DNA of 61,441 bases from Candidatus Poribacteria bacterium. Its GTDB lineage: Bacteria > Poribacteria > WGA-4E > WGA-3G. The stretch spans positions 1 to 61,441 of the forward strand of contig JAJEAG010000091.1 in assembly GCA_022824265.1 (NCBI GenBank), given 5' to 3'. The position numbers and the translations under genes were made by a program. How positions within the stretch are numbered: position 1 is the stretch's first letter; each line of letters opens with the position of its first letter. Shown here one piece after another: positions 1 to 61,441 of the stretch. The notes beneath the pieces are model-generated. The model did not search any database, had not been told where the DNA came from, and was given only the letters and a program-made list of their open reading frames with translations.

Positions 1-1
1 G

Positions 2-103
2 GTGTCTATGGCAACGCCCGTTGGACGCAGATTAGAAGTCCAATGTTGTCCTGCGTCAGCAGGAAACCTTGATACAATCAAGGAAAGAACCCCAAGTCTT
101 TAG
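2..103 (+). CDS. tnpB: TnpB C-terminal end (IS200/IS605 family), partial at left edge
   Basis: This open frame enters from the left edge and ends at the TAG at 101-103. It reads ATPVGRRLEVQCCP, continues to AGNLD, and finishes KERTPSL. Many TnpB proteins end this way: a TPV segment, a short spacer, an (E/S)AG segment and a terminal RTPSL encoded inside the transposon right end. TnpB is an RNA-guided nuclease. Its omega RNA is normally made from the 3' end of the gene plus the right end, so 1-120 may also encode part of that RNA. The catalytic RuvC and zinc-ribbon parts lie outside the window, so intactness cannot be judged. Confidence 0.75.
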   Translation: MSMATPVGRRLEVQCCPASAGNLDTIKERTPSL

Positions 104-120
104 ACTTCGGAGTATGTCAG
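88..120 (+). mobile_element. IS200/IS605-type right end with subterminal hairpin
   Basis: CCCAAGTC (91-98), loop TTTA (99-102) and GACTTCGG (103-110) form an imperfect hairpin, followed by AGTATGTCAG. The same block recurs at 4937-4966 next to another tnpB remnant, and the two copies stop matching right after GTCAG, which places the element boundary at about 120. IS605 transposases recognise such subterminal hairpins. If an omega RNA is made, its guide would begin just past 120 in host sequence. Confidence 0.75.
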
Positions 121-148
121 GTTCTAATTCTAATTAGGAGGGACAATA

Positions 149-901
149 ATGAAATCAAAATTAGGTAGTTTGTTTTTAATAATTTCTGTCACATTAATGA
201 TTGGACTTACAGGATGTACGTCTGTCCAAGACGTGATATTTGATTCTGTTCAACCTGAAGATAGCATGGTTGATGCCACTCCAGTCAAATTAGTATTGTT
301 AGTTGACTACCCTGAAGGTGGAAAAGATGCCTACATAGCGTGGGTTCAATCTGTTGCGGCAACTCTGCAAGCACCAGAAGAAGTCACACGGATACGCTCA
401 TACGACAATCAAGACCAAACCATGAGTCCAAATCGACTTGTTGAATTTGAATTTGATAGTTATCTGGATTCGGCAGCATATTTCAATCGTCCTGAGATCA
501 TAGAAATTATGAGTGATCTACCCAATCATACAAGCAACTCTACCATACATACGTTTATACAGCGATCCGATTACGCGAAAGCAGAGGAAGGTAACTGGCC
601 GGTTAAAGGCGTATTGTTGATAAATTATCCCCTTGGTGGAAAACAGGCATATCTGGATTGGGTTGATTCCGTTTCTTCAACGTTAGTCGGACCATCTCAA
701 TTGCAGTCAATTGCATCCTACGACAATTATTATGGTGGATCTCCACATCGTTTGGTTGATTTTGAGTATGCAAGCGAAGAAGATGCAACAACTTATGAGG
801 AGTTGGAAGAAATACAGGCTATTGAGGACGAACTTGATGTCCGCACTGCAGGATGGGAATCACACACATTTCTATTACGATCAGATTACATCAATGAATA
901 A
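149..901 (+). CDS. Lipoprotein with two tandem alpha/beta repeats
   Basis: This is a 250-residue lipoprotein of unknown function. The first 23 residues form a lipoprotein signal with lipobox LTGC (Cys23), and a strong AGGAGG (136-141) precedes the ATG. The mature part is an internal duplication. Residues about 45-141 and 151-247 both read PVK, a hydrophobic strand, YPxGGKxAYxxWVxSV, SYDN, then RLV(E/D)FE and end in (Q/L)RSDY. The length and strand-helix pattern resemble dimeric alpha-beta-barrel (ferredoxin-like) domains, so one chain may mimic a dimer. That fold assignment is inference. The gene starts right after an IS605-type right end. Confidence 0.7.
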   Translation: MKSKLGSLFLIISVTLMIGLTGCTSVQDVIFDSVQPEDSMVDATPVKLVLLVDYPEGGKDAYIAWVQSVAATLQAPEEVTRIRSYDNQDQTMSPNRLVEFEFDSYLDSAAYFNRPEIIEIMSDLPNHTSNSTIHTFIQRSDYAKAEEGNWPVKGVLLINYPLGGKQAYLDWVDSVSSTLVGPSQLQSIASYDNYYGGSPHRLVDFEYASEEDATTYEELEEIQAIEDELDVRTAGWESHTFLLRSDYINE

Positions 902-949
902 ACAGTATTAAATAAAATTATAGTTATAATTTATTTTACTAACAATATA

Positions 950-981
950 TTGATGATATAAACAATATATCATCAAGGAGG
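950..981 (+). promoter_or_regulatory. 11-bp A/U-rich hairpin running into the Shine-Dalgarno of the DUF1080 gene
   Basis: TTGATGATATA (950-960) and TATATCATCAA (966-976) are perfect inverted repeats with a five-base loop. The 3' arm shares its last two bases with the AAGGAGG ribosome-binding site (975-981). It could be a weak translational control hairpin, an operator, or the 3' end of the upstream transcript. No T-run follows, so an intrinsic terminator is unlikely. Confidence 0.4.
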
Positions 982-987
982 AAATTT

Positions 988-1614
988 ATGTTACATACAC
1001 CCCCAGAATCCGCTGTGATTCTTTTTGATGGAACAGACCTAAGCAATTGGGTAGGTCGCGACGGAGACGAACCGAAATGGAAAGTTGAAGGTGACGCTAT
1101 GATTTGTGAACCACGTACTGGTGACATCTCAAGTAAGGAAACCTTTACTGACCATTTCCTCCACCTTGAATTTATGACACCCGATATGCCTGAAGCAAGT
1201 GGACAAGCTAAAGGTAATAGCGGAGTATTCCTACAGGGAAGATATGAAATTCAGGTCTTGGATTCCTATGGTATTGAAGTACCCGGCAAAGGTGATTGTG
1301 GTGCTATTTACAATCAATTTGCTGCACTTGTAAATGCCTGTAAACCACCGCTTGAATGGCAAACCTATGATGTTATTTTCCGTGCTCCCCGTTTCAACGA
1401 TGCAGGTGATATGACTGAAAACGTCCGAGTGACTGCCCTACAAAATGGGTTGGTAATCCTAAACAACGTTCAACTTCCTGGAACCACAGCCGGTGGTGCC
1501 GATTCAGAAATAGCAAAACCGGGTCCGCTACGTTTACAAGACCACGGCAATTTTGTCCAGTATCGTAACATCTGGGCAGTACCACTTCCACTTGAAGGTT
1601 CTGATCAATACTAA
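988..1614 (+). CDS. DUF1080 (3-keto-disaccharide hydrolase family) protein
   Basis: This 208-residue protein consists of a single DUF1080 domain, a concanavalin-like beta-sandwich found in sugar-processing proteins and named for 3-keto-disaccharide hydrolases. Family marks are LFDGTDLSNWVG near the N terminus, a lone strand HLEFMTP, GNSGVFLQGRYEIQVLDSYG, GAIYNQ, EWQTYDVIFRAPRF, and a C-terminal GPLRLQDHG followed by YRNIW. No signal peptide is visible, which is unusual because most relatives are exported. The ATG sits seven bases after a strong AAGGAGG. The substrate cannot be told from the sequence. Confidence 0.88.
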   Translation: MLHTPPESAVILFDGTDLSNWVGRDGDEPKWKVEGDAMICEPRTGDISSKETFTDHFLHLEFMTPDMPEASGQAKGNSGVFLQGRYEIQVLDSYGIEVPGKGDCGAIYNQFAALVNACKPPLEWQTYDVIFRAPRFNDAGDMTENVRVTALQNGLVILNNVQLPGTTAGGADSEIAKPGPLRLQDHGNFVQYRNIWAVPLPLEGSDQY

Positions 1615-1637
1615 TGTATTTGCAACTATGAATTATA

Positions 1638-1692
1638 GCGTCCTATCCTCTGTAGTGATGAGTCTATCTTGTTCCTACAAAAGATAGGACGC
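1638..1692. terminator. Long-loop inverted repeat after the DUF1080 gene
   Basis: GCGTCCTATC (1638-1647) pairs with GATAGGACGC (1683-1692) across a 35-base loop. It lies just downstream of the DUF1080 stop codon and may stabilise or end its mRNA, but no T-run follows. ATAGGACGCA occurs again at about 2522, so it could also be a small dispersed repeat. Confidence 0.35.
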
Positions 1693-1843
1693 AGTGCCAA
1701 AACATATCACGCTCAACATAATTTTGCTTGAATTTTAAGATTGACAGACCAATTCCAAATTAGACACTATAATGATTTAAACCAATGTGTCTAATAATTC
1801 CAAGACTAAAATATAGATAAAAGAAAATAGGATGTTGGTCATA

Positions 1844-1872
1844 TTGACATCAATACATTTCTGTGATATATT
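1844..1872 (+). promoter_or_regulatory. Sigma70-like promoter
   Basis: TTGACA (1844-1849), a 17-base spacer and TATATT (1867-1872) match a housekeeping promoter. Transcription would begin at about 1879. That is downstream of the ATG at 1876 and supports the start at 1903 for the next gene. Confidence 0.55.
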
Positions 1873-1902
1873 CCAATGCAAGTAAAATCAATAGGTGATA
1901 TT

Positions 1903-2436
1903 ATGAATATCCAACAGAAGATAATCACTTTTGTTCTTCTCCTTATAGTCAGTGTTATAGTAGTTGGTTGTGCACAGAAACTTACTGAGGAACAAACTTT
2001 TGCTGAATCACAGGCTATATCGGATTTTATTTACAACTATTCGGTTGAAAGTCAAAAGGCTTTCCAAAAAATACACCAACATAAGAATCTACCAGTCAAT
2101 GCAACAATAACCCCTATTTCAATACCCCCTGAAAAAAAGATCGGGAACCGGAACAAAAGACTGGTCCTGCTCAGTCCCAATGCATCTTTAAGATGGCTTC
2201 GTGCATACGGTTTTAAAGTTAATATAACGAGTTATGCAGTAATGATTTCGCTGAAAAAAGGTAATTCTCATACAAAATCTTACAGTTCACGTCCAAGGAA
2301 ATACTCGAAAGTTGATGACCCGCAATACTTACAGATAGATCATTCTAAGATAAGAATTACAGGAATAACGCGTTGGGGAGATGTAATGTGGATAACAGAT
2401 CAATATGGTAAATTACGCGTTCTAACGTATGAATAG
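1903..2436 (+). CDS. Lipoprotein of unknown function
   Basis: Not recognised. From the ATG at 1903 the protein has 177 residues, starting with a lipoprotein signal (MNIQQKIITF, then a hydrophobic stretch) and lipobox VVGC. The frame is open from an ATG at 1876. The later start is preferred because it gives a proper signal peptide, has AGGTGAT just upstream, and lies downstream of the predicted promoter. The mature part is basic, has a segment rich in Lys, Ser and Arg around SYSSRPRKYSKVDD, and ends with a beta-rich stretch (ITGITRWGDVMWITDQYG). It was not matched to a family. Confidence 0.65.
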   Translation: MNIQQKIITFVLLLIVSVIVVGCAQKLTEEQTFAESQAISDFIYNYSVESQKAFQKIHQHKNLPVNATITPISIPPEKKIGNRNKRLVLLSPNASLRWLRAYGFKVNITSYAVMISLKKGNSHTKSYSSRPRKYSKVDDPQYLQIDHSKIRITGITRWGDVMWITDQYGKLRVLTYE

Positions 2437-2629
2437 TGTCGAGCAATATCTAACAATTTTTATGTCTTTACCAAGAATTACAAAGAAGATTAGAGATCAC
2501 AAGAAACTGAAACTACATAGTATAGGACGCACATTAAATTGTACTACTACAAACACTGTATTGTATGAGAAGGTCATACATAAGTACAATTAACTTTTTA
2601 AACATATCCACGATAATAAGGAGAATTAT

Positions 2630-3580
2630 ATGGCAAATCAACCTTTACCAACAGTTCCTCGACGACGATTGGGCAGAACAGAGTTAAGCATTCCTGTCAT
2701 CCCTTATGGCACACAAGGTTTCGGGAATAATTTTGGATTTGTGTCAGATGAAGATGCAGTTGCACTTATTAAACACGCAGTCTCTATCGGTTGTAATCAT
2801 TTCGATTGTGCCCGTTGTTACGGAGATTCACTACGGAAACTTGGTTTGGCGATGAAGGAGATACCACGCGAGGATGTAATCATTACAGCGAGACTTTGTT
2901 GCCATTCTGCAGCGGATTGGGGTGGATATGGACAAGGTAGACCCGACTATTCCGCAGACCGTGCAATCGCAGATTTGGAAGATCAACTAAAAATACTAAA
3001 TATTGACTATCTTGACGGTATGTTAATCCACGATCCACATGAAATTGACCCAACACTTGAAAAAGGTGGGACACTTGAAGGGTTGCTCAAATGTAAAGAC
3101 CGTGGACTTGTCAGACACGTCGGATACGGTATGCGTCAACACGATTTTCATCTCAAAGCTATCGCAACTGGTGATGTTGACCTACTCTTGTGTTTTAACG
3201 ACTACAACCTTATACGACAAACTGTTAAGGATACTATTCTCCCTGCTGCAGCGGAAGCCGATATCGGTGTGATGAACGGATGGTCTATCCTGCGTGGTAT
3301 CCTCACGGATGTTAACATTGATGATGAAATTGCTCGTGGACGTTGGAAAAAAGAAGGCGACGTTGCAGCAGCATACCCGATATGGCAATGGTGTGTTGAA
3401 GAAGGCATCAGTATATTACAACTTGCAATTCAGTTCTGTCTGAAAGATGAGCGGATTCACGGAAATAACATTGGCAGCCTCAATGTTGAGCAATTAGAGG
3501 CAAATGTCCGCGCCGCCAGCACACCTATACCGGACGAAGTTTGGGAAAAATACGAAGCAAAATTCGGTTCACAGAATTAA
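2630..3580 (+). CDS. Aldo/keto reductase family protein with Lys-to-Arg change in the catalytic tetrad
   Basis: This 316-residue protein has the TIM-barrel layout of the aldo/keto reductases, which normally reduce carbonyls with NADPH. It opens with RRRLGRTELSIPVI. The usual Asp-Tyr-Lys-His tetrad reads Asp59 and Tyr64 (FDCARCYG), Arg88 (IITARLCC) where Lys is expected, and His134 (LIHDPHE). The C-terminal part (ISILQLAIQFCL, then SLNVEQLEANV) matches the cofactor-binding end of the barrel. AAGGAG lies upstream of the ATG. The 3' end overlaps convergent mutY by 12 bases. The missing lysine leaves reductase activity uncertain. Confidence 0.85.
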   Translation: MANQPLPTVPRRRLGRTELSIPVIPYGTQGFGNNFGFVSDEDAVALIKHAVSIGCNHFDCARCYGDSLRKLGLAMKEIPREDVIITARLCCHSAADWGGYGQGRPDYSADRAIADLEDQLKILNIDYLDGMLIHDPHEIDPTLEKGGTLEGLLKCKDRGLVRHVGYGMRQHDFHLKAIATGDVDLLLCFNDYNLIRQTVKDTILPAAAEADIGVMNGWSILRGILTDVNIDDEIARGRWKKEGDVAAAYPIWQWCVEEGISILQLAIQFCLKDERIHGNNIGSLNVEQLEANVRAASTPIPDEVWEKYEAKFGSQN

Positions 3581-4651
3581 TTTATCAAGAAATTTATGGG
3601 TTGCTCGCGGAAGTGGATAATCCTGTAGAGCATTGAGTTTTACCCAATCTGCTTGTATCGGTCCATTTAGTTTTACCTCACCCGAATGATAATTGCATTC
3701 AAACACATCCAGGACAATTTTGAAATGGGTGAATGCGTGTCTGACACGGGTGAGGTATTTTATATTAATGACTGAAAGATTGACAATTTCGGTGATGTAG
3801 CGGGTGCATGCTTGTTCTGCTGTTTCACCTTCTGCAATTCGTCCATTAGGAAATTCCCAGAGTCCACCCAGCAAACCATCAAGCGGACGCTGTACGATTA
3901 ACACTTCATTACCTTTGTATATGACACCAGCGACCATATTGTGTTCTGGAACTTTCTCTTTCTTGAGTCTACGTGGAAATTCATCTTGACGGTTTGCTTG
4001 GAATGCCTGACAATAGGTATTCACCGGACAAACAAGACAAGTCGGGGATTGAGGACGACAGACAGTTGCCCCCAATTCCATCATCGCCTGATTGAAAATA
4101 CCGGGTTCTTCCAAATCCAAAAGCTCATCTGCTTTCTGTTGAAATTGTTTCGCTGACCTTCCATCACTTATTGGTGTCTCCATCATGAAAAGTCGCGCCA
4201 AAACACGTTTTATATTCCCGTCAACCGCTGCATAAGTGGAATTATATGCTATGCTCTGCACTGCTGCCGCAGTGTAATCACCTACTCCCGGTAACTTTCG
4301 AAAAGGCTTATATTCATTCGGCACTACTCCATTGAAATCCTCTACAACAATCTGTGCTGCTTTATGAAAATTACGCGCCCTTGCATAATATCCCAAACCT
4401 TCCCATACCTTCAGTACATCTTGAAGTGTTGCCTCTGCAAATTGATAGATATCTGGAAATCTATCTATAAATCTTTCATAATACCCAACAACTTTTTTCA
4501 CTTGTGTCTGTTGTAACATTATCTCAGAAACCCATATCCGATAAGGGTCATCAATATCCCGCCACGGCAATTCACGTTTATGTTTTTTGAACCAAGTCAA
4601 CAAGATTTCACGAAAATCATCTCGTGATTCTGAGATAAGTTGTTTTGACAT
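3569..4651 (-). CDS. mutY: A/G-specific adenine glycosylase MutY
   Basis: MutY removes adenine mispaired with 8-oxoguanine in base-excision repair. From the ATG at 4651 the protein has 360 residues, close to the family norm. Catalytic Glu43 lies in SEIMLQQTQV, the helix-hairpin-helix in LPGVGDYTAAAV, and catalytic Asp144 in AVDGNIKRVLAR. The iron-sulfur cluster cysteines are Cys198, 205, 208 and 214 (CX6CX2CX5C). A NUDIX-like MutY C-terminal domain (VLIVQRP, then LLGGLWEFPNG) recognises 8-oxoG. The frame also opens at a TTG at 4702, but that adds a poor N terminus. The gene is convergent with the aldo/keto reductase gene. Confidence 0.95.
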   Translation of the reverse strand: MSKQLISESRDDFREILLTWFKKHKRELPWRDIDDPYRIWVSEIMLQQTQVKKVVGYYERFIDRFPDIYQFAEATLQDVLKVWEGLGYYARARNFHKAAQIVVEDFNGVVPNEYKPFRKLPGVGDYTAAAVQSIAYNSTYAAVDGNIKRVLARLFMMETPISDGRSAKQFQQKADELLDLEEPGIFNQAMMELGATVCRPQSPTCLVCPVNTYCQAFQANRQDEFPRRLKKEKVPEHNMVAGVIYKGNEVLIVQRPLDGLLGGLWEFPNGRIAEGETAEQACTRYITEIVNLSVINIKYLTRVRHAFTHFKIVLDVFECNYHSGEVKLNGPIQADWVKLNALQDYPLPRATHKFLDKLIL

Positions 4652-4774
4652 ATTATCAAATGTTCCGTTCAAAACCCAATGCTTTAGTTTTGGGATGTCC
4701 AACGGCTAACGTCTCCGTTGTTGAAAAAGTTGTTGACCTTTATTTGAATATGTGATAATCTTTAAACATAGACT

Positions 4775-4966
4775 TCTGGTGGCTTTACTACCAGACAGAC
4801 ACTTGTGTCGCCTTCGCGGTAGGGCATCCCGAGAAGTAAAACGCCTGTGGATAACGTGTTAGACTACACTTTGTAGCAGTGTTAGATGAAGCAGGAAACG
4901 TCATTTAGAGGCAAACTCTAATGTAAGAACGAAGAACCCAAGTCTTTAGGCTTGGGAGTATGTCAG
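4775..4966 (+). mobile_element. Decayed tnpB 3' end with IS200/IS605-type right end
   Basis: The segment keeps TnpB C-terminal traces in broken frames: KTPVDNVLDYTL followed by a stop, then VLDEAGNVI in another frame, then NPSL and a stop. It ends with the hairpin CCCAAGTC (4937-4944), TTTA, GGCTTGGG (4949-4956) and the same AGTATGTCAG as at 111-120. No intact transposase remains. The element abuts the SUMF1-domain gene, whose stop codon (4963-4965, minus strand) lies within the element end. Confidence 0.7.
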
Positions 4967-5721
4967 ATATCTATCGCAATGCGAAAACCGATATTATGGC
5001 TTCCACTTATAGGTTCATGTGCAGCACGATTTGCACAACGTGCAGCAAACTCACCACGAGGCTGCCATGAGCCTCCCCTTATAACCTTTCGCCTACCGTC
5101 AACAGCACCCATAGGGTTTTCCATAGGGGAATATTTGTATGTGTCAATGTGGAACCAATCGCTGCACCAATCATAGGCGTTTCCTGCCATATCATAACAC
5201 CCAAAAGGACTGATACCATCAGGAAAACTTCCTACTGGTGTCAATTTTTTCAATTGAGACTCCGATGTATTTGTCTTACTTGCATCCCATGTATTTCCCC
5301 ATGGGTATTCTCGTCCATCGGTACCGCGTGCAGCTTTCTCCCATTCTGCTTCAGTCGGTAAACGATATGTCTCACCTGTTGCGTTGTTTATCCAATCTAA
5401 AAACATATTCACATCATTCCAACTCACACCGACAACAGGATAATCTATACCGTTGAAGCGGTCATCTCCCCAAACTGATGGTTGATGATATCCAGTTTCC
5501 TTTACAAACATAGCATACTGAGCATTTGTTACGTGATAGATTCCGATGGCATAAGCATCTATAGTAACACTCCGTTGCGGTTCTTCTGGGTCGGTTTTCC
5601 GCATACCCGTAGGATAAGTACCCATCGTAAATGGACCGGCAGGGATATGTACTAATGTGTAATTGAGGGTATTGATGTGCATGACTTCCATTCTATAAGA
5701 TACTAAGATAGACGACATCAT
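4963..5721 (-). CDS. SUMF1 / formylglycine-generating-enzyme-domain protein lacking the catalytic cysteines
   Basis: This 252-residue single SUMF1-domain protein shows IPAGPFTMGT, HVTNAQYAMFV, YPVVGVSWNDV, YRLPTEAEWEKAARG, EYPWGN, GCYDMAGNAYDWCSDWF, VIRGGSW and NIGFR. True formylglycine-generating enzymes have a Cys pair just after GGS. Here that stretch reads GGSWQPRGEFAARC, so the pair is missing and sulfatase activation is unlikely. Many SUMF1-fold proteins have other roles. The stop codon and last bases coincide with an IS605-type right end, so the original C terminus may have been altered. The start is uncertain: an ATG at 5682 lies nearer a GGAA. Confidence 0.85.
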   Translation of the reverse strand: MMSSILVSYRMEVMHINTLNYTLVHIPAGPFTMGTYPTGMRKTDPEEPQRSVTIDAYAIGIYHVTNAQYAMFVKETGYHQPSVWGDDRFNGIDYPVVGVSWNDVNMFLDWINNATGETYRLPTEAEWEKAARGTDGREYPWGNTWDASKTNTSESQLKKLTPVGSFPDGISPFGCYDMAGNAYDWCSDWFHIDTYKYSPMENPMGAVDGRRKVIRGGSWQPRGEFAARCANRAAHEPISGSHNIGFRIAIDI

Positions 5722-5928
5722 TTAGTATATCACAACTAACGTAGAGTTGCAATTTATCGGTGTACTCCAACAGAGGAATTCAATTGTCGATTTTTCTGTC
5801 TGAATCGCTGAAGGCGCGGAATACGCGGAATGAAGAGGTCTTTTCTGTGTCTTCCGTGTCCTCCGCGCCTTCTATGATTCAGACAGTAAACAGGTTCCAA
5901 AAACACTACACATAGACACTTAATCACT
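5722..5928. repeat. Intergenic foldback repeat
   Basis: Nested inverted repeats: CTGTCTGAATC (5796-5806) pairs with GATTCAGACAG (5876-5886), and inside it AAGGCGCGGA (5811-5820) pairs with TCCGCGCCTT (5862-5871). A related left arm (TGTCTGAATTGCGG) occurs alone near 18940. This looks like a short dispersed palindromic element rather than a gene. Confidence 0.55.
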
Positions 5929-5958
5929 TTGACATCTCTATCTATATTCTGATATAAT
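5929..5958 (+). promoter_or_regulatory. Sigma70-like promoter for the WD40 gene
   Basis: TTGACA (5929-5934), an 18-base spacer and TATAAT (5953-5958) form a near-consensus promoter. It would give a leader of roughly 150 bases before the ATG at 6115. Confidence 0.6.
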
Positions 5959-6114
5959 CCTATAGGGTAAATATCATTCAATTCTTCAAAATCCCAGTAT
6001 CATAAAATTTTGCACGACAAACCATTTTTCATATAAAATAATCGTCCTCTATTACACAAGTCTATACAGAGACATATACTGCATCTCTAAAACACAATTG
6101 GTTAAAAAATAACA

Positions 6115-8037
6115 ATGAAAAAAACAATAGGTTTCTACTTAATGACACTATTCTTTGTGTCATTGATTTACAATCCTGTCACCTTTGCACAAGATAGTCG
6201 TCAATGGGCTTTACCAAATGGTGCAATAACTCGCATAGGAAAGGGTGGTATCACCGATCTACAGTATTCCCCCGATGGTAAATTTCTTGCTGTAGCAAGC
6301 AGTATTGGGGTATGGCTATATGAAACAACAACATATCAGGAGAAATCTTTACTTATTGGTAATTCATCATGGCTAACATGTATAGCCTTCAATCCCAATG
6401 GAAATACGATTGCATGTGGTAGTATTGACAGTACAATACATTTATGGAATGTTTCAACGGGTGAACACTTGATGAGATTGAGAGGACATACATCAAGTGT
6501 TTATGGTATTGATTTCAGTCCCGACGGAAAAACAATCGCATCTGGCAGCAGTGATGGTTCAGTACGTTTGTGGAATGCGGAAAACGGAGAACACAAAAAA
6601 ACACTCTCTGGTCAGTCAGTATGGGTGTGGAACGTTGACTTCAGTCCCGATGGAAATACCATTGTTCATGGAAATGGAGATGGCACTGTGCATTTCTGGG
6701 ATGCCAACTCTGGTGAACACCAACATCTGTATATTGCACATCCGTGGGATTCTAAAATGGCAGTTTTCAGTCCTGATGGTAAGACAATCGCAAGTATTAG
6801 TGGCGATAGTACAACCCGTTTATGGGACATTGACACACAGTTAACTAGGGTGTTGCTTATCGGACATACTGAAAGCGTTACTGATATTGCCTACAGTATA
6901 ATAGAAAAAATAGTTGCAACTGCAAGTGCAGATACGACTATCCGTGTCTGGGATGCCAATACTGGTGAACATCAGAAGACTCTTAGAGGACATACGAGAG
7001 CAGTCAACTGCCTGGCAATTAGTCCTGATGGAGAAACAATTGCTACAGGTAGTCGGGACGGAACAATCCGTCTGTGGAATACTTCTACTGGTGATCACAC
7101 GCATACAATCTCTGAACATTACGACTCAATCTACAGTATTATGTATAGTCCTGATGGTGGTATACTTGCTACCGGCAGTGAAGACGGAAATATACGGTTT
7201 TGGGACGCAAAGACAACAAATGAAAGAATGACACTCACTGGACATACTCGTCCAATTAGTAATATTTCATTCAGTCATAATGGTCAGATGCTGGTAAGCG
7301 GAGATAAAGAAGGTAGCATACGTCTTTGGAACACCAATTCGGGAAAAACGATGAAATCATTTGGAGGACATACTGGTGATGTCCGAACAGTACGCCTTTC
7401 TCTCGATGGAAAGAAAGTCATCAGCGGGAGTTGGGACGCGACTATTCGGTTATGGGATGTAAATCTTGGGATACAAAACAGAATGTTAACTGGACACATA
7501 GAAGAGATATATACAATAGCATTAAGTCCCGATGGAAATACAATTGTGAGTAGCGGTGCTGACAGAAGCATCCGATTATGGAATTCTGTTACAGGAACAA
7601 ACGAAAGAACACTGACCGAGGATATTGATTTAATAGATGCTATTGCGTTTAGTCCAGATGGAACAACTTTCCTTAGTGGAAGTAGAAATGGAACTATTAG
7701 TATATGGAATGTTTCTAAAAGCACCCGTATTGTATCGTTCAAAAACCAACACCCGTCTGATGGTCAAAGACGATATGCAGAAGGTGTGGTGTGCATCCAA
7801 TTTAGTCCTGATGGACATGTGTTTGCCAGTGGTGGTAGAAATGGGAGCATTCGTTTATGGAATGCTGAGAACGGAGAACACATCAAAACGTTATACAATC
7901 GGAACATGATTGGCGACATAGTGGGTCATACAAGTAAGATTGATTCTCTTTCCTTTAGTCCAGACGGTCAATTCCTTGCAAGTGGAAGTAGTGACGGTAC
8001 CGTTCTCCTGTGGAAACTTGATGCAACATCACAATGA
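6115..8037 (+). CDS. Secreted WD40-repeat beta-propeller protein
   Basis: This 640-residue protein starts with a signal peptide (MKKTIGFYLM, cleavage likely near TFA-Q), so it acts outside the cytoplasm. The rest is about 14 WD40 repeats, each with a SPDGxTIASGS turn and a (I/V)RLWxxxxG strand, enough for two seven-bladed propellers. After the signal comes ALPNGAITRIGKGGI, nearly identical to GLPEGAIARLGKGGI in the two WD40 proteins at 56-61 kb. That makes the three paralogues and suggests a conserved N-terminal blade. WD40 proteins are binding scaffolds; the partner is unknown. No clear Shine-Dalgarno precedes the ATG. Confidence 0.9.
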   Translation: MKKTIGFYLMTLFFVSLIYNPVTFAQDSRQWALPNGAITRIGKGGITDLQYSPDGKFLAVASSIGVWLYETTTYQEKSLLIGNSSWLTCIAFNPNGNTIACGSIDSTIHLWNVSTGEHLMRLRGHTSSVYGIDFSPDGKTIASGSSDGSVRLWNAENGEHKKTLSGQSVWVWNVDFSPDGNTIVHGNGDGTVHFWDANSGEHQHLYIAHPWDSKMAVFSPDGKTIASISGDSTTRLWDIDTQLTRVLLIGHTESVTDIAYSIIEKIVATASADTTIRVWDANTGEHQKTLRGHTRAVNCLAISPDGETIATGSRDGTIRLWNTSTGDHTHTISEHYDSIYSIMYSPDGGILATGSEDGNIRFWDAKTTNERMTLTGHTRPISNISFSHNGQMLVSGDKEGSIRLWNTNSGKTMKSFGGHTGDVRTVRLSLDGKKVISGSWDATIRLWDVNLGIQNRMLTGHIEEIYTIALSPDGNTIVSSGADRSIRLWNSVTGTNERTLTEDIDLIDAIAFSPDGTTFLSGSRNGTISIWNVSKSTRIVSFKNQHPSDGQRRYAEGVVCIQFSPDGHVFASGGRNGSIRLWNAENGEHIKTLYNRNMIGDIVGHTSKIDSLSFSPDGQFLASGSSDGTVLLWKLDATSQ

Positions 8038-8440
8038 TAAATCAATTTGGATAATAAATGTAGTTTTACTGTCAACCTATGATGTCAATTTATCAGAGGC
8101 ATTCAATCGGCACGTAGAAGTCTTATAGAGGGAGCGAAAACGACCTCTGATATAATACATGTCGAAGGTCGCTGTGCTTGCTCCAACCTACAGGAATGTA
8201 TGTAACGGGCGAGGAGACCTCGCCCCTACGGAATGTCCGAGGCGCAATGAATATAAAGATTCTGGGAACTAAATAACCCCGTCCACAGATAATTTTCAAT
8301 TGCCTTAATTCAACTATTTCAATATAATGCAAGCAATATACTACAAACACATTCATGATTGTAGATATAGGATTTTGCATAAGAACAATACTATGAAGCG
8401 AAAAACAAAATAACGCTGATATAACAAGGATGGACTGATA
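8038..8440. repeat. Intergenic region with dispersed palindromic modules
   Basis: No gene is seen. The stretch 8155-8260 holds fragments of intergenic repeats found elsewhere here: GTCGAAGGTCGCTGTGCTTG and GGGCGAGGAGACCTCGCCCC (8208-8227, itself an inverted repeat), followed by GAGGCGCAATGAAT. Related blocks occur at 19600-19730, 39850-40020 and 44530-44600. The rest is AT-rich leader for the GH2 gene. Confidence 0.5.
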
Positions 8441-11113
8441 GTGACAAATATAGAAATACCGCGTCCTGAATATCCAAGACCCGATTTTCAACGCGGAACA
8501 TCTGAAGGAACTGACTGGATAAATCTTAACGGAACATGGGAATTTGTATTTGATCCAGATGATGTCGGTGAAAAAGAGGAATGGTATACCGACAACGCTC
8601 CTGACTTTCCATTGGATATACGGGTGCCCTACCCTTGGGAAAGTCTTGCTGCCTGGGGAGAAGAAGATCAAGCAGACAGCGCGACTTACCTAAGCACAAA
8701 GGCATACCTTAAACCAGAAGAAATCACTTGTGGAGGACTAAGTAGAGAAGGTAATTACCGTGGTGAACCCAGACACACAATTGGATGGTACCGAAGGACT
8801 GTCACTATACCAGAAAATTGGGGAGATCAACGTGTTATTCTGAAATTCTGTGCTGTTGATTGGGAAACGACGTTATGGGTAAATGGTAAGGAAATTGGGG
8901 AACATAGCAACGGGTATTTGCCTTTTGAATTTGACATCACAGATGCACTTACCCCCGGTGAAACCGCTACCATCGTTGTACGTGCTTATGATGCACAGGA
9001 CCACAGTGAACAACTTGCAGGAAAACAGATCGGTTGGTACACTCGTGCCAGCGGAATTTGGCAAACTGTCTACCTTGAACCCCGAAATGCAACGCATATC
9101 AAGCAGTGCCTTATCACACCAGACATAGATAATAGCACAGCGACTTTTGATGTAACGATTGATGGAGAAATCGCTTCCGGCACAGAATTACATTGGGAAT
9201 TCGACGGTATGAGCGGAAGTATTGATGCCAAAGAAAAAATAGAGGTCACTGTTGATATACCACCAGATAAACTCCGACTTTGGGACATTGATACCCCGAA
9301 TCTTTACGATGTCACACTCAAATTGGGTTCTGAGAATACTGAAATAGATAGGGTTTACACCTATTTCGGTATGCGGAAGGTATCAATTGAAAAAGCACCG
9401 GGAGGAGACTATAACTACATTTATCTCAACAATCGTCCCGTATATCTGTTGGGTGCACTAAATCAGTCATTTAATCCTGAAGGTGTGTATACCTTCCTTT
9501 CCGATGAGGCTATCCGAACCGATGTAGAACGTTCCAAAGAATTTGGATTCAACTTCCTTCGTCTTCACATAAAAGTTGACGAACCACGTCTATACTATTG
9601 GGCAGATAAATTAGGACTGCTCTTTATGTGCGATATTCCTAACTTCGGACAATACACGGATAAAGCAAAAGAAAGATTTAAATACACGTTACGAGGGAAT
9701 ATTGAACGCGATTTTAATCATCCTTCTATCATTTCATGGTGCAACTTCAATGAAACATGGGGACTCGGAGGAGGAGACTACAAGCAGCAGAAAGACCGAC
9801 AAGAATGGGTGCGGGAAATGTATCATTATGCTAAATCCCTTGACCCTACTCGGCTTGTTGAAGATAACTCACCGTGTTTATATGACCATGTTGAAACCGA
9901 CATCAATTCATGGCATTTCTATATCAATGATTACAAACATGCAAAAGACCATATCGCTAACGTTGTGGAACAGACACACCCCGGATCCAAGTTCAATTAC
10001 GCAGGGGATAACGAACAAACGGATGTCCCCTTGATTAATAGCGAATATGGTGGGATCGGTGCTGGCGCAGGTGACAAAGACATAGCATGGTGCTTCAAAT
10101 ATCTGACAAATGAGCTACGACTACATCCCAAAATCTGTGGATATGTCTACACCGAACTCCAAGATATTGAATGGGAACATAACGGTTTCATGAATTATGA
10201 TCGGTCGGTAAAGGAATTTGGATATGATTATAACGACATCAACACACTTGATTTTATCGCTATTGATTATCCTCCTGGTACTACTGTTGCACCCGGTGAC
10301 ACCGTAAAGGCAGGCATATATTCAAGCCACTTCTCACATAAGACAATTAACGATACAACGCTACATTGGCAACTGGACACTGTGGATAAAAACGGTGAAA
10401 TGACGTATGGATGTATAAGCAAAAGTATTGAAATTCCTTACCCACATTATCAAGTTGAGAAGGTGCATCAACTGGAAATTTCTATTCCTGATATTAACGC
10501 TGCAGTCGGTACATTGCATGTTTGGGTATCCGATAAAACGGGTGCAGTTGTTGCAAGAAATTACATTAATTTTGAGATATACTTAGAGGACACGGCAGGC
10601 TTAACTTCCCTTAGTCATTTTCCGGGTGACATTTCTGCAAGCAAATGGGATGCAGCATCCGAAATCAAAGAACAACTATTTACCTCACAAGGTGTTGGAT
10701 ACGTAGAATATCAGATGCCACTGCCTGCTAAACTCAATCCTGATGAAATATCAAAGATGGAACTTGTCTTTGAAGCATCCTCATCAAATGGTGGTTCTCG
10801 GCAAACAGAACCTGAAAAATTCCCTTCCGATGTTACTATCTCTGTTAATGGGACTGAAGTAGAAACATTGACACTTCCCGATTGTCCATCAGATGCCCGT
10901 GGTGTTCTCACATATATCCACGAAAACCTTGGTAACTATGGTTACTTATATCGTGTCCCATTGGATAAGGATACGTGTTTAACTGATAATACTTCAGGGA
11001 ATCTTACTGTACGATATGAAGTCAAAGGCAATGCTGAAAACAAGGGTGGTCTCACACTTTATGGAAATCGTCGTGGTAGATACCCAACAGTTCCACACAT
11101 TGTTATAACTTAA
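8441..11113 (+). CDS. Glycoside hydrolase family 2 protein (beta-galactosidase/glucuronidase-like)
   Basis: This 890-residue protein has the GH2 order: a sugar-binding jelly roll (about 20-210, with LNGTWEF, GWYRRTV, LWVNGKEIGEHSNGYLPFEF, SGIWQTVYLEP), an immunoglobulin-like domain (about 215-310) and a catalytic TIM barrel (about 315-610). The acid/base Glu is in SWCNFNETWG and the nucleophile Glu is in LINSEYGG. About 270 extra residues form C-terminal beta-rich domains, one probably carbohydrate-binding. The start is a GTG after AAGGATGG. There is no signal peptide, so it would act on imported oligosaccharides. The next gene begins 17 bases downstream. Confidence 0.9.
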   Translation: MTNIEIPRPEYPRPDFQRGTSEGTDWINLNGTWEFVFDPDDVGEKEEWYTDNAPDFPLDIRVPYPWESLAAWGEEDQADSATYLSTKAYLKPEEITCGGLSREGNYRGEPRHTIGWYRRTVTIPENWGDQRVILKFCAVDWETTLWVNGKEIGEHSNGYLPFEFDITDALTPGETATIVVRAYDAQDHSEQLAGKQIGWYTRASGIWQTVYLEPRNATHIKQCLITPDIDNSTATFDVTIDGEIASGTELHWEFDGMSGSIDAKEKIEVTVDIPPDKLRLWDIDTPNLYDVTLKLGSENTEIDRVYTYFGMRKVSIEKAPGGDYNYIYLNNRPVYLLGALNQSFNPEGVYTFLSDEAIRTDVERSKEFGFNFLRLHIKVDEPRLYYWADKLGLLFMCDIPNFGQYTDKAKERFKYTLRGNIERDFNHPSIISWCNFNETWGLGGGDYKQQKDRQEWVREMYHYAKSLDPTRLVEDNSPCLYDHVETDINSWHFYINDYKHAKDHIANVVEQTHPGSKFNYAGDNEQTDVPLINSEYGGIGAGAGDKDIAWCFKYLTNELRLHPKICGYVYTELQDIEWEHNGFMNYDRSVKEFGYDYNDINTLDFIAIDYPPGTTVAPGDTVKAGIYSSHFSHKTINDTTLHWQLDTVDKNGEMTYGCISKSIEIPYPHYQVEKVHQLEISIPDINAAVGTLHVWVSDKTGAVVARNYINFEIYLEDTAGLTSLSHFPGDISASKWDAASEIKEQLFTSQGVGYVEYQMPLPAKLNPDEISKMELVFEASSSNGGSRQTEPEKFPSDVTISVNGTEVETLTLPDCPSDARGVLTYIHENLGNYGYLYRVPLDKDTCLTDNTSGNLTVRYEVKGNAENKGGLTLYGNRRGRYPTVPHIVIT

Positions 11114-11130
11114 AAAATGAGGAATCTAAT

Positions 11131-12210
11131 ATGGCAACACACCAATTCTTATTTACGCGTAACCCTGGATTAGAAGGTTCGTGGCCCTTTGTACACGAAC
11201 AGATGGTAAAACGACTTGAAGAATTAGGGGTAACACTTGTTCTCAATACCACCAGCAAAGACCCTCTTCATCAACAGGTGGATTTAAGCGAAGTCATAGG
11301 GCTTTCACATTGGGGAGGCAACCTCACTGAAGAGTGTATTGATAACGCTCCGAAACTCAAAGTACTTGGAACAATGACAGATAACACGGGACACGGAATC
11401 CCATACGCTAAACTCCAAGAACGTGGTATCCCTGTCATAGAATCTACACGTGCTTGGTCACAATCTGTAGCAGAATGTGCGTTTGGATTGGCGTTGTCAT
11501 CATTACGAAGAACAGCACAATGGCACATGCAGATGGCACAAGGTGAAAAACTGTGGAATTGGACAGATCCAATATGGGGACCAGATAAACTGCCTGTCGC
11601 ACATCAATTTTGCGATGATCCTGATTTCGTTAACGGTGACCTTGGTACGAAACAGGTAGGTGTGATGGGACTTGGACAGATTGGCAGAAAAATCGCAATT
11701 TGGTCTCGGGCATTTGGGGCAACTGTAATGGGGTTTGATCCGTTTGTTTCCGATAAACTTCTTGAAGAATGGGACGTGGAACGCGTAGATATGGATACGC
11801 TCGTTGATAGAGCGGATATTGTATTTGTGGCAATACCGCCGACTCCTTCAGCACGACATCTGCTAAATCGTGAACGAATCTACCATCTGCATAAAGGAGC
11901 ATTGGTTGTCATCATTACACGCGCACATGCTGTTGATATGGCGGCATTACGCGAACGGATCGTAAAAGATGAACTCGCAGGTGCATTTGATGTCTACGAT
12001 AGAGAACCAGTGCCTATTGACGATGAATTGCGGAATAGAAATAACGTCGTCCATACACCCCATATCGCAGGCAGAACTAAAGACGCTAACCTACGCGTTG
12101 CAGATATGATCGTTGATGATATGGAACGCGTGCTAAAAGGCGAGGAACCACTCGGTGCATTGACTCCTGAAGCAATAAAGGTACGGACATCCGAAGATCC
12201 TTATGCCTAA
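11131..12210 (+). CDS. D-isomer-specific 2-hydroxyacid dehydrogenase family protein
   Basis: This 359-residue NAD-dependent oxidoreductase has a catalytic domain split around a Rossmann domain. The NAD motif is VGVMGLGQIGRKIA; the catalytic Arg lies in IITRAHAVDM, the acid in DREPVP and the His in HTPHIAG. The family reduces 2-keto acids or oxidises D-2-hydroxyacids; the substrate is not evident. It follows the GH2 gene by 17 bases with TGAGGAA upstream of the ATG, so the two are probably co-transcribed in carbohydrate use. Confidence 0.9.
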   Translation: MATHQFLFTRNPGLEGSWPFVHEQMVKRLEELGVTLVLNTTSKDPLHQQVDLSEVIGLSHWGGNLTEECIDNAPKLKVLGTMTDNTGHGIPYAKLQERGIPVIESTRAWSQSVAECAFGLALSSLRRTAQWHMQMAQGEKLWNWTDPIWGPDKLPVAHQFCDDPDFVNGDLGTKQVGVMGLGQIGRKIAIWSRAFGATVMGFDPFVSDKLLEEWDVERVDMDTLVDRADIVFVAIPPTPSARHLLNRERIYHLHKGALVVIITRAHAVDMAALRERIVKDELAGAFDVYDREPVPIDDELRNRNNVVHTPHIAGRTKDANLRVADMIVDDMERVLKGEEPLGALTPEAIKVRTSEDPYA

Positions 12211-12233
12211 ATTCGGTAGTTATCCAATATGGA

Positions 12234-12276
12234 CATATACCCGCAGCATGAATGACTTACATGCTGCGGGTATATG
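12234..12276. terminator. Perfect 17-bp hairpin after the GH2-dehydrogenase operon
   Basis: CATATACCCGCAGCATG (12234-12250) and CATGCTGCGGGTATATG (12260-12276) pair perfectly around a nine-base loop. It lies 24 bases after the stop codon. There is no T-run, so it is a strong mRNA 3' hairpin or a terminator of unusual type. Confidence 0.6.
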
Positions 12277-12354
12277 TCTGATGACCTAAACATGTCAACA
12301 TTCTTGTCTAATTTTCGTTAATCTTTTCAATTACCTTGCATTCAGGGTTTACTT

Positions 12355-12382
12355 TTGACATCTTAGTTTTGTACACTATACA
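12355..12382 (+). promoter_or_regulatory. Sigma70-like promoter
   Basis: TTGACA (12355-12360), a 16-base spacer and TATACA (12377-12382) lie about 50 bases upstream of the HAD hydrolase gene. Confidence 0.5.
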
Positions 12383-12434
12383 GTAAGAGATCACTTAACA
12401 AGTTAGAATCATTTTCAGGAAGATAGAGGAGATA

Positions 12435-13160
12435 ATGTTCAAAGCAATTACATTTGATTTTTGGCAAACACTTTATGCAGATTCACTCGAAAACTGGGAG
12501 AATCGACAGTCTATACGGATAGATAATTGTCACGGGTACCTGAAGAAACAAGGATATTCATGCAATACAGATATAATAGCAAAAGGTATGGAAGAGGCAT
12601 ATATGGTTTCAAATACCTGTTGGCATCAACATATTGGTGTGTCAGTAGAAACATGTATGAAGAAGTTTGCTGAAACGCTGGAACTTTCATTTGATAAAAC
12701 TGAAATCGCTTCTCTGATTGAATGTCTTGGTAATGCATTTTTAGAATCTCCACCAGTGATGATTCCACATGTCAAAACAATGCTTGAAACCATCAGCAAA
12801 AGGTACTCTTTAGGGATTATTTCAGATTCTGCATTGACACCGGGTAGATACACAAGACAACTTATGGAACGGGATGGAATATTACAACACTTCACAGCAT
12901 TTACATATTCCGATGAATCAGAATATACCAAACCCGTTGTCGCACAATTTGAAACTACACTGAAACAACTGAATGCTAAACCGGAAGAGGCGGTACATAT
13001 TGGAGATATTGTGCGAACAGATATTGTCGGAGCAAAAAATGCTGGTATGAAAGCGATTCGGTTTGCGGGGGTTAATAAATCAGAAACAAGCGATACACTT
13101 AGTGATGCAGTGATTGATGATTATAGACAATTGGAAGCAGTAATCTCCGAACTTTCATAA
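12435..13160 (+). CDS. HAD-superfamily hydrolase
   Basis: This 241-residue protein shows all four HAD motifs. Motif I is ITFDFWQTL with the nucleophile Asp; Trp replaces the usual second Asp, as in haloacid-dehalogenase-like members. Motif II is the Ser in LGIISDSA, motif III the Lys in YTKPVVAQF, and motif IV is VHIGDIVRTDIVGAKNAGM. Residues about 15-90 are a helical cap. The family mostly cleaves phosphate esters; the substrate is unknown. GAGGAGAT precedes the ATG, and the epimerase gene follows after about 20 bases. Confidence 0.88.
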   Translation: MFKAITFDFWQTLYADSLENWENRQSIRIDNCHGYLKKQGYSCNTDIIAKGMEEAYMVSNTCWHQHIGVSVETCMKKFAETLELSFDKTEIASLIECLGNAFLESPPVMIPHVKTMLETISKRYSLGIISDSALTPGRYTRQLMERDGILQHFTAFTYSDESEYTKPVVAQFETTLKQLNAKPEEAVHIGDIVRTDIVGAKNAGMKAIRFAGVNKSETSDTLSDAVIDDYRQLEAVISELS

Positions 13161-13181
13161 TAAACTCATTGGAGGAAAACA

Positions 13182-14090
13182 ATGAAGAATGTATTGGTCA
13201 CAGGTGCAACAGGATTTATCGGCAGCCGTGTGTGTGATACCCTCCACGAAAAAGACTATACTGTGAATGCAGTTTCAAGAAACCCAGAACGTGCAAGAAC
13301 TAAATTAAATGAAGTGAACGAAATATACGCTTGGAGTCCCGAAACAGAACAACTACCATCAGAAGCAACATCTGATGTGAATGCAGTAATCCATCTTGCA
13401 GGCGAATCTATTGCCAGTAGGTGGAATGCTAAGAAAAAGCAACGTATACGTGACAGTCGAGTCATCTCCACACGAAACCTTGTTGCCTCGTTTGCTTCGT
13501 CTGATACCAAACCGGATGTGCTTGTTTGTGCGTCCGCAATTGGTCTGTATGGAGACAGTGGAGATGAAGTTTTTACGGAAACCACACCACAAGGAACAGA
13601 TTTTTTGGCAGAAGTGTGTCATGAATGGGAAACAGAATCACAGAAAGCGAGTGAGCATGGGATACGTGTTGTATCAGTCCGTATTGGACTTGTGCTTGGA
13701 ATAGGTGGGGGACTCTTGGAACAGGTATTACCTCCATTTAAGATGGGAGTAGGTGGGAAGCTTGGCAGTGGTAATCAATGGATGTCGTGGATACATATTG
13801 ATGATATTGTTGGGATTATACTACATGCAATGGTAAACAGTGATATTCAAGGTGCATTGAATGCAACGGCTCCAACTCCTGTCAGAAACATAGAGTTCAC
13901 CAAAACACTCGGATCAGTTCTCAGAAAGCCAACAATTTTTCCTGTTCCGGCATTCGGGCTAAAACTGTTAATGGGTGAGTTTGCAAACTTTGTTGTGTTA
14001 AGTCAGAATGTTATCCCTGAAAAGACAGAGGAAAGCGGATATCAGTTTCAATACCGCACGCTTGAATCTGCCCTCAAAGACTTACTATAA
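13182..14090 (+). CDS. TIGR01777-family NAD-dependent epimerase/dehydratase-like protein
   Basis: This 302-residue extended-SDR protein resembles YfcH/SDR39U1. The N terminus has the nucleotide-binding GATGFIGSRV. Typical of TIGR01777 are VIHLAGESIASRW, IRDSRVISTRNL and the phrase SAIGLYGDSGDE, which carries the active-site Tyr region. The C-terminal part (MSWIHIDDIVG, ALNATAP) is also characteristic. TTGGAGG precedes the ATG. It is probably co-transcribed with the HAD gene. The physiological reaction of this family is unsettled. Confidence 0.9.
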   Translation: MKNVLVTGATGFIGSRVCDTLHEKDYTVNAVSRNPERARTKLNEVNEIYAWSPETEQLPSEATSDVNAVIHLAGESIASRWNAKKKQRIRDSRVISTRNLVASFASSDTKPDVLVCASAIGLYGDSGDEVFTETTPQGTDFLAEVCHEWETESQKASEHGIRVVSVRIGLVLGIGGGLLEQVLPPFKMGVGGKLGSGNQWMSWIHIDDIVGIILHAMVNSDIQGALNATAPTPVRNIEFTKTLGSVLRKPTIFPVPAFGLKLLMGEFANFVVLSQNVIPEKTEESGYQFQYRTLESALKDLL

Positions 14091-14130
14091 GTATTACTTA
14101 TTCACCAAAATCAATAGAAATTGACAATTG

Positions 14131-15468
14131 ATGAAAATTCGTGATGTATTGCTTTCTAATTACGGTAAAGCTTCAAGTATTCCATCCGCAGTTAACCAAA
14201 TGATGACAGATTTCGCGGTTGGATTTCGCGATGGCATTGATATTAACCTCGGTGTGGGATATGTCAATGAAAATACAATCCCACGTAAACTAATTCAGAA
14301 TGCATACGAAGCGATCCTTGCTAATCCAGAAAAGTACCGAGCGTCACTCAATTATGGTGGTGCGCAAGGCTCTCCTAATCTGATTAAGTCGATCAAAACA
14401 TTCCTAATTAACAACCAAATTGACGGTATAACACAAGACACATTTTCCCAGAGAGATGTAGTAATTGGAGCAAACGGCGCGACAAGTCTGTTGGAAAGCA
14501 TCACACATCTTCTCCCGACCGGTATTGTGGTTACTGCCGACCCGATGTACTATATCTATAGTAATGACCTTGAAAGAAAAGACTTCACTGTTATTGCTAT
14601 TCCAGAGGACAACGAAGGGCTTCAAACTGATCTTTTGAGAGAAAAACTAAATGCGTTGGGCAGTGAAAAAGAGGATATTCAGTTCTTCTATGTTGTTACG
14701 GTAAACAACCCAAGTTGCACCATTCTATCTAATCACAGAAAGAAAACAATAGTTGAAATAGTCACTCAACTTTCTTACGAAGTAGGTCGAAAAATACCTC
14801 TTTTTTTCGACAATGCATATAGTGACCTTGTGCATGACAACACCGTTGAACAATTGAAGCCTGCATTCCTCTATGATGAAATTGGTATCGTTTATGAAAT
14901 TGGCACGTTGTCAAAGATAATTGCTCCTGGGTTGCGTATCGGATACCTTATCGGTCCAAAAGGTGCATTTCTCAACAGCATCATACAACGAACAAGTGAT
15001 ATTGGATTCAGTGCTCCACTCATCAATCAGGAGATAGCGAGTTATCTACTTGATAATGAAATTGAAGCACAAATTCAGAAGGTGAATAATGAATATCGTA
15101 GAAAGGCATTACAAGTCAAAACATGGATACATGAATTACTGAGTGAGAACCTACAAGAATGTCGTGGTGGGAGTGCGGGATTCTATTATTACCTGACTTT
15201 AGCAAATACTAAAACTGACACAACCTCCGATTTTTTCAAGTATTTGACGCGAACAACCGGAAATGAAGAAATTGACGGACCTAAAGGTAAGCCGCATCCT
15301 AAAGTGATTTATATCCCTGGTGAACACTGTGCGCATCCAAGTGGTGAGATGGTTGACATTGGGAAAAGGCAGTTGCGTATCTCTTACGGATTTGAGGAAC
15401 TACCACAAATTCACGCAGCGTTGAAACACATGAAGGATGCAATTGGCTATTGTAATCAAAAAATGTAA
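14131..15468 (+). CDS. PLP-dependent class I/II aminotransferase
   Basis: This protein of about 445 residues has the fold-type I aminotransferase layout: INLGVGYVNENTIP near the N terminus, YGGAQGSPNLIKSI, GANGATSLLESI, NNPSC, the Asp-Tyr pair DNAYSDL, and the PLP lysine in GTLSKIIAPGLRIGYLIGP. The carboxylate Arg is near RQLRISYGF. It resembles aminoadipate or aromatic aminotransferases; the substrate cannot be set. The ATG at 14131 is preferred over the TTG just before it. There is no clear Shine-Dalgarno. Confidence 0.87.
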   Translation: MKIRDVLLSNYGKASSIPSAVNQMMTDFAVGFRDGIDINLGVGYVNENTIPRKLIQNAYEAILANPEKYRASLNYGGAQGSPNLIKSIKTFLINNQIDGITQDTFSQRDVVIGANGATSLLESITHLLPTGIVVTADPMYYIYSNDLERKDFTVIAIPEDNEGLQTDLLREKLNALGSEKEDIQFFYVVTVNNPSCTILSNHRKKTIVEIVTQLSYEVGRKIPLFFDNAYSDLVHDNTVEQLKPAFLYDEIGIVYEIGTLSKIIAPGLRIGYLIGPKGAFLNSIIQRTSDIGFSAPLINQEIASYLLDNEIEAQIQKVNNEYRRKALQVKTWIHELLSENLQECRGGSAGFYYYLTLANTKTDTTSDFFKYLTRTTGNEEIDGPKGKPHPKVIYIPGEHCAHPSGEMVDIGKRQLRISYGFEELPQIHAALKHMKDAIGYCNQKM

Positions 15469-15524
15469 ATGTGATTATCATGCCTGTCAGTATAATCTAA
15501 TCATACTTTTTAAGGAAAATAAAT

Positions 15525-16286
15525 ATGCGTTTGAAAGACAAAGTTGTCCTTATCGGTGGTGCTGGTTCTAACATGAGTCGTGCGACAGCACTGCTTTTTG
15601 CGCAAGAAGGCGCGCAGGTAGCACTTGCTGCACGCACAACTGAAAAGATGGTAGAAACCGCAGAACGTATCCAAGCTAACGGTGGTGATGTCATTATGCA
15701 TCAGACAGATTTAACCGATGCTGCACAAGTAGACACCCTCATTGATACAGTAGTTACGGAATATGGTGGAATAGACTGCTTTATCCACGCTGCAGGAGGG
15801 TTCTTCTCTACTGAACATGATATTACAAACATGGATCCTGAATATTGGGATGGGGCATTGCAAAACAACTTGCGAACCCTTTTCAATCCTGTGCGTCGCC
15901 TTGTTCCGATTATGGATGCTCGTGATGGCGGTTGTATTATCACTATTTCAGCAGGGGCACGCGTGCGTCAAGATGCTAACGCTGCTTATGCTGCAGCAAA
16001 AGCAGGAATGGTAGCAACTGCGAAAAATCTTGCGAAAGAATTGTATGATAAAAACATCCGTGTTCATGCATTATGTCCAGGGATTATCTGGGATCCGTTG
16101 CCAGAAGGAGAAATCGTACCCGTAGCAACGCAGTTGGAACGACTGGGTAATCCGATTGATGTCGCTTATGGTGCATTGTGGTTATGTTCGGATGAAGCAG
16201 CGTGGGTTACAGGATTGGAACTAACGATTGATGGAGGGGATTCGTTGTTCATTGATTCACCAATTCGTCGGGAAGTATTGGAATGA
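15525..16286 (+). CDS. Short-chain dehydrogenase/reductase
   Basis: This 253-residue classical SDR has a slightly variant cofactor loop (LIGGAGSNMSRATALLFA), HAAGG in place of NNAG, a catalytic Ser in ITISAGARV, and the Tyr-Lys pair in AAYAAAKAGM. The C-terminal segment LCPGIIWDPLPEG and GLELTIDGG complete the pattern. It oxidises or reduces an alcohol/ketone pair with NAD(P). AAGGAAA precedes the ATG. Confidence 0.9.
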   Translation: MRLKDKVVLIGGAGSNMSRATALLFAQEGAQVALAARTTEKMVETAERIQANGGDVIMHQTDLTDAAQVDTLIDTVVTEYGGIDCFIHAAGGFFSTEHDITNMDPEYWDGALQNNLRTLFNPVRRLVPIMDARDGGCIITISAGARVRQDANAAYAAAKAGMVATAKNLAKELYDKNIRVHALCPGIIWDPLPEGEIVPVATQLERLGNPIDVAYGALWLCSDEAAWVTGLELTIDGGDSLFIDSPIRREVLE

Positions 16287-16450
16287 GTCAAATGGAAATA
16301 TCAAGTAATTTGAGTATGGAATTTGTAGTTGTTCAGATATTGCTTTCAACACACTTGAATTAAGCAATATAATTGCAGGAACACAGAAAATGATGTATAA
16401 TTATGTGAAAATGAAATCACAACCAAGGTCTACACAGAGTAACGCCTATA

Positions 16451-16636
16451 ATGAAAGTTAGACAACTGATAAAATTGATACAAGATGATGGGTGGTATTT
16501 AGTACGGACACGAGGTAGTCATAGACAGTTTAAACATCTAACAAAAAAAGGAACCGTGACAGTTGCAGGAAAACCGAGTGCAGATATTCGACCTGGTACA
16601 CTGAACAACATTCTAAGACAAGCCGGTCTCAAATAA
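16451..16636 (+). CDS. hicA: HicA-family mRNA interferase toxin
   Basis: This 61-residue double-stranded-RNA-binding-fold toxin carries the family signature GSHRQFKH with the catalytic His, plus TVAGKPSADIRPGTLNNIL. HicA cleaves mRNAs and arrests growth unless bound by HicB. It is the first gene of a toxin-antitoxin pair, with hicB starting within about 15 bases. Length and motif are typical, so it looks intact. Confidence 0.92.
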   Translation: MKVRQLIKLIQDDGWYLVRTRGSHRQFKHLTKKGTVTVAGKPSADIRPGTLNNILRQAGLK

Positions 16637-16651
16637 TGGGTGGATGAACTC

Positions 16652-16909
16652 ATGAAAGATAAACTTATGGAATATGTCGTTATCTTTGAAGAAGGTGAAA
16701 ACAGTTGCAGTGCTTATGTTCCTGATCTACCAGTATGTATTGCCGCAGGTGAAACAATTGAAGAAGTCAAGGAATTGATTGCAGAAGCCATTGAGTTTCA
16801 TATTGAAGGACTACTGGAAGATGGTGAGATTGTTCCTAAGCCTTCCGCAACATTGCCATTTCAAGACGAACCGGGTGTGTTGTCTGTGTTGATAGCGGTT
16901 CAGGTATAG
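16652..16909 (+). CDS. hicB: HicB-family antitoxin
   Basis: The antitoxin has a partly degraded RNase-H-like fold: YVVIFEEGENSCSAYVPDLP, then AAGETIEEVKELIAEAIEFHIEGL. It binds and neutralises HicA. From the ATG at 16652 it has 85 residues, with GGTGG upstream; the frame also opens at a GTG at 16640. No C-terminal DNA-binding domain is visible, so autoregulation is not evident. Confidence 0.9.
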   Translation: MKDKLMEYVVIFEEGENSCSAYVPDLPVCIAAGETIEEVKELIAEAIEFHIEGLLEDGEIVPKPSATLPFQDEPGVLSVLIAVQV

Positions 16910-17028
16910 TCTACATATGCGCGAACTTCTAATTCTCGTAAAATGTTTTCAGTGTAAATTAACATTGTTACTATGCCATTCTACAACTTTACATTATCCT
17001 TTTCACTTTAAGAATTCTTAAACATTAG

Positions 17029-17835
17029 CTACCACCGCACTTCACAGAATTCTTCATAATCAATAAGTTCTTTTATAGTTGGGTTTTCACCGCACATGGG
17101 GCAGCTGCTGTCCTGACGGAGTTTCAATCGCTTGAAATCCATTGTTAAGGCGTTGAAAAGCAGAAGGGTTCCCATCAACGTTTCGCCAATGTCTAAAAGA
17201 ACTTTGATTGCTTCCACAGCTTGAATTGTTCCTATAATACCGGGTAATACACCAAAGACACCCGCTTCTTGACAACTCGGTGCCATTCCTGCTGGTGGAG
17301 GTTCAGGAAAGATACAACGATAGCAGGGACCCTTATTGGGATAAATAACGGTTACCTGACCTTCAAATTGGAAAATGCTTCCATGCACAATCGGTTTTCC
17401 GAGCATTACACAAGCATCGTTGATTAGATATCGTGTTGGGAAGTTGTCGCATCCGTCTACAATTAAATCATACTGTTCCAAGATACTAAAGGCATTTTCT
17501 GAGTTGATACGTTCGTTGTGTGGGATTACTTTAACATCTGGATTCATTTCGGTGATAGTTGCTTCTGCAGACTTCGTTTTCGGAATGCCAATATCGCTTG
17601 TACCGTGTAAGATTTGACGTTGCAAGTTACTTAGGTCAACCACGTCATCATCAATAATACCGAGTGTTCCTACGCCAGCCGCTGCAAGGTAGACACCAAT
17701 TGGAGATCCAAGTCCTCCCGCACCAATTAGTAAGACTTTAGACTCAAGTAGTTTCGTCTGCCCAATCCCACCTACCTCTTTTAGGATAATATGTCTGCTA
17801 TAACGCTCAATCTGTTCATTGGAGAAGTTATACAT
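17029..17835 (-). CDS. ThiF/MoeB/HesA-family E1-like adenylyltransferase
   Basis: This 268-residue E1-like enzyme would adenylate the C-terminal glycine of a ubiquitin-like sulfur carrier, as MoeB does for MoaD and ThiF for ThiS. Visible parts are LLIGAGGLGSP (38-45, ATP loop), the IIDDDVVDLSNLQRQ substrate/Mg motif (60-74), zinc pairs Cys171/174 and Cys245/248, and conserved Cys188 in APSCQEAG. No rhodanese domain follows. The start is the ATG at 17835, after GGAGG. It is the last gene of a group of three, and its start lies one base after the previous stop. Confidence 0.9.
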   Translation of the reverse strand: MYNFSNEQIERYSRHIILKEVGGIGQTKLLESKVLLIGAGGLGSPIGVYLAAAGVGTLGIIDDDVVDLSNLQRQILHGTSDIGIPKTKSAEATITEMNPDVKVIPHNERINSENAFSILEQYDLIVDGCDNFPTRYLINDACVMLGKPIVHGSIFQFEGQVTVIYPNKGPCYRCIFPEPPPAGMAPSCQEAGVFGVLPGIIGTIQAVEAIKVLLDIGETLMGTLLLFNALTMDFKRLKLRQDSSCPMCGENPTIKELIDYEEFCEVRW

Positions 17836-17836
17836 A

Positions 17837-18415
17837 TTATCCTCCAAGATTAGCGATAAGTTTTGAAATAGGTTTGTCTGAGTTGGCGGAAATACGTACG
17901 GCGAAACGTTCGCGGATATCTTCAGATGTGCGTTCTATCGTAAAATCACTATCTCCATACATCTGTTCAAGTACAGGTTCAAGGTCAGCTTGAATTGCAT
18001 CTGCTGTTTCTGTGGTATTGGGTGCAAGGTTACGGTTGTTTATCATAAATAGGAGATCTGCTCCGTTAAAACGGATCGCTTTTTCCATTTCTTCAGAAGC
18101 TTCAAGAAGTTCGCACTTAGATAACACCTCAGTAAGAGCTTGACGAATTTTATCTGTGCTATCCCCATCAACATCATGCTTCCTATTGTACAGAAATCCT
18201 GGTTGATGGAATGCGTTGTCAATACTATAGTTGGCTTGTTTCAAAATCAATAGTACACCAGGACCAGCATCAACGTGGGAATAATCCGCATAGTTTAGGA
18301 AATCTTCGGAATCCGCTTCTTCCATCCATCGGTTAAAAACCTTGATGAAGTTGGTGTGGTTAATAATGCTATCTTCGGTTGCAAAAACCTTAATGTTAAT
18401 CTGCTGTAAATCCAT
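17837..18415 (-). CDS. Unknown protein ending in Gly-Gly, coupled to the E1-like gene
   Basis: Not recognised. The protein has 192 residues, is acidic and has no signal or membrane segment. A conserved-looking core reads YADYSHVDAGPGVLLILKQ, GFLYNRKHDVDG and NNRNLAPNTTET. It ends NLGG, as sulfur carriers and ubiquitin-like proteins do, and lies directly upstream of a ThiF/MoeB-like gene. However, the two Gly codons (GGA GGA) are also the Shine-Dalgarno of that gene, so the ending may be forced by the ribosome-binding site. At 192 residues it is about twice the size of MoaD or ThiS. Confidence 0.8.
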   Translation of the reverse strand: MDLQQINIKVFATEDSIINHTNFIKVFNRWMEEADSEDFLNYADYSHVDAGPGVLLILKQANYSIDNAFHQPGFLYNRKHDVDGDSTDKIRQALTEVLSKCELLEASEEMEKAIRFNGADLLFMINNRNLAPNTTETADAIQADLEPVLEQMYGDSDFTIERTSEDIRERFAVRISANSDKPISKLIANLGG

Positions 18416-18491
18416 TCTCTGAAAATAATCCTTTCGTGAGTTTAGGTAATTGGAGATATTATCTAACTCTTGAATATTTATCGGAACTCAA

Positions 18492-18737
18492 TTATGTAAG
18501 TGAAAGTTCTCCGACATTTTGTCCGTCAACGCTTACCACGGTAACCTTGGCTGCATCTATCCAGTAAATTTCTCCTGCTCCATCACAAACGCAAACCATA
18601 GCGTATTCACCTTCGTCTACATCCGCCATAAGATTACCAAAAAAGATATTCGGCTTTGAAGACTGAAATACCCCAAAACCTGTACCGAGTAAGCAGTAAT
18701 TTTTGCCTGTGTTATCATGTCTTACAATCGTTGCCAT
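18492..18737 (-). CDS. Small protein of unknown function, first gene of the E1-like group
   Basis: Not recognised. It has 81 residues and appears beta-rich (YCLLGTGFGVFQ, then EGEYAMVCVCDGAGEIYWI). GAGGAAA precedes the ATG at 18737. It lies about 76 bases upstream of the Gly-Gly protein on the same strand. It does not end in Gly-Gly, so it is not an obvious carrier. It may be a small binding partner of the next two products. Confidence 0.7.
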   Translation of the reverse strand: MATIVRHDNTGKNYCLLGTGFGVFQSSKPNIFFGNLMADVDEGEYAMVCVCDGAGEIYWIDAAKVTVVSVDGQNVGELSLT

Positions 18738-19430
18738 CTATTTTTCCTCAAGTATGTTATATTTAACCAACAAGTAGTAGGTATTTTTGCTAAGTAATTT
18801 AATTTGAATTAAAAGAATGAAAATGCGATTTTGTTTCTATTTATAGTAGTGAATATTAGAATCTATTATACTGTAAATTGTATGAAAAGTCAAACTGTAA
18901 TCATACTAATATGCCATAGGCATTCAATTGTTGATTTTTATGTCTGAATTGCGGATTATTGAGTCTTTTATTCTACATCCCATTATTTTGGGCATGGTTG
19001 TTGCGAGGTTGATATAGGTTTCGGGTTGTTTGCGTGTCATGAATTTTTCATGAAATTTTACTGCGAATTTTTGTGTTTTGCTTGTAAATACATCGGTTTT
19101 TGCTCCTTCTAAAAACGCACAAAAAACGGGTGTTTTTTGCACATTTGTGCGTTTTGATATTTGGGGTTATGCCAGTCTGGAACTGGGTTTATAGGGGTTT
19201 TTGAAAATTCTGAGTTTTTCATTTTTTGTGCGTTTTTTATTTGCTTAATTTTGGTCGGTTTTTGGTGGATGTTTTTTGGGTGACGGGTGTCGGTTTTTGT
19301 TGTGAATGTGGATTGTAGCCGGTTTCTGTTTTTCATAGTGATAGTATTGTAACAGGTGTTTGGAGAGGATGGAAGGGATTGTAGAGTTTGGAACAATATG
19401 TTTCATGTATGTTTGGGGTAGTTTTCAGTA
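18738..19430. other. Non-coding region with strongly strand-biased G/T-rich tract
   Basis: No convincing gene. From about 18930 to 19345 the plus strand is markedly rich in T and G and poor in A and C, with many TTTTTGTG and GCGTTTTTT runs. Two minus-strand open frames here (18924-19142 and 19109-19396) have odd, Lys/Thr/Asn-rich translations without a recognisable domain and probably reflect the skew. TGTCTGAATTGCGG near 18940 matches one arm of the foldback at 5796. Confidence 0.5.
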
Positions 19431-19576
19431 TTGTCTGAACCAGGATTTTCAGGATTATGAGTTAGCGAGTATATATTCCGTTGCAAAGGATAAAGGCTAC
19501 CTTTTGCAAAGGAACATTGGCATACAAATCTCTTATCCTGAAAATCCTGTAATCCTGAAAATCCTGGTTCAGACAA
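19431..19576. repeat. Foldback element with perfect 26-bp terminal inverted repeats
   Basis: The ends at 19431-19456 and 19551-19576 are exact reverse complements (each contains CTGAACCAGGATTTTCAGG or its complement). The interior includes GCAAAGGAACATTGGCATAC. A related copy in opposite orientation lies at about 44648-44825, and an end fragment near 24384. It encodes nothing. Confidence 0.75.
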
Positions 19577-20005
19577 ACATGCCGAAGGTGCTTCGCATGC
19601 TCCGACCTACGGGACTGTATGTAAACATGTGAGCGAGGCGACCTCGCTCCTACGATAATGTAAGAAGTGTTGTGAGAATGCAGGCGAGACGACCTCCGCC
19701 TCTACGGCATGTAAGGGACGCAACGAATTATGCGACTAAAAACGCATCACTTCCTTAAATTGACACTTATGGGGCGATTTCCTAATCACACCGAACACTA
19801 CAAGAAACAAAAAATATCCAATTGGAGTGAAGTATCAAAATAAGTCTACATTTTCTGTGAATCAACGCCGAATACACTTTTGGTATTCGGCGGGAGCGAT
19901 TTCCGAATCGCGACGATACTCACTGATAGTCGGGAATCGGAGTTCCCTCCTACATTTCTAAATGTCCCATTAATTCTAAAGTTCACTATATACAAATAAT
20001 TTACA
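19577..20005. repeat. Cluster of dispersed intergenic repeat fragments
   Basis: No gene. Pieces of shared repeat modules are visible: GCTCCGACCTACGGGACTGT, AGCGAGGCGACCTCGCTCC (19633-19651, an inverted repeat), GACGCAACGAATTATGCG and TAAATTGACACTTATGG, the core of the larger foldback elements. Segment 19858-19952 holds further palindromes such as CCGAATACACTTTTGGTATTCGG. Confidence 0.5.
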
Positions 20006-21046
20006 TCAATCTGTTTGCTTGATGTGTGCCCATAGGACAGCAAGTTTATCCAATGGAAACACTGCAAGCGGACCACTTACCCAATCAGGTTCCAAGTCGT
20101 CTGCTGGATGATGCGTCAGATTTGTCAATTTCCTATTGATAAGGTTATAGCGATAAATCTCAAAATTGGATTCTGGACCAGTTCCGCCCTTGTGTATATT
20201 TAAAAGCACTGTTCGGTCATCTTTTATCCAGCAACCATTAACGAGCGCATATATCTTGGGAAAATTGTGTATATTAACATTTCCTGTAACCAAATCATGA
20301 ATAACTAAACGAGTAGCGACGGGACGTTCTTTCACTATAGGAGTTAGTTTTTGTTCATGTTCTGAATACATAATATATCTACCAGAAGGAGACCATCTCG
20401 GTACATACCGCCAAATAATATTTTCTCCTCCATTAGGTAGGCTGAGCCGATTTTTCTGTCTCCCCTCCGGATTCATGATCCAGATATTCTCACCGTCCTC
20501 CCCTATATGATGATAAGTTATCTTTTTTCCATCGGGGGACCAATCCATTCTATCGGAGAACCCTTTACCAAGGTTATCAGTTAGTTGCTTCACGACACCG
20601 TTTTTCAAGTTAACAACATAAATATCCCACTCTCCAGCGCGTTTACTATTGAATGCAATATATTTGCCGTCCGGTGACACGTTAGGATGTCTATCGGTAG
20701 GATGGTTATCCATAAAGCGAATTTCCTCTTGACTTTTTACATTAAGAATAAGAAATTCAGCATTGAATACAGTGCCTTGTCCTTGTGATAAATCTCTTTC
20801 AAATACAATCCGTATGCCATCTGGAAACCAGTTTGGTTTTTTGTCATAAAAATCTGGATTCGATATTCTGCGGACATTAGTCCCATTATCGTCCATCGCA
20901 TAGATATGATAGGCAGTATCCCCTTCACGTTTTGACGTAAATGCAATTTTGGCTTGTAAACTTTGCAAAACAAAGATGCCTGAAAGAAGAAGAATAGCGA
21001 GACATATACCTGTACGATAACGTGCCTGAAAATGTTTATATCTCAT
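20006..21046 (-). CDS. Secreted TolB-like beta-propeller (PD40 repeats) protein
   Basis: This protein of about 346 residues begins with a signal peptide (MRYKHFQARY, then a hydrophobic stretch ending SLQA). The mature part has six or so PD40 repeats as in TolB: IAFTSKREGD, ISNPDFYDKKPNWFPDG, PNVSPDGKYIAFNSKR, MDWSPDGKKITYH, RWSPSGRYIMYS. These repeats form a propeller that usually binds partner proteins. The start at 21046 is chosen because AAGGAG sits seven bases upstream and the signal peptide then begins properly; the frame opens earlier at 21070. The TolB N-terminal domain is absent. Confidence 0.87.
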   Translation of the reverse strand: MRYKHFQARYRTGICLAILLLSGIFVLQSLQAKIAFTSKREGDTAYHIYAMDDNGTNVRRISNPDFYDKKPNWFPDGIRIVFERDLSQGQGTVFNAEFLILNVKSQEEIRFMDNHPTDRHPNVSPDGKYIAFNSKRAGEWDIYVVNLKNGVVKQLTDNLGKGFSDRMDWSPDGKKITYHHIGEDGENIWIMNPEGRQKNRLSLPNGGENIIWRYVPRWSPSGRYIMYSEHEQKLTPIVKERPVATRLVIHDLVTGNVNIHNFPKIYALVNGCWIKDDRTVLLNIHKGGTGPESNFEIYRYNLINRKLTNLTHHPADDLEPDWVSGPLAVFPLDKLAVLWAHIKQTD

Positions 21047-21064
21047 AAGAAAACTCCTTTTGGG

Positions 21065-21098
21065 ATACACAGGTGTCTTGATAAGAACACCTGTGTAT
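21065..21098. terminator. 12-bp perfect hairpin
   Basis: ATACACAGGTGT (21065-21076) pairs with ACACCTGTGTAT (21087-21098) across a ten-base loop. It lies between a gene remnant (stop at 21121, minus strand) and the TolB-like gene, and may be the terminator of the former. Confidence 0.45.
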
Positions 21099-21120
21099 AG
21101 AACAGAACAATTAAGCCTAT

Positions 21121-21340
21121 TTAGATTCTCGCTTCAACACAACCTGTTGCTTCCCATTCATCCTGAATATCTGGTCGATCAATTCTTGAAGCTGAAACAA
21201 CGGCTCGTGCTTCACCCCGCAGCGTCCTACCTTTCAGAAGCCTTTCTTCAAAAGAATACCCCATGGTGTAGGTAGACGAACCGGTTGCACCAGGATCCAG
21301 TGCATAGCCTGACCACTGAATTGGCGTATTATTAGACTTT
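21121..21340 (-). pseudogene. Orphan C-terminal gene fragment
   Basis: The minus strand here translates without stops to a protein-like tail of about 70 residues: NTPIQWSGYALDPGATG, then YSFEERLLKGRTLRGEAR, then VVSASRIDRPD, ending GCVEARI. Upstream of it the frame closes and no start or body is found. It looks like the leftover 3' end of a deleted gene. The family was not recognised. A 47-residue frame from the ATG at about 21264 could still be translated. Confidence 0.4.
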
Positions 21341-21344
21341 ATAA

Positions 21345-22004
21345 CGAATTAACCGTTAATTTTAGTTAGTTTCTGTTAGTTAAACTTGTATCAATCTACA
21401 ATCGATATATCTTATACCATTAAGACTTATTATTCGGTGCAAAAGGATGCATAAAATGAAAATCGACAAATATTGTATAATCGCTTCAATACTTTAGTAG
21501 AACTTCGGGAAGTTGCCATCACGAAAAACAACACTCAGAACTTTTGATGTGGCATTAGATACTATACCTAATAATCAAAGGTCAAACCACTTTTTTCATG
21601 GTAGCACTGAGCGTCCGAACTTGCGTCCAAAGAACCGAAAACTCAAAAAGCATATTATTGTGGCACAAGGAAACAGCACATCACAGATTAAATTATGATA
21701 ATGTTTGAATCTCGGATTACACAGATACCACAGATTAACGCGGGTTATTGTGTTTTAGGTATCGGATCCGTTGGGTATGTTTATAACCTTTCGCTCCGCT
21801 AACACTGAATAATACAAACTGGAATGTTTTTGATATAAAAGAGAAGAATGTTATGTGAATGGTATATCATGTCGAAGGTTACTTCTCTCGCTTCGACCTA
21901 AGCGTGTCAAGTCGGGCTTCGTAAGCGAGATCCGATATACAATTTAAACTGGTTGCAATATATGTGCTGATATTATACAATAACGCACAAGTTTTTGAGA
22001 ATTT
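21345..22004. other. Non-coding intergenic region
   Basis: No supported gene. A plus-strand open frame at 21513-21698 (61 codons) lacks a domain or ribosome-binding site. Segment 21868-21940 contains the dispersed-repeat phrases GTCGAAGGTTACTTCTCTCG and TTCGACCTAAGCG. The remainder is AT-rich. Confidence 0.4.
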
Positions 22005-22020
22005 TAGGAGTACTTCCCAA

Positions 22021-22971
22021 ATGTTAAAAGCTGGATTTATCGGTGCTGGTGGACGCAGCCAAGGTGCACATTATCCAAGTGTGAACCGCCTTGAAGATGA
22101 TGTTGAAATGTCCGCAGCATGTGAACTTGATGAGGGGAAACTCTCTCAGGTCGCACAGAAGTATGAATTTCCGCATACCTTCACTGATCACAAAAAGATG
22201 TTAGATACAGTGGATTTAGATGTCGTTTATTGTGTGATGAACGAAAGGTGGATTTTGCAACCCGCACTGGACTGCCTTAACGCTGGAAAACATCTGTTTA
22301 TTGAGAAACCACCTGGGAAAACGAGTGATGAGACTCAGCAATTGTTGAAGGCAGCAGTTGCTAATGATGTCTATTGTATGGTCGGATTCCAACGTAGATT
22401 CGCTGCTGTTACACGGGAAGCAATGCGACGAGTATCTGAAAAAGGTCCTGTTTCGTTAGCAGTTACAACATTCAACAAACAGATGATTGGTGGTAACAGA
22501 GAATTTACAACAACGCTTTGGAATGATGTTTGCCACGTGGTTGATCTACTTCGTTATATGGCGGGTGGAGAACCTGTTGAGGTTACTGCACATCGTGACA
22601 CATTCGGTGCAGAGCAACGCAACTTCTACACGGCATTTGTGCGTTTTGACAATAATGTCACTGGCGTCCTATTTGGTAATCGTGCATCGGGTGGACGTGT
22701 TCTACGCTCGGAATTACACGGTGTTGGCATCGGTTGTTATATGAAGATACCTGAAGAGATTGAAATTTATGACAATAACCAGAGGAATGTTATGGGAGGA
22801 TGGGAAGTTGACGGTGTTGACGAACGCGATGGTGCAAGTTATGAAGGTGTTCTCACGATGCATGAACACTTTGTAGACTGCGTGCGGAATAAAAAAGTTC
22901 CGCTTACGGATCTACGCGATGTCATTCATTCTATTCACCTTGTTGACCAAATTGAAGGTCCTTTACCTTAA
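22021..22971 (+). CDS. Gfo/Idh/MocA-family oxidoreductase
   Basis: This 316-residue NAD(P)-dependent oxidoreductase has the dinucleotide-binding start KAGFIGAGGRSQGAHY, the family-defining HLFIEKPPGKT with its catalytic Lys, and GFQRRFA. The C-terminal half is the usual beta-sheet substrate domain. Members oxidise or reduce cyclic polyols and sugars. The start is the ATG at 22021, with AGGAG upstream; the frame extends to 21964 but adds no domain. A PhyH-type dioxygenase gene follows after 21 bases and is likely co-expressed. Confidence 0.92.
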   Translation: MLKAGFIGAGGRSQGAHYPSVNRLEDDVEMSAACELDEGKLSQVAQKYEFPHTFTDHKKMLDTVDLDVVYCVMNERWILQPALDCLNAGKHLFIEKPPGKTSDETQQLLKAAVANDVYCMVGFQRRFAAVTREAMRRVSEKGPVSLAVTTFNKQMIGGNREFTTTLWNDVCHVVDLLRYMAGGEPVEVTAHRDTFGAEQRNFYTAFVRFDNNVTGVLFGNRASGGRVLRSELHGVGIGCYMKIPEEIEIYDNNQRNVMGGWEVDGVDERDGASYEGVLTMHEHFVDCVRNKKVPLTDLRDVIHSIHLVDQIEGPLP

Positions 22972-22992
22972 TCTATATCAGGAGGAAAATGG

Positions 22993-23856
22993 ATGCTGGA
23001 TGAACGTCATCTCCAACATCAAATAACTGATGAACAACTTTGTGCCTTAAATGCTGAAGGTTATTTCATTGTTGAGGACGCGCTGCCGTTAGAACTTGTT
23101 GTGCAGTTAGAGGAACGTGTTGATACAATATATAAGACACATTTAGATGCTGAGTATGACCCGTATAGAAAAAAGCAGATGACTGCACACGACAATTTTT
23201 TCTATCCGAATTTTCTTGGAAAGGATCAACTCTTCGTCAATGTGTTGGATTGGTATAAAACCTTTCCGAAGGTATGGGGCATTTTAGGTTGGAATATCTA
23301 CTCATATCATAGTCATTTTATTATCACACCCCCACGACCAGAGGCTTCTCGTGGCAATGCCTCTCCACTCGGTTGGCATCAAGATAGTGGTCGTGTGAAT
23401 ATTGAAATTGAGAGTTCACCACGTCCGCGTTTATCCATCAAGGTTGTATATTGGTTATCGGACTGTTCGCTGCCCGGACGAGGAAATTTCTATGTGATTC
23501 CGGGTAGTCATTTATGGGACAAATTAGAACGTCCGCAGGACAATTCGCTTCCTGAAGGTGCTACTGCGGTGTGCTGTAAACCCGGTGATGCGGTCTTTTT
23601 TGATAGACGTATTTGGCATTCACGTAGTGAAAACGATTCTGACATTACACGGAAGGGTCTATTTTATGGGTATGGATATCGTTGGTTACGCAGTAAAGAC
23701 GATATGACTATCCCACAAGATTTATTTATCCAGAATGATCCAATTCGTCAACAATTGCTTGGTGGTGGCACGAATGCTAATGGTCATTTTTCTCCAAAAG
23801 ATGCTGATGTTCCGTTGAAGGTATGGCTTGAGGAGAAGGGTGTTATATCCAGTTAA
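22993..23856 (+). CDS. Phytanoyl-CoA dioxygenase (PhyH) family protein
   Basis: This 287-residue Fe(II)/2-oxoglutarate-dependent oxygenase of the PhyH family forms a double-stranded beta-helix. The iron ligands are His and Asp in GWHQDSGR and the distal His in RIWHSRSEN, with the 2-oxoglutarate Arg nearby. Other marks are YWLSDCSLPGRGNFYVIPGS and PGDAVFFDR. The substrate is unknown. Pairing with a Gfo/Idh gene suggests oxidation of a sugar-like or small organic compound. AGGAGG precedes the ATG. Confidence 0.92.
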   Translation: MLDERHLQHQITDEQLCALNAEGYFIVEDALPLELVVQLEERVDTIYKTHLDAEYDPYRKKQMTAHDNFFYPNFLGKDQLFVNVLDWYKTFPKVWGILGWNIYSYHSHFIITPPRPEASRGNASPLGWHQDSGRVNIEIESSPRPRLSIKVVYWLSDCSLPGRGNFYVIPGSHLWDKLERPQDNSLPEGATAVCCKPGDAVFFDRRIWHSRSENDSDITRKGLFYGYGYRWLRSKDDMTIPQDLFIQNDPIRQQLLGGGTNANGHFSPKDADVPLKVWLEEKGVISS

Positions 23857-23935
23857 AAATTTGACATTTTGTATAATCTGTGGTATGTTAAAATCACTTC
23901 GTTGTACCATATTTTGATATAGTTAAACGATAGTT

Positions 23936-24382
23936 GTACCAATACTAAACGATTATGTCCCATTATTTCGTAGGTCGGAGCGAGCGTAGCGACCTCCATA
24001 GGCGTCAATTTAAGAACCTGTCTCTTGTGGTAGTTCCTTGTCTGACCGATTTCAGACTTCACACCTTTCGCACCGCTGGTGCTTTGGGTTTTTGTTGTAT
24101 TAGGTTCTACACACCTTTCGCACCACTGGTGCTAAGATATGCTTTGCTAAAGCCTCGGAGAGGCGAAAGGTGTATAGTAAACGTTAATCCTGCTAACAGC
24201 AAGCCCCAGAGGGGCGAAAGGTATATCAGAAGCACTAACGTTACACACTAAATTGACGCTTATGGAGCGAGCGTAGCGACCTCCGACAATGGATACCAAA
24301 TGAAATCTTATGTGTCGGAGGTCGCTACGCTCGCTCCGACCTACAGTTTATTATGACAATCTATCATTTAGAAATGGAATTA
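23936..24382. repeat. Foldback (MITE-like) element, copy A
   Basis: About 450 bases bounded by imperfect inverted arms. The left arm runs from ACCAATACTAAACG through CGTAGGTCGGAGCG to CATAGGCGTCAATTTAAG, and the right arm mirrors it (TAAATTGACGCTTATGG, CTCCGACCTACAG, ATTTAGAAATGG). Inside are several ACACCTTTCGC/GCGAAAGGT pairs. At 24264-24288 and 24313-24337 there is a perfect 25-bp inverted repeat. The same arms and the inner AAGCCCCAG...GGGGCGAAAGG module recur at 39770-40169. The short open frame at 23955-24251 lies inside the repeat and is not a gene. Confidence 0.7.
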
Positions 24383-24540
24383 TCTGAACCAAGATTTTCA
24401 GGATATGAGGTCACGATTCGGAGATCGCTCCTACAAAAGAAGGCTTAATATTTAAAATAATAAGATTCGGAAAACTGAATGGTTTTGACAAAGAAGTAAT
24501 AACATATTGACTATCTATTACCAATTTTAGAGGTATAAAA

Positions 24541-25554
24541 ATGTTTCAAAAACTAATTATTCAAACTGTTGGAGTCGTGTTTTTATTTACATTGATTCTG
24601 ACTCCAGCAGTCTTAGCGGAGAAAGAAGTGGAAAAACCGAAAGAACTTACTGTTGGCATGGTTGCGCCAGATTTTACACTGAAAGATGAAACTGGCAAAG
24701 ACCGTAATCTTAACGAATTTTTAGGTAAGAAAAACGTTGTACTTGCCTTTTATCCGAAAGACTTTACGGGTGGCTGAACTACCGAACTTCAGTCGCTCCG
24801 GGATAAATTGAGCGACATAGAAAAAACGGAAACTGTTCTGTTCGGTGTCAGTGTTGACTCTGTTGATTCACACAAACGTTTTAGAGAAGAACAAAAGTTT
24901 GGATTTTCACTGCTTGCCGATACTGAATTTGAGGTAAGCAAGCAGTATAGCGGAATTATTGAAAGATTCAACGCATCAAAACGAACGACTTTTATTATTG
25001 ACAAAGCGGGATATATACGTGCTATAGATAAAGATGTGAAAGTAAAAACGCACGGTGAAGATGTCGTTGTCCTACTGAATAAAGTCATTCCTAAGATAGA
25101 AGTTGGACAGTCTGCACCAGATTTTATTGCTAAAGATAGTGAAGGAAAAGAGCACCAACTCAGCAAGTTACAAGAGAAAAAGAATGTTGCATTAGTTTTT
25201 TATCCGAGAGATTTTGGTCGTGGCTGAACGCTCCAAGTTTGCTCGCTCCGTGATGAGTCGAGTAGTTTTGAAAAATACGATGTACAGGTCTTTGGTATTA
25301 CCCACAACGATACTGATTCACACCAGAAATTTACTGAACAGAATAATCTGAATTTCCCTCTGTTGGTAGATACTAACAAGAACCTTGCTTACCTATTTGG
25401 TGCTGCAATTGAGGATAAGGAACGGTACAAGCGGATAACGTTTATTATTGATAAGACAGGTAAGATCGTCAAAATTGACAAAGAGGTGAATCCAGCTACA
25501 CACGGATTAGATTTAGTGAATTACTTCAAGAACAATCCGTCATCCAGTAATTAA
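24541..25554 (+). CDS. Secreted tandem peroxiredoxin with two selenocysteines (UGA at codons 79 and 229)
   Basis: One reading frame runs from the ATG at 24541 to the TAA at 25552-25554 and is broken only by TGA at 24775-24777 and 25225-25227. With both read as Sec it gives 337 residues: a signal peptide ending near AVLA-E, then two AhpC/Bcp-type domains (about 35-180 and 185-335). Each has VG(M/Q)xAPDF, then VxLxFYP(K/R)DF and GG-U-TTE or RG-U-TLQVC, the peroxidatic Cys position of Bcp/PrxQ. Domain 2 also keeps Cys234, five residues on, as the resolving Cys of E. coli Bcp; domain 1 has Gln84 there. The family reduces peroxides; Sec makes this faster. A nonsense explanation is unlikely because both codons hit the same catalytic site. 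Confidence 0.88.
24792..24816 (+). promoter_or_regulatory. SECIS-like hairpin after the first UGA
   Basis: GTCGCTC (24792-24798) and GAGCGAC (24810-24816) form a perfect 7-bp stem with the loop CGGGATAAATT. The loop GG is about 23 bases past the UGA, within the window where bacterial SECIS loops bind SelB. It lies inside the coding sequence, as bacterial SECIS elements do. Confidence 0.65.
25242..25262 (+). promoter_or_regulatory. SECIS-like hairpin after the second UGA
   Basis: CTCGCTC (25242-25248) pairs with GAGTCGAG (25255-25262), leaving one bulged T and the loop CGTGAT. The loop is 22-27 bases past the UGA and contains GU, as bacterial SECIS apical loops often do. The stem shares CGCTC with the first hairpin. 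Confidence 0.6.
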
Positions 25555-26165
25555 TGAATCCTAATAATACCTCACCATTATGGGAACGGATTGCGTTGTG
25601 GACATCAGCAATATTCAGTCCATTTATCATTCCAATAGTAGCGGCTGTTTTCGTAATTCACAAGAATGCTGGAACAACTGAAGAAGTCTTACTATGGATT
25701 GCTGTTGTGGCGATATTTGTAACAGTACTGCCTATAGTAGCAATAGTCTTACTGTTTCGGTTGTCAAAGGTGAGTAATGTACATTTGCACGACAAAGATG
25801 AACGACTGTTACCACTCAGTTTAACAGTCGTCAGTATGATACTAGGGACAATTGTTCTTTATCGTATGAATGCAAATGAGAGAATAATCTGGGTGTGTCA
25901 AGCGTACATTGTCAACAGCGTAGTTTTTTCAGCGATCACACCTTTCTGGAAAATAAGTTTTCACACGAGTGTCGCTACAGGATGTATTATTGTCTTAACG
26001 TTATTCGTCAATTTTATTTATGTATGGCTTTTCCTACTTATTCCGTTGATTGCTTGGGCACGAATTTATCGTAAACGACATACACCACTTCAAACTGTTA
26101 TGGGTACGTTGTTAGCATTTGTGATAACAATGCTCTATTACTATATTCTACCACCATCGGTATGA
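25554..26165 (+). CDS. PAP2-like polytopic membrane protein
   Basis: This 203-residue protein has about six hydrophobic segments. Two short motifs recall PAP2 lipid-phosphate phosphatases: KISFHTSVATG (cf. the PSGH motif) and ARIYRKRHTPLQTVMG (cf. SRxxxxxHxxxD, with the final Asp replaced). The match is to the divergent PAP2-like group, so catalysis is uncertain. Its ATG shares an A with the stop of the selenoprotein gene (TAATG), so the two are translationally coupled. Confidence 0.7.
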   Translation: MNPNNTSPLWERIALWTSAIFSPFIIPIVAAVFVIHKNAGTTEEVLLWIAVVAIFVTVLPIVAIVLLFRLSKVSNVHLHDKDERLLPLSLTVVSMILGTIVLYRMNANERIIWVCQAYIVNSVVFSAITPFWKISFHTSVATGCIIVLTLFVNFIYVWLFLLIPLIAWARIYRKRHTPLQTVMGTLLAFVITMLYYYILPPSV

Positions 26166-26200
26166 TGATGTATACGAGAGATTTTTATGCGAATTTATTA

Positions 26201-27004
26201 TCAACTGCCCGAATACCGTGCTAATTGCGGAAGATCATCCCAATCGCACTCCAAGCAGAAAAAACTTTTACCGATCCGTCTTACCTCACCGTTACATTCA
26301 GGACATGTGTTTGTTGGCTCGCTGACATCTGTATCGGTTTCAGAAGGTGGAAACATGAGCAGTTGTTGAATCGGCACAGCACTTTCTCTACTGGTGATAT
26401 CTTGTTGGACAGATTCAATTACTTCTTGTGCATTAAGATGGAAAGGTGGCGGGGCATTTTCAGTAAGATCAATGAATTTGCTTCGATAAAAACGGATACT
26501 TTCAATATCATTTACCCTACGCATGAAAACTGTGAATTTTTCTGGTGATACCAGATATGCAGACGAATCCTGTATATGATGTTTCGCGTTAAGGGAAAGT
26601 TCATACCCTTCATATTCAAAAACTGAATTTCCGTGTTCCATCCATGATGTATCTGGTGCATTTTGAAATACCTCATGAAGTTCATAGGAACGCGTTACTG
26701 AGAGGATTAAGGTATAACGTTGAAAGGGGTACTGAGAAAGTAGTTCAGTTGGGAGAAATGACCCTTGTTCAGAGGTTTGACGTAGAAATGTTGTAAATGC
26801 TTTGTATGCTGCATCTTCAGCCTCTTTCATAATAGCACGATTTTCTCGATGCATGTCATTCCTGTCTCTACCCGATTCAACGGTAATGGACTCATCAATG
26901 TACATTTCTGTCTCAACATGAACATCAATAACACTATTTTGATTTCTTAGCAGATGAAGTCGCAGAAACGGTTCATCAACAGTTTTGAGGACAAAAGGCA
27001 ACAT
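26201..27004 (-). CDS. Unknown protein with C-terminal zinc ribbon
   Basis: Not recognised. The protein has 267 residues without signal or membrane segments. The first 200 residues are mixed alpha/beta and fairly acidic. The C terminus holds a zinc ribbon, CPEC followed by FFCLEC, spaced like rubredoxin-type knuckles that bind nucleic acid or protein. AGGAG precedes the ATG. It is convergent with the PAP2-like gene and divergent from yebC. Confidence 0.75.
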   Translation of the reverse strand: MLPFVLKTVDEPFLRLHLLRNQNSVIDVHVETEMYIDESITVESGRDRNDMHRENRAIMKEAEDAAYKAFTTFLRQTSEQGSFLPTELLSQYPFQRYTLILSVTRSYELHEVFQNAPDTSWMEHGNSVFEYEGYELSLNAKHHIQDSSAYLVSPEKFTVFMRRVNDIESIRFYRSKFIDLTENAPPPFHLNAQEVIESVQQDITSRESAVPIQQLLMFPPSETDTDVSEPTNTCPECNGEVRRIGKSFFCLECDWDDLPQLARYSGS

Positions 27005-27088
27005 TTTATACTCCTAATACAGTAGATACGGCAATTTTAACATATTCTGTTGATGTGTTTCAATCTAATTGTCTATCTACATTTTGTT

Positions 27089-27117
27089 TTGTATCTTATG
27101 TGTCTATGTGCTATACT
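27089..27117 (+). promoter_or_regulatory. Sigma70-like promoter for the yebC-ruv operon
   Basis: TTGTAT (27089-27094), a 17-base spacer and TATACT (27112-27117) lie 100 bases upstream of yebC in the gap between divergent genes. Confidence 0.5.
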
Positions 27118-27217
27118 ATCTAAAGGTGTTTGTCGATGACACACCATCAGTTATATATGTCCCTGATACATATTGAATAACGAATAAGAAAAACAGAAAT
27201 AAGAAAGGACACAGACT

Positions 27218-27964
27218 ATGTCAGGACACTCTAAATGGTCAACGATAAAACATAAAAAAGCAGCGAATGATTCAAGACGTGGCAAACTATTTTCAAAATG
27301 TGTCAAAGAAATTACTGCAGCTGCACGGCTTGGCGGTGGTGATGTAGATATGAATCCGCGTCTTCGTACTGCGATAGCTTCAGCAAAGTCAAGTAACGTC
27401 CCCAATGACAATATTGAAAAGGCAATTTTACGTGGTACTGGTGAACTTGAAGGTGCATCTATAGAAGAAGTTGTATATGAAGGATATGGTCCGCATGGTG
27501 TTGCACTGATAATTGAAGTGATAACGGATAATAAAAATCGTGCCGTTGCCGATATAAGACATGTTCTTGGCAAGTATGACGGAAGTATTGGTGAGCGCGG
27601 TTGTGTTTCATGGGGATTCGATAAATGCGGTCTTATTGTTGTTGAAGCGGATAGCATAGATGAAGATGAACTTTTTATGCTTGCTGCCGATGCGGGTGCT
27701 GATGATATAACACCTATGGAGACTGCAATAGAAATCCTTACTCCGTTTGAGCAGTTTGATAAGGTTGTAACGGCAATACAATCTACTGAAGCAGACATTC
27801 AATTGGCAGAAATTAGCATGATACCTCAAAATACTGTAAAACTTGAAGGAAAAGCAGCAGAAAAGATGTTACGCTTGATGGAAGCACTTGACGAACTGGA
27901 TGATGTTCAGAAAGTGTATGCTAACTTTGATATTCCTGACGATATACTTGAGGCTGCAGCCTAA
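27218..27964 (+). CDS. yebC: YebC/PmpR (TACO1) family protein
   Basis: This 248-residue protein has the near-invariant start MSGHSKWSTIKHKKAANDSR and the segments NPRLRTAIASAKSSNVPNDN, YEGYGPHGVALI, and DGSIGERGCVSWGF. Members are described as DNA-binding regulators or as translation factors that ease stalling; the sequence does not decide between these. It is the first gene of the classical yebC-ruvC-ruvA-ruvB order, with ruvC starting 18 bases later. Confidence 0.95.
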   Translation: MSGHSKWSTIKHKKAANDSRRGKLFSKCVKEITAAARLGGGDVDMNPRLRTAIASAKSSNVPNDNIEKAILRGTGELEGASIEEVVYEGYGPHGVALIIEVITDNKNRAVADIRHVLGKYDGSIGERGCVSWGFDKCGLIVVEADSIDEDELFMLAADAGADDITPMETAIEILTPFEQFDKVVTAIQSTEADIQLAEISMIPQNTVKLEGKAAEKMLRLMEALDELDDVQKVYANFDIPDDILEAAA

Positions 27965-27982
27965 TTTTAGGATATTTTGTTA

Positions 27983-28483
27983 ATGATAATTCTTGGGATT
28001 GACCCTGGCATAGCAAACACTGGATATGGCATTGTTCAATCTAATGCAGCACGTAATCAACTCCTGCACTATGGGAGTATCAGAACTAAGTCAAAAACTC
28101 CATCAGAGATACGATTAAAAACGATATATGACAAAGTTATTAATCTTATAGAAGAATATGATGTTGAAGAAGTCGTTCTTGAGGATGTCTTCTTTAGTAA
28201 ACAAGTAAAAACGGCATTTATCCTCGGTGAAGCAAAAGGGATAATCAAGTTAGCAGCAGCAAATAGCAGGACTCCAGTGACTACATATACGCCCTTACAA
28301 GTGAAGACATCCGTTACCGGATATGGCAAAGCCCCCAAAACTCAAGTACAAAAGATGGTCCAGATGTTACTGAAACTGAAAGAATTGCCCACACCTGACC
28401 ATGCAGCAGATGCACTTGCTCTTACAATATGCCATGCTCGTTCCCATAAGTTAAACAGACTCCGTGAGAAACTTGAGGAATAA
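27983..28483 (+). CDS. ruvC: Crossover junction endodeoxyribonuclease RuvC
   Basis: RuvC cuts Holliday junctions made during recombination repair. From the ATG at 27983 it has 166 residues, with the RNase-H-like core: first acid in ILGIDPGIANTGYG, the catalytic Glu in VVLEDVFF, and the last acids in DHAADALALTICH. All four acids appear present. A TTG two codons earlier is a less likely start. It acts with the products of the next two genes. Confidence 0.95.
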   Translation: MIILGIDPGIANTGYGIVQSNAARNQLLHYGSIRTKSKTPSEIRLKTIYDKVINLIEEYDVEEVVLEDVFFSKQVKTAFILGEAKGIIKLAAANSRTPVTTYTPLQVKTSVTGYGKAPKTQVQKMVQMLLKLKELPTPDHAADALALTICHARSHKLNRLREKLEE

Positions 28484-28533
28484 CCTGCCTGAGTTGATAT
28501 ATCATTCCCAATCAATGAAAGGAACTCATCTGC

Positions 28534-29130
28534 ATGATTGCGCATTTAAATGGAACACTGGCACATATTGATTCGAAAGAGGTCGTTGTAGATGTAAACG
28601 GTGTCGGGTATACCGTTGATGTTGCGGAACGGACACTCGCAGAATTACCTTCCATCGGTGAACCTGTTACTTTTTATACACACTATATTCAAAATACACA
28701 AAATATAATCAAAATATACGGATTCACATCGCGAGATGCGCTAAAAATCTTTGAGTTGGCACTGACCGTCAAAGGTGTTGGACCTACATTAGCACAAAAT
28801 ATTGTAACAAGACTGTCTCCATCGCAATTTGTACAGGCTGTGCTCAAGGAAAATATACCAATTTTGAGACGTGTTCCACGACTGAGTGATGAACTTGCTA
28901 AGCTTATCATAATAAAACTAAAAAAGAATATTGCTAAAATCAAATTAGAAGAGAAATTTGAAGTGAGTGGAACATCTTCAATACATCAGGCAGTCATCAA
29001 TGTGCTTGTTAATCTTGGTGCTTCTGATCTTGAAGCGGAACAGGCATTCGAAAAAGCACAAGAAACACTCGGTGATTCTGCTGAACGCGAAGATTTAATT
29101 AGAGAAGCACTCCGATATATACGAAATTAG
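28534..29130 (+). CDS. ruvA: Holliday junction branch-migration protein RuvA
   Basis: RuvA (198 residues) binds the four-way junction and loads RuvB. Domain I is an OB fold (MIAHLNGTLAHIDSKEVVVD, NGVGYTVDV). Domain II has two helix-hairpin-helix motifs: VKGVGPTLAQNIV is canonical, but the second, VPRLSDELAKLII, has lost the usual IPGIG glycines. Domain III is the small C-terminal RuvB-binding module. ATGAAAGGA lies just upstream of the start. Confidence 0.95.
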   Translation: MIAHLNGTLAHIDSKEVVVDVNGVGYTVDVAERTLAELPSIGEPVTFYTHYIQNTQNIIKIYGFTSRDALKIFELALTVKGVGPTLAQNIVTRLSPSQFVQAVLKENIPILRRVPRLSDELAKLIIIKLKKNIAKIKLEEKFEVSGTSSIHQAVINVLVNLGASDLEAEQAFEKAQETLGDSAEREDLIREALRYIRN

Positions 29131-29161
29131 TCAATTATTATATTATGTCTTGGACTAAATA

Positions 29162-30202
29162 ATGGACAAATACGATATTCACGATAATTCAGAAGATGAA
29201 TTTAGTTATAGTCTACGTCCAGAAACATTAGATGAATTTATCGGACAAGATACTGCTAAAGAACAACTCCGTCTCCACATTGAGGCTGTAAAAAGTAGAC
29301 GAGAAGCAAACGGTAAAGAAGGCGCAAAAAGTAGAGATAATGTATTAGAACATGTCCTTCTCGTTAGTCCTCCCGGTCTTGGTAAAACTACACTTGCAAA
29401 GATAATTGCTAATGAATTTGGAACAAATTTCAAACAAGCAATCGGTCCTGTAATGGAACGTCTTGATCTCGCATCAACATTGACTAATCTTGAAGAAGGG
29501 GATATCCTCTTTATTGACGAAATCCACAGAATGAGAGCACAGATTCAGGAATCACTTTACCCTGTTCTGGAAGATTTTGTGTTGGATCTTCCAATAGGTC
29601 AAGGACCTGGTTCAGATGTAGTACAAGTTCCAATAGACCCATTTACCTTAGTGGGTGCAACAACACGCGAAGGGTTATTAACCGGTCCTTTTCGTGACAG
29701 ACTTGGAATCCACATACATCTTGATTACTACACACCTGAAGATATTCAGCAAGCCATCCGAATCAATAGTGCTAAACTGAACATAAAAACAGAAGAAGAA
29801 GCAGAATATGCTTTGGCGTTACGTGCACGCGGTACAATGCGAATTGCCAATAAACTGCTTGCAAGGGTCAGAGATTATGCACAAGTGAGAAGTGGTGGTA
29901 TATTGTCACTTGAGGTTGCATTGGAAGCATTGGAATTCTTCGGTATAGATGAGAAAGGGTTAAACGCTCAGGATTACGCCTATTTCAAAGCATTAATAGA
30001 TACTTTCAGTGGTCGTGCGGGACTAAGATCACTTGCTGTCGCTCTCAGTGAGGATGAACGCACTATATCCGAAGTATTTGAACCGTATTATATCAAACAA
30101 GGATTTCTAATGCTTACACCAAGCGGTAGAGTTGCAACTGAAGCTGCATACAAATACTTCGGTTATCCAACAGGTAATCAACCATCACTTTTTGATATTT
30201 AA
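29162..30202 (+). CDS. ruvB: Holliday junction helicase RuvB
   Basis: RuvB is the hexameric AAA+ motor for branch migration. It has 346 residues, the standard length. Walker A is SPPGLGKTTLAKIIA (Ser replaces the usual first Gly), Walker B ILFIDEIHRM, sensor 1 LVGATTREG, arginine finger GPFRDRLGI, and a C-terminal winged helix with FEPYYIKQGFLMLTPSGR. It lies 31 bases after ruvA. Confidence 0.96.
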   Translation: MDKYDIHDNSEDEFSYSLRPETLDEFIGQDTAKEQLRLHIEAVKSRREANGKEGAKSRDNVLEHVLLVSPPGLGKTTLAKIIANEFGTNFKQAIGPVMERLDLASTLTNLEEGDILFIDEIHRMRAQIQESLYPVLEDFVLDLPIGQGPGSDVVQVPIDPFTLVGATTREGLLTGPFRDRLGIHIHLDYYTPEDIQQAIRINSAKLNIKTEEEAEYALALRARGTMRIANKLLARVRDYAQVRSGGILSLEVALEALEFFGIDEKGLNAQDYAYFKALIDTFSGRAGLRSLAVALSEDERTISEVFEPYYIKQGFLMLTPSGRVATEAAYKYFGYPTGNQPSLFDI

Positions 30203-30241
30203 TTAATCTACGATTCAATCTATGTCGCTTATATCAGTTCT

Positions 30242-31270
30242 ATGAATCTCACAGATTTCGATTACGACCTACCTCCTGAAAGAATTGCACAAGTGCCACT
30301 AAGGAATCGGGATGCATCAAGACTAATGATTGTTAACCGCAGCACTCGTGAATTTCACCACACACATTTTTCAAAAATTGGGGATTACCTGCCAGATTCA
30401 TCTCTTTTAGTTTTGAACGACACGAAAGTTATACCGGCAAGGTTAATTGGAAATAAATCTGAGACTGGTGGGAAAATTGAACTACTTCTCATAGAGGAAA
30501 AAGAGCAAGATACTTGGGAAGTGTTAGCAAAACCACGTCGTAGTCTTCGAGTTGGAACAGTGATTGAATTTGGCAATGGAATACTGAAGGCAAAAGTTGT
30601 TGCTAAACCTGAGGAAGGTAATTGCAAAGTGCACTTTGTGTATCAAGGAGGGTTTTCAGAAATCCTTGCAGAAGTTGGCATGATGCCATTACCACCTTAC
30701 ATTCGTCGTCCTCCAAATCAGGAGGATACATTACGTTATCAATCTGTATATGCTTCTTCAGAAGGCGCAATTGCTGCACCGACCGCAGGTTTGCACTTTA
30801 CAAATGAATTACTGTCTAAATTAGAAGACATTGGGATAGATTCTGCAATGCTAACCCTGCATGTTGGAATTGGAACTTTTCAACCTGTCAAAGTAGTAAA
30901 CGTCAAAAACCACAAAATGCATGCAGAATATATACACATTACGGAAACAGAAGCAAAAAAAATAAGTAATGCTCGTGATGCGGATAGAAGGATAGTGGCT
31001 GTTGGCACAACTGTAGTCCGCGCGCTTGAAACTGCTGCTACAGATGGAACTATCAAGTCTTTTACAGGTGAAAGTGAATTATTCATATATCCCAGTTTCC
31101 ACTTCAAAGTAGTAGATGCGTTGGTAACAAACTTCCATCTTCCGAAATCTACATTACTTATGCTTGTTAGTGCTTTTGCAGATATACAACTTATAAAAGA
31201 TGCCTATAAGGAAGCACTCATACATGATTACCGATTTTTTAGTTATGGCGATGCCATGCTGATTCTTTAA
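30242..31270 (+). CDS. queA: S-adenosylmethionine:tRNA ribosyltransferase-isomerase QueA
   Basis: QueA moves the ribosyl part of SAM onto preQ1 in tRNA to make epoxyqueuosine. The 342-residue protein shows DFDYDLPPERIAQ, DASRLMIV, LVLNDTKVIPARL, LLIEEKEQDTWEVL, PPYIRRPPNQ, AIAAPTAGLHFT, LHVGIGTFQPV and the C-terminal NFHLPKSTLLMLVSAFA. The length is normal. It sits between ruvB and yajC, a common bacterial order. Confidence 0.96.
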   Translation: MNLTDFDYDLPPERIAQVPLRNRDASRLMIVNRSTREFHHTHFSKIGDYLPDSSLLVLNDTKVIPARLIGNKSETGGKIELLLIEEKEQDTWEVLAKPRRSLRVGTVIEFGNGILKAKVVAKPEEGNCKVHFVYQGGFSEILAEVGMMPLPPYIRRPPNQEDTLRYQSVYASSEGAIAAPTAGLHFTNELLSKLEDIGIDSAMLTLHVGIGTFQPVKVVNVKNHKMHAEYIHITETEAKKISNARDADRRIVAVGTTVVRALETAATDGTIKSFTGESELFIYPSFHFKVVDALVTNFHLPKSTLLMLVSAFADIQLIKDAYKEALIHDYRFFSYGDAMLIL

Positions 31271-31293
31271 TTAACAAGGAGAAATTTTTAACA

Positions 31294-31629
31294 ATGGAAA
31301 GTCTTACAAGTATACTTTTTATGGTTGTTCCGATGATCTTGATCTTGTATTTTCTGATGTTTCGTCCGGAACAAACAAGAAGAAAAAAACATCAAGCAAT
31401 GCTTGAAGGTCTAACAAAAGGTGATGAAATCGTAACAAATGGTGGGTTGCACGGTAAAATACTCGGTGTAACAAATGACAAGAAGATCGTTCTTCTCTCT
31501 GTCGGAGAAATAAACAATCAGGAGGTGAAGGTTCAAATATCGCTAAGTGCAGTCGCTTTTCTCAAAAAGGGTGGTGAACTTATTGGAGAAGCACCACGGG
31601 GACCTGCAGATACATCAACTATGGGATAA
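31294..31629 (+). CDS. yajC: Preprotein translocase accessory subunit YajC
   Basis: This 111-residue single-pass membrane protein of the SecDF-YajC complex has one N-terminal helix (ILFMVVPMILILYFLMF) followed by RPEQTRRKKHQAMLEGLTKG, DEIVTNGGLHG and a small beta domain. It assists Sec-dependent export. AAGGAG precedes the ATG. secD and secF, which often follow, are not here: the next gene is convergent. Confidence 0.95.
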   Translation: MESLTSILFMVVPMILILYFLMFRPEQTRRKKHQAMLEGLTKGDEIVTNGGLHGKILGVTNDKKIVLLSVGEINNQEVKVQISLSAVAFLKKGGELIGEAPRGPADTSTMG

Positions 31630-31633
31630 CTCA

Positions 31634-32275
31634 TTAAAGTGGAATAGCGTGTGCTAACAATAGTTTATAGCACACACCTTCATAACTCATCATACGCGCG
31701 CAGTTTTTTTCAGGAACTATAAGTAGATCATTATGGTGCAAAACAATACTAACTGCATCCTTTTCATAGTCATCAACCTGTAGCGTTACTGATCCTGTTC
31801 CATCTTTAAAACGATACAAACAAATTGCTTCTCCTGCAATTTCATTTGAGAAATCGTTTTCACGAATGCGAAGAAGATAATTTGTATCAGTTACTATCTC
31901 TCCTGCATCTAATATAACTGCTGCTATATCAGCATGTGATAGGGTTTTACATACTGCAATTTCAACTCGGTCTGTGTTGGTTATAACTTCATAGGTAGTA
32001 TGGTGAGGTATATATGCAATACATGCATCACCATCAAATACATCCGATCTGTTACCCAATATACCGTTAGCTTTGTTCCCGTTATGACCGACTAACAAGG
32101 TGCATTGTCCACCTAACGCAATTAGTGCAACTTCACAGTCATCAGAATGATCAAAAAAGGTAGATTGTGGGGCAAGGTTGAGAATACCGAAATGCAGTTT
32201 GCTGATTCCAAATTCACCAGACGTTGTTAGGTTAGCAAATCCTTCAGTGAAGGTGTATCGTTTTGTAAGATACAT
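31634..32275 (-). CDS. KduI/IolB-like cupin protein, short form
   Basis: This 213-residue beta-rich protein resembles the first half of 5-deoxyglucuronate isomerase (IolB) in SDVFDGDACIAYIPHHTTYE and VEIAVCKT. IolB is about 270 residues and binds its metal through a PPHKHD segment, which is not seen here. It is therefore probably a shortened or divergent family member with no assured isomerase activity. It starts four bases after the maf stop, so it is probably co-translated with maf; the pairing is unusual. Confidence 0.6.
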   Translation of the reverse strand: MYLTKRYTFTEGFANLTTSGEFGISKLHFGILNLAPQSTFFDHSDDCEVALIALGGQCTLLVGHNGNKANGILGNRSDVFDGDACIAYIPHHTTYEVITNTDRVEIAVCKTLSHADIAAVILDAGEIVTDTNYLLRIRENDFSNEIAGEAICLYRFKDGTGSVTLQVDDYEKDAVSIVLHHNDLLIVPEKNCARMMSYEGVCYKLLLAHAIPL

Positions 32276-32279
32276 TAGG

Positions 32280-32858
32280 TTAAAAATCCATTAGTTGCTC
32301 CACAAGACTTGCAAGTGGAAGTCCAACAACATTGAAATAACAACCCTCAATTCGTTTGACAAATGCAGCACCTCTTTCTTGAATCCCATAAGCACCAGCC
32401 TTATCTGATGGTTCTCCAGATTTTATATAGTTTCCTATTTCTGCTTTTTGGAGCTGTCTGAAATATACTTTAGTTACTTCTGCCCAATTCTTCTCTTGTC
32501 CTTTCTTGAGGTTTATCAACGATACACCTGTCACGACATCGTGGCATTTCCCGCTTAGTCGTGATAACATCTTCATCGCATGTTTATCGTTATTAGGTTT
32601 ACCGAGTAATTCGTTCTCAAACGAAACCAATGTGTCAGCACCAATAACTATCCCATCAGTATACCGTTCAGCTACATCTCTTGCTTTTAAAGAGGCAAGT
32701 TTTTGCGTAACTGATTCAGGAGACATGTCTTGATGTTGTTCTGTTTCTTGAATTTCGCTGGGATATACCTCAAAAGTTAGACCAATTTGAGATAATAAAG
32801 CAGCGCGCCGTGGAGAGGCTGATGCCAAAATGAGACGTGTGTTGTTTAGGATAGGCAT
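32280..32858 (-). CDS. maf: Maf-family nucleoside triphosphate pyrophosphatase
   Basis: Maf proteins hydrolyse non-canonical or excess nucleotides (dTTP/UTP type) and protect DNA. The 192-residue protein has LILASASPRRAALLSQIGL, GADTLVSFENELLGKP, LSGKCHDVVTGV, and SDKAGAYGIQERGAAFV with the catalytic Asp and Lys region. It is the middle gene of a tight three-gene minus-strand operon. Confidence 0.93.
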   Translation of the reverse strand: MPILNNTRLILASASPRRAALLSQIGLTFEVYPSEIQETEQHQDMSPESVTQKLASLKARDVAERYTDGIVIGADTLVSFENELLGKPNNDKHAMKMLSRLSGKCHDVVTGVSLINLKKGQEKNWAEVTKVYFRQLQKAEIGNYIKSGEPSDKAGAYGIQERGAAFVKRIEGCYFNVVGLPLASLVEQLMDF

Positions 32859-32865
32859 AGCACTG

Positions 32866-33141
32866 TTATTTCAAACAATACCATTGATCGCTGTTTCTGT
32901 TTTTAATCATTAAGAGATTTGCTGCAATTAATTCTGAGATACCACTATCTATATCACTCTTTGAAAATCCAATTTTTGACAGAAGTTTATCTCGATTCGG
33001 TGTACGAAACCACTCAGATTGCTCGCGAGAATCTGTTTTTGTTTGAAAAACTTCCAGAGCACAATATAGACGTAAAGTTTTTTCAGATAGTCCGACAAGG
33101 GGATTTACTTTAGAATAGTATTCTCTCGAATGATTTTGCAT
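32866..33141 (-). CDS. Small winged-helix-like protein
   Basis: A 91-residue protein. The segment TPNRDKLLSKIGFSKSDIDS followed by GISELIAANLLMIKN has the helix-turn-helix and wing pattern of winged-helix proteins, ending with a strand (QWYCLK). It may bind DNA, but the family was not identified. AAAGGA precedes the ATG, and the stop is seven bases before maf, so it heads that operon. Confidence 0.6.
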   Translation of the reverse strand: MQNHSREYYSKVNPLVGLSEKTLRLYCALEVFQTKTDSREQSEWFRTPNRDKLLSKIGFSKSDIDSGISELIAANLLMIKNRNSDQWYCLK

Positions 33142-33314
33142 TTCTATGTCCTTTTCATTATATATTTTTAGTGTCTATTCAAATAAACGCATCTATCATA
33201 AGTAAGTTACAAAATGCCTCTTTAACACAAGCAGGGATATATAGTTCTCAGATATAGTTCTCAGAATATCTGATCCAGTATTAGGCAAACATGAATATTG
33301 AAAATATGTATATT
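33142..33314. other. Intergenic leader, no gene seen
   Basis: AT-rich sequence upstream of the minus-strand operon. A short direct repeat of ATAGTTCTCAGA occurs at about 33240-33262. No promoter stands out. Confidence 0.3.
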
Positions 33315-33605
33315 AACGTGAGTTCGGAATAAGTAACTTACGGAATCGGCTGAATCCACATCCTAAATTCCATTGTCACTGTTTTATGTAGAAGCATCCG
33401 AATTTTCAGAGTCATTCTTGACCAAATAGGTCGTAATAGTCCTGTAAAACCTTACTGAATATAGGTTTGTGGCACATGATAAAATTGTGAAAAATTTCCT
33501 CTGACTCTGAAAACTCTGAATCTTTAGAACGTAAGTAATGTAAATATCATCATTTCAAAGGGTTTCCTACTGGCATACAATACTATCATTAATCGAACTC
33601 ACGTT
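33315..33605. repeat. MITE-like element with 12-bp terminal inverted repeats, copy 1
   Basis: The ends are AACGTGAGTTCG (33315-33326) and CGAACTCACGTT (33594-33605). The 291-base body encodes nothing and folds back on itself: CCGAATTTTCAGAGTCA near 33398 pairs with TGACTCTGAAAACTCTGAA near 33500. A second copy lies at about 45040-45302, with well-conserved interior and right end but no left terminal repeat. Confidence 0.75.
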
Positions 33606-33735
33606 ATATCACAATTTTGAAGAGAATTAACTGACAATCCCACTGCTTTACAATAACGGTTGGTATTTGGAGGTATTTTGTCGTATAATTATAAGACTGA
33701 CTCAGTGGTGGTCAGGTTCTTATCAAGGGTCAGGT

Positions 33736-33929
33736 ATGCCATACAAAACACATAAAATCACATTAACTCCAACTTCTAAGCAAAGGCGTTGGTTTGCCCA
33801 GCAATGCGGTTATGCGTGATTTGCATATAACCGAGCGTTAGCAGATTTTAAGACAGGCTTAGCTCAAGACACCTTCCAATCTTGGCAAATAACAATCATT
33901 CTACAAAACAACAAAACAACTTCAATTTG
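33736..33929 (+). pseudogene. TnpB N-terminal remnant (IS200/IS605 family)
   Basis: From the ATG at 33736 the frame reads MPYKTHKITLTPTSKQ, WFAQQCGYA, a TGA, then FAYNRALADFKTG. This is the typical start of TnpB, where the TGA replaces the Arg of the usual YARFAYN (CGA to TGA). After SWQ the similarity ends and the frame closes, so only about 60 codons remain. The upstream 33660-33735 may hold the left end of the element. Confidence 0.75.
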
Positions 33930-33955
33930 ACAAATTGGTTGTATGATGGTAAAAT
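33927..33955 (+). promoter_or_regulatory. Sigma70-like promoter
   Basis: TTGACA (33927-33932), a 17-base spacer and TAAAAT (33950-33955) lie about 80 bases upstream of the GGGP-synthase-like gene. The -35 box falls at the edge of the tnpB remnant. Confidence 0.55.
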
Positions 33956-34034
33956 TGTTTAGTTTTATATAGATAGGATAGGTATAGCATTTAACCAGAA
34001 TATTCGGAATTAGCAGACTAAGGAATATAGGCAT

Positions 34035-34781
34035 TTGGCATCAAAATGTGTTTTACAATATCTACGTGAGGTACTTGAGAAGCAAAATGCAGGTTATCTC
34101 GTTCTAATTGATCCTGAAAAATGTGAGATAGATAGATGCCCTAAACTTGCACGAGAAATAGAACGAGCAGGTGTAGATGCTATCTTACTCGGTGGGAGTT
34201 TATTGACATTAGACCTGCATCCCTTTGCTGAAACACTAAAAACAGAAACTGATCTACCAATCATCCTTTTCCCAGGGGATTCAATGCATCTAACTGCCCA
34301 TGCAGATGCAATCCTGTATACAAGTCTTATAAGTGGAAGAAATCCAAATTACCTTATAGGTGAACAAGTAAAAGCAGCACCATGGATACAGCGATATGGC
34401 TTGGAGCCTATCCCCACAGGATACATTCTCATTGATGGTGGTAACCGATCTGCAGTTGAATTTATGAGTGGAACTGCCCCTATTCCCCGAGAAAAACCCG
34501 ATATAGCAGCCCCGCACGCACTTGCTGCACAATATCTTGGGATGCAGTTAGTCTATTTAGAAGCAGGAAGTGGTGCCGAGTACCCTGTGCCTAATCTAAT
34601 GATAAAATCCGTAAAATCTCAGATTGACATCCCATTAATAGTTGGGGGTGGTATCAGGGATCCAGAATGTGCAGCTGAAAAAGTAAGGTTTGGTGCTGAT
34701 TTCATAGTTACAGGTAACATACTTGAAAAATGCGGTTCCTTTGAGTTAATGAAACAGTTTGCCGATGCTGTTCATGGTTAA
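34035..34781 (+). CDS. Geranylgeranylglyceryl phosphate synthase (PcrB/GGGPS) family protein
   Basis: The family joins sn-glycerol-1-phosphate to a polyprenyl diphosphate, the first committed step of archaeal ether lipids; bacterial members make related compounds. The 248-residue TIM barrel has LVLIDPEKCEIDRCP, ILLGGSLLT, PIILFPGDSMHLTAHADAIL, TGYILIDGGNRSAVEFMSG, VYLEAGSGAEYPVP, LIVGGGIRDPECA and VTGNILEK. Glycerol-phosphate and phosphate-binding loops are intact, and its length and motifs resemble the archaeal/Bacteroidetes group. The start is TTG with AAGGA upstream. Chaperone genes grpE and dnaJ follow. Confidence 0.88.
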   Translation: MASKCVLQYLREVLEKQNAGYLVLIDPEKCEIDRCPKLAREIERAGVDAILLGGSLLTLDLHPFAETLKTETDLPIILFPGDSMHLTAHADAILYTSLISGRNPNYLIGEQVKAAPWIQRYGLEPIPTGYILIDGGNRSAVEFMSGTAPIPREKPDIAAPHALAAQYLGMQLVYLEAGSGAEYPVPNLMIKSVKSQIDIPLIVGGGIRDPECAAEKVRFGADFIVTGNILEKCGSFELMKQFADAVHG

Positions 34782-34854
34782 GTTGTATATCTAACTTAAT
34801 ATTAGACAACACATTTAACATAGAAAGTAAAGAATCAGAAAGAGGTAATTCATT

Positions 34855-35604
34855 ATGTCTGAAAATAATGAGGTAGGTATAGAAATCAATAAAGAAAAGA
34901 ATGACAAAGAAAAAGAGAAAAATAAAAAACCAGAATTTCTAATTGATGAATCTGAAGAGGAAACGGATACGTCTCCTGAAACAGAGACAACAGAAGAAGA
35001 ACGTACAATAGAAACCGTTGAAGCAGAACTTGAAGAACTTAAAGAAGACTTTAAAAAACAACTCAAAGCAGTAGCAGAGTCTGAACGAGAACAGTATCAA
35101 GAGGAACGTGATCGTTTGCTTAGAACTGCTGCAGAAGCAGAGAATTCGAAAAAACGTATAGAAGCAAATGCTGAGAAACAACTAAAGTTCGCTAACAGGA
35201 ATATCTTAGAAGGTCTTATCCCGGTGTTGGATAGTCTTGAAGCAGCATTAAAAAGTGTTGCAGAGAAAGCGGAAGTAAGTGAAGCTTCCCCAGAATTCTC
35301 TAACTTCAGTGAAGGTGTAGCAATGGTGCATAAGCAACTTATGGATGTGTTGAAAATATATGGACTTACCCCAATTCAAGCGATAGGTGAACAGTTTGAC
35401 CCCAATCAACATGAAGCAGTCATCGCAATAGAATCGGACGAAGTCGCTGAAGGTAATGTCATTGAGGAGTATAGAAGTGGTTATCAATTGCACGACCAAG
35501 TACTACGTGCAGCACAAGTAGTAGTTTCCAAAGGAAAGGTTGAGAAAGATGTCGAATCTGAGGAGACTGACGAACAACAAGATGAGAACTCCACCGAACA
35601 ATAG
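34855..35604 (+). CDS. grpE: Nucleotide exchange factor GrpE
   Basis: GrpE releases ADP from DnaK. The 249-residue protein has a long, highly charged Glu/Lys-rich N-terminal tail (about 1-80), a coiled coil (ELKEDFKKQLKAVAES), the conserved FANRNILEGLIPVLDSLEAA, and the C-terminal beta domain with GEQFDPNQHEAVIA, YRSGYQLHDQVLRAAQVVVS. The acidic tails make it longer than E. coli GrpE. It is followed 34 bases later by dnaJ; dnaK is not in the window. Confidence 0.95.
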   Translation: MSENNEVGIEINKEKNDKEKEKNKKPEFLIDESEEETDTSPETETTEEERTIETVEAELEELKEDFKKQLKAVAESEREQYQEERDRLLRTAAEAENSKKRIEANAEKQLKFANRNILEGLIPVLDSLEAALKSVAEKAEVSEASPEFSNFSEGVAMVHKQLMDVLKIYGLTPIQAIGEQFDPNQHEAVIAIESDEVAEGNVIEEYRSGYQLHDQVLRAAQVVVSKGKVEKDVESEETDEQQDENSTEQ

Positions 35605-35638
35605 ATAAAATATAATCGTAATGTAGGTAGGATAATAT

Positions 35639-36754
35639 ATGCAGCAAAAACGGGATTACTACGACATCTTAGATGTCACTCGAGATGCTGATGAGAACGA
35701 GATTAAAAAGGCATATCGAAAGTTAGCAATCAAATATCATCCAGACAAAAATCCAGGTGATAAAGAAGCCGAAGATAAATTCAAAGAAGCCACTGAAGCC
35801 TATGATGTCCTAAGAACACCTGAGAAACGTCAACGTTATGATCAATACGGACATGCAGGTCTTGAGGGAATCAGTTCTGACTTTGGATTTGGTATAAACT
35901 TGGACGATATTCTTAATGATGTTTTTGGAGATGTATTCGGTGGATTTAGTAGAACCCAACAACGCAGACCTAAGCAAGGGCGCAGCCTACAAACTAACGT
36001 TGAAATTACACTTGAGGATGCATACAACGGTAAAGAAATTTCATTTGATGTTCCACGCATAGAATCATGTTCTGATTGTAGTGGCAGTGGGGCAGAAACT
36101 GGTTCAACGGTAGACACATGTCCACAATGTCATGGTCGAGGTCAAGTCACACAATCACAAGGATTCTTCACGATGTCCCGAACATGTCCACGTTGTCGTG
36201 GAGAAGGAGAAATTATCCAGAATCCATGTCGTAATTGCAACGGTCAAGGACGGATAAGAGTAAATCATGAGATCAAAATCAGTATTGACAAGGGAGTTGT
36301 CAACGGGTTTGAATATCGTTTACGCGGAGAAGGAGAAGCTGGAACTCTTGGGGGACCTCCCGGTGACCTTCTTGTTGTTGTACACATTAGACCACACGAA
36401 AGATTTAGTCGTGATGGTCACGACTTGATTACTTCCGCGAAAATCTCATTCGTTCAAGCTGCACTTGGTAGTAGTATAGAAATTAACGGTATTGACGGAG
36501 TCCACAAATTAGATATACCTGCTGGTACACAATATGGAGATCGTGTGCGTATCCATGGAAAAGGTATGCCAAGATATAGAAGTAGCAGTTTCGGCGATCT
36601 TGTCGTACAAGTCGCAATCGAAACACCGAGGAAACTCAATCAAGAACAACGTAGTCTCTTAGAGAAATTTGCTGAGTCTCACGGTGACTCACCAGAAACT
36701 GGACACAGTGGGTTCTGGGATAAACTATTTCGTTTTAACGATGATAATAAATAG
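35639..36754 (+). CDS. dnaJ: Chaperone DnaJ
   Basis: A 371-residue type I J protein. The J domain carries HPD at 34-36 ([10 protein letters not shown]). It is followed by a Gly/Phe-rich linker, the zinc domain with four CxxCxGxG-type repeats ([32 protein letters not shown]) between about 140 and 205, and the substrate-binding C domains ([10 protein letters not shown]). It stimulates DnaK and delivers unfolded clients. The length matches the family. Confidence 0.96.
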
Positions 36755-36795
36755 GACATTCCTGTAGTTTTCATTCAATACGTGAAACTAAAATT

Positions 36796-37683
36796 ATGCA
36801 TTGGGCACAGATAACCGTTACCACAACTTTGGAGGCATCTGAAGCCGTTGCAAACTTTCTTATAGAAATGGATGCTTGTGGTGTTGAACATAAAGATGTG
36901 TCTGACACAAGTACTTCTCTTATCGCTTATTATCCACTTGATGACCGAGTCAACACAAGATTAAACAAACTGCGAAATTTCCTTACCAAACTCCCATCAT
37001 GGGGTTTACAAACACATCCTACGAAAATAGACCTAAAACGAATTGAGCCTGAAGAGTGGACTGAAACGTGGAAGACTGAAATTCAACCCCAAAGAATAGG
37101 CAACAACCTTCTTATCGTTCCAACATGGCATAAAATCTCAACTGATGATACGACTGTTCAAATCAGAATTGATCCTGGGATGGCATTTGGTACAGGTTAT
37201 CACCCAACTACCCGTTTATCTTTGAAGATGTTGGAGCAAACAATCAAACCGAATTATCAAATTGCTGATATTGGAACTGGTTCAGGTATACTTGCGATTG
37301 CAGCGGTATTGCTTGGAGCAAAACATGTTGATGCGATTGAAATTGATGAAACTGCGATTCCTGTAGCTGAGAACAACTTCAGGATAAATGGTGTGGAAGA
37401 ATGTATTAGTTTATTCCAAGGAGATGGTATAAAGTCGCTAACTGGAAAATACGATATCATAGTTGGGAATATACTAACTAAAGCGATTATTCCGATAATT
37501 CCGTATTGTCCATCGCGTTTAAAACCCGATGGACATTTAATTTTTTCTGGTATTTTAGAGACAGAACTTGATGATGTTAAGGAGGTTTTGATTGAGAATG
37601 GATTGGAATGTGATGAGGTGACGCGTGAGGCAGAAAATGATATTATGTGGATTGCTCTTAGAGCAAAGCTTGCTAAACCTTAA
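36796..37683 (+). CDS. prmA: Ribosomal protein L11 methyltransferase PrmA
   Basis: PrmA methylates ribosomal protein L11 using SAM. The 295-residue protein has an N-terminal L11-recognition part (about 1-90), DPGMAFGTGYHPTTRLSL, the SAM motif IADIGTGSGILAIAAVLLGA, the acid in DAIEIDETAI, and VGNILTKAI. It follows dnaJ, a common bacterial order. No clear Shine-Dalgarno is visible. Confidence 0.93.
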   Translation: MHWAQITVTTTLEASEAVANFLIEMDACGVEHKDVSDTSTSLIAYYPLDDRVNTRLNKLRNFLTKLPSWGLQTHPTKIDLKRIEPEEWTETWKTEIQPQRIGNNLLIVPTWHKISTDDTTVQIRIDPGMAFGTGYHPTTRLSLKMLEQTIKPNYQIADIGTGSGILAIAAVLLGAKHVDAIEIDETAIPVAENNFRINGVEECISLFQGDGIKSLTGKYDIIVGNILTKAIIPIIPYCPSRLKPDGHLIFSGILETELDDVKEVLIENGLECDEVTREAENDIMWIALRAKLAKP

Positions 37684-37685
37684 GG

Positions 37686-37946
37686 CTATTCACTCTTTTC
37701 CTCTGCTAATCCGTGGCACAGAACACATCTCCCAACGTTGAGGTGTGGCATCGTTGGAGATGTTTCGTCTCCTTTCAAATGGCATTTCAAACATGCTGGT
37801 GCTTCAGTTTGCTCAATATGCACATCAATATATGATCGAGCAGGGGCAGCATTGAAAAAGAGTATGACCATAACAATCATATAAATGAGACCGATTACGC
37901 TGACAAGATAAAATAATACCTTTGGGTTGCCTTGTTCGGTTGGCAT
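37686..37946 (-). CDS. Small membrane-anchored diheme c-type cytochrome
   Basis: An 86-residue protein. One N-terminal transmembrane helix (about 9-30) is followed by two CXXCH heme-attachment motifs, CLKCH and CVLCH, with a possible Met or His ligand between them (SPTMPHLNVG). It resembles the NapB/split-Soret type of small electron-transfer subunit. No other respiratory genes are near. AGGAG lies upstream. It is convergent with prmA and its stop is two bases from that gene. Confidence 0.75.
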   Translation of the reverse strand: MPTEQGNPKVLFYLVSVIGLIYMIVMVILFFNAAPARSYIDVHIEQTEAPACLKCHLKGDETSPTMPHLNVGRCVLCHGLAEEKSE

Positions 37947-38033
37947 AGATAATAAGTTGACTCCTAACCTGTAGTATTCTACTCATATAATAGGATACTA
38001 AATTGTCAATTGTTCTGCAATGAAATTAGTATT

Positions 38034-38858
38034 TTAGTCGTAAAAAGGAAAAAGTATAGGTAAATTCTCTGAATTCAATTGAGAACCGTATTCACAGGAT
38101 TCAAATGCCTCTGCATATTGTATTTTGTTTCCGTCAATCTCACCGTAGAGTTCAATTAATTTATCTCTATACTTATCAGCAATTGAACTAAATCGATTTC
38201 GCAAACGTTCAGCAAGCCATTCATACCGATCATTTGGACTATTAGGTACTGATTTCAGTGTGCCACTATTGTATGGTAACCATTCATAGAACTGCGATAC
38301 ATGGCAATGAAGCATGTCTATTTTCTTATCAACAACAGTATCAATATTGACAACTACGTCTGGAGTGAAAGGATAAGGTTTTCTGAAGTTGTCACTTAGA
38401 TAGACTATAACAGGATTTTTTTCTAAATGCGATGTTAAAGCACAAATATTTGGAACGGTTACCATATATGCAGCGTCCTGTACAAGCATTGATGTATATC
38501 GATGGTCAGGGTGATAGTCGTTAGGACGGTGCGTCATAATTAAATCAGCACGAAATTCACGAATAGTGCGAATGATCTTATATCGATTCTCTAAAGTAGG
38601 CATCAATTCACCATCGTGGATATCAAGGAGTTCATAATCAATATCTATGACTTCGGCGGCTGCTTGTGCTTCTGCATTACGCCGTTTTGCTAAAGGAGCA
38701 CCACCCATTTCATGATGTCCTGCATCTCCATTGGTAACAGAGACAAATTTGACTATATGTCCTTTTTGAGTATACAGCGCAGCAACACCACCTGCTTTAA
38801 TATCACAGTCATCAGGATGTGCACCGATGACTAACACGCGAATATGTTTTGTATCCAT
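38034..38858 (-). CDS. PIG-L (LmbE-like) zinc-dependent deacetylase family protein
   Basis: A 274-residue protein of the family that removes N-acetyl groups from sugars or sugar conjugates. The zinc ligands are in VIGAHPDDCDIKAGG (His and Asp) and the distal His in DYHPDHRYTS; SVTNGDAGHH is also typical. No signal peptide is seen. AGGTGA precedes the ATG. Relatives are common next to sugar-metabolism genes in such genomes; the substrate is unknown. Confidence 0.9.
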   Translation of the reverse strand: MDTKHIRVLVIGAHPDDCDIKAGGVAALYTQKGHIVKFVSVTNGDAGHHEMGGAPLAKRRNAEAQAAAEVIDIDYELLDIHDGELMPTLENRYKIIRTIREFRADLIMTHRPNDYHPDHRYTSMLVQDAAYMVTVPNICALTSHLEKNPVIVYLSDNFRKPYPFTPDVVVNIDTVVDKKIDMLHCHVSQFYEWLPYNSGTLKSVPNSPNDRYEWLAERLRNRFSSIADKYRDKLIELYGEIDGNKIQYAEAFESCEYGSQLNSENLPILFPFYD

Positions 38859-38921
38859 TTTATTTCACCTATAAATATATAACAAATACATTTTTTACAA
38901 AACTATGAGAAAAAAATAAAT

Positions 38922-39731
38922 ATGAAAATTATACAATATTACTCACATAAAATATACCATATAACCTTATTAATTACAGCAATACTTAGTGTGGCAACTT
39001 TTTCAGGTTGCGAGGATAGACATAGACAGATTGTCGGTGGAGTAATCTTCTTTGAAAATGAAACCTGTGATTTCACTATTGTTGACGGTTTAGTAGTTCC
39101 TGACTGCAGACCTGCGCTAAAAATCGAAGATGAAAATGGCGAAATTTCATATTTTGCTTCTGTAACAGATATCAACAATGTTTACGATGGAGACACAATC
39201 AACCGTCTCACATTCTTAATTCACCGTTTTGAAGACGGTCCAGAACCTGAGAATCTCGATATCTGGCCAGGTATAGAAAAACGTGAAGACGGAATATATG
39301 CACACACAAATGTACGCTTTTCCGGTGTCGATGCTGCTGAAGTTACACGGAGAGGTTCTTGGACAGCAGAAGAAAAAGAACGTATGGTAATCCGAGGCAA
39401 ACTTACTCGTGATTATCTGAGATCTCTCGTAGAAAAATCTGTGTATAGTAACATACAACGAGCGATAGAAATTCGAAATCCAGAATTCGGTTCATACGTT
39501 GGTAGGACTGTCGCCGAAGTATACCTACATATTAACGGTGAACGAATAGACCTTGCACAACACCTGTTTGAAACCGGATATGCAGTACCTTATATACAAA
39601 GTAATAATTTCAATTGGGGAACAGAAGTTCTCGACTATCAAGGACGTTATGACATGCTTGACATAGAAAATCCTTTCGTTCCAGAGGGAGGTGAACCGCC
39701 CGATCCTTTCGGTGAAATCGTCTTGCCATAG
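38922..39731 (+). CDS. Lipoprotein with a staphylococcal-nuclease-like domain
   Basis: A 269-residue protein with a lipoprotein signal and lipobox FSGC. Residues about 75-215 show the thermonuclease pattern: VYDGDTI with the calcium-binding Asp pair, VRFSGVDAAEVT with the catalytic Arg and Glu, and SYVGRTVAEVYLHINGERID followed by HLFETGYAVPY with the second Arg. This suggests a surface-anchored nuclease that degrades extracellular DNA or RNA. The tail is Pro/Glu-rich. It is divergent from the PIG-L gene. Confidence 0.75.
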   Translation: MKIIQYYSHKIYHITLLITAILSVATFSGCEDRHRQIVGGVIFFENETCDFTIVDGLVVPDCRPALKIEDENGEISYFASVTDINNVYDGDTINRLTFLIHRFEDGPEPENLDIWPGIEKREDGIYAHTNVRFSGVDAAEVTRRGSWTAEEKERMVIRGKLTRDYLRSLVEKSVYSNIQRAIEIRNPEFGSYVGRTVAEVYLHINGERIDLAQHLFETGYAVPYIQSNNFNWGTEVLDYQGRYDMLDIENPFVPEGGEPPDPFGEIVLP

Positions 39732-39769
39732 GAAGAAAACGAGTAAGAGTAACTTGTAAATGTAGTGTT

Positions 39770-40169
39770 ATACCATTTCTATATGATAACAGGACATTAT
39801 TTCGTAGGTCGGGTAGAAGCGGTAGCGAAACCCATAAGCGTCAATTTAAGGAGAAAACGCGTTCGTAGTCGCGCAATTCATTGCGCCTCTTACACTCCGT
39901 AGGGGCGAGGTCCCCTCGCCCGCAGGACATGAATATCGGGCGGGGAAACCCCCGCCCCTACGAACGGGACGTGCCCAGACCCTGATAACAACCTCGTAGG
40001 GGCGAGGTCCCCTCGTCCGCAGGCCCACATACAGTCCTAAAGCCCCAGCGGGGCGAAAGGTGTATCAGAAGCACTAAACGTTACTCACTAAATTGACACC
40101 TATGGGTAGAAACGGTAGCGAAACCCGACCTACAGGACATTATGACAATTTGTCAATTAGAAATGGTAT
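39770..40169. repeat. Foldback (MITE-like) element, copy B
   Basis: 400 bases between ATACCATTTCTA at the left end and TAGAAATGGTAT at the right, with arms about 85 bases long. Shared blocks in the arms are ACATTAT, CGTAGGTCGGG, GGTAGCGAAACCCATA and CCATAAGCGTCAATTTAAGG. The interior carries GTAGGGGCGAGGTCCCCTCG twice and the AAGCCCCAG...GGGGCGAAAGG module found in copy A. The small minus-strand open frame inside is not a gene. Confidence 0.75.
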
Positions 40170-40268
40170 TAAATCCCACACTGTGTTATATCATGTAAAA
40201 TGCCGAATGCACACAAAATCTACAAATTGTTAAAAATTTAGTCATCAATTACAAAAGAGTATATATTT

Positions 40269-40736
40269 ATGAATAATTGGAAAGTTGAAGTTTACTACAA
40301 ACCTGATGTTCCTGACATTGTAGGACAAGGTATAGTTGAAGATATAGCCGACCTCGGTATCAGTGGAATTGATTCCGTACGGGTTGCATCGGTTTACTGG
40401 ATTGAAGGTTCTCTCAATGCAGAAGCTATTGACCGAATTGGTTCAGAATTACTTGCTGACCCTATCACACAGATTTACACTCACAGAAATAATTCTGACC
40501 AAACATCAAGTTGGACGATTGAAGTGCAATTCAAACCGGGTGTTACAGATGCAGTGGGTGATAGTGCTGTCAAAGGTATAAATGACATTGGCATTACTGA
40601 TGTTACCACTGTAAAGACTGGACACAAGTATTGGTTGACAGGTACACTTACATCTGAAATAGTTGAGACAATCGCACAGCAATTGCTCATGAACGATGTC
40701 ATTCAAACATACTCATACCAAGAACCGCCAACATAA
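40269..40736 (+). CDS. Tandem PurS-like protein
   Basis: A 155-residue protein made of two repeats (about 1-76 and 80-152). Each reads W-(K/T)-(V/I)-EV-x-(Y/F)-KP-(D/G)-V, then a helix with DLGI or DIGI, a strand ending in YW, a second helix, and a final strand IYTH or TYSY. This matches PurS, the small subunit of formylglycinamidine ribonucleotide synthetase, but PurS is one domain and sits with purQ and purL, which are absent here. The chain may mimic the PurS dimer or have a new role. Confidence 0.7.
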   Translation: MNNWKVEVYYKPDVPDIVGQGIVEDIADLGISGIDSVRVASVYWIEGSLNAEAIDRIGSELLADPITQIYTHRNNSDQTSSWTIEVQFKPGVTDAVGDSAVKGINDIGITDVTTVKTGHKYWLTGTLTSEIVETIAQQLLMNDVIQTYSYQEPPT

Positions 40737-40743
40737 CAGATAT

Positions 40744-41574
40744 TCACAAACTTGCGTACACACGAATAACTGTCCCTAAATGCAATCTTACCAGCATTGA
40801 AGTTGTAATTTGACGTAGGATAAATTTGATGTCTTTATGTGGACTAACTCGCCTTGGCTTCCCTAACCTAATGTCACGGAAACCATGTTTTTCAAGTAAT
40901 CTTGGTAAGGATTGAGATGAGAAATAGTATAAATGATCATGAGGATGGACATAAGGCCAATCTGACTTTTGAAGTCTGCTTTGCAATCCTCCACCATTTG
41001 GCACTTCAATAACCAATGTACTGGTTTTCTCCCCATTCTCTGAAGGTTTTAATATTCTACGCAATTCATTAAGAAACGGATTTAGCTCAGAGATATGTTC
41101 TAACACATGGTAAAGTGTAATGGCATCAAAATGTTCTGATGGAAAACTGGCATCAAAAATGTCTCCACACGTGACATCAAGTTTATGCTCTTGTTGTGCA
41201 AATGTACAACCGCTCTTAGATGGATCAATGCCATACGACTCCCACCCTTGTTCACGTGCCAAGTTAAGAAAAGTACCAATCCCACATCCAACATCCAGTA
41301 ATCGTCCCTTTCCTTGATGGTATTGCTCTAATTCTGTGAGACGTTCAGACATCTGCAACCATTCCATACTATCAGTATGTATACGTTCTACTTTGTTTGG
41401 AGGATAGTAAGTTTCAATGTAACCCTCCTCAAGCGTCTCCCTATTTATTCTTGGATTTACATATCGCAATTTGCACTGTTTACAAGAAACAACCGATAGG
41501 TCGTCTTTAATAAACAGCAATTCTGTCTCACCGCATTCACAAATAGGACAATCAATATGTTCCAATTTACTCAT
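40744..41574 (-). CDS. Class I SAM-dependent methyltransferase with N-terminal zinc knuckles
   Basis: The 276-residue protein starts with a zinc-binding part (CPICECGETE, then CKQCKLRYVNP). The SAM-binding core follows: GRLLDVGCGIGTFLNLA, SYGIDPSKSG, TLYHVLEHISELNPFLNELR. The C-terminal HPHDHLYYFSSQSLPRLLEKHGF is typical of the Methyltransf_23 group, often linked to sugar or cell-envelope modification. The acceptor is not known. Convergent with the PurS-like gene. Confidence 0.88.
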   Translation of the reverse strand: MSKLEHIDCPICECGETELLFIKDDLSVVSCKQCKLRYVNPRINRETLEEGYIETYYPPNKVERIHTDSMEWLQMSERLTELEQYHQGKGRLLDVGCGIGTFLNLAREQGWESYGIDPSKSGCTFAQQEHKLDVTCGDIFDASFPSEHFDAITLYHVLEHISELNPFLNELRRILKPSENGEKTSTLVIEVPNGGGLQSRLQKSDWPYVHPHDHLYYFSSQSLPRLLEKHGFRDIRLGKPRRVSPHKDIKFILRQITTSMLVRLHLGTVIRVYASL

Positions 41575-41598
41575 TAACTTTATTATCTCTGGTTCAAA

Positions 41599-42570
41599 CT
41601 AAAACAAAGGCAATCCTTGTGCTTCAACATATACTGAGTAAAGAGATTGGCTTCCGGTCATAAAGAGCCTATTTCGTTTTACACCACCGAAACATAGGTT
41701 TGAGCATATCTCTGGAAGGTGGATTTTTCCAATCAGTGTGCCATCCGGAGCAAAAACATGAACACCGTCATAACCATCACCAACCCAACCAGCACTTGCC
41801 CACAAATTACCGTCAACATCGCACCTGATTCCATCTGCAATCCCAGGTGACATATCACAGAAGACACTTTTGTTTTCTAAACTTTCATTGTTCACAACAT
41901 CAAAGACATAGATATTTCTCGGAGTTCCCTCTTTGTGTGTTACCCCAGTGTCAACCACATAGAGTTTATCATAGTTTGGTGAAAAGCAGATGCCATTCGG
42001 TTTTTCAAGTTCTTCTGTTACAACAGTTGCTTCTCCGGTATCTGGATCTAAACGATATACACATGTTGGCAACTCAAATTCAGCAATATGTCCTTCATAA
42101 TTGAGCATTATGCCATATCCTGGATCAGTAAACCAAATATGACCATCAGGATGAACAGCAACATCGTTTGGGGCGTTAAGCCGATTATTATTAAATTTGT
42201 CCAATAACACTGTGACAGTTCCATCATATTCAGTCCGAGTAACACGTCGTGTGCCGTGTTCACAACTAATCAAACGTCCCAGTCTATCACGAGTATGACC
42301 GTTGCTATAATTTGACGGTTTACGATATACACTGACTCTACCGTTGGCTTCCTCCCATTTCAAGATTCGGTTATTAGGTATATCACTCCAAAGCAGATAT
42401 CCACCATCGCCAAACCAAACAGGACCTTCGGACCACCGTGCCCCTGTCCACAATCTTTCTACAACAGAATTTCCGATTTTATATCTTGCAAATCGGGAAT
42501 CAATTACTTCAATCGCTGGGTCTGGATATCGTGTAATCGTTCCATCCCACTTTCTACCAGATTCACTCAT
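41599..42570 (-). CDS. SMP-30/gluconolactonase-family protein
   Basis: A six-bladed propeller that typically hydrolyses sugar lactones. From the ATG at 42570 it has 323 residues, preceded by GGAGG. Family marks are WSEGPVWFGDGGYLLWSDIP, the catalytic region RLNAPNDVAVHPDGHIWFTDPGY (in two pieces), LEKPNGICFSPNYDKLYVVD, and ADGIRCDVDGNLWAS. The metal ligands Glu, Asn, Asn and Asp can be placed in those motifs. The frame extends nine codons upstream without a better start. Confidence 0.9.
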   Translation of the reverse strand: MSESGRKWDGTITRYPDPAIEVIDSRFARYKIGNSVVERLWTGARWSEGPVWFGDGGYLLWSDIPNNRILKWEEANGRVSVYRKPSNYSNGHTRDRLGRLISCEHGTRRVTRTEYDGTVTVLLDKFNNNRLNAPNDVAVHPDGHIWFTDPGYGIMLNYEGHIAEFELPTCVYRLDPDTGEATVVTEELEKPNGICFSPNYDKLYVVDTGVTHKEGTPRNIYVFDVVNNESLENKSVFCDMSPGIADGIRCDVDGNLWASAGWVGDGYDGVHVFAPDGTLIGKIHLPEICSNLCFGGVKRNRLFMTGSQSLYSVYVEAQGLPLF

Positions 42571-42762
42571 GTTATTTCCTCCAAGTACTTTATTCACACA
42601 ATGTAGTATATCACAATTTGAAGGTTATATGGATAATTTATTCAGATTGACGACATATTAACCTATGTTCTACTTTACAATAAATATAAGAAATAAGGTA
42701 TGGAATATCGGGGGAGTCTGTGATAAAATTGGTGATATGGATCTAATCCGCAAGGAGCAAAA

Positions 42763-44388
42763 ATGAGAAGTTTTGGAACACAGGGCATTGTATATCCTGA
42801 TAAGAATTACGTCGTTCCACGAACAGAAGAAACGACTAATTTTATCGGACGTGTCAAAGAGGGGAAGTATATAGTACTCTTCGCACCACGTCAAACTGGT
42901 AAGACAACCTTCTTCAGAATGGCACTTGATGCACTTACGATAGGAGATCCAACTTACTTACCAATTCAGTTGGATTTTCAAACAATGCGTAATGTTTCCA
43001 CGGCAACTTTTTATGAACAGTTACACTATATGATTTGTAAGCAAATCAATAGTGCTTTTAATATATCTGGTAGCCTGCTATCTGAATCGCTGACACAGTT
43101 TTTAGAGAATACAACATTAACTGATCATTTATCCATGGTTAGGTTTTTTGATGGTCTTGGAGATATACTAAACTGTGATACTGACGAATCCAAACCTGAC
43201 TTCAAACGGGTTGTGCTTCTTATTGACGAGTTCAATGGAATTCCCCAGACTGCTGTAAGTGATTTCTTATATTCTTTACGTCAGATTTACCTTTCCACTG
43301 ATATACAGTGTCCCCACAGTGTTGGCATTGTGGGAGTTAAGAGCATCGCGCAACTTGACTATGACAGGTCTATCTCACCATTCAATATACAGGATGAATT
43401 TCGATTACCGAACTTTACAGTTGAACAGGTGCAGGAACTGTTTTCACAGTATACAGATGAAGTCGGTCAAACCATTGACAACGAGGTTATTCAACTCATC
43501 CATAAACAGACAGCAGGACAACCTTTCTTAGTAAATCGTATTGGTCAGATATTAACCGAGGAGTTGGATGTTCCAAAAGCAGAAACATTGACATTATCAC
43601 ATTTTGAAAAAGCACACACACATCTCATAGAAGAAAAAAATACCAATATTTCACATCTAACAACCAATATCCGAAAAGACCGCAGCTATGAAACAATATT
43701 AATGAAAATCCTAACTTCTGACGAAGGTGTGCGGTTCAACCTTCATAATGAACATATCAATGAACTTGCTACTTATGGAGTAATTAAAAAAGGTGATGAT
43801 AGCATGTGTGAGATCGTAAATCCGATATATCTCTATTGTATTATACAAGCGTTCAAGCCAGCTATCAACGGTCTGGAATCTGATTACTTTGCTGATGAAA
43901 ACATAGACGGTTATCGGTCATATCTTACATCCAGTGGACAAGTTAATTTAACTGGATTACTTGACAACTTCCGTGATTTCGTAGCACGGTCAGGATATAA
44001 AATACTTCAAGTTCCAGAAACCCCACAAGAATATGTTGGGCAGCATCTTCTTCTGACATATCTTGAACCGTATGTACAGTTAATCGGCGGTGGGATGTAT
44101 ATAGAAGTTCAGACTGGACGCGGTAAAATGGATTTACTTATCACACACAACCAGCAAAAATACATCATTGAAATCAAAATTTGGAGAGGAGAAAACCGCT
44201 ATCAAGCAGGAAAGAAACAACTTGCAGCATATCTCAAATCTGAGAACGCTTCTGAGGGTTATTATGTAGTTTTTGACCATCGTTTAGAACCAAAACCGAA
44301 AAAAGAAAAAGAAACAGTCGACGGTGTGGCAATTCAATGTTATGTAATTCCAGTGATTCAAAACCAACCTTCATCCCTCTCAGACTAA
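42763..44388 (+). CDS. AAA-like ATPase with C-terminal PD-(D/E)XK nuclease-like domain
   Basis: A 541-residue protein. The N-terminal P-loop ATPase (about 1-300) has FAPRQTGKTTFF (Walker A) and VVLLIDEFN (Walker B) as in the AAA-like PF14516 group. The C terminus (about 450-520) reads GRGKMDLLITHNQQKYIIEI and continues KIW, a PD-(D/E)XK nuclease motif with Asp, Glu-x-Lys. The pairing is common in Bacteroidetes and related genomes; its role is undetermined, and nucleic-acid processing or defence is possible. AAGGAG precedes the ATG. No partner genes are adjacent. Confidence 0.75.
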   Translation: MRSFGTQGIVYPDKNYVVPRTEETTNFIGRVKEGKYIVLFAPRQTGKTTFFRMALDALTIGDPTYLPIQLDFQTMRNVSTATFYEQLHYMICKQINSAFNISGSLLSESLTQFLENTTLTDHLSMVRFFDGLGDILNCDTDESKPDFKRVVLLIDEFNGIPQTAVSDFLYSLRQIYLSTDIQCPHSVGIVGVKSIAQLDYDRSISPFNIQDEFRLPNFTVEQVQELFSQYTDEVGQTIDNEVIQLIHKQTAGQPFLVNRIGQILTEELDVPKAETLTLSHFEKAHTHLIEEKNTNISHLTTNIRKDRSYETILMKILTSDEGVRFNLHNEHINELATYGVIKKGDDSMCEIVNPIYLYCIIQAFKPAINGLESDYFADENIDGYRSYLTSSGQVNLTGLLDNFRDFVARSGYKILQVPETPQEYVGQHLLLTYLEPYVQLIGGGMYIEVQTGRGKMDLLITHNQQKYIIEIKIWRGENRYQAGKKQLAAYLKSENASEGYYVVFDHRLEPKPKKEKETVDGVAIQCYVIPVIQNQPSSLSD

Positions 44389-44432
44389 TTCTTTTTATTC
44401 CAGGACTTACGCATAAACGGTAGGCACGCTTT

Positions 44433-44989
44433 GTAAGCGCGCTGGACTTCAATAATAAATTACCGAATCTATTTTTTAATCTTCATCTAACCGCACCATA
44501 AGTGTCAATTTAAGGACGAGATGCGTTTGTAGTCGCGCAATTCATTGCGCCTCTTACACTAACGTAGGGGCGAGGTTTCCTCGCCCGTCTTCACTTCTTA
44601 CATTCTCGTAGGTCGGAGCGAGCAAAGCAACCTCTGACAAGTATTATGTCTGAACCAAGATTTACAAAATAAGAGATTTGTATGCCAATGTTCCTTTGTC
44701 AAAAGTAGCCCTTCATCCTGGACAACGGAATATATACTACAAATTCCTAATCCTGCAAATCCTATAATCCCGGGGAATGCCTAAATGGCATTCATACCGT
44801 TGATTTGGAAATCCTGGTTCAGACAACAAGCAATTCAAACGGACAAGAATCACTAAATTGACGCTTATGGTGCGGTTTCATGAAGATTAATTTATTCTTT
44901 CGGTAATATTAATGTCCCAATACCTGTAAGCGCGCTGGACTTCAATAATAACTTACCGAATTTATTTCTTAATCTTCATCTAACCGCAC
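44433..44989. repeat. Foldback element, copy C, flanked by a 64-bp direct repeat
   Basis: Inverted arms at 44459-44512 and 44854-44907 share CCGCACCATAAGTGTCAATT and complement. The core CCATAAG(T/C)GTCAATTTA is the same as in copies A and B, but the outer arms differ. A 64-base stretch starting GTAAGCGCGCTGGACTTC occurs at 44433-44496 and again at 44926-44989. The interior holds GCGCAATTCATTGCGCCTC and a nested copy of the CTGAACCAGGATTTTC element (44648-44825). No gene is present. Confidence 0.65.
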
Positions 44990-45039
44990 TATTTACACAA
45001 GTTCGGTTAGGAAACCGAACCTACCAATGTGTCCAAGTA

Positions 45040-45302
45040 ATTTGGTTGAATCCACATCCTAAATTCCGTTGTCATTGTTTTGGTAAAATAATCCGAATTT
45101 TCAGAGTCATTCTTGACTATATAAGTCATAATTACCCTGTAAAACCAGACAGTATATGGGTTCACGACACATGAATAATTTGTTCAATTTTCTACTTGAC
45201 TCTGAAAACTCTGAATCTTTAGAATGAAAGTAATGTAAATATCATCATATAAAAAGGAACGACTTCTGGCACACAACACTATTCATTAATCGAACTCACG
45301 TT
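45040..45302. repeat. MITE-like element, copy 2
   Basis: It matches the interior and right end of the element at 33315-33605: TTGAATCCACATCCTAAATT, CCGAATTTTCAGAGTCATTC, GACTCTGAAAACTCTGAATC, GTAATGTAAATATCATCAT, and the terminal CGAACTCACGTT (45291-45302). The left terminal repeat is not recognisable, so the left end has decayed or was displaced by the neighbouring foldback element. Confidence 0.7.
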
Positions 45303-45343
45303 ATTCTAATAGCGAAACTTTGTAAAACAAAAACCAAAAAATT

Positions 45344-46519
45344 TTATCTTCGTGCATGCTGTGATTCTACTGGTGCACGGTATTCAACATTCAGATGTGG
45401 TGTCTCTAAACGCACATGTCCTTGATGGCGTGACATCAAACAACTCTCCAATGTACCACTTACTAACAATGTTCTTTCCGCAGGATACGGTGCAACACCT
45501 GTCTCAAAAAGTTCCTCAATTTTGGATACAAGACATGCAGAATACGTTACATTAGGAGTAGGTGTTAAGAAAAACTGAGTTGATACTGGCACGGACTCAT
45601 CCTTAATTTTCCCCGCAAAGCAGTAATCCCGGACAGCACCATTGAGCATCAGAAGTGTGGCTTTAAACCCATCATTATATTCAATGAAATATGCAGACGG
45701 ATTGTCAACGAGCCGATATATTTCTCTATTGCCAATCATATCTTGGGTCCTACCATCTTCATCAGTCAAACCGCATGGCGTATCACTTCTGGAGAGTGCT
45801 GCTTCCAACAATTCCATTGACCAACGTCCTTCCTTACCAAATTTCCAAACATCTTCACCATCTATCAAATGCACAGCAGCGACACCTGTTTCCCCACCTT
45901 TTCTGCGTTCCACCATACACTGCATTGCCTCTAATGCGTGATAATCCATTGGATCAGAACCACCTACACCGACCATAAGAGCATTTTCAAGGTCGCAGTC
46001 ATACGGTAAGTCAACATCTGGCAATCGCCAAGTTACTGGTAATGAGGAACCTGCAAGCACACCAAAGTTGAGACGGTAACCATCGCCCACCATCTCCTTT
46101 GCTTTTTCAAAACTATAGGATAGGTGTTTATCATTGAAGATAGGCACAGATTTGCCATCTTCTTCAAAGACCTTTACACATTCTTTAAAGAATTCATAAC
46201 GGGGATATAGCACCTGACTCATCTCATTGTGTGGATAATCACCGTGTTCTCCAATGAGTAAAACCGCATCGACTGCGATCTTATCACCACCACAGCGAAG
46301 TGTCTCAGCAATAGTCGGATAGACATTAAAGCCAAATTCTCTGGCACGGTCTTCGCTCTGATCCCCTTCTGGTTTCTGGTCAACAAACATAGAAACTACA
46401 CGCATATTCGGACGATGCCATTTTCCTTCTTTAGGATAACCTACGAGAAAACGGTCAGCAAAGTGTTGTGCATGCGTAAGGTAACGGTAGATTGTGGTAA
46501 CAACTGCAATTCGTTTCAT
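45344..46519 (-). CDS. Conserved protein of unknown function, paralogue 2 of a tandem pair
   Basis: Not assigned to a named family. It has about 391 residues and is clearly homologous to the preceding gene: KRIAVVTTIYRYLTHAQHFA, VDAVLLIGEHGDYPHNE, LYPRYEFF, PIFNDKHLSY, LAGSSLPVTWRLPDVDLP, YHALEAMQCMVERRKGGETG, ETPHLNVEY. Similar proteins occur in planctomycetes and related groups with unknown role. There is no signal peptide. The start at 46519 follows GGAGG in the tail of the upstream gene; the annotated frame extends upstream into that gene. Confidence 0.8.
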   Translation of the reverse strand: MKRIAVVTTIYRYLTHAQHFADRFLVGYPKEGKWHRPNMRVVSMFVDQKPEGDQSEDRAREFGFNVYPTIAETLRCGGDKIAVDAVLLIGEHGDYPHNEMSQVLYPRYEFFKECVKVFEEDGKSVPIFNDKHLSYSFEKAKEMVGDGYRLNFGVLAGSSLPVTWRLPDVDLPYDCDLENALMVGVGGSDPMDYHALEAMQCMVERRKGGETGVAAVHLIDGEDVWKFGKEGRWSMELLEAALSRSDTPCGLTDEDGRTQDMIGNREIYRLVDNPSAYFIEYNDGFKATLLMLNGAVRDYCFAGKIKDESVPVSTQFFLTPTPNVTYSACLVSKIEELFETGVAPYPAERTLLVSGTLESCLMSRHQGHVRLETPHLNVEYRAPVESQHARR

Positions 46520-46523
46520 GGTC

Positions 46524-47717
46524 TCATGTCCTCCAGAAGGTTGATTCTTCGGTAGCTTTGTAGTCAATGTTCAAATGCGGTGTTTCCTGTTTAGTCTCTT
46601 CAGAATGAAGACTATCTACACCTGCCGCAACCAATCCCGTTGTCAACAACGTACGTTCTACTGGATAGGTAGCTTTTCCTGTCAGAAACATCTTCTCTAT
46701 GTTGTTCACAAGGGGAGAAAAGAAGTTTGCTAATGTTGTGCGTGCGGGTGGCATAGGAAGATACATCTGTGTTGAAAGCACTTCATTTTCAGAACCGATA
46801 TATGCAGCAAAGTTAAAATCCTGCACCAAACCGTTCATCAGAATCATTGTAGATTTTAGTCCGTCATTATGTTCATACTGATATGCAATAGGGTCTTTGA
46901 CAATCTCTTTCATCTCATCTAACGTTGGAAACGGGTTGTTAAACCCAGGACGTGATGGTGTGAGGGTATGACTCCGACAGAGTGCAGATTCAAAGAGTTC
47001 CCGTGACCAAAGCTCAGAATGGTGAGCATTCCAAAACGCGTCGCCGCGATATGCCTGTAACCATTTCACACCGCTTTCACCACCTTCGCGCCGTTCAACC
47101 ATACATTGTAAAGTCTCCAATGCATGGAAATCGTAACTATCCACACCACCATATCCGACACATACTGCTTCAGAAATAGACACATTCAACGGCATATCAA
47201 TTGAAGGGGTTCGCCATGTGACAGGCAGTGAAGACCCAGCCATAAATGCGAAATCCATTGATTGAGATATATCATACATCTCTCTCGCCCAATCCCAATT
47301 CCATGAAAGGTGTTTATCATTGAATACAGGCACACCGCGTCCACTTCGTTCAAACACCTCAACCATTTGCATAAAGTGTTCATAGCGCGGATACAGACGT
47401 TGCCCTTTATCATTACTGGGATATTCTCCGTGTTCTCCGATAAGCAGCACACCATCAACTGCCAATTCCTCACCGCCGAGGGTGAGTGCCTCCGCGATTG
47501 TTGGATATCCTTTCATAGTAGGGAAACGTTCTAACCTATCGCTACTTATGTCGTTGTCCTTAACCTGTTCAACATATAGTGATACAAGATCCATTGGAGG
47601 ATAATGGTGTCGACTATTCCATCCGTATCCTTCCAAAAATCTATCAACGATGTGCTGCGCGTGCGAGTATTTATGGTATATTGTAACAATTGCAGCGATT
47701 TTCGGACGTTTATCCAT
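46524..47717 (-). CDS. Conserved protein of unknown function, paralogue 1 of a tandem pair
   Basis: A 397-residue protein with the same pattern as its neighbour: KIAAIVTIYHKYSHAQHIVD, VDGVLLIGEHGEYPSNDKG, LYPRYEHF, PVFNDKHLSWNW, MAGSSLPVTWRTPSIDMP, YDFHALETLQCMVERREGG, ETPHLNIDY. The conserved Glu-His pair in IGEHG, the FNDKH segment and ExLQCMVERR look like an active site, but this is inference. AAGGAAG precedes the ATG. The two genes are separated by four bases, so they probably form a hetero-oligomer or sequential enzymes. Confidence 0.82.
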   Translation of the reverse strand: MDKRPKIAAIVTIYHKYSHAQHIVDRFLEGYGWNSRHHYPPMDLVSLYVEQVKDNDISSDRLERFPTMKGYPTIAEALTLGGEELAVDGVLLIGEHGEYPSNDKGQRLYPRYEHFMQMVEVFERSGRGVPVFNDKHLSWNWDWAREMYDISQSMDFAFMAGSSLPVTWRTPSIDMPLNVSISEAVCVGYGGVDSYDFHALETLQCMVERREGGESGVKWLQAYRGDAFWNAHHSELWSRELFESALCRSHTLTPSRPGFNNPFPTLDEMKEIVKDPIAYQYEHNDGLKSTMILMNGLVQDFNFAAYIGSENEVLSTQMYLPMPPARTTLANFFSPLVNNIEKMFLTGKATYPVERTLLTTGLVAAGVDSLHSEETKQETPHLNIDYKATEESTFWRT

Positions 47718-47739
47718 AATGTCTTCCTTAAATGTTCCT

Positions 47740-48234
47740 TTACGGTGATGGTATTAGTGAATCTGTATTTAATGGTCTTTCCATCAAGACAACCGGTGCT
47801 TGACAGCAATCACAATTTCCTGGGGCAACAGTGCGAATATAACACGTATCACAAAAGTAATAAAGTTCATGGACAACACCGTCAACGATTGACATGAAAC
47901 GTAGCACCTCTAACAAGTGCGTGTTTGGGAACACACGACCAACAATTAGCAAATCTTTTTCATGAAGTCTTTTGTCAACAAAAAGTGCTTTTGATAATGA
48001 TGTGTGTAATAATGTGAAGTATTTGTCCTTGGTAGTTTTGAAGCCGTATAGATGTTGATGTTCATCATCCAAATCTACATTATAACGTGTTTTCATCTCT
48101 TCAGCTAAGCAAAGCACTTTTCCGTTGAGTTTAACTTCCTGAGGTTCTGGTTTTTCAACAGTAGTCTTTGCTCCAACTATCATTATTACCATTACAATGA
48201 ATATTGGTATTATCATTAAGGATTTACGCATCAT
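47740..48234 (-). CDS. Exported or membrane-anchored protein with cysteine-rich C terminus
   Basis: Not recognised. A 164-residue protein with an N-terminal hydrophobic segment (about 5-22) that may be a signal anchor. The C-terminal third has CDTCYI and CDCCQAP, which could bind a metal or form disulfides. Its ATG follows the stop of the PhyH gene directly (TAG-ATG), so it belongs to that operon. Confidence 0.7.
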   Translation of the reverse strand: MMRKSLMIIPIFIVMVIMIVGAKTTVEKPEPQEVKLNGKVLCLAEEMKTRYNVDLDDEHQHLYGFKTTKDKYFTLLHTSLSKALFVDKRLHEKDLLIVGRVFPNTHLLEVLRFMSIVDGVVHELYYFCDTCYIRTVAPGNCDCCQAPVVLMERPLNTDSLIPSP

Positions 48235-49107
48235 CTACTCCTTGTTTGCCCATCGGTTTGGACCGGGACCCGGTTTATGTTCCTCCCGAATCCGTTTGAA
48301 ATCTTCTGGTGTCGTAACAACATCATTGGAATGCAATTTACTACGTGCAAGAAAACCTGCTTCCGGTTCATAGCCAATAGGTTCTGCAGCGTCCTGATAG
48401 CGAGAATCAACACTCCATCTGACTTGATTGCTAACATTCGGAATAGAACGGTGGGGGGTTAGATTAGTAAGTAAAAGAACACTACCAAACTTAACAGGAA
48501 CTACTACTGGGTCAACTTCCGGCAATTCATCATCCGGAATTTCAAGATAGAAACGTTCTGAAGGACGGTGTAGAAAAACACCATCACGATGTGCATGTGG
48601 GATAACTTCCATACAACCATTCTCTACCGTCGCATCTATCAACGGTATCCAGATTGTCAGTTGCAAAACTGAATCACATTTCGGTTCCATATACCCTGCA
48701 TCTTGATGCCATGGAACTAAGGTTCTGTCATGATCTGGAAGTTTAGGACGAACACGATAGGCAGGATGACACATTATCTCCGGTCCCACAAGAGACTCAG
48801 CAATATCAAGTAATTTCGGATTAACAAGAAGATCAAAAAGTGCTGGACCAGTATACACTCCACTAAAAACTCCCTGGAAAACAGTTTCAGATTGTTCTGA
48901 TATTTTTGCTAAACGCGTGTCAAAGCCTTCTGTTTTAAATTCAGAATCAATTTCACCATCAGCATAAAGTTGTGCTGCACCTGTGTCAACAACTTCCTCA
49001 AACTCCGTAATTAGCGGATTTAAGTCATCAGGTTCAAGTGCGTCTTCAATTAACAAATAACCGTTCTCGTTGAAATCATGGATTTGCGAATCTGATAATG
49101 TTTTCAT
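48235..49107 (-). CDS. Phytanoyl-CoA dioxygenase (PhyH) family protein
   Basis: The second PhyH-type Fe(II)/2-oxoglutarate oxygenase in the window, 290 residues. Metal ligands: His-x-Asp in VPWHQDAGYM and the distal His in LTPHRSIPN; the 2-oxoglutarate Arg lies in NQVRWSVDSRY. ENGCMEVIPHAH is typical. AGAGGAG precedes the ATG, eight bases after the VOC gene. The MBL-VOC-PhyH order suggests a small catabolic operon for an unknown compound. Confidence 0.92.
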   Translation of the reverse strand: MKTLSDSQIHDFNENGYLLIEDALEPDDLNPLITEFEEVVDTGAAQLYADGEIDSEFKTEGFDTRLAKISEQSETVFQGVFSGVYTGPALFDLLVNPKLLDIAESLVGPEIMCHPAYRVRPKLPDHDRTLVPWHQDAGYMEPKCDSVLQLTIWIPLIDATVENGCMEVIPHAHRDGVFLHRPSERFYLEIPDDELPEVDPVVVPVKFGSVLLLTNLTPHRSIPNVSNQVRWSVDSRYQDAAEPIGYEPEAGFLARSKLHSNDVVTTPEDFKRIREEHKPGPGPNRWANKE

Positions 49108-49115
49108 AACTCCTC

Positions 49116-49535
49116 TTATATCTGTACAAGTTCAATTAGGATACCGTCCGGATCTCTCGCACATACAACACCTGCTGCATCAGGTGCACTAACAGGTTCC
49201 GAAAGGAATTCAACACCCTTCAATTTTAAGTCTTCAACACTCTTCTGTATATCATCTACGATGAAAGTCAGCCATCGTACACCAGCTGAGAATATGTTGT
49301 CCGGTGTCTGCGGTGGTGATTCTATATCCATCAATTTGATAAGAGTATTGCCAGCCTTTAATCTTACTTGACGGAATCCTGTGGGTGCGAGTCCAACGTC
49401 CTGTGCAAGATTCTCAGGAATTTCCAGATCCAGCACAATCTCAAAACCTAATTTGGTGTGATAGAAATCCAATGACTTCTCAAAATCGCTACATGTTATA
49501 GCTATGTCTACTATTTGGTGTGATAAGTTTAACAC
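49116..49535 (-). CDS. VOC-superfamily (glyoxalase/dioxygenase-like) protein
   Basis: A 139-residue protein with two beta-alpha-beta-beta-beta units: QIVDIAITCSDFEKSLDFYH, LGFEIVLDLEIP, then GVRWLTFIVDDIQKSVEDL, GVVCARDPDGILIELVQI. Glu in ILIELVQI and His or Gln near the first strand could bind a metal. Members are glyoxalases, ring-cleaving dioxygenases or epimerases. The start is GTG, and its Shine-Dalgarno (GAAGGA) lies in the last codons of the upstream MBL gene. Confidence 0.88.
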   Translation of the reverse strand: MLNLSHQIVDIAITCSDFEKSLDFYHTKLGFEIVLDLEIPENLAQDVGLAPTGFRQVRLKAGNTLIKLMDIESPPQTPDNIFSAGVRWLTFIVDDIQKSVEDLKLKGVEFLSEPVSAPDAAGVVCARDPDGILIELVQI

Positions 49536-49538
49536 AAT

Positions 49539-51368
49539 TTATCCTTCCGCAATTACAAAAATTGCTTCACGAAATTGACCAAGTGGACGTAGGTTATAGG
49601 TAATGTCTACAGGCACCACTATTCGTCCTGATAAAGAAACGTGTTGCGGAATCGGAATAGAAAAATCAACGCATCCATCTGTCTTCGCTGGAATCGTTGT
49701 CTCTTTAGGATCGATACCTATACCCCATGGTGCAGGAAGAATTGGTTGCACAGTTGCTGTCCGCGGTTCAGATGAATGGTTCGTTATCTCTACGCGCAAC
49801 TGTGCTATTCCTCCCTGTACAACTTCTTGTTCATAAGGATAGCAGCGAACCCAATGTTCATCCATACCGTAGTTAGCATGATCCCACGGAAAGAGTTCGG
49901 TATAACACTTTTCTCGTTCTGCAAGTGTGCTTAACATAAAGTCGATTTCGCTGTCAGTAAAATCGAATGCTACATCAACATGACAGTTGAATATATGTGT
50001 TGGTTTGAGCTCCTGAATTAACCGTAGACATCTCTCGTAACCGACATCTGCACCGAGTAAGTTGCGATTTCCAGAACAGTAATCGTCAATACCTGCCATC
50101 GTGAAAGAATCACCCGAAAAGAACATACGTACGCCGCACCCTTCCACGAGCAACCCTCCATGATAATAGGTTTGACCAGGAAAGTGGTATGCAGTCATTG
50201 TGAACTCATTCCACTGCCAAGTATCACCATCACATGTAGTCCGGTCAACACGAGTAGCAGATGGCGAAATACAAGGTAATCTGTAACCGATTGGGTTAGT
50301 AATAACTTGTGCAACTATCTCATCGGTTATCGTTTCACAAGAAAAAGTCTCTTGAAACTCAGGAACAGCATTTACATGGTCATCGTGATAGTGTGTTACC
50401 CAAAACTGCGTAACATCAGAAATTTCACCATCTTCTTGCAACTGCTGTATCTGTTTTATCACATTTGGCGAACCACAATCCATAACAAACGCTTCACCGT
50501 TTTCTGATATAATCAACCATGTTGTGCCGATGTGTCGTAAGAAATCGGGAGGTGGTTTACCTTCCCGAATTGGCATGTGGTGAGTGCATCCTTCATATTC
50601 GGTAAATAGTTTTGGAAAATAGTGACGGAGTGCTGAGATTGACACATATTTGTCGTAACACTCTTCCAACCGATCCAAAAGCGCGTCAATTGCCTTGTCA
50701 GGATTATCCATGATATTACCATGCGTGGGAATAAGTGTAGTTGGCGATGACTGTCGTACCTTTTCAAGACTCTCCTTTAATTCATCTCGCGCACCAAGGA
50801 ATCCATGGTAGTCAGTGGTCTGCTGTCCCTTCTGTAGACTATAGAGTTCCCATATCTTACCTTCGTCGTAGATAAGATCCCCTGTAAATGCAAAACGTTG
50901 TCCGTCAACATCAATAAGGTATGTAACGCTGCCATCAGTATGTCCTGGTGTTTCAAGGATAGTCACCAATGCTGAACCCCACTCAATTTTGTCGCCTTCG
51001 GTATATGTATCTGCCACTCGAATAGATTCAGCACGCATCAAATTGTGCGGATGGCAGTTGTAAAGGTGCCACCGATATTTTTCATCATTCCAAAAAGTTT
51101 CTACCTTCGCAAACCACGATTCCTCTTTTGCAGGCACCCCAATATGGACATTATCACCAATTGGACAATTCAGCAAGCTATCACGATGGTGGTGTGTATA
51201 GAGAAAATGCTCAGCATTAGAGATACCAAGTTCTACGTATGTCATATTGAATGTAGGTCCACTTGGATCAATGAGTATTGCCTTGCTATCATCAAGCAAA
51301 ATACCTGTGTTTACATGTCCGTGATGAACGTACAAGTTTTCACTAAGTTGTGTATAGTCTAATTTCAT
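49539..51368 (-). CDS. Two-domain metallo-beta-lactamase-fold protein with C-terminal beta domain
   Basis: A 609-residue protein with two MBL-fold halves. The first (about 10-220) has GHVNTGILLDDSKAILIDPS, THHHRDSLLN, TPGHTDGSVTY and FTGDLIYD; its HxHxDH motif is degenerate (HHHRDS). The second (about 265-490) has the intact THYHDDHVNAVP, HFPGQTYYHGG, FFSGDSF and NCHVD. A tail of about 90 residues resembles an immunoglobulin-like domain (VEITNHSSEPRT). The second half is probably the active hydrolase. It heads the MBL-VOC-PhyH operon. Confidence 0.85.
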   Translation of the reverse strand: MKLDYTQLSENLYVHHGHVNTGILLDDSKAILIDPSGPTFNMTYVELGISNAEHFLYTHHHRDSLLNCPIGDNVHIGVPAKEESWFAKVETFWNDEKYRWHLYNCHPHNLMRAESIRVADTYTEGDKIEWGSALVTILETPGHTDGSVTYLIDVDGQRFAFTGDLIYDEGKIWELYSLQKGQQTTDYHGFLGARDELKESLEKVRQSSPTTLIPTHGNIMDNPDKAIDALLDRLEECYDKYVSISALRHYFPKLFTEYEGCTHHMPIREGKPPPDFLRHIGTTWLIISENGEAFVMDCGSPNVIKQIQQLQEDGEISDVTQFWVTHYHDDHVNAVPEFQETFSCETITDEIVAQVITNPIGYRLPCISPSATRVDRTTCDGDTWQWNEFTMTAYHFPGQTYYHGGLLVEGCGVRMFFSGDSFTMAGIDDYCSGNRNLLGADVGYERCLRLIQELKPTHIFNCHVDVAFDFTDSEIDFMLSTLAEREKCYTELFPWDHANYGMDEHWVRCYPYEQEVVQGGIAQLRVEITNHSSEPRTATVQPILPAPWGIGIDPKETTIPAKTDGCVDFSIPIPQHVSLSGRIVVPVDITYNLRPLGQFREAIFVIAEG

Positions 51369-51521
51369 AAGTTAATCTCAAACGAATTTATTATTCTACT
51401 GGTTTAAGTCTCTTAGCATGCGATCCATCTTTTTCAATCGCAACTATCTATGTTCTTTCACCAGATGCCTCTCATTGTCCTTAACCACAAAAATAGCGTT
51501 ACTTTTTAATCTAATCATATC

Positions 51522-52745
51522 TCACTTCATCTCCTTCTCAATGATTGCCATGCTAATTCTACTGACCCGCCGTCCACCGTGTGAACGGACTTTCTTCCAC
51601 TTCCCTATCTTGTGTTCCGAACCCGAAAATGTCATGATAGCAAAATCATGCATTTCATCTTCATGACGTTCTCTTTCACCTTTGATTCCAAAGAACCTTA
51701 GGAATGCTGGAGGTTGGTTAAGCCTAAGTCTATACTCAGATTCGAACTTACCCCAATTAGTGTATGTGACGGGTTCTCCGTTCTCCCAAATCCATTTCCC
51801 TTCCTCCGCAGTGTCCGTAATTCCAATCCAATAATTCTCTACACCAAATGCATTTTCAAGCCAAACTTGTTCATGCAAATTTGTTACTGTCACCAAATAC
51901 GCATTTTCTATTTCTGCTTGAATTTGTGCATCAATCCTATCATTACATATAATTTTCTTATATGCATGTCCATTTAACGGATTAATAATCCACATTCCTG
52001 GTTTACCAGATACCTTCTGGTTACGATTGCGTTCATTTTGCATCGGTTCTGGTGGCGGTTCGGAAAAATCCGCTGGGTTTCCATTCAACGTCAATACCTG
52101 TGTAACAGGTTCACCTGGGGTATAGATAAAAGGATCAATTTCAGCGGAAAGACCACGGTAGTTTAGTGATAGTGTATACACGCCATAAGAATATATAGGA
52201 ATTTCAAAGTATCCTTCTGCATTAGTCTCAATGAAACGACCAAAGGAACTATTGTATTGCCTAATTAGAGAAATAAATGCAGTGGTGACGTTGAGTGTTA
52301 CATTTGTAAGCGGATCACCATTCTTGAATACGATTCTACACCGTTTGTTCAATAGATTACGAGTAACAACTTCTACGTTATTGATACTTGTGCCAGGTGT
52401 AATATTAAATGGAAATGAGACGTATGGAGTATAAGCATTGTTGTATATCACCACTTTACCAATTTTGATAGATTCTATACTCATATTCTTTTCAAGGAAC
52501 CTGAGTTGAACTTCACTCAAAGACATACCTGAGAATATGAACCGTCCTTTAGAATCAGTTTTCGATTTTGAACTTGAAAGAAGTAAAGTTAGACCAACAA
52601 TTGGTTCTCCATTTTGATTGATAACCCGACCAGATATCGTTGACTGTACATCTTGTGCAATACTGTGTTTAGTGGAAAGTTGTCCCATCACAATCAACAC
52701 CAATGTGATAAGTAATAATTGAACTAAAAAACTTATACGTGTCAT
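51522..52745 (-). CDS. Secreted protein with CnaB-like domains and a C-type-lectin-like domain, paralogue 2
   Basis: A 407-residue exported protein: signal peptide (to about residue 30, ending SIAQD), a carboxypeptidase-regulatory/CnaB-like domain (ISGRVINQNGEPIVGLTLLL, TDSKGRFIFSGM), a second such domain (KNGDPLTNVTLNV, EGYFEIPIYSYG), then a C-type-lectin-like domain (about 250-407) with GHAYKKIICND, NAYLVTVTN, YWIGITDTAEEGKWIWENGE, PVTYTNWG. Most of the usual disulfide cysteines are absent. Such proteins bind surfaces or glycans. It is 61 bases downstream of its paralogue. Confidence 0.8.
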   Translation of the reverse strand: MTRISFLVQLLLITLVLIVMGQLSTKHSIAQDVQSTISGRVINQNGEPIVGLTLLLSSSKSKTDSKGRFIFSGMSLSEVQLRFLEKNMSIESIKIGKVVIYNNAYTPYVSFPFNITPGTSINNVEVVTRNLLNKRCRIVFKNGDPLTNVTLNVTTAFISLIRQYNSSFGRFIETNAEGYFEIPIYSYGVYTLSLNYRGLSAEIDPFIYTPGEPVTQVLTLNGNPADFSEPPPEPMQNERNRNQKVSGKPGMWIINPLNGHAYKKIICNDRIDAQIQAEIENAYLVTVTNLHEQVWLENAFGVENYWIGITDTAEEGKWIWENGEPVTYTNWGKFESEYRLRLNQPPAFLRFFGIKGERERHEDEMHDFAIMTFSGSEHKIGKWKKVRSHGGRRVSRISMAIIEKEMK

Positions 52746-52806
52746 TTTTTAATTCTCCATTTAATGCAGTAAGAAATTCAATCAGCAACAAATGCTAATA
52801 CAAGAT

Positions 52807-54033
52807 TTAGTATATGTCTTTTTCTAAAATGGCATGCCTAACTATCTGTTTCATCGGGTTCGTGGAGTCTATTGCCATCCATTTTTTTGTTGAAAATATA
52901 AGTGCAATTGGAATTTCCTTACTGCTGTCTAACTGATTATCTGGTTTGCCGGATGCTCCCCAATTGGTATAGGTGAGTGGTTCGCCACTAATCCACTTCC
53001 AGGTATTACCCGTTGTTGGGGGATGCAGTCCAATCCAATAGAATTTTCTTTCATTAAATGTTGACTCAATCCACTTTTGTTCTGCTTCGTCGTTAATTGC
53101 AACAAGATAAGCATTTTCTTCTTCTGCTTTCTCTTTCGCATCTTCCCAACTTTTACACGCAATTTGTTTATAGGCATGATTATTATCAGGATTCGCTATC
53201 CACATAGCTTGCTGTGCTCTGACTCTTTCAGTTCGATTTATGCGGTGTTCTTCAAGTCCTCTAAGCCTTAAGATAAGATTTTCTTTACTTTGTCCTTTTT
53301 TCACTTTAAACCATTTTGTTTTCACTGTTATCCCATCATATTTTACTACTACAGAACCCTCTGGATCATCTTCAATAGTATATGACACAAAATAACCTTC
53401 TGCATCAGTTATTACATCTCTTGATGAACTTCCACCGCTACCTCCTGAACTAAAGAAAAATAAATCTCTGTCTATTCTCCTATGCTTAATTGTCAGATAA
53501 ATCTCAGTATTTCTAAGTGGTGTTCCATCTTCTAACAATACTTGACCACTAATATGTCTCGGTTGCTTTATGACTCTAACCACCACGTTCTCAAGATGTT
53601 CATCTGGGGCGAATTTTATCCTTGGTTTACCAGACCACGTTGGAGCATCCCGTTTGAACGCTGTCGAAACAACTGTTATGTCTCCGAATTTGATCGATTT
53701 TATACCGTAGCCAGAACCGTGTTCAGGATATACTATTAACCTTGATGTGACAGGATCAATATTATCCATTCTGAATTGTCCATCTTTATCGGTCACTGCT
53801 ATTGACCATGAAGATACTGGTGATAGCACACCCATCTCCATTCCCCTACTGATTTTCACAGGTTTAACAGCGAGTTTTAGATCTGGAATAGGTTTACCGT
53901 CTTTATCTATGACACGTCCGGAAATGCTTGATGAGTTATTTTGGGCATTAATTATTGTTGTAGAAGCGAGAATGAGTGATAAACTGATCACCAAGATAGT
54001 AATAAGTGATTCTCTGCAATGAAATTGGTTCAT
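52807..54033 (-). CDS. Secreted protein with CnaB-like domains and a C-type-lectin-like domain, paralogue 1
   Basis: A 408-residue exported protein: signal peptide ending near INA-Q, a CnaB-like domain (SISGRVIDKDGKPIPDLKLA, VTDKDGQFRMDNI), a second (ISGQVLLEDGTPLRNTEIYL, ITDAEGYFVSY), then a C-type-lectin-like domain with NHAYKQIACKSWEDAKEKAE, YWIGLHPPTTGNTWKWISGE, PLTYTNWGASGKPDNQLDSS. KPDNQ sits where lectins have their calcium- and sugar-binding EPN/QPD, so binding is plausible. AAGGAG precedes the ATG. It is the first gene of a tandem pair. Confidence 0.82.
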   Translation of the reverse strand: MNQFHCRESLITILVISLSLILASTTIINAQNNSSSISGRVIDKDGKPIPDLKLAVKPVKISRGMEMGVLSPVSSWSIAVTDKDGQFRMDNIDPVTSRLIVYPEHGSGYGIKSIKFGDITVVSTAFKRDAPTWSGKPRIKFAPDEHLENVVVRVIKQPRHISGQVLLEDGTPLRNTEIYLTIKHRRIDRDLFFFSSGGSGGSSSRDVITDAEGYFVSYTIEDDPEGSVVVKYDGITVKTKWFKVKKGQSKENLILRLRGLEEHRINRTERVRAQQAMWIANPDNNHAYKQIACKSWEDAKEKAEEENAYLVAINDEAEQKWIESTFNERKFYWIGLHPPTTGNTWKWISGEPLTYTNWGASGKPDNQLDSSKEIPIALIFSTKKWMAIDSTNPMKQIVRHAILEKDIY

Positions 54034-54114
54034 AACTTTGTCTCCTTATCTATCAAAGAGGTGTGATTATCTAAGAATACAACAATTGTCGTACGAAAGG
54101 AATTGACAAAGACC

Positions 54115-54513
54115 TTATATAAACACTGATGGGTTAACTTTGAATCTTGCTGCTAATGCATGGATGTGCTTAACGGTTAAATCTCGGTTTCCCTCAAGGA
54201 TTCCCAACACGGTGTTTGGAGAACCAAGTTCATGTAAATCTGAAGGTTGAAGCCGATGTTCTTCCATTAAGTACTGTAACATTTCAATGCCACTACAATC
54301 AGGTATAGGATAATGTTTTTCTTCATAGGCATGTATCACTGTACCAAGTGTATCAAGAAGTTCATAGAGTGGGTGTTTTTCATTTGTTCCCACTTCATCA
54401 ATCAATTCGTTTAGGGTTTCAATAGCTTTGTCGTATTCTTCCTCATTACGAATTGAAAATAGTGGTTGCACAACATACCAATGTTTTTGGAAATCTCTAT
54501 CTTTGATATTCAT
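54115..54513 (-). CDS. HigA-family antitoxin-like regulator
   Basis: From the ATG at 54513 it has 132 residues. The N-terminal part is a helical HigA-type segment (NEEEYDKAIETLNELIDEVG), and the C-terminal helix-turn-helix reads YLMEEHRLQPSDLHELGSPN, then LEGNRDLTVKHIHALAARFK. HigA antitoxins neutralise HigB and repress the operon. No HigB-type toxin gene is next to it, so it is orphan here. The frame opens at 54627 inside the upstream gene, which is unlikely as a start. Confidence 0.75.
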   Translation of the reverse strand: MNIKDRDFQKHWYVVQPLFSIRNEEEYDKAIETLNELIDEVGTNEKHPLYELLDTLGTVIHAYEEKHYPIPDCSGIEMLQYLMEEHRLQPSDLHELGSPNTVLGILEGNRDLTVKHIHALAARFKVNPSVFI

Positions 54514-54547
54514 TTTATATGTGATGCAACCACCATAAATGGAATGA

Positions 54548-55936
54548 CTACTCTTCAGCGAACTGTGGTCTACCGAGCGCATCTGTTCTACCTTGCCGTT
54601 TATAGTTTGGTAGGTTTCCATCTGCATCTGCTAAAAGCCGTTCATGTGCCAATGCAATCCTATCGGCACCTTTATCCGTTATATCATTCTGACAAGTTGG
54701 ATCCGCTTCAAGATCAAACAGACGCATACCACTATTGAGATCAACACTTGAGAAATACCAACTTTTCGCGTCTTTATACCATACAGAATTGACATAACGA
54801 CAGGTGAGATATTCACGTGAGTTAAAACCACTTTTGCCTTCAACAAGTGGCAGTAGACTCTGTCCCTGAATTTCACCAGCAGGTTCAACTTGACTTGCTG
54901 CCATGACAGTAGCCGGAACATCCAACGTATAAACAAATTCCTCACACTTTGTGCCAGCACCAGCACCTGATGGATGCCTGACAAGAAGCGGTATATCCAT
55001 CGTACCAGGATACATGAAGTTGGCAGGTTTACCTGTTGCTTTATCAGGATTCTCTGCAAAGTTTGTACCATGGTCACTTAGGAACATTATTAAAGTATTA
55101 TCCTTTAATCCGAGTCGATCAATGGTATCTACTAATCTACCAAACCAAGTATCTACAAGGGTGACCAAGCCCGCGTAGTTTGCTCTAACACTTGGCAAAC
55201 GATTTTCAAGTTCATCATCTTTGAGTGAACCGTAGGGAAGATTTAGACAGATCGGTTCGCGATCTTCTCGACTACCGTAAAGATCATAGTAATGTATAGG
55301 TGCTTCCCAAGTTTCATGGGGTGTGAATCCGTCAATATATAGATAAAAAGGTGTATTATTGTGATTATGTTCTATGAACTCAATTCCAGCACGGAACAAT
55401 CTTGCTGTAGGCCAATTTTCCTCTTCTCGTTCAGGTTGAACATTTACAATATGAGATTTCACTCGGTTTGGGTTACCCCGATATCTGACAACTTGTGAAG
55501 GATCAGCATGTGCACCACCTCTATATCTATCTTCTGCTTGTCCACGCACAAACTGCCACTGTTGGAAACCTCTTGTGAAGTTCATTCCCGGAACAAAATA
55601 GTGTGGCACATCAGCAAAAAAGCCAGTATGATACCCGTTACGTACAAGAGACTCAGCGATTGCAGGTTCATCTGATGACATAGGTTGCCAACCGGGTGTA
55701 TAGACATTATCCCACGGCACTGGATTATAGGAACTAATAGGGTAAACGCGTCTACCTGTATGTAGCGTACGGCGCGTAGGTATAGTAGGCAAGACTTCAG
55801 GGTGTGCATTGGTAAATGTTACACCCTGTTCTGCAAACCGTGCTAAATTCGGTGTGTGAACCCAATCATTACCATAAGGTCCGAGATATGCAGTTCGAAG
55901 TGTATCTGAAACAACGACGACAATGTTCCAACTCAT
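54548..55936 (-). CDS. Sulfatase-fold (alkaline phosphatase superfamily) enzyme with Thr at the nucleophile position
   Basis: A 462-residue protein of the sulfatase family. Metal ligands: Asp11 in VVSDT and the Asp-His pair in FLSDHGTNF. The sulfatase signature C/S-x-P-S-R-x4-TG reads T51-I-P-T-R-R-T-L-H-T-G, so the residue converted to formylglycine is replaced by Thr51. Thr serves as the nucleophile in phosphodiesterases of this superfamily. It may therefore be a phosphoesterase or phosphonate-type hydrolase rather than a sulfatase. There is no signal peptide. GGAGG precedes the ATG. Confidence 0.85.
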   Translation of the reverse strand: MSWNIVVVVSDTLRTAYLGPYGNDWVHTPNLARFAEQGVTFTNAHPEVLPTIPTRRTLHTGRRVYPISSYNPVPWDNVYTPGWQPMSSDEPAIAESLVRNGYHTGFFADVPHYFVPGMNFTRGFQQWQFVRGQAEDRYRGGAHADPSQVVRYRGNPNRVKSHIVNVQPEREEENWPTARLFRAGIEFIEHNHNNTPFYLYIDGFTPHETWEAPIHYYDLYGSREDREPICLNLPYGSLKDDELENRLPSVRANYAGLVTLVDTWFGRLVDTIDRLGLKDNTLIMFLSDHGTNFAENPDKATGKPANFMYPGTMDIPLLVRHPSGAGAGTKCEEFVYTLDVPATVMAASQVEPAGEIQGQSLLPLVEGKSGFNSREYLTCRYVNSVWYKDAKSWYFSSVDLNSGMRLFDLEADPTCQNDITDKGADRIALAHERLLADADGNLPNYKRQGRTDALGRPQFAEE

Positions 55937-55986
55937 AAATATCCTCCAACAATAAGTTAAAATAATCTTAATTTTTTACAACGAAG

Positions 55987-56286
55987 TTATATTGTATAAT
56001 CAAAAACCAGAACATCTTCAACAAGTGGACGGATCGACTCCCCTGCAACTTTTTGGTGAAAAGGATGAGGAAGGTATGCATCTCGCGCTGCTTCATCTTT
56101 AAATCGCACGATAAATCCGTAACTATACCCTTGGCTCTTACCTTCAGGACTGTTATTAGTGCCAGCAGTGATAGATTCAATACCCGGTATTTCATCTTTC
56201 ATTTCCGACAAAGCAGCAGGTAAAGCATCTATTTGTGCCGAGGTGACATCCGATTTCAACTTAAGCAACACAATGTGTTCAACCAT
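55987..56286 (-). CDS. Stress-responsive A/B barrel (Dabb) domain protein
   Basis: A 99-residue protein from the ATG at 56286, with AGGAG upstream. It shows the Dabb pattern: MVEHIVLLKLKSDVTSAQID at the start, IPGIESITAGTNNSPEGKSQ, YGFIVRFKDEAARDAYLPHP with the conserved His, and a final FDYTI strand. Members form dimeric alpha/beta barrels; the function is mostly unknown, sometimes heme or cyclase related. The frame extends to a TTG at 56292. Confidence 0.88.
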   Translation of the reverse strand: MVEHIVLLKLKSDVTSAQIDALPAALSEMKDEIPGIESITAGTNNSPEGKSQGYSYGFIVRFKDEAARDAYLPHPFHQKVAGESIRPLVEDVLVFDYTI

Positions 56287-56462
56287 AGACAAACTCCTAT
56301 TTTATATGTGAATTAATAATGTTTGAGTGGAATAGATTGAGGGATTTGGTATATACTATTAGTATTACACATCCGCACTATTTAAACAAGATATTTGTAA
56401 TAAGGTAACAGTCTTTCCCGATCAATATACATCACATGTTGCTAAATTTAAAGGATAGGTAA

Positions 56463-58523
56463 ATGAACAAAAAATATACTTTTACATTAATAATCTCGCT
56501 AAGTCTCGTTCTACTATCAACAATTTATGCACAAGACAACACACAAGTTGGTCTACCTGAAGGTGCAATTGCCCGACTGGGCAAAGGTGGGATTAGTGTA
56601 ATGCGATTCTCTCCAGATGGATCCCGTCTTGCTGTAGGAACATCTGTCGGAGTATGGCTATACGATGTGAAAACCGGTGATGCAAAGGCACTAATCCCTT
56701 CAAGAACAAGACAAGTAGATAAGAAAATCAAAAATATATATGGTGAACATGATTGGATTGCGGATTCAGTATCCTATGTGAACTGTTTAGCATTTTCCCC
56801 AGATAATCGTATACTTGCAGCAGGTGAAATGGATAACTTTGCTGTTCAATTATGGGACCTTGAGACGAGTATGGAAAAATCAACACTTCCAGCAACCCAT
56901 CAACAGGACAAGGCTTATGCAATAGCATTTTCAGATGATGGCAAAACCCTAATTACACCACATTATTTTGGAAATATAATTCATTGGGATGTTGAGACTG
57001 GTGACAGAAGTGCCAACTTGAATAAATCTCCAAGTCATTCCTATGATAGGATAGCAATTACCAAAGATGGAAAAACCTTTGTGAGTGGAGATCCAAAGGA
57101 CGGAGAAATCCGTTTATGGGATGCACATACAGGTCGTCAACTTACTCTCTTTAAAGCAGTAACCCCATTTTCCGCTCTCTCACAACATGAACCCAAACCA
57201 CAGAAAGGGGTTAAAGTACTTGCATTGTCACCGGATGGTAAAACAGTCGCAAGTGCACATGATGACAGCACTGTTCGTCTGTGGAATATCGCATCCAGTA
57301 CGGAAACTGCAACTTTAAGGGGACATAAGGAACGGATCAACTCGATTGCATTCTCTCCTGACAGCAAGTTTCTTGTTAGTGGCAGTAATGATGAAACAAT
57401 CCTATTGTGGGATGTTAAAAAAAGAAAAATAATAACAACACTTACAGGACATAATGGAAGTGTCCAGGCAGTTACGTTCTCTCCGAATGGAGAAATCCTC
57501 GCAAGTGGCAGCACTGATGGTACTATCCGATTTTGGGATGTAAAAACAAAGCAGGAAACGTCCATCTTTGCATCCGGACATACGACAGACATTATATCGG
57601 TGGCATTTACAGAGAATGATAAAATGTTAGCTACAGCTGTGGAAAATGGTACAGTTGAAATTTGGAATTTAAAAACCAGAAAATTGCTACCAAAACCGTC
57701 AATCGCATATCACGATAAAACAGAAGCATCCGCATTTTCCCAAGATGCCAGAATGTTTGTCAGCCATGGTTCAGATTCTATCGTGCGTTCTAATGAAGGT
57801 GGTATAAGTACATCTTGGAAACCAAAGGATGAAACGCGAATATGGGTACTACCAACTGGTGATGAACTTCTGACACTTCAGGAAAATGCTGAATCTTATA
57901 CATTCTCTCCTGATAATAAACTATTTGCCACCTATATCGATTCTCCTGATATAAAAGGTATTCGTATCTTAGAAACAGACACATGGAAGGAATTATTATT
58001 CATCGAAAGAAGAATACCATTTTCCGATAATTTGCTTTTCTCACCGAACAGCAAACTTCTTGTTTCGTACGGCACTCATACTAAAACAATGGTGTGGGAT
58101 GTTACAACACAGACAGAAATCACACCACCGAATATCAAGCATGCTTCAGGCTTAGCGTTCTCACCCGATAGCACCATCCTTGCAAATGGAAATCATGAAG
58201 AGATTGTATTGTGGACTATTACACCAGCTGGATTGCAGGAATTAGGACCAATTAACAATAGCAGAAGAGCGTTCAGCAAAGGAATGGTTTTCTCTCCTGA
58301 TGGAAAAACGTTGATAGATTCTGCATCTGGAGGTAGGAATGATGTTATCCGATTATGGGATGTTGAGACTGGACTTAAATTAGACACTTTTTCAGGACAC
58401 GCATGGTCAATTCCATCGCTTGTATTTTCACACGATGGTAAAACACTCGTAAGCGGAAGTGGAGATGGAACAGTGCTGCTATGGGATTGGGAGAAAATAT
58501 TAAAAAAGGTAGGTAAAGAATAA
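56463..58523 (+). CDS. Secreted WD40-repeat beta-propeller protein
   Basis: A 686-residue protein with a signal peptide (MNKKYTFTLI, cleavage near YA-QD) followed by VGLPEGAIARLGKGGISVMR, shared with the WD40 proteins at 6115 and 59221. It has about 13 WD40 repeats with SPDGxxLAxGxxD turns and (V/I)xLWD strands, some degenerate. It probably forms two propellers in the periplasm or at the surface. AAAGGAT precedes the ATG. The lipoprotein gene overlaps its stop codon (TAATG), so the two are coupled. Confidence 0.9.
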   Translation: MNKKYTFTLIISLSLVLLSTIYAQDNTQVGLPEGAIARLGKGGISVMRFSPDGSRLAVGTSVGVWLYDVKTGDAKALIPSRTRQVDKKIKNIYGEHDWIADSVSYVNCLAFSPDNRILAAGEMDNFAVQLWDLETSMEKSTLPATHQQDKAYAIAFSDDGKTLITPHYFGNIIHWDVETGDRSANLNKSPSHSYDRIAITKDGKTFVSGDPKDGEIRLWDAHTGRQLTLFKAVTPFSALSQHEPKPQKGVKVLALSPDGKTVASAHDDSTVRLWNIASSTETATLRGHKERINSIAFSPDSKFLVSGSNDETILLWDVKKRKIITTLTGHNGSVQAVTFSPNGEILASGSTDGTIRFWDVKTKQETSIFASGHTTDIISVAFTENDKMLATAVENGTVEIWNLKTRKLLPKPSIAYHDKTEASAFSQDARMFVSHGSDSIVRSNEGGISTSWKPKDETRIWVLPTGDELLTLQENAESYTFSPDNKLFATYIDSPDIKGIRILETDTWKELLFIERRIPFSDNLLFSPNSKLLVSYGTHTKTMVWDVTTQTEITPPNIKHASGLAFSPDSTILANGNHEEIVLWTITPAGLQELGPINNSRRAFSKGMVFSPDGKTLIDSASGGRNDVIRLWDVETGLKLDTFSGHAWSIPSLVFSHDGKTLVSGSGDGTVLLWDWEKILKKVGKE

Positions 58524-59185
58524 TGATTTTTATGAAAGTTAAATACAACAACAGTCAACTAATAACAAAAATGATTCTACTTATAGTATTCTGCATCTTT
58601 AGCGGAATGTTAGGATGCGAAAGTGAATCTCCAATACAAACTGAACCAGTTGAATCAGTCACTACAGATTTAGGTGAACTCACAGGCACTGTACAACCAA
58701 CAGAATCATTAGTGGTTCTTCAAAGAAACGGTGTAGATTTCCGTTCCACGATAGCAGATGACGAAGGTAAATGGAAAATGTCTGAACTCCCGAAAGGCAA
58801 CTATAGTCTTTATGTCGTTGCAAGTGGTTATTTCACTGATATATCACGAAGTGACATCACCGTGGAAGTGGACGAGTCTTTTGATGTAGGAACGATTGCA
58901 TTAAGACCACATACTGAAGCTGCCACAATCATTGGAAAGGTAACTAATACAGATGGAGAACCGTTACCTAATTCGGAAATTAACATTATCTGTGTAACAG
59001 GTATATGTGCTCCGGTCAAAGGTAGTTCTGATTCCGATGGTAACTTCTCAATCCAACTCTGGTCAGGATTAGCTGGCAAAGTTAATATCAAAACACAAGA
59101 TTATCATACAAATGTTGTCAATGTGAAAGCATTACCACCCAAACAAACTTTTGATTTAGGGGCGGTTATGCTTCAAAGAAGATAA
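58523..59185 (+). CDS. Lipoprotein with two carboxypeptidase-regulatory-like domains
   Basis: A 220-residue protein with a lipoprotein signal and lipobox MLGC (Cys32). Two CarboxypepD_reg-like beta domains follow: about 50-130 (GELTGTVQPTESL, DDEGKWKMSELPKGNYSLYV) and about 135-218 (IIGKVTNTDGEPLPNSEINI, SDSDGNFSIQL). Such domains are structural or adhesive modules in surface proteins. It lies between two paralogous WD40 genes and overlaps the first by one base, suggesting one surface assembly. Confidence 0.82.
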   Translation: MIFMKVKYNNSQLITKMILLIVFCIFSGMLGCESESPIQTEPVESVTTDLGELTGTVQPTESLVVLQRNGVDFRSTIADDEGKWKMSELPKGNYSLYVVASGYFTDISRSDITVEVDESFDVGTIALRPHTEAATIIGKVTNTDGEPLPNSEINIICVTGICAPVKGSSDSDGNFSIQLWSGLAGKVNIKTQDYHTNVVNVKALPPKQTFDLGAVMLQRR

Positions 59186-59220
59186 AGGCATGACAACACC
59201 TTGTATCAGAAGGTAAATAA

Positions 59221-61187
59221 ATGAAAACTAAAATCCTCAATATCATCACGGTTCTATTGATGTCGTGTATATCCACATACCTTTATGCACAAAACAACAC
59301 ACAAGTCGGTCTACCTGAAGGCGCAATCGCACGTCTTGGTAAGGGTGGTATCAATATTATGCGTTTCTCACCTGATGGAGCACATCTTGCAGTGGGAACT
59401 GATGTCGGGGTTTGGTTATACGATGTGCCTGATGGTAAAGAAACCGCTCTGTTCACTGGTCAAGGTGGACAAGTAAATGCACTTGCCTTTTCAAATGATG
59501 GAAAAATGCTTGCAAGCAGTGGTGAAGACAGTCCTGTAATACAGTTGTGGAATATGGACACACGAAACAAACTTAATTCAATTGGATTAACTCAAAGACG
59601 CGACTCAATCGCATCATTAGCATTCCATGGATCCACACTAATAAGTCTGGAAAGAAGAGGTAAAGTTATATATTGGGACGCAAGTACTGGTAAAGAACTA
59701 TCGGAGTTTGGAAATGTAGTACAATTCAATGCAGCAGCATTTTCAGATAATGGAAGTCTCTTTGCAATTGGAGCAAATGATAGCAAAATTCATCTGTGGG
59801 ACGCTACATCTGGAAGCCGAAAAAGAACAATTATTGGACATGCAAGCCTATTTAGAAAACAGGACAAAGATATCCTTGCATTGGCATTCTCACCTGATGG
59901 TGAAATACTGGCAAGTGGCAGTGAAGACAAAACTGTACAATTGTGGAATACACAGACTTACACAAAGATAGGCACACTCAGAAAACATGACGAATGGATA
60001 ACCGCAATTGCATTCTCAGATGATATAAGGACACTTGCAACTGGCGATACAAGCAGCGAAATAAAACTTTGGGATATAGCAACCAAAAAGGTACGACTCT
60101 AAAGGGACATAAGAATACAATTAACGCGCTAACATTTGCACCAGATAGTATGTCTGAATATAGCGGATGCCTTGCAAGCGGAAGTGCAGACGGAACTATT
60201 CGGCTTTGGAATCCATATACTGGCAAAGAACTGATTACATTGACTACAGGACATGCCGAATGGATAAAAACTATAGCATTTTCTGAAAATGATACTTTCT
60301 TAGCAAGTGCGGTATATAACGGTGTAGTAGAAAAATGGAATCTTACGACTTTTAAAAAAATAGATTCCTTTACTGCCGGTCATAGCGATATTATTGATAT
60401 TATAACGTTGTCATCCGATGCAAAGTTCTTTGCTGGTAATAGCGGTGATGCTATGGTAGTGTTCAATTCATTAGGATATGGAACCCGTATTAGAGGAGGA
60501 GGTAATAGAGACCTTCAAGTATGGGATCTGTCTACAGGCAAAGAATTTCCCGTACCTGCTATGCAGCGCGGTCCAAGAACTGCAGCACCTATATTTTCTC
60601 CTGATAACAACCTACTGGCAGCGAGTGTCTTCCGCACAATTCGTGTGTGGCATAGAGAATCTGGCACGGAACTATTTCAACTAAATTCGCATACTCCGTT
60701 GTCCAGAGGACAGATGCTGTTTTCACCTGATGGACAAAAGTTCGCTGCACTTCCATCTCATAACAAGCTTCAAGTATGGGATGTAACAACACAGAACAAC
60801 ATCACTCCTTCCAACATGAAACCAGCAGAAGTATTTGCCATTTCCCCAGACAATTCCACCATTGCTACCGCAAGTCCTGTTGATATGCACTTATGGCATT
60901 TGGACGCAGCACCAGAAGATGTACACACCCCGATAGATGCAAAATTATTGGGTATAGACAAATCATTGGTTTTTTCACCAGATGGAAAAACCCTTGTCGG
61001 CACATCACGGAGGAATCTAAATTTGATTGATGTTGAAACAGGAATTCAATTGACGCTTCCCACAGGACATACGGAACCAATTGAAGCAATCGTATTTTCT
61101 CATGATGGAAAAACACTTGCCACAGCAAGCGTTGACGGGACAGTCTTACTTTGGGATTGGAATATAATATCAATTAAAAAGAATTAG
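59221..61187 (+). pseudogene. Secreted WD40-repeat protein gene interrupted by a frameshift
   Basis: Two frames together make one paralogue of the WD40 gene at 56463. The first (59221-60102) carries the signal peptide, VGLPEGAIARLGKGGINIMR and about six repeats. It closes at TAA just after DIATKKV. The second resumes in the -1 frame (GTTLKGHKNTINALTFAPDS) and runs to 61187. The break is at a run of five A (60085-60089); one more A would restore a single frame of about 655 residues. This may be a real mutation, a phase-variable tract or an assembly error. Both halves are still well conserved, so any loss is recent. Confidence 0.8.
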
Positions 61188-61262
61188 ACATTACTTGATA
61201 GACAATTGAAAATAAATCACATTTTATTATACACACTAATTCTAACTATAGTTTGGACAGTT

Positions 61263-61441
61263 ATACCATTTCTAATTGACAAATTGTCATAATGTATTGC
61301 AGGTCGGGTTTCGTTCCTCAACCCATAGGTGTCAACTTAAGGATTTTCTACCTTTTGTAGATGCTCTAATGTTGTGTTTTTTCCTTGATTTCGTATCCTT
61401 TTCTCACTTTCTAATAAAGTTCGTTTTATTTCTTCAAGAGT
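61263..61441. repeat. Foldback (MITE-like) element, copy D, left arm only
   Basis: ATACCATTTCTAATTGACAA starts the arm, followed by ATTGTCATAATGT, GCAGGTCGGG and CCATAGGTGTCAACTTAAGG. This matches the arms of copy B at 39770-40169. The element runs off the right edge of the window. No gene is seen after the WD40 remnant. Confidence 0.65.

Follow-up and report, generated by a model that had tools for sequence, protein, structure and literature searches.

The window analysed here, a stretch of 61,441 nucleotides from a Candidatus Poribacteria bacterium, carries on its plus strand a gene for a tandem peroxiredoxin (24541–25554) whose frame contains two TGA codons. Read with TGA as selenocysteine (Sec, U), the gene translates to 337 residues followed by a TAA stop, with exactly two recoded codons. 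The AhpC-TSA family (Pfam PF00578) matches the protein in two stretches, with a whole-protein score of 233.7 bits (cut-off 26), and each stretch includes one TGA: domain 1 lies at 24652–25023 (114.9 bits) and domain 2 at 25102–25473 (110.4 bits). By translation and alignment, UGA codon 79 (24775–24777, motif TGGUTTELQ) falls at the peroxidatic position of domain 1, and UGA codon 229 (25225–25227, motif GRGUTLQVC) at that of domain 2. A sequence-only reading of this DNA had claimed that the frame is interrupted only at these two positions, each the active site of an AhpC/TSA domain, and the translation and the Pfam matches confirm it. The predicted redox chalcogens of the protein are restricted to U79, U229, and Cys234 (25240–25242), the sole cysteine, which lies five residues after U229 and is a candidate resolving residue for it; Gln occupies the equivalent position in domain 1. 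Residues 1–26 (24541–24618), ending in PAVLA and followed by EKE, resemble a cleavable signal peptide when judged by eye, and in alignments the N-terminus of the relatives is hydrophobic and poorly conserved. In a standard list of open reading frames of at least 100 codons, the peroxiredoxin frame appears only as a 139-codon fragment. Immediately downstream lies a gene for a PAP2-like protein (25554–26165, plus strand), the ATG of whose reading frame overlaps the peroxiredoxin stop codon by 1 nt. Upstream, a short inverted-repeat-like stretch at 24314–24341 (gtcggaggtcgctacgctcgctccgacc) is possibly an interspersed repeat.

Marine sponges are the main source from which Poribacteria are known. 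Among 84 genomes of the phylum that were searched, 72 belong to the order of the window (58 in family f1 and 14 in families f2–f4, as grouped by kinship). The full tandem gene was found in 62 of these 72 genomes, including that of the window, with identities to the window protein down to 50%, and all 62 genes have TGA at both sites and Cys at neither. Seven of the 58 f1 genomes gave no match at E 1e-20 (G032, G038, G047, G050, G067, G071, and G076), one of which, G038, is 96% complete. The three remaining genomes of the order harbor the gene split in two pieces (G031), a partial gene (G059), or a single-domain form only (G016). When copies identical beyond residue 20 are counted once, and with GenBank records L058–L060 representing the loci of G063, G068, and G062, the alignment comprises 63 distinct tandem rows. 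Residue 79 is U in 62 of them and Ser in one, whereas residue 229 is U and residue 234 Cys in all 63. The row with Ser (L099, 1010–2107) is a second tandem copy in G044, which has kept the domain 2 Sec codon and has no signal-like start. A scan of genome contigs with peptides specific to the window protein returned 14 loci, 11 from metagenome bins of Poribacteria (identity 69–95%) and 3 distant. On these sequence comparisons, the gene represents a conserved subfamily of tandem peroxiredoxins with two predicted Sec residues in an order of Poribacteria.

The genome that contains the window (4.45 Mb in 100 contigs, 96.66% complete) encodes the machinery for selenocysteine insertion, the absence of which had been named beforehand as an outcome that would speak against the two-Sec reading. 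A tRNA-Sec with anticodon TCA scores 78.1 bits (cut-off 47). The selB match (353.8 bits) ends about 60 nt upstream of this tRNA gene on contig C34, and selA (608.8 bits) and selD (361.8 bits) are encoded in the same genome, selD having an in-frame TGA of its own in the motif CAGU. The matches to selA, selB, selC, and selD are all above their family cut-offs. Across the phylum, a search at E 1e-10 detected tRNA-Sec in 71 of the 84 genomes, including 56 of the 62 with the tandem gene. The six tandem genomes with no match in that search (G024, G029, G035, G048, G060, and G077) are perhaps explained by gaps in draft assemblies or by its stricter filters.

Bacterial SECIS hairpins lie just downstream of the UGA codon and present a G close to the beginning of the apical loop. 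Folding and pair counts identify a candidate of this kind after each of the two codons. Hairpin 1 (24792–24816) has 7 bp and an 11-nt loop beginning with CGGGA, and hairpin 2 (25240–25264) has a stem of 9 bp interrupted by a bulged U and capped by a 6-nt loop, whose sequence in the window is CGUGAU. Their folding energies are -10.6 and -14.4 kcal/mol, with z-scores of -2.09 and -2.39, respectively, against dinucleotide shuffles. The second loop base (column 26) is G in 32/32 domain 1 rows (of 44 distinct windows) and in 52/52 domain 2 rows. Codon usage was compared over residues 36–332 in 62 genes (L099 omitted), using the 179 columns in which one amino acid accounts for at least 80% of rows, columns of U, Met, and Trp being dropped. 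The median relative codon entropy is 0.26 in the 23 conserved columns located within 16 codons after either UGA versus 0.81 in the other 156 (Mann-Whitney p 7.8e-11, a value that is nominal because the rows are related; the same rows supply the control columns). Several codons are invariant, such as CTC for Leu86 (62/62) and Leu236 (61/61), GAT for Asp238 (62/62), and GAG for Glu239 (62/62). For the 45 nt that follow each codon, folding energy was also set against codon shuffles that preserve the protein, in every third of the 62 genes (21) and at 142 positions. Residue 229 has the lowest value (-1.99) and residue 79 the fourth lowest (-1.38); positions 226–230 and 78–82 account for all of the eight lowest of the 142.

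Covariation within the two stems is thin. For hairpin 2, 94.0% of cells are paired over all 52 distinct windows, compared with 29.7–45.1% when the pattern is slid, and two pairs are doubly changed; of its nine pairs, two are not formed in 15 and 12 of the 52 rows, respectively, and its further pair types do not exceed those of shuffles, 500 of 500 of which reach the count. For hairpin 1, the corresponding figures are 96.9% and 18.8–57.1% in the 32 of 44 distinct windows that belong to f1, and the sampled domain 1 windows of f2–f4 adopt a fold that differs from the f1 hairpin. Six of the seven pairs of hairpin 1 never vary. The seventh shows CG, GC, UG, and AU types and is not formed in 7 of the 32 rows; 488 of 500 shuffles have at least as many doubly changed pairs. 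Taken together, the restricted codon choice and the folding results argue for a SECIS-like hairpin downstream of each TGA, with codon constraint carrying the greater weight.

Other in-frame TGA codons occur in the same genome. Seven of its 17 AhpC-TSA matches carry one, namely three genes on contig C12, one match on each of C70 and C76, and both domains of the window gene. The C12 genes (locus L128, C12:2500–9000, at 862–4162 of the locus) are adjacent and, by eye, lipoprotein-like; each consists of a carboxypeptidase-regulatory-like region and an AhpC-TSA domain with an in-frame TGA at the active site (GGWUPFC, GGLUPQC, and GGUTLC). Six UGA sites of the genome besides the two of the window gene were examined, selD included. 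The three C12 genes and C70 contain the stretch CTC-GGn-GAG, and selD contains CTC-CGGGT-GAG. These stem-loops (L128, L129, and L109) resemble hairpin 2, CTC-CGTGAT-GAG, and the C76 site has another hairpin. In properly placed windows, folding favors the shared hairpin over all other structures in the three C12 genes, and not in C70 or selD. As a control, the 44 nt after the selD UGA had no excess structure (z 0.30); the L128 control window covers only about 22 nt after the UGA and carries little weight.

The predicted fold is that of peroxiredoxins. An AlphaFold2 model, built from a 22-row alignment of locus proteins with C in place of U, reached a pLDDT of 86 and a pTM of 0.83. In a Foldseek search with this model Bcp1 (3drn) ranked best and AhpE (1xvw) sixth, both matches spanning roughly one domain, and a sequence search of solved structures likewise placed 3drn first and AhpE entries next. 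The catalytic Arg of domain 1 (R148) is present in 62/62 rows, R298 in 62/62, T76 in 62/62, and P72 in 61/63. Domain 1 of the window protein has an intact PxxxTxxU motif without a resolving Cys, and domain 2 has PxxxGxxU with a Cys at +5. An asymmetry in resolving cysteines, present in domain 2 and missing from domain 1, had been remarked on in the sequence-only reading; it holds for the genus of the window but does not extend to the whole family, where the +5 position of domain 1 holds C in 24 of the 63 rows, Q in 13, R in 13, N in 9, K in 3, and S in 1. The 24 rows with Cys correspond to 21 of the 29 named rows of genus g3 plus the GenBank rows L058–L060.

With the machinery present and both UGA codons conserved, the proposal of a tandem peroxiredoxin with Sec at both active sites is supported. 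We consider it very probable that the product of the gene is a tandem peroxiredoxin, exported and belonging to the Bcp/PrxQ-AhpE group, with Sec placed at both peroxidatic positions by SelA, SelB, SelC, and SelD, each UGA being served by its own downstream hairpin. The protein would be exported to the periplasm or envelope, where the selenolate of each Sec would attack a peroxide. In domain 2, the resulting selenenic acid would be closed by Cys234 as a selenenylsulfide, and then reduced by a thioredoxin-like protein that receives its electrons from DsbD; a DsbD-type membrane protein encoded elsewhere in the genome (184.8 bits) is a plausible electron route to the envelope. Domain 1, which in most members has no partner Cys, would be reduced from outside by a small thiol or a thioredoxin-like protein, or by U229/C234 of the same chain. 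The protein is most likely an envelope peroxidase in which domain 1 acts as a 1-Sec enzyme in most members and domain 2 uses the Sec/Cys pair U229–C234.

A more specific version of this preferred reading, which we regard as an appreciable but minority possibility, divides the labor within the chain: domain 1 would reduce the peroxide, and U229/C234 of domain 2 would form a built-in reductase with a thioredoxin-like protein as donor. The Thr of the peroxidatic motif matters for peroxide binding. At residue 226, the position in domain 2 that matches this Thr, all 49 f1 rows (46 named rows and the three GenBank records L058–L060, the row of the window included) have Gly, so that domain 2 of f1 lacks the full PxxxTxxC(U) motif. 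Because of this replacement, domain 2 of f1 may be a poor peroxidase, and yet U229 and C234 are kept throughout the 63 rows. Domain 1 has an unaltered PxxxTxxU motif and varies less than domain 2, with a mean pairwise identity of 0.774 versus 0.710 and the higher value in 1690 of 1891 pairs. It lacks a +5 Cys of its own in 39 of the 63 rows. The Gly of domain 2 and the stronger conservation of domain 1 suggest that, in f1, domain 1 serves as the main peroxidase and domain 2 has shifted toward the role of a redox partner. By contrast, Thr is kept in domain 2 of all 13 f2–f4 rows, and most of the named g3 rows carry their own Cys in domain 1; a relay is therefore not needed everywhere. In its narrowest form, the idea is that of a selenium relay in a single chain, in which a Sec/Cys module in domain 2 re-reduces the domain 1 Sec across the domain interface, and we hold it as tentatively as the division of labor itself, or very slightly more so. 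If true, a peroxidase and its reductase would be two copies of one fold, both dependent on selenium and both acting outside the cytoplasm.

The downstream gene raises a further alternative. Its product matches PF01569 with 26.8 bits, just under the cut-off of 27.2, and the gene is conserved in the f1 loci. A possible start codon for PAP2 lies -1 to +4 nt from the peroxiredoxin stop codon in 46 of 49 f1 loci, the start being taken as the in-frame start codon nearest to that stop, a choice that favors short distances. The two UGA codons could then act as a gate on expression: at low selenium, ribosomes would stall at UGA, expression of the linked PAP2-like gene would also be lowered, and the gene would serve as an envelope selenium sensor. 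The tight spacing and the retention of the pair in the f1 loci examined are compatible with such a gate, but close spacing is common in bacterial operons, and no PAP2 match was found within about 1 kb on each side of the f2–f4 tandem genes. We judge this explanation unlikely.

Far less credible is that UGA encodes another amino acid genome-wide, or that near-cognate suppression leaks through it. The full protein does require both UGA codons to be read, as this explanation would have it, but TGA serves as an ordinary stop. Among the 53 non-overlapping open reading frames of at least 100 codons in the window, 11 stop at TGA, 32 at TAA, and 10 at TAG, and TGA still accounts for 10 of 52 once the fragment inside the peroxiredoxin gene is dropped. 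Moreover, six of the 62 tandem genes (L023, L024, L026, L082, L090, and L093) terminate at a TGA after reading two earlier ones; recoding is therefore context-dependent. A genome-wide reassignment, another outcome named in advance as fatal to the two-Sec reading, thus did not materialize, and the specific Sec machinery and the SECIS-like constraint after each site also argue against it. Least probable of all is a decayed gene with random nonsense mutations or assembly errors, which would agree with the 139-codon fragment in the list of reading frames and is refuted by the constraint on both protein and synonymous sites and by the conservation of the same two codons in 62/62 tandem genes. The very small chance that the sequence-only reading ascribed to two such mutations is borne out by simple arithmetic, two random codons of 337 landing on exactly sites 79 and 229 with a probability of 1 in 56,616 (337 choose 2), and the recurrence of the two TGA codons across the order is the stronger argument. 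That the window gene encodes a selenoprotein is, as judged from sequence, near certain.

Phylogenetic analysis bears on the origin of the tandem. In a tree of 46 rows, the domain 1 rows cluster (98/96), and so do the rows of both domains combined (99/93), the single-domain protein L100 falling among those of domain 2. L100 (989–1450) is a single-domain Sec peroxiredoxin in G016 that has no signal-like start, and it may be a tandem that lost domain 1. A second tree, of 49 rows, adds Planctomycetota sequences and leaves out three rows used before that were long or distant, namely L099_D1, L062, and the C14 protein; the combined group is recovered at 90/88, and now includes L138, a long-branched Cys protein. 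One old duplication within the order is likely on the basis of these trees. A further proposal, that Sec predates the duplication, has been weakened: the nearest outgroups in the first tree are single-domain proteins with U, but the Cys protein L138 joins them after the Planctomycetota rows are added.

The Planctomycetota sequences come from a search of 392 genomes drawn from the phylum (E 1e-25, at most 5 candidates scored in each), which returned 42 matches in 40 genomes; no match with two TGA codons is listed among the 42. Ten of them were translated: L138–L141 and L143–L145 have Cys, L142 and L146 are single-domain proteins with U, and L137 has U followed by C. L137 (genome G150, minus strand, a frame of 376 codons) is itself a tandem peroxiredoxin that begins with a signal-like stretch and has UGA at its first peroxidatic position and Cys at the other. 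Its two halves group together in the tree (100/100), so that its duplication is apparently independent and a tandem peroxiredoxin with Sec probably arose at least twice. Alternation of Cys and UGA among homologues, put forward beforehand as a check on positions 79 and 229, is absent from the 63 tandem rows of the order, none of which has Cys at either residue, and is found among single-domain relatives and at the second site of L137. Cys is aligned to Sec in the single-domain relatives L104, L106, L138–L141, and L143–L145, and L135 is a single-domain protein with U. A scan of viral contigs with the family alignment found no relative, and phage (27) and plasmid (522) records contained only matches below 60% identity; among the phage (10) and plasmid (8) matches listed, all are the size of a single domain, about 400–520 bases.

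The order retains two Sec codons in a single enzyme that is probably exported; none of the 63 rows is a Cys version, and the cost is two UGA decodings per protein. This makes two questions testable, namely why selenium is used over sulfur at an extracytoplasmic site, and whether duplicated peroxiredoxin domains split catalysis and reduction. It also illustrates how a plain list of reading frames of at least 100 codons breaks a two-Sec gene. Poribacteria are among the dominant symbionts of sponges (PMC5649159), and none of the open-licence papers searched combines Poribacteria with selenoproteins.

Several known systems share parts of this architecture. One is Bcp/PrxQ (NF006960), whose family model the window protein matches with 189.3 bits, summed over its two domains, against a cut-off of 140. 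The +5 Cys of domain 2, the resolving position in Bcp, is common to both, whereas the window protein is a tandem, has a signal-like N-terminus, and carries Sec in place of Cys. Domain 1 (residues 36–163) matches the 1-Cys peroxiredoxin AhpE (1xvw) by sequence, and about one domain matches by fold, neither having a resolving Cys; the window protein differs in having Sec for Cys and in being fused to a second peroxiredoxin. The tandem L137 from the Planctomycetota search shares the two peroxiredoxin domains, the signal-like N-terminus, and the UGA of the first site, and differs by the Cys of its second site. Among peroxiredoxins already described with Sec, the bacterial enzyme with a TxxU motif (Table 1 of PMC13188914; PrxU, NF040737) has the AhpC/TSA fold and the peroxidatic Sec in common with the window protein, which scores 108.8 against the PrxU model, under its curated cut-off of 270. 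As listed in that table, the enzyme has one Sec per protein, whereas the window protein carries one in each of its two domains, behind a signal-like N-terminus. The same source, a 2026 inventory of 119 prokaryotic selenoprotein families and subfamilies, calls the PxxxTxxU motif crucial for peroxide binding; its Table 1 names no peroxiredoxin whose two domains carry a Sec each, and Poribacteria are absent from its main text (PMC13188914). A fusion of a peroxiredoxin to a phosphatase-like domain has been reported, in a section that describes no fusion of two peroxiredoxins (PMC2398784), and a survey of the Sargasso Sea noted Sec peroxiredoxins beside widespread Cys homologues, an occurrence that it called sporadic (PMC1088965). 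Finally, the peroxiredoxin-like thiol:disulfide selenoproteins with UxxC or UxxU motifs, as presented in the inventory, resemble the window protein in their PF00578 domain and in having one to two Sec residues (PMC13188914). In the UxxU proteins the two Sec lie three residues apart, whereas those predicted in the window protein are separated by 150 residues and reside in two domains.

Follow-up and report, generated by a model that had tools for sequence, protein, structure and literature searches.

Poribacteria probably synthesise archaeol-like lipids for their membranes, and one order of the phylum appears to saturate them by means of a selenocysteine (Sec)-dependent version of the reductase GGR; we put the probability of this reading at roughly 70%. 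It starts from a geranylgeranylglyceryl phosphate synthase (GGGPS) gene in the window, i.e. the 61,441-nucleotide stretch of DNA analysed here, which is contig C77 of a 4.45-Mb, 96.7% complete MAG (G000) of a sponge-associated Candidatus Poribacteria bacterium. In the proposed pathway, GGGPS would join geranylgeranyl diphosphate (GGPP) to glycerol phosphate in the first committed step of archaeal-type ether lipid synthesis, a UbiA-family DGGGPS encoded on contig C19 would then attach the second C20 chain, the flavin-dependent GGR encoded on contig C50 would saturate the chains, and bacterial CdsA together with CDP-alcohol transferases would provide the head groups. Within the order of the window's bacterium, the catalytic Cys of GGR is replaced by a UGA codon accompanied by a SECIS-like hairpin and presumably read as Sec, which would make the reductase a selenoenzyme. 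We regard this scheme as a whole, from a true GGGPS through DGGGPS and Sec-GGR to CdsA and the CDP-alcohol transferases, as quite likely; the enzyme activities, the chain length of the substrates, the G1P or G3P chirality, Sec insertion and the membrane lipids themselves are predictions from sequence.

The GGGPS gene and its surroundings comprise the following features:

34035..34781, + strand, GGGPS gene (group II) with a TTG start that recurs in close relatives, identified by ORF call, profile matches, structure matches and tree
34020..34024, + strand, putative ribosome-binding site AAGGA, likewise present in close relatives
34855..35604, + strand, grpE, a conserved downstream neighbour outside the lipid pathway
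35639..36754, + strand, dnaJ, a conserved downstream neighbour
36796..37683, + strand, prmA, a conserved downstream neighbour

The preliminary description had recognised the hallmark loops of the GGGPS family in this region, and the ORF of 248 aa indeed contains all of them (LIDPEK, LLGGS, ILFPGD, PTGYILID, YLEAGSG, VGGGIRDP and VTGN). By its sequence, the encoded protein is a group II GGGPS, set apart from Bacillus-type PcrB. It matches PcrB PF01884 with 159 bits (cut-off 23.9), NF003198 with 288 bits (cut-off 247) and TIGR01769 phosphoglycerol geranylgeranyltransferase, the GGGPS equivalog, with 222 bits (cut-off 161.6), while the closest solved structures are the GGGPS enzymes 4mm1 (E 3e-53) and 4jej (E 8e-51). 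In a tree with just four reference sequences, in which two Bacillus-type PcrB proteins form the outgroup and the long branch of 4jej makes its exact placement unsure, the window protein falls with the GGGPS enzymes. TIGR01769, PF01884 and the tree thus agree with the archaeal-type identity that had been proposed. That the gene might encode a heptaprenylglyceryl phosphate synthase (PcrB) deserves next to no weight: the two enzymes have the Pfam family in common, but the heptaprenyl model NF003197 yields 26 bits against a HepGPS equivalog cut-off of 260, identity in our own alignment is 26–29% to PcrB versus 42–43% to each of 4mm1 and 4jej, and the tree separates the window protein from PcrB with 100/100 support. 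A profile search of the whole genome returned this protein as the sole PF01884 match, and among the relatives returned, the 41 with a named genome are all from Candidatus Poribacteria.

The placement of grpE, dnaJ and prmA beside the gene was also correctly described, with all three downstream, an arrangement found in many poribacterial genomes. The intergenic sequence 5′ of the GGGPS gene carries the decayed N-terminus of an IS200/IS605 OrfB with an in-frame stop (33736-33930; HTH_OrfB_IS605, 31.9 bits). Elsewhere in the window, three related WD40-like repeat proteins (6115-8037, 56463-58523 and 59221-61187) have in common an N-terminal motif, AITRIGKGGI or AIARLGKGGI, that comes after a signal-peptide-like stretch.

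Homologues of the downstream ether-lipid enzymes DGGGPS and GGR, whose absence would have spoken against the initial proposal, are encoded in the same genome. Four UbiA-family proteins score above the cut-off there, and one of them (L080, G000:C19:45404-46267) is a DGGGPS homologue, with NF009521 (geranylgeranylglycerol-phosphate geranylgeranyltransferase) as its best NCBIfam model and a DGGGPS, PDB 6m31, as its best solved structure (E 3e-39). Its gene comes after lpxD and overlaps an SpoU-type RNA methyltransferase gene. The paralogues on C41 (MqnP-like), C89 (CtaB) and C14 (PRK12884-like) were rejected as DGGGPS candidates, since they fit better elsewhere or score lower. The GGR on C50 exceeds the cut-off of TIGR02032 (234 bits; cut-off 158.8), contains a GGR_cat domain (88 bits) and matches the archaeal digeranylgeranylglycerophospholipid reductase PDB 3oz2 over nearly its full length (E 3e-77). 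Neither enzyme reaches the cut-off of its NCBIfam model (DGGGPS, 216.6 versus an equivalog cut-off of 296 bits with NF009521; GGR, 291.5 versus 780 bits with NF041160), so homology does not fix their exact substrates. A second FAD reductase family, represented at G000:C96:760-1755 and by counterparts in most genomes, reaches about 124–154 bits with TIGR02032; it was not accepted as canonical GGR because these scores are below the cut-off and because it also occurs in genomes without GGGPS.

The glycerol-1-phosphate (G1P) dehydrogenase that the preliminary description had suggested looking for was not found in the window's genome, either by a PF13685 profile search, whose four matches above the cut-off proved to be AroB and three iron alcohol dehydrogenases, or with NF002022 (no match at E 1e-12), so that the backbone could have either G1P or G3P chirality. 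A PF01864 profile search of this genome likewise found no archaeal CarS; it returned one match of 27.8 bits (cut-off 22) and one below the cut-off, both from genes that resemble the phosphatidate cytidylyltransferase gene cdsA while remaining under the CdsA cut-off. With neither G1P dehydrogenase nor archaeal CarS found, the canonical archaeal pathway is incomplete in this genome. Two polyprenyl synthases (L175 and L176) are encoded, and both score below the cut-off of every listed chain-length model. Directly beside a CdsA-like gene on contig C74 lies a CDP-alcohol phosphatidyltransferase gene (L178:233-835), the product of which bears a weak likeness to archaetidylinositol phosphate synthase (66.8 bits; cut-off 180). 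A mixed membrane is possible in view of lpxD, the cdsA-like genes and the literature.

Across 85 poribacterial genomes, GGGPS is present in 73 and DGGGPS in 74. Both genes occur together in 72, whereas one genome has GGGPS only, two have DGGGPS only and ten have neither (Fisher p 2.3e-10, a value to be taken as a guide only, as the test treats related genomes as independent). Left out of these counts were weak PF01884 matches in G006, G022 and G071, which cover only the C-terminal part and are HisF-like there, and weak UbiA matches (28% identity) in G020 and G022. Where both genes occur, they lie no more than 10 kb apart on a single contig in 60 of 72 genomes. DGGGPS is then invariably upstream of GGGPS and on the same strand, at a median gap of 1.4 kb that is often filled by GGR outside the window's family and by the SpoU gene inside it. 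The window's genome has GGGPS, DGGGPS and GGR dispersed over contigs C77, C19 and C50, and the cluster is also split in its nearest relatives, G040 and G043; since these two have the same arrangement, the IS605 remnant was rejected as the cause of the split. That the core genes are kept or lost together and are mostly clustered strengthens the case for a working pathway.

The distribution of GGR is patchier. It exceeds the family cut-off in 23 genomes, all of which have DGGGPS, and its co-occurrence with GGGPS by itself is not significant (p 0.17). In the window's family, canonical GGR above the cut-off is present in only seven of 59 genomes, so that saturation is not universal; most genomes of the family have kept GGGPS and DGGGPS without it, and the lipids of most members may therefore stay unsaturated or be reduced by a different enzyme. 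Two of the seven GGR copies are broken, one by a frameshift (L236, in G035) and one by an extra in-frame TAG (L242, in G069), as would be expected if GGR is still being lost from this family. Genus g9 offers a natural loss pair, as G018–G022 (88–97% complete) are without GGGPS, DGGGPS and canonical GGR together and G023 has all three. G1P dehydrogenase-like proteins were detected in other genera, at about 175 bits in G003 and G004 and at 95–138 bits in many genomes of genus g4, none reaching the NF002022 cut-off of 413. The g4 loci, such as L050:1372-2406, code for a divergent protein some 350 aa long, scoring about 130 bits with NF002022, that might supply G1P in that genus.

These patterns bear on whether GGGPS and DGGGPS instead serve some other isoprenoid product than bulk membrane lipid, for example a minor glycolipid or, as in Bacillus, a prenylglycerol that has been dephosphorylated, or else act in the turnover of archaeal lipids acquired in the sponge. 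Such a role would suit the failure to find a G1P dehydrogenase in the window's genome and the absence of canonical GGR from most members of its family; moreover, the ether lipid that PcrB produces in Bacillus is a minor one and is not known to have a role in the membrane, and for bacteria without G1P dehydrogenase a catabolic function has been proposed (PMC6431249). Yet, DGGGPS and GGR match enzymes of the archaeal anabolic route and belong to one cluster that is lost as a unit, and, according to PMC7852524, the Cloacimonetes pair of enzymes yields archaeol lipids in E. coli even though the MAGs have no G1P dehydrogenase of their own. On balance, a product other than bulk membrane lipid seems unlikely, albeit less so than any of the other alternatives considered here.

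The proposed synthesis of archaeol-like lipids acquires an unusual feature in the reductase step. The GGR gene on C50 contains an in-frame TGA at codon position 46 (EKRQEIGTPVR-TGA-AEGIS). In an alignment with 3oz2 and 3atq, this codon falls on their Cys, which is reportedly shared by all archaeal GGRs and indispensable in S. acidocaldarius (PMC10821996). TGA is found at this site (PVR[U]AEG) in 15 genomes of the window's order, i.e. its own genome and 14 others, and TGT or TGC in eight genomes outside the order. In a tree, all Sec sequences group together (100/98) and are nested within the Cys sequences, which fits a single change from Cys to Sec. Starting 13 bases after the TGA, a hairpin with a 7-bp stem and a 3-base loop opening with an invariant G can be drawn, and in the 14 distinct TGA sequences 96.9% of its cells are paired, compared to 28.6% in the corresponding region of the Cys genes. 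Double changes occupy 14 cells versus 5.6 in shuffles, the covariation score was reached by none of 500 shuffles, and slid controls collapse. As single-sequence folding z-scores are mostly modest (about −1 for the window's genome), it is this covariation that carries the case for the hairpin. The genome also encodes a tRNA-Sec with anticodon TCA, adjoining selB on C34. Taken together, the reductase on C50 appears to be a selenoprotein GGR, with Sec predicted at the catalytic position.

An open reading frame alone leaves the inserted residue unspecified, and TGA could in principle be read as another amino acid, be it genome-wide or through local recoding. This is very improbable, given that TGA still terminates the GGR gene in G015 and G016, that tRNA-Sec and selB are present in the genome, that the hairpin is limited to the TGA genes and that the homologous residue is Cys. 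Pseudogene decay or faulty assembly is an even less credible source of the TGA. The family does include the two truly broken copies in G035 and G069, but 15 independent assemblies have the identical codon in place of the catalytic Cys, the sequences form a strongly supported clade, 13 of the 15 TGA genes continue for 351 codons of conserved length, and the covarying hairpin accompanies selB and tRNA-Sec. Purifying selection persists downstream of the TGA, where pN/pS amounts to 0.05–0.22 over 336 codons, a magnitude similar to that on the 5′ side.

The Sec-containing reductase is encoded outside the window and hence lay beyond the view of the preliminary description. Standard ORF calling begins after the TGA and gives a truncated protein of 345 aa (L198:7006-8043, on C50), so that a Sec-GGR is easily overlooked or misannotated. 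No description of GGR as a selenoprotein and no paper combining Poribacteria and selenoproteins was encountered in the literature searched, which excluded subscription journals, preprints and supplements, and GGR is not named in the deep-Sep main text. Sec-GGR looks new.

If the Sec assignment holds, selenium would enter isoprenoid lipid synthesis at the catalytic position of a reductase, tying selenium directly to the synthesis of membrane lipids. More generally, the poribacterial genes extend the natural candidates for mixed membranes to a phylum of sponge-associated bacteria.

A bacterial GGGPS is known in kind, as GGGPS and DGGGPS have already been published for FCB-group and related bacteria (PMC7852524 and PMC6431249), and PcrB of Bacillus has the PF01884 fold in common with the window protein, even though the tree and the NCBIfam scores assign the latter to another subfamily. 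The closest parallel is the mixed-membrane pathway of Candidatus Cloacimonetes, in which, according to PMC7852524, bacterial GGGPS and DGGGPS are co-localised, GGR is present, a bacterial CdsA takes the place of CarS and no G1P dehydrogenase was found in the MAGs either. The poribacterial system differs in that its cluster often includes GGR, which in one order appears to contain Sec, and in that the window's own genome has GGGPS, DGGGPS and GGR dispersed. In the same source, Villanueva et al. state that bacterial co-localisation seems restricted to Cloacimonetes, and Poribacteria are not named in its main text; the poribacterial GGGPS/DGGGPS cluster looks new.

With respect to Sec, GGR resembles known bacterial selenoproteins (PMC13188914) in its in-frame UGA at a redox Cys, the existence of Cys homologues, the presence of selB and tRNA-Sec, and a hairpin directly downstream with a G opening the loop; unlike these, it lies outside the 2026 inventory of 119 prokaryotic selenoprotein families and subfamilies, to which it would add a further family. 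Finally, the poribacterial GGR has the FAD fold, the GGR_cat domain and the catalytic Cys position in common with the archaeal digeranylgeranylglycerophospholipid reductases of Thermoplasma (3oz2) and S. acidocaldarius (3atq), from which it differs, in the window's order, by the replacement of this Cys with a UGA codon and a SECIS-like hairpin. Provided that Sec is inserted there, the Sec and Cys forms of GGR would constitute a natural pair for testing the role of this debated catalytic residue.
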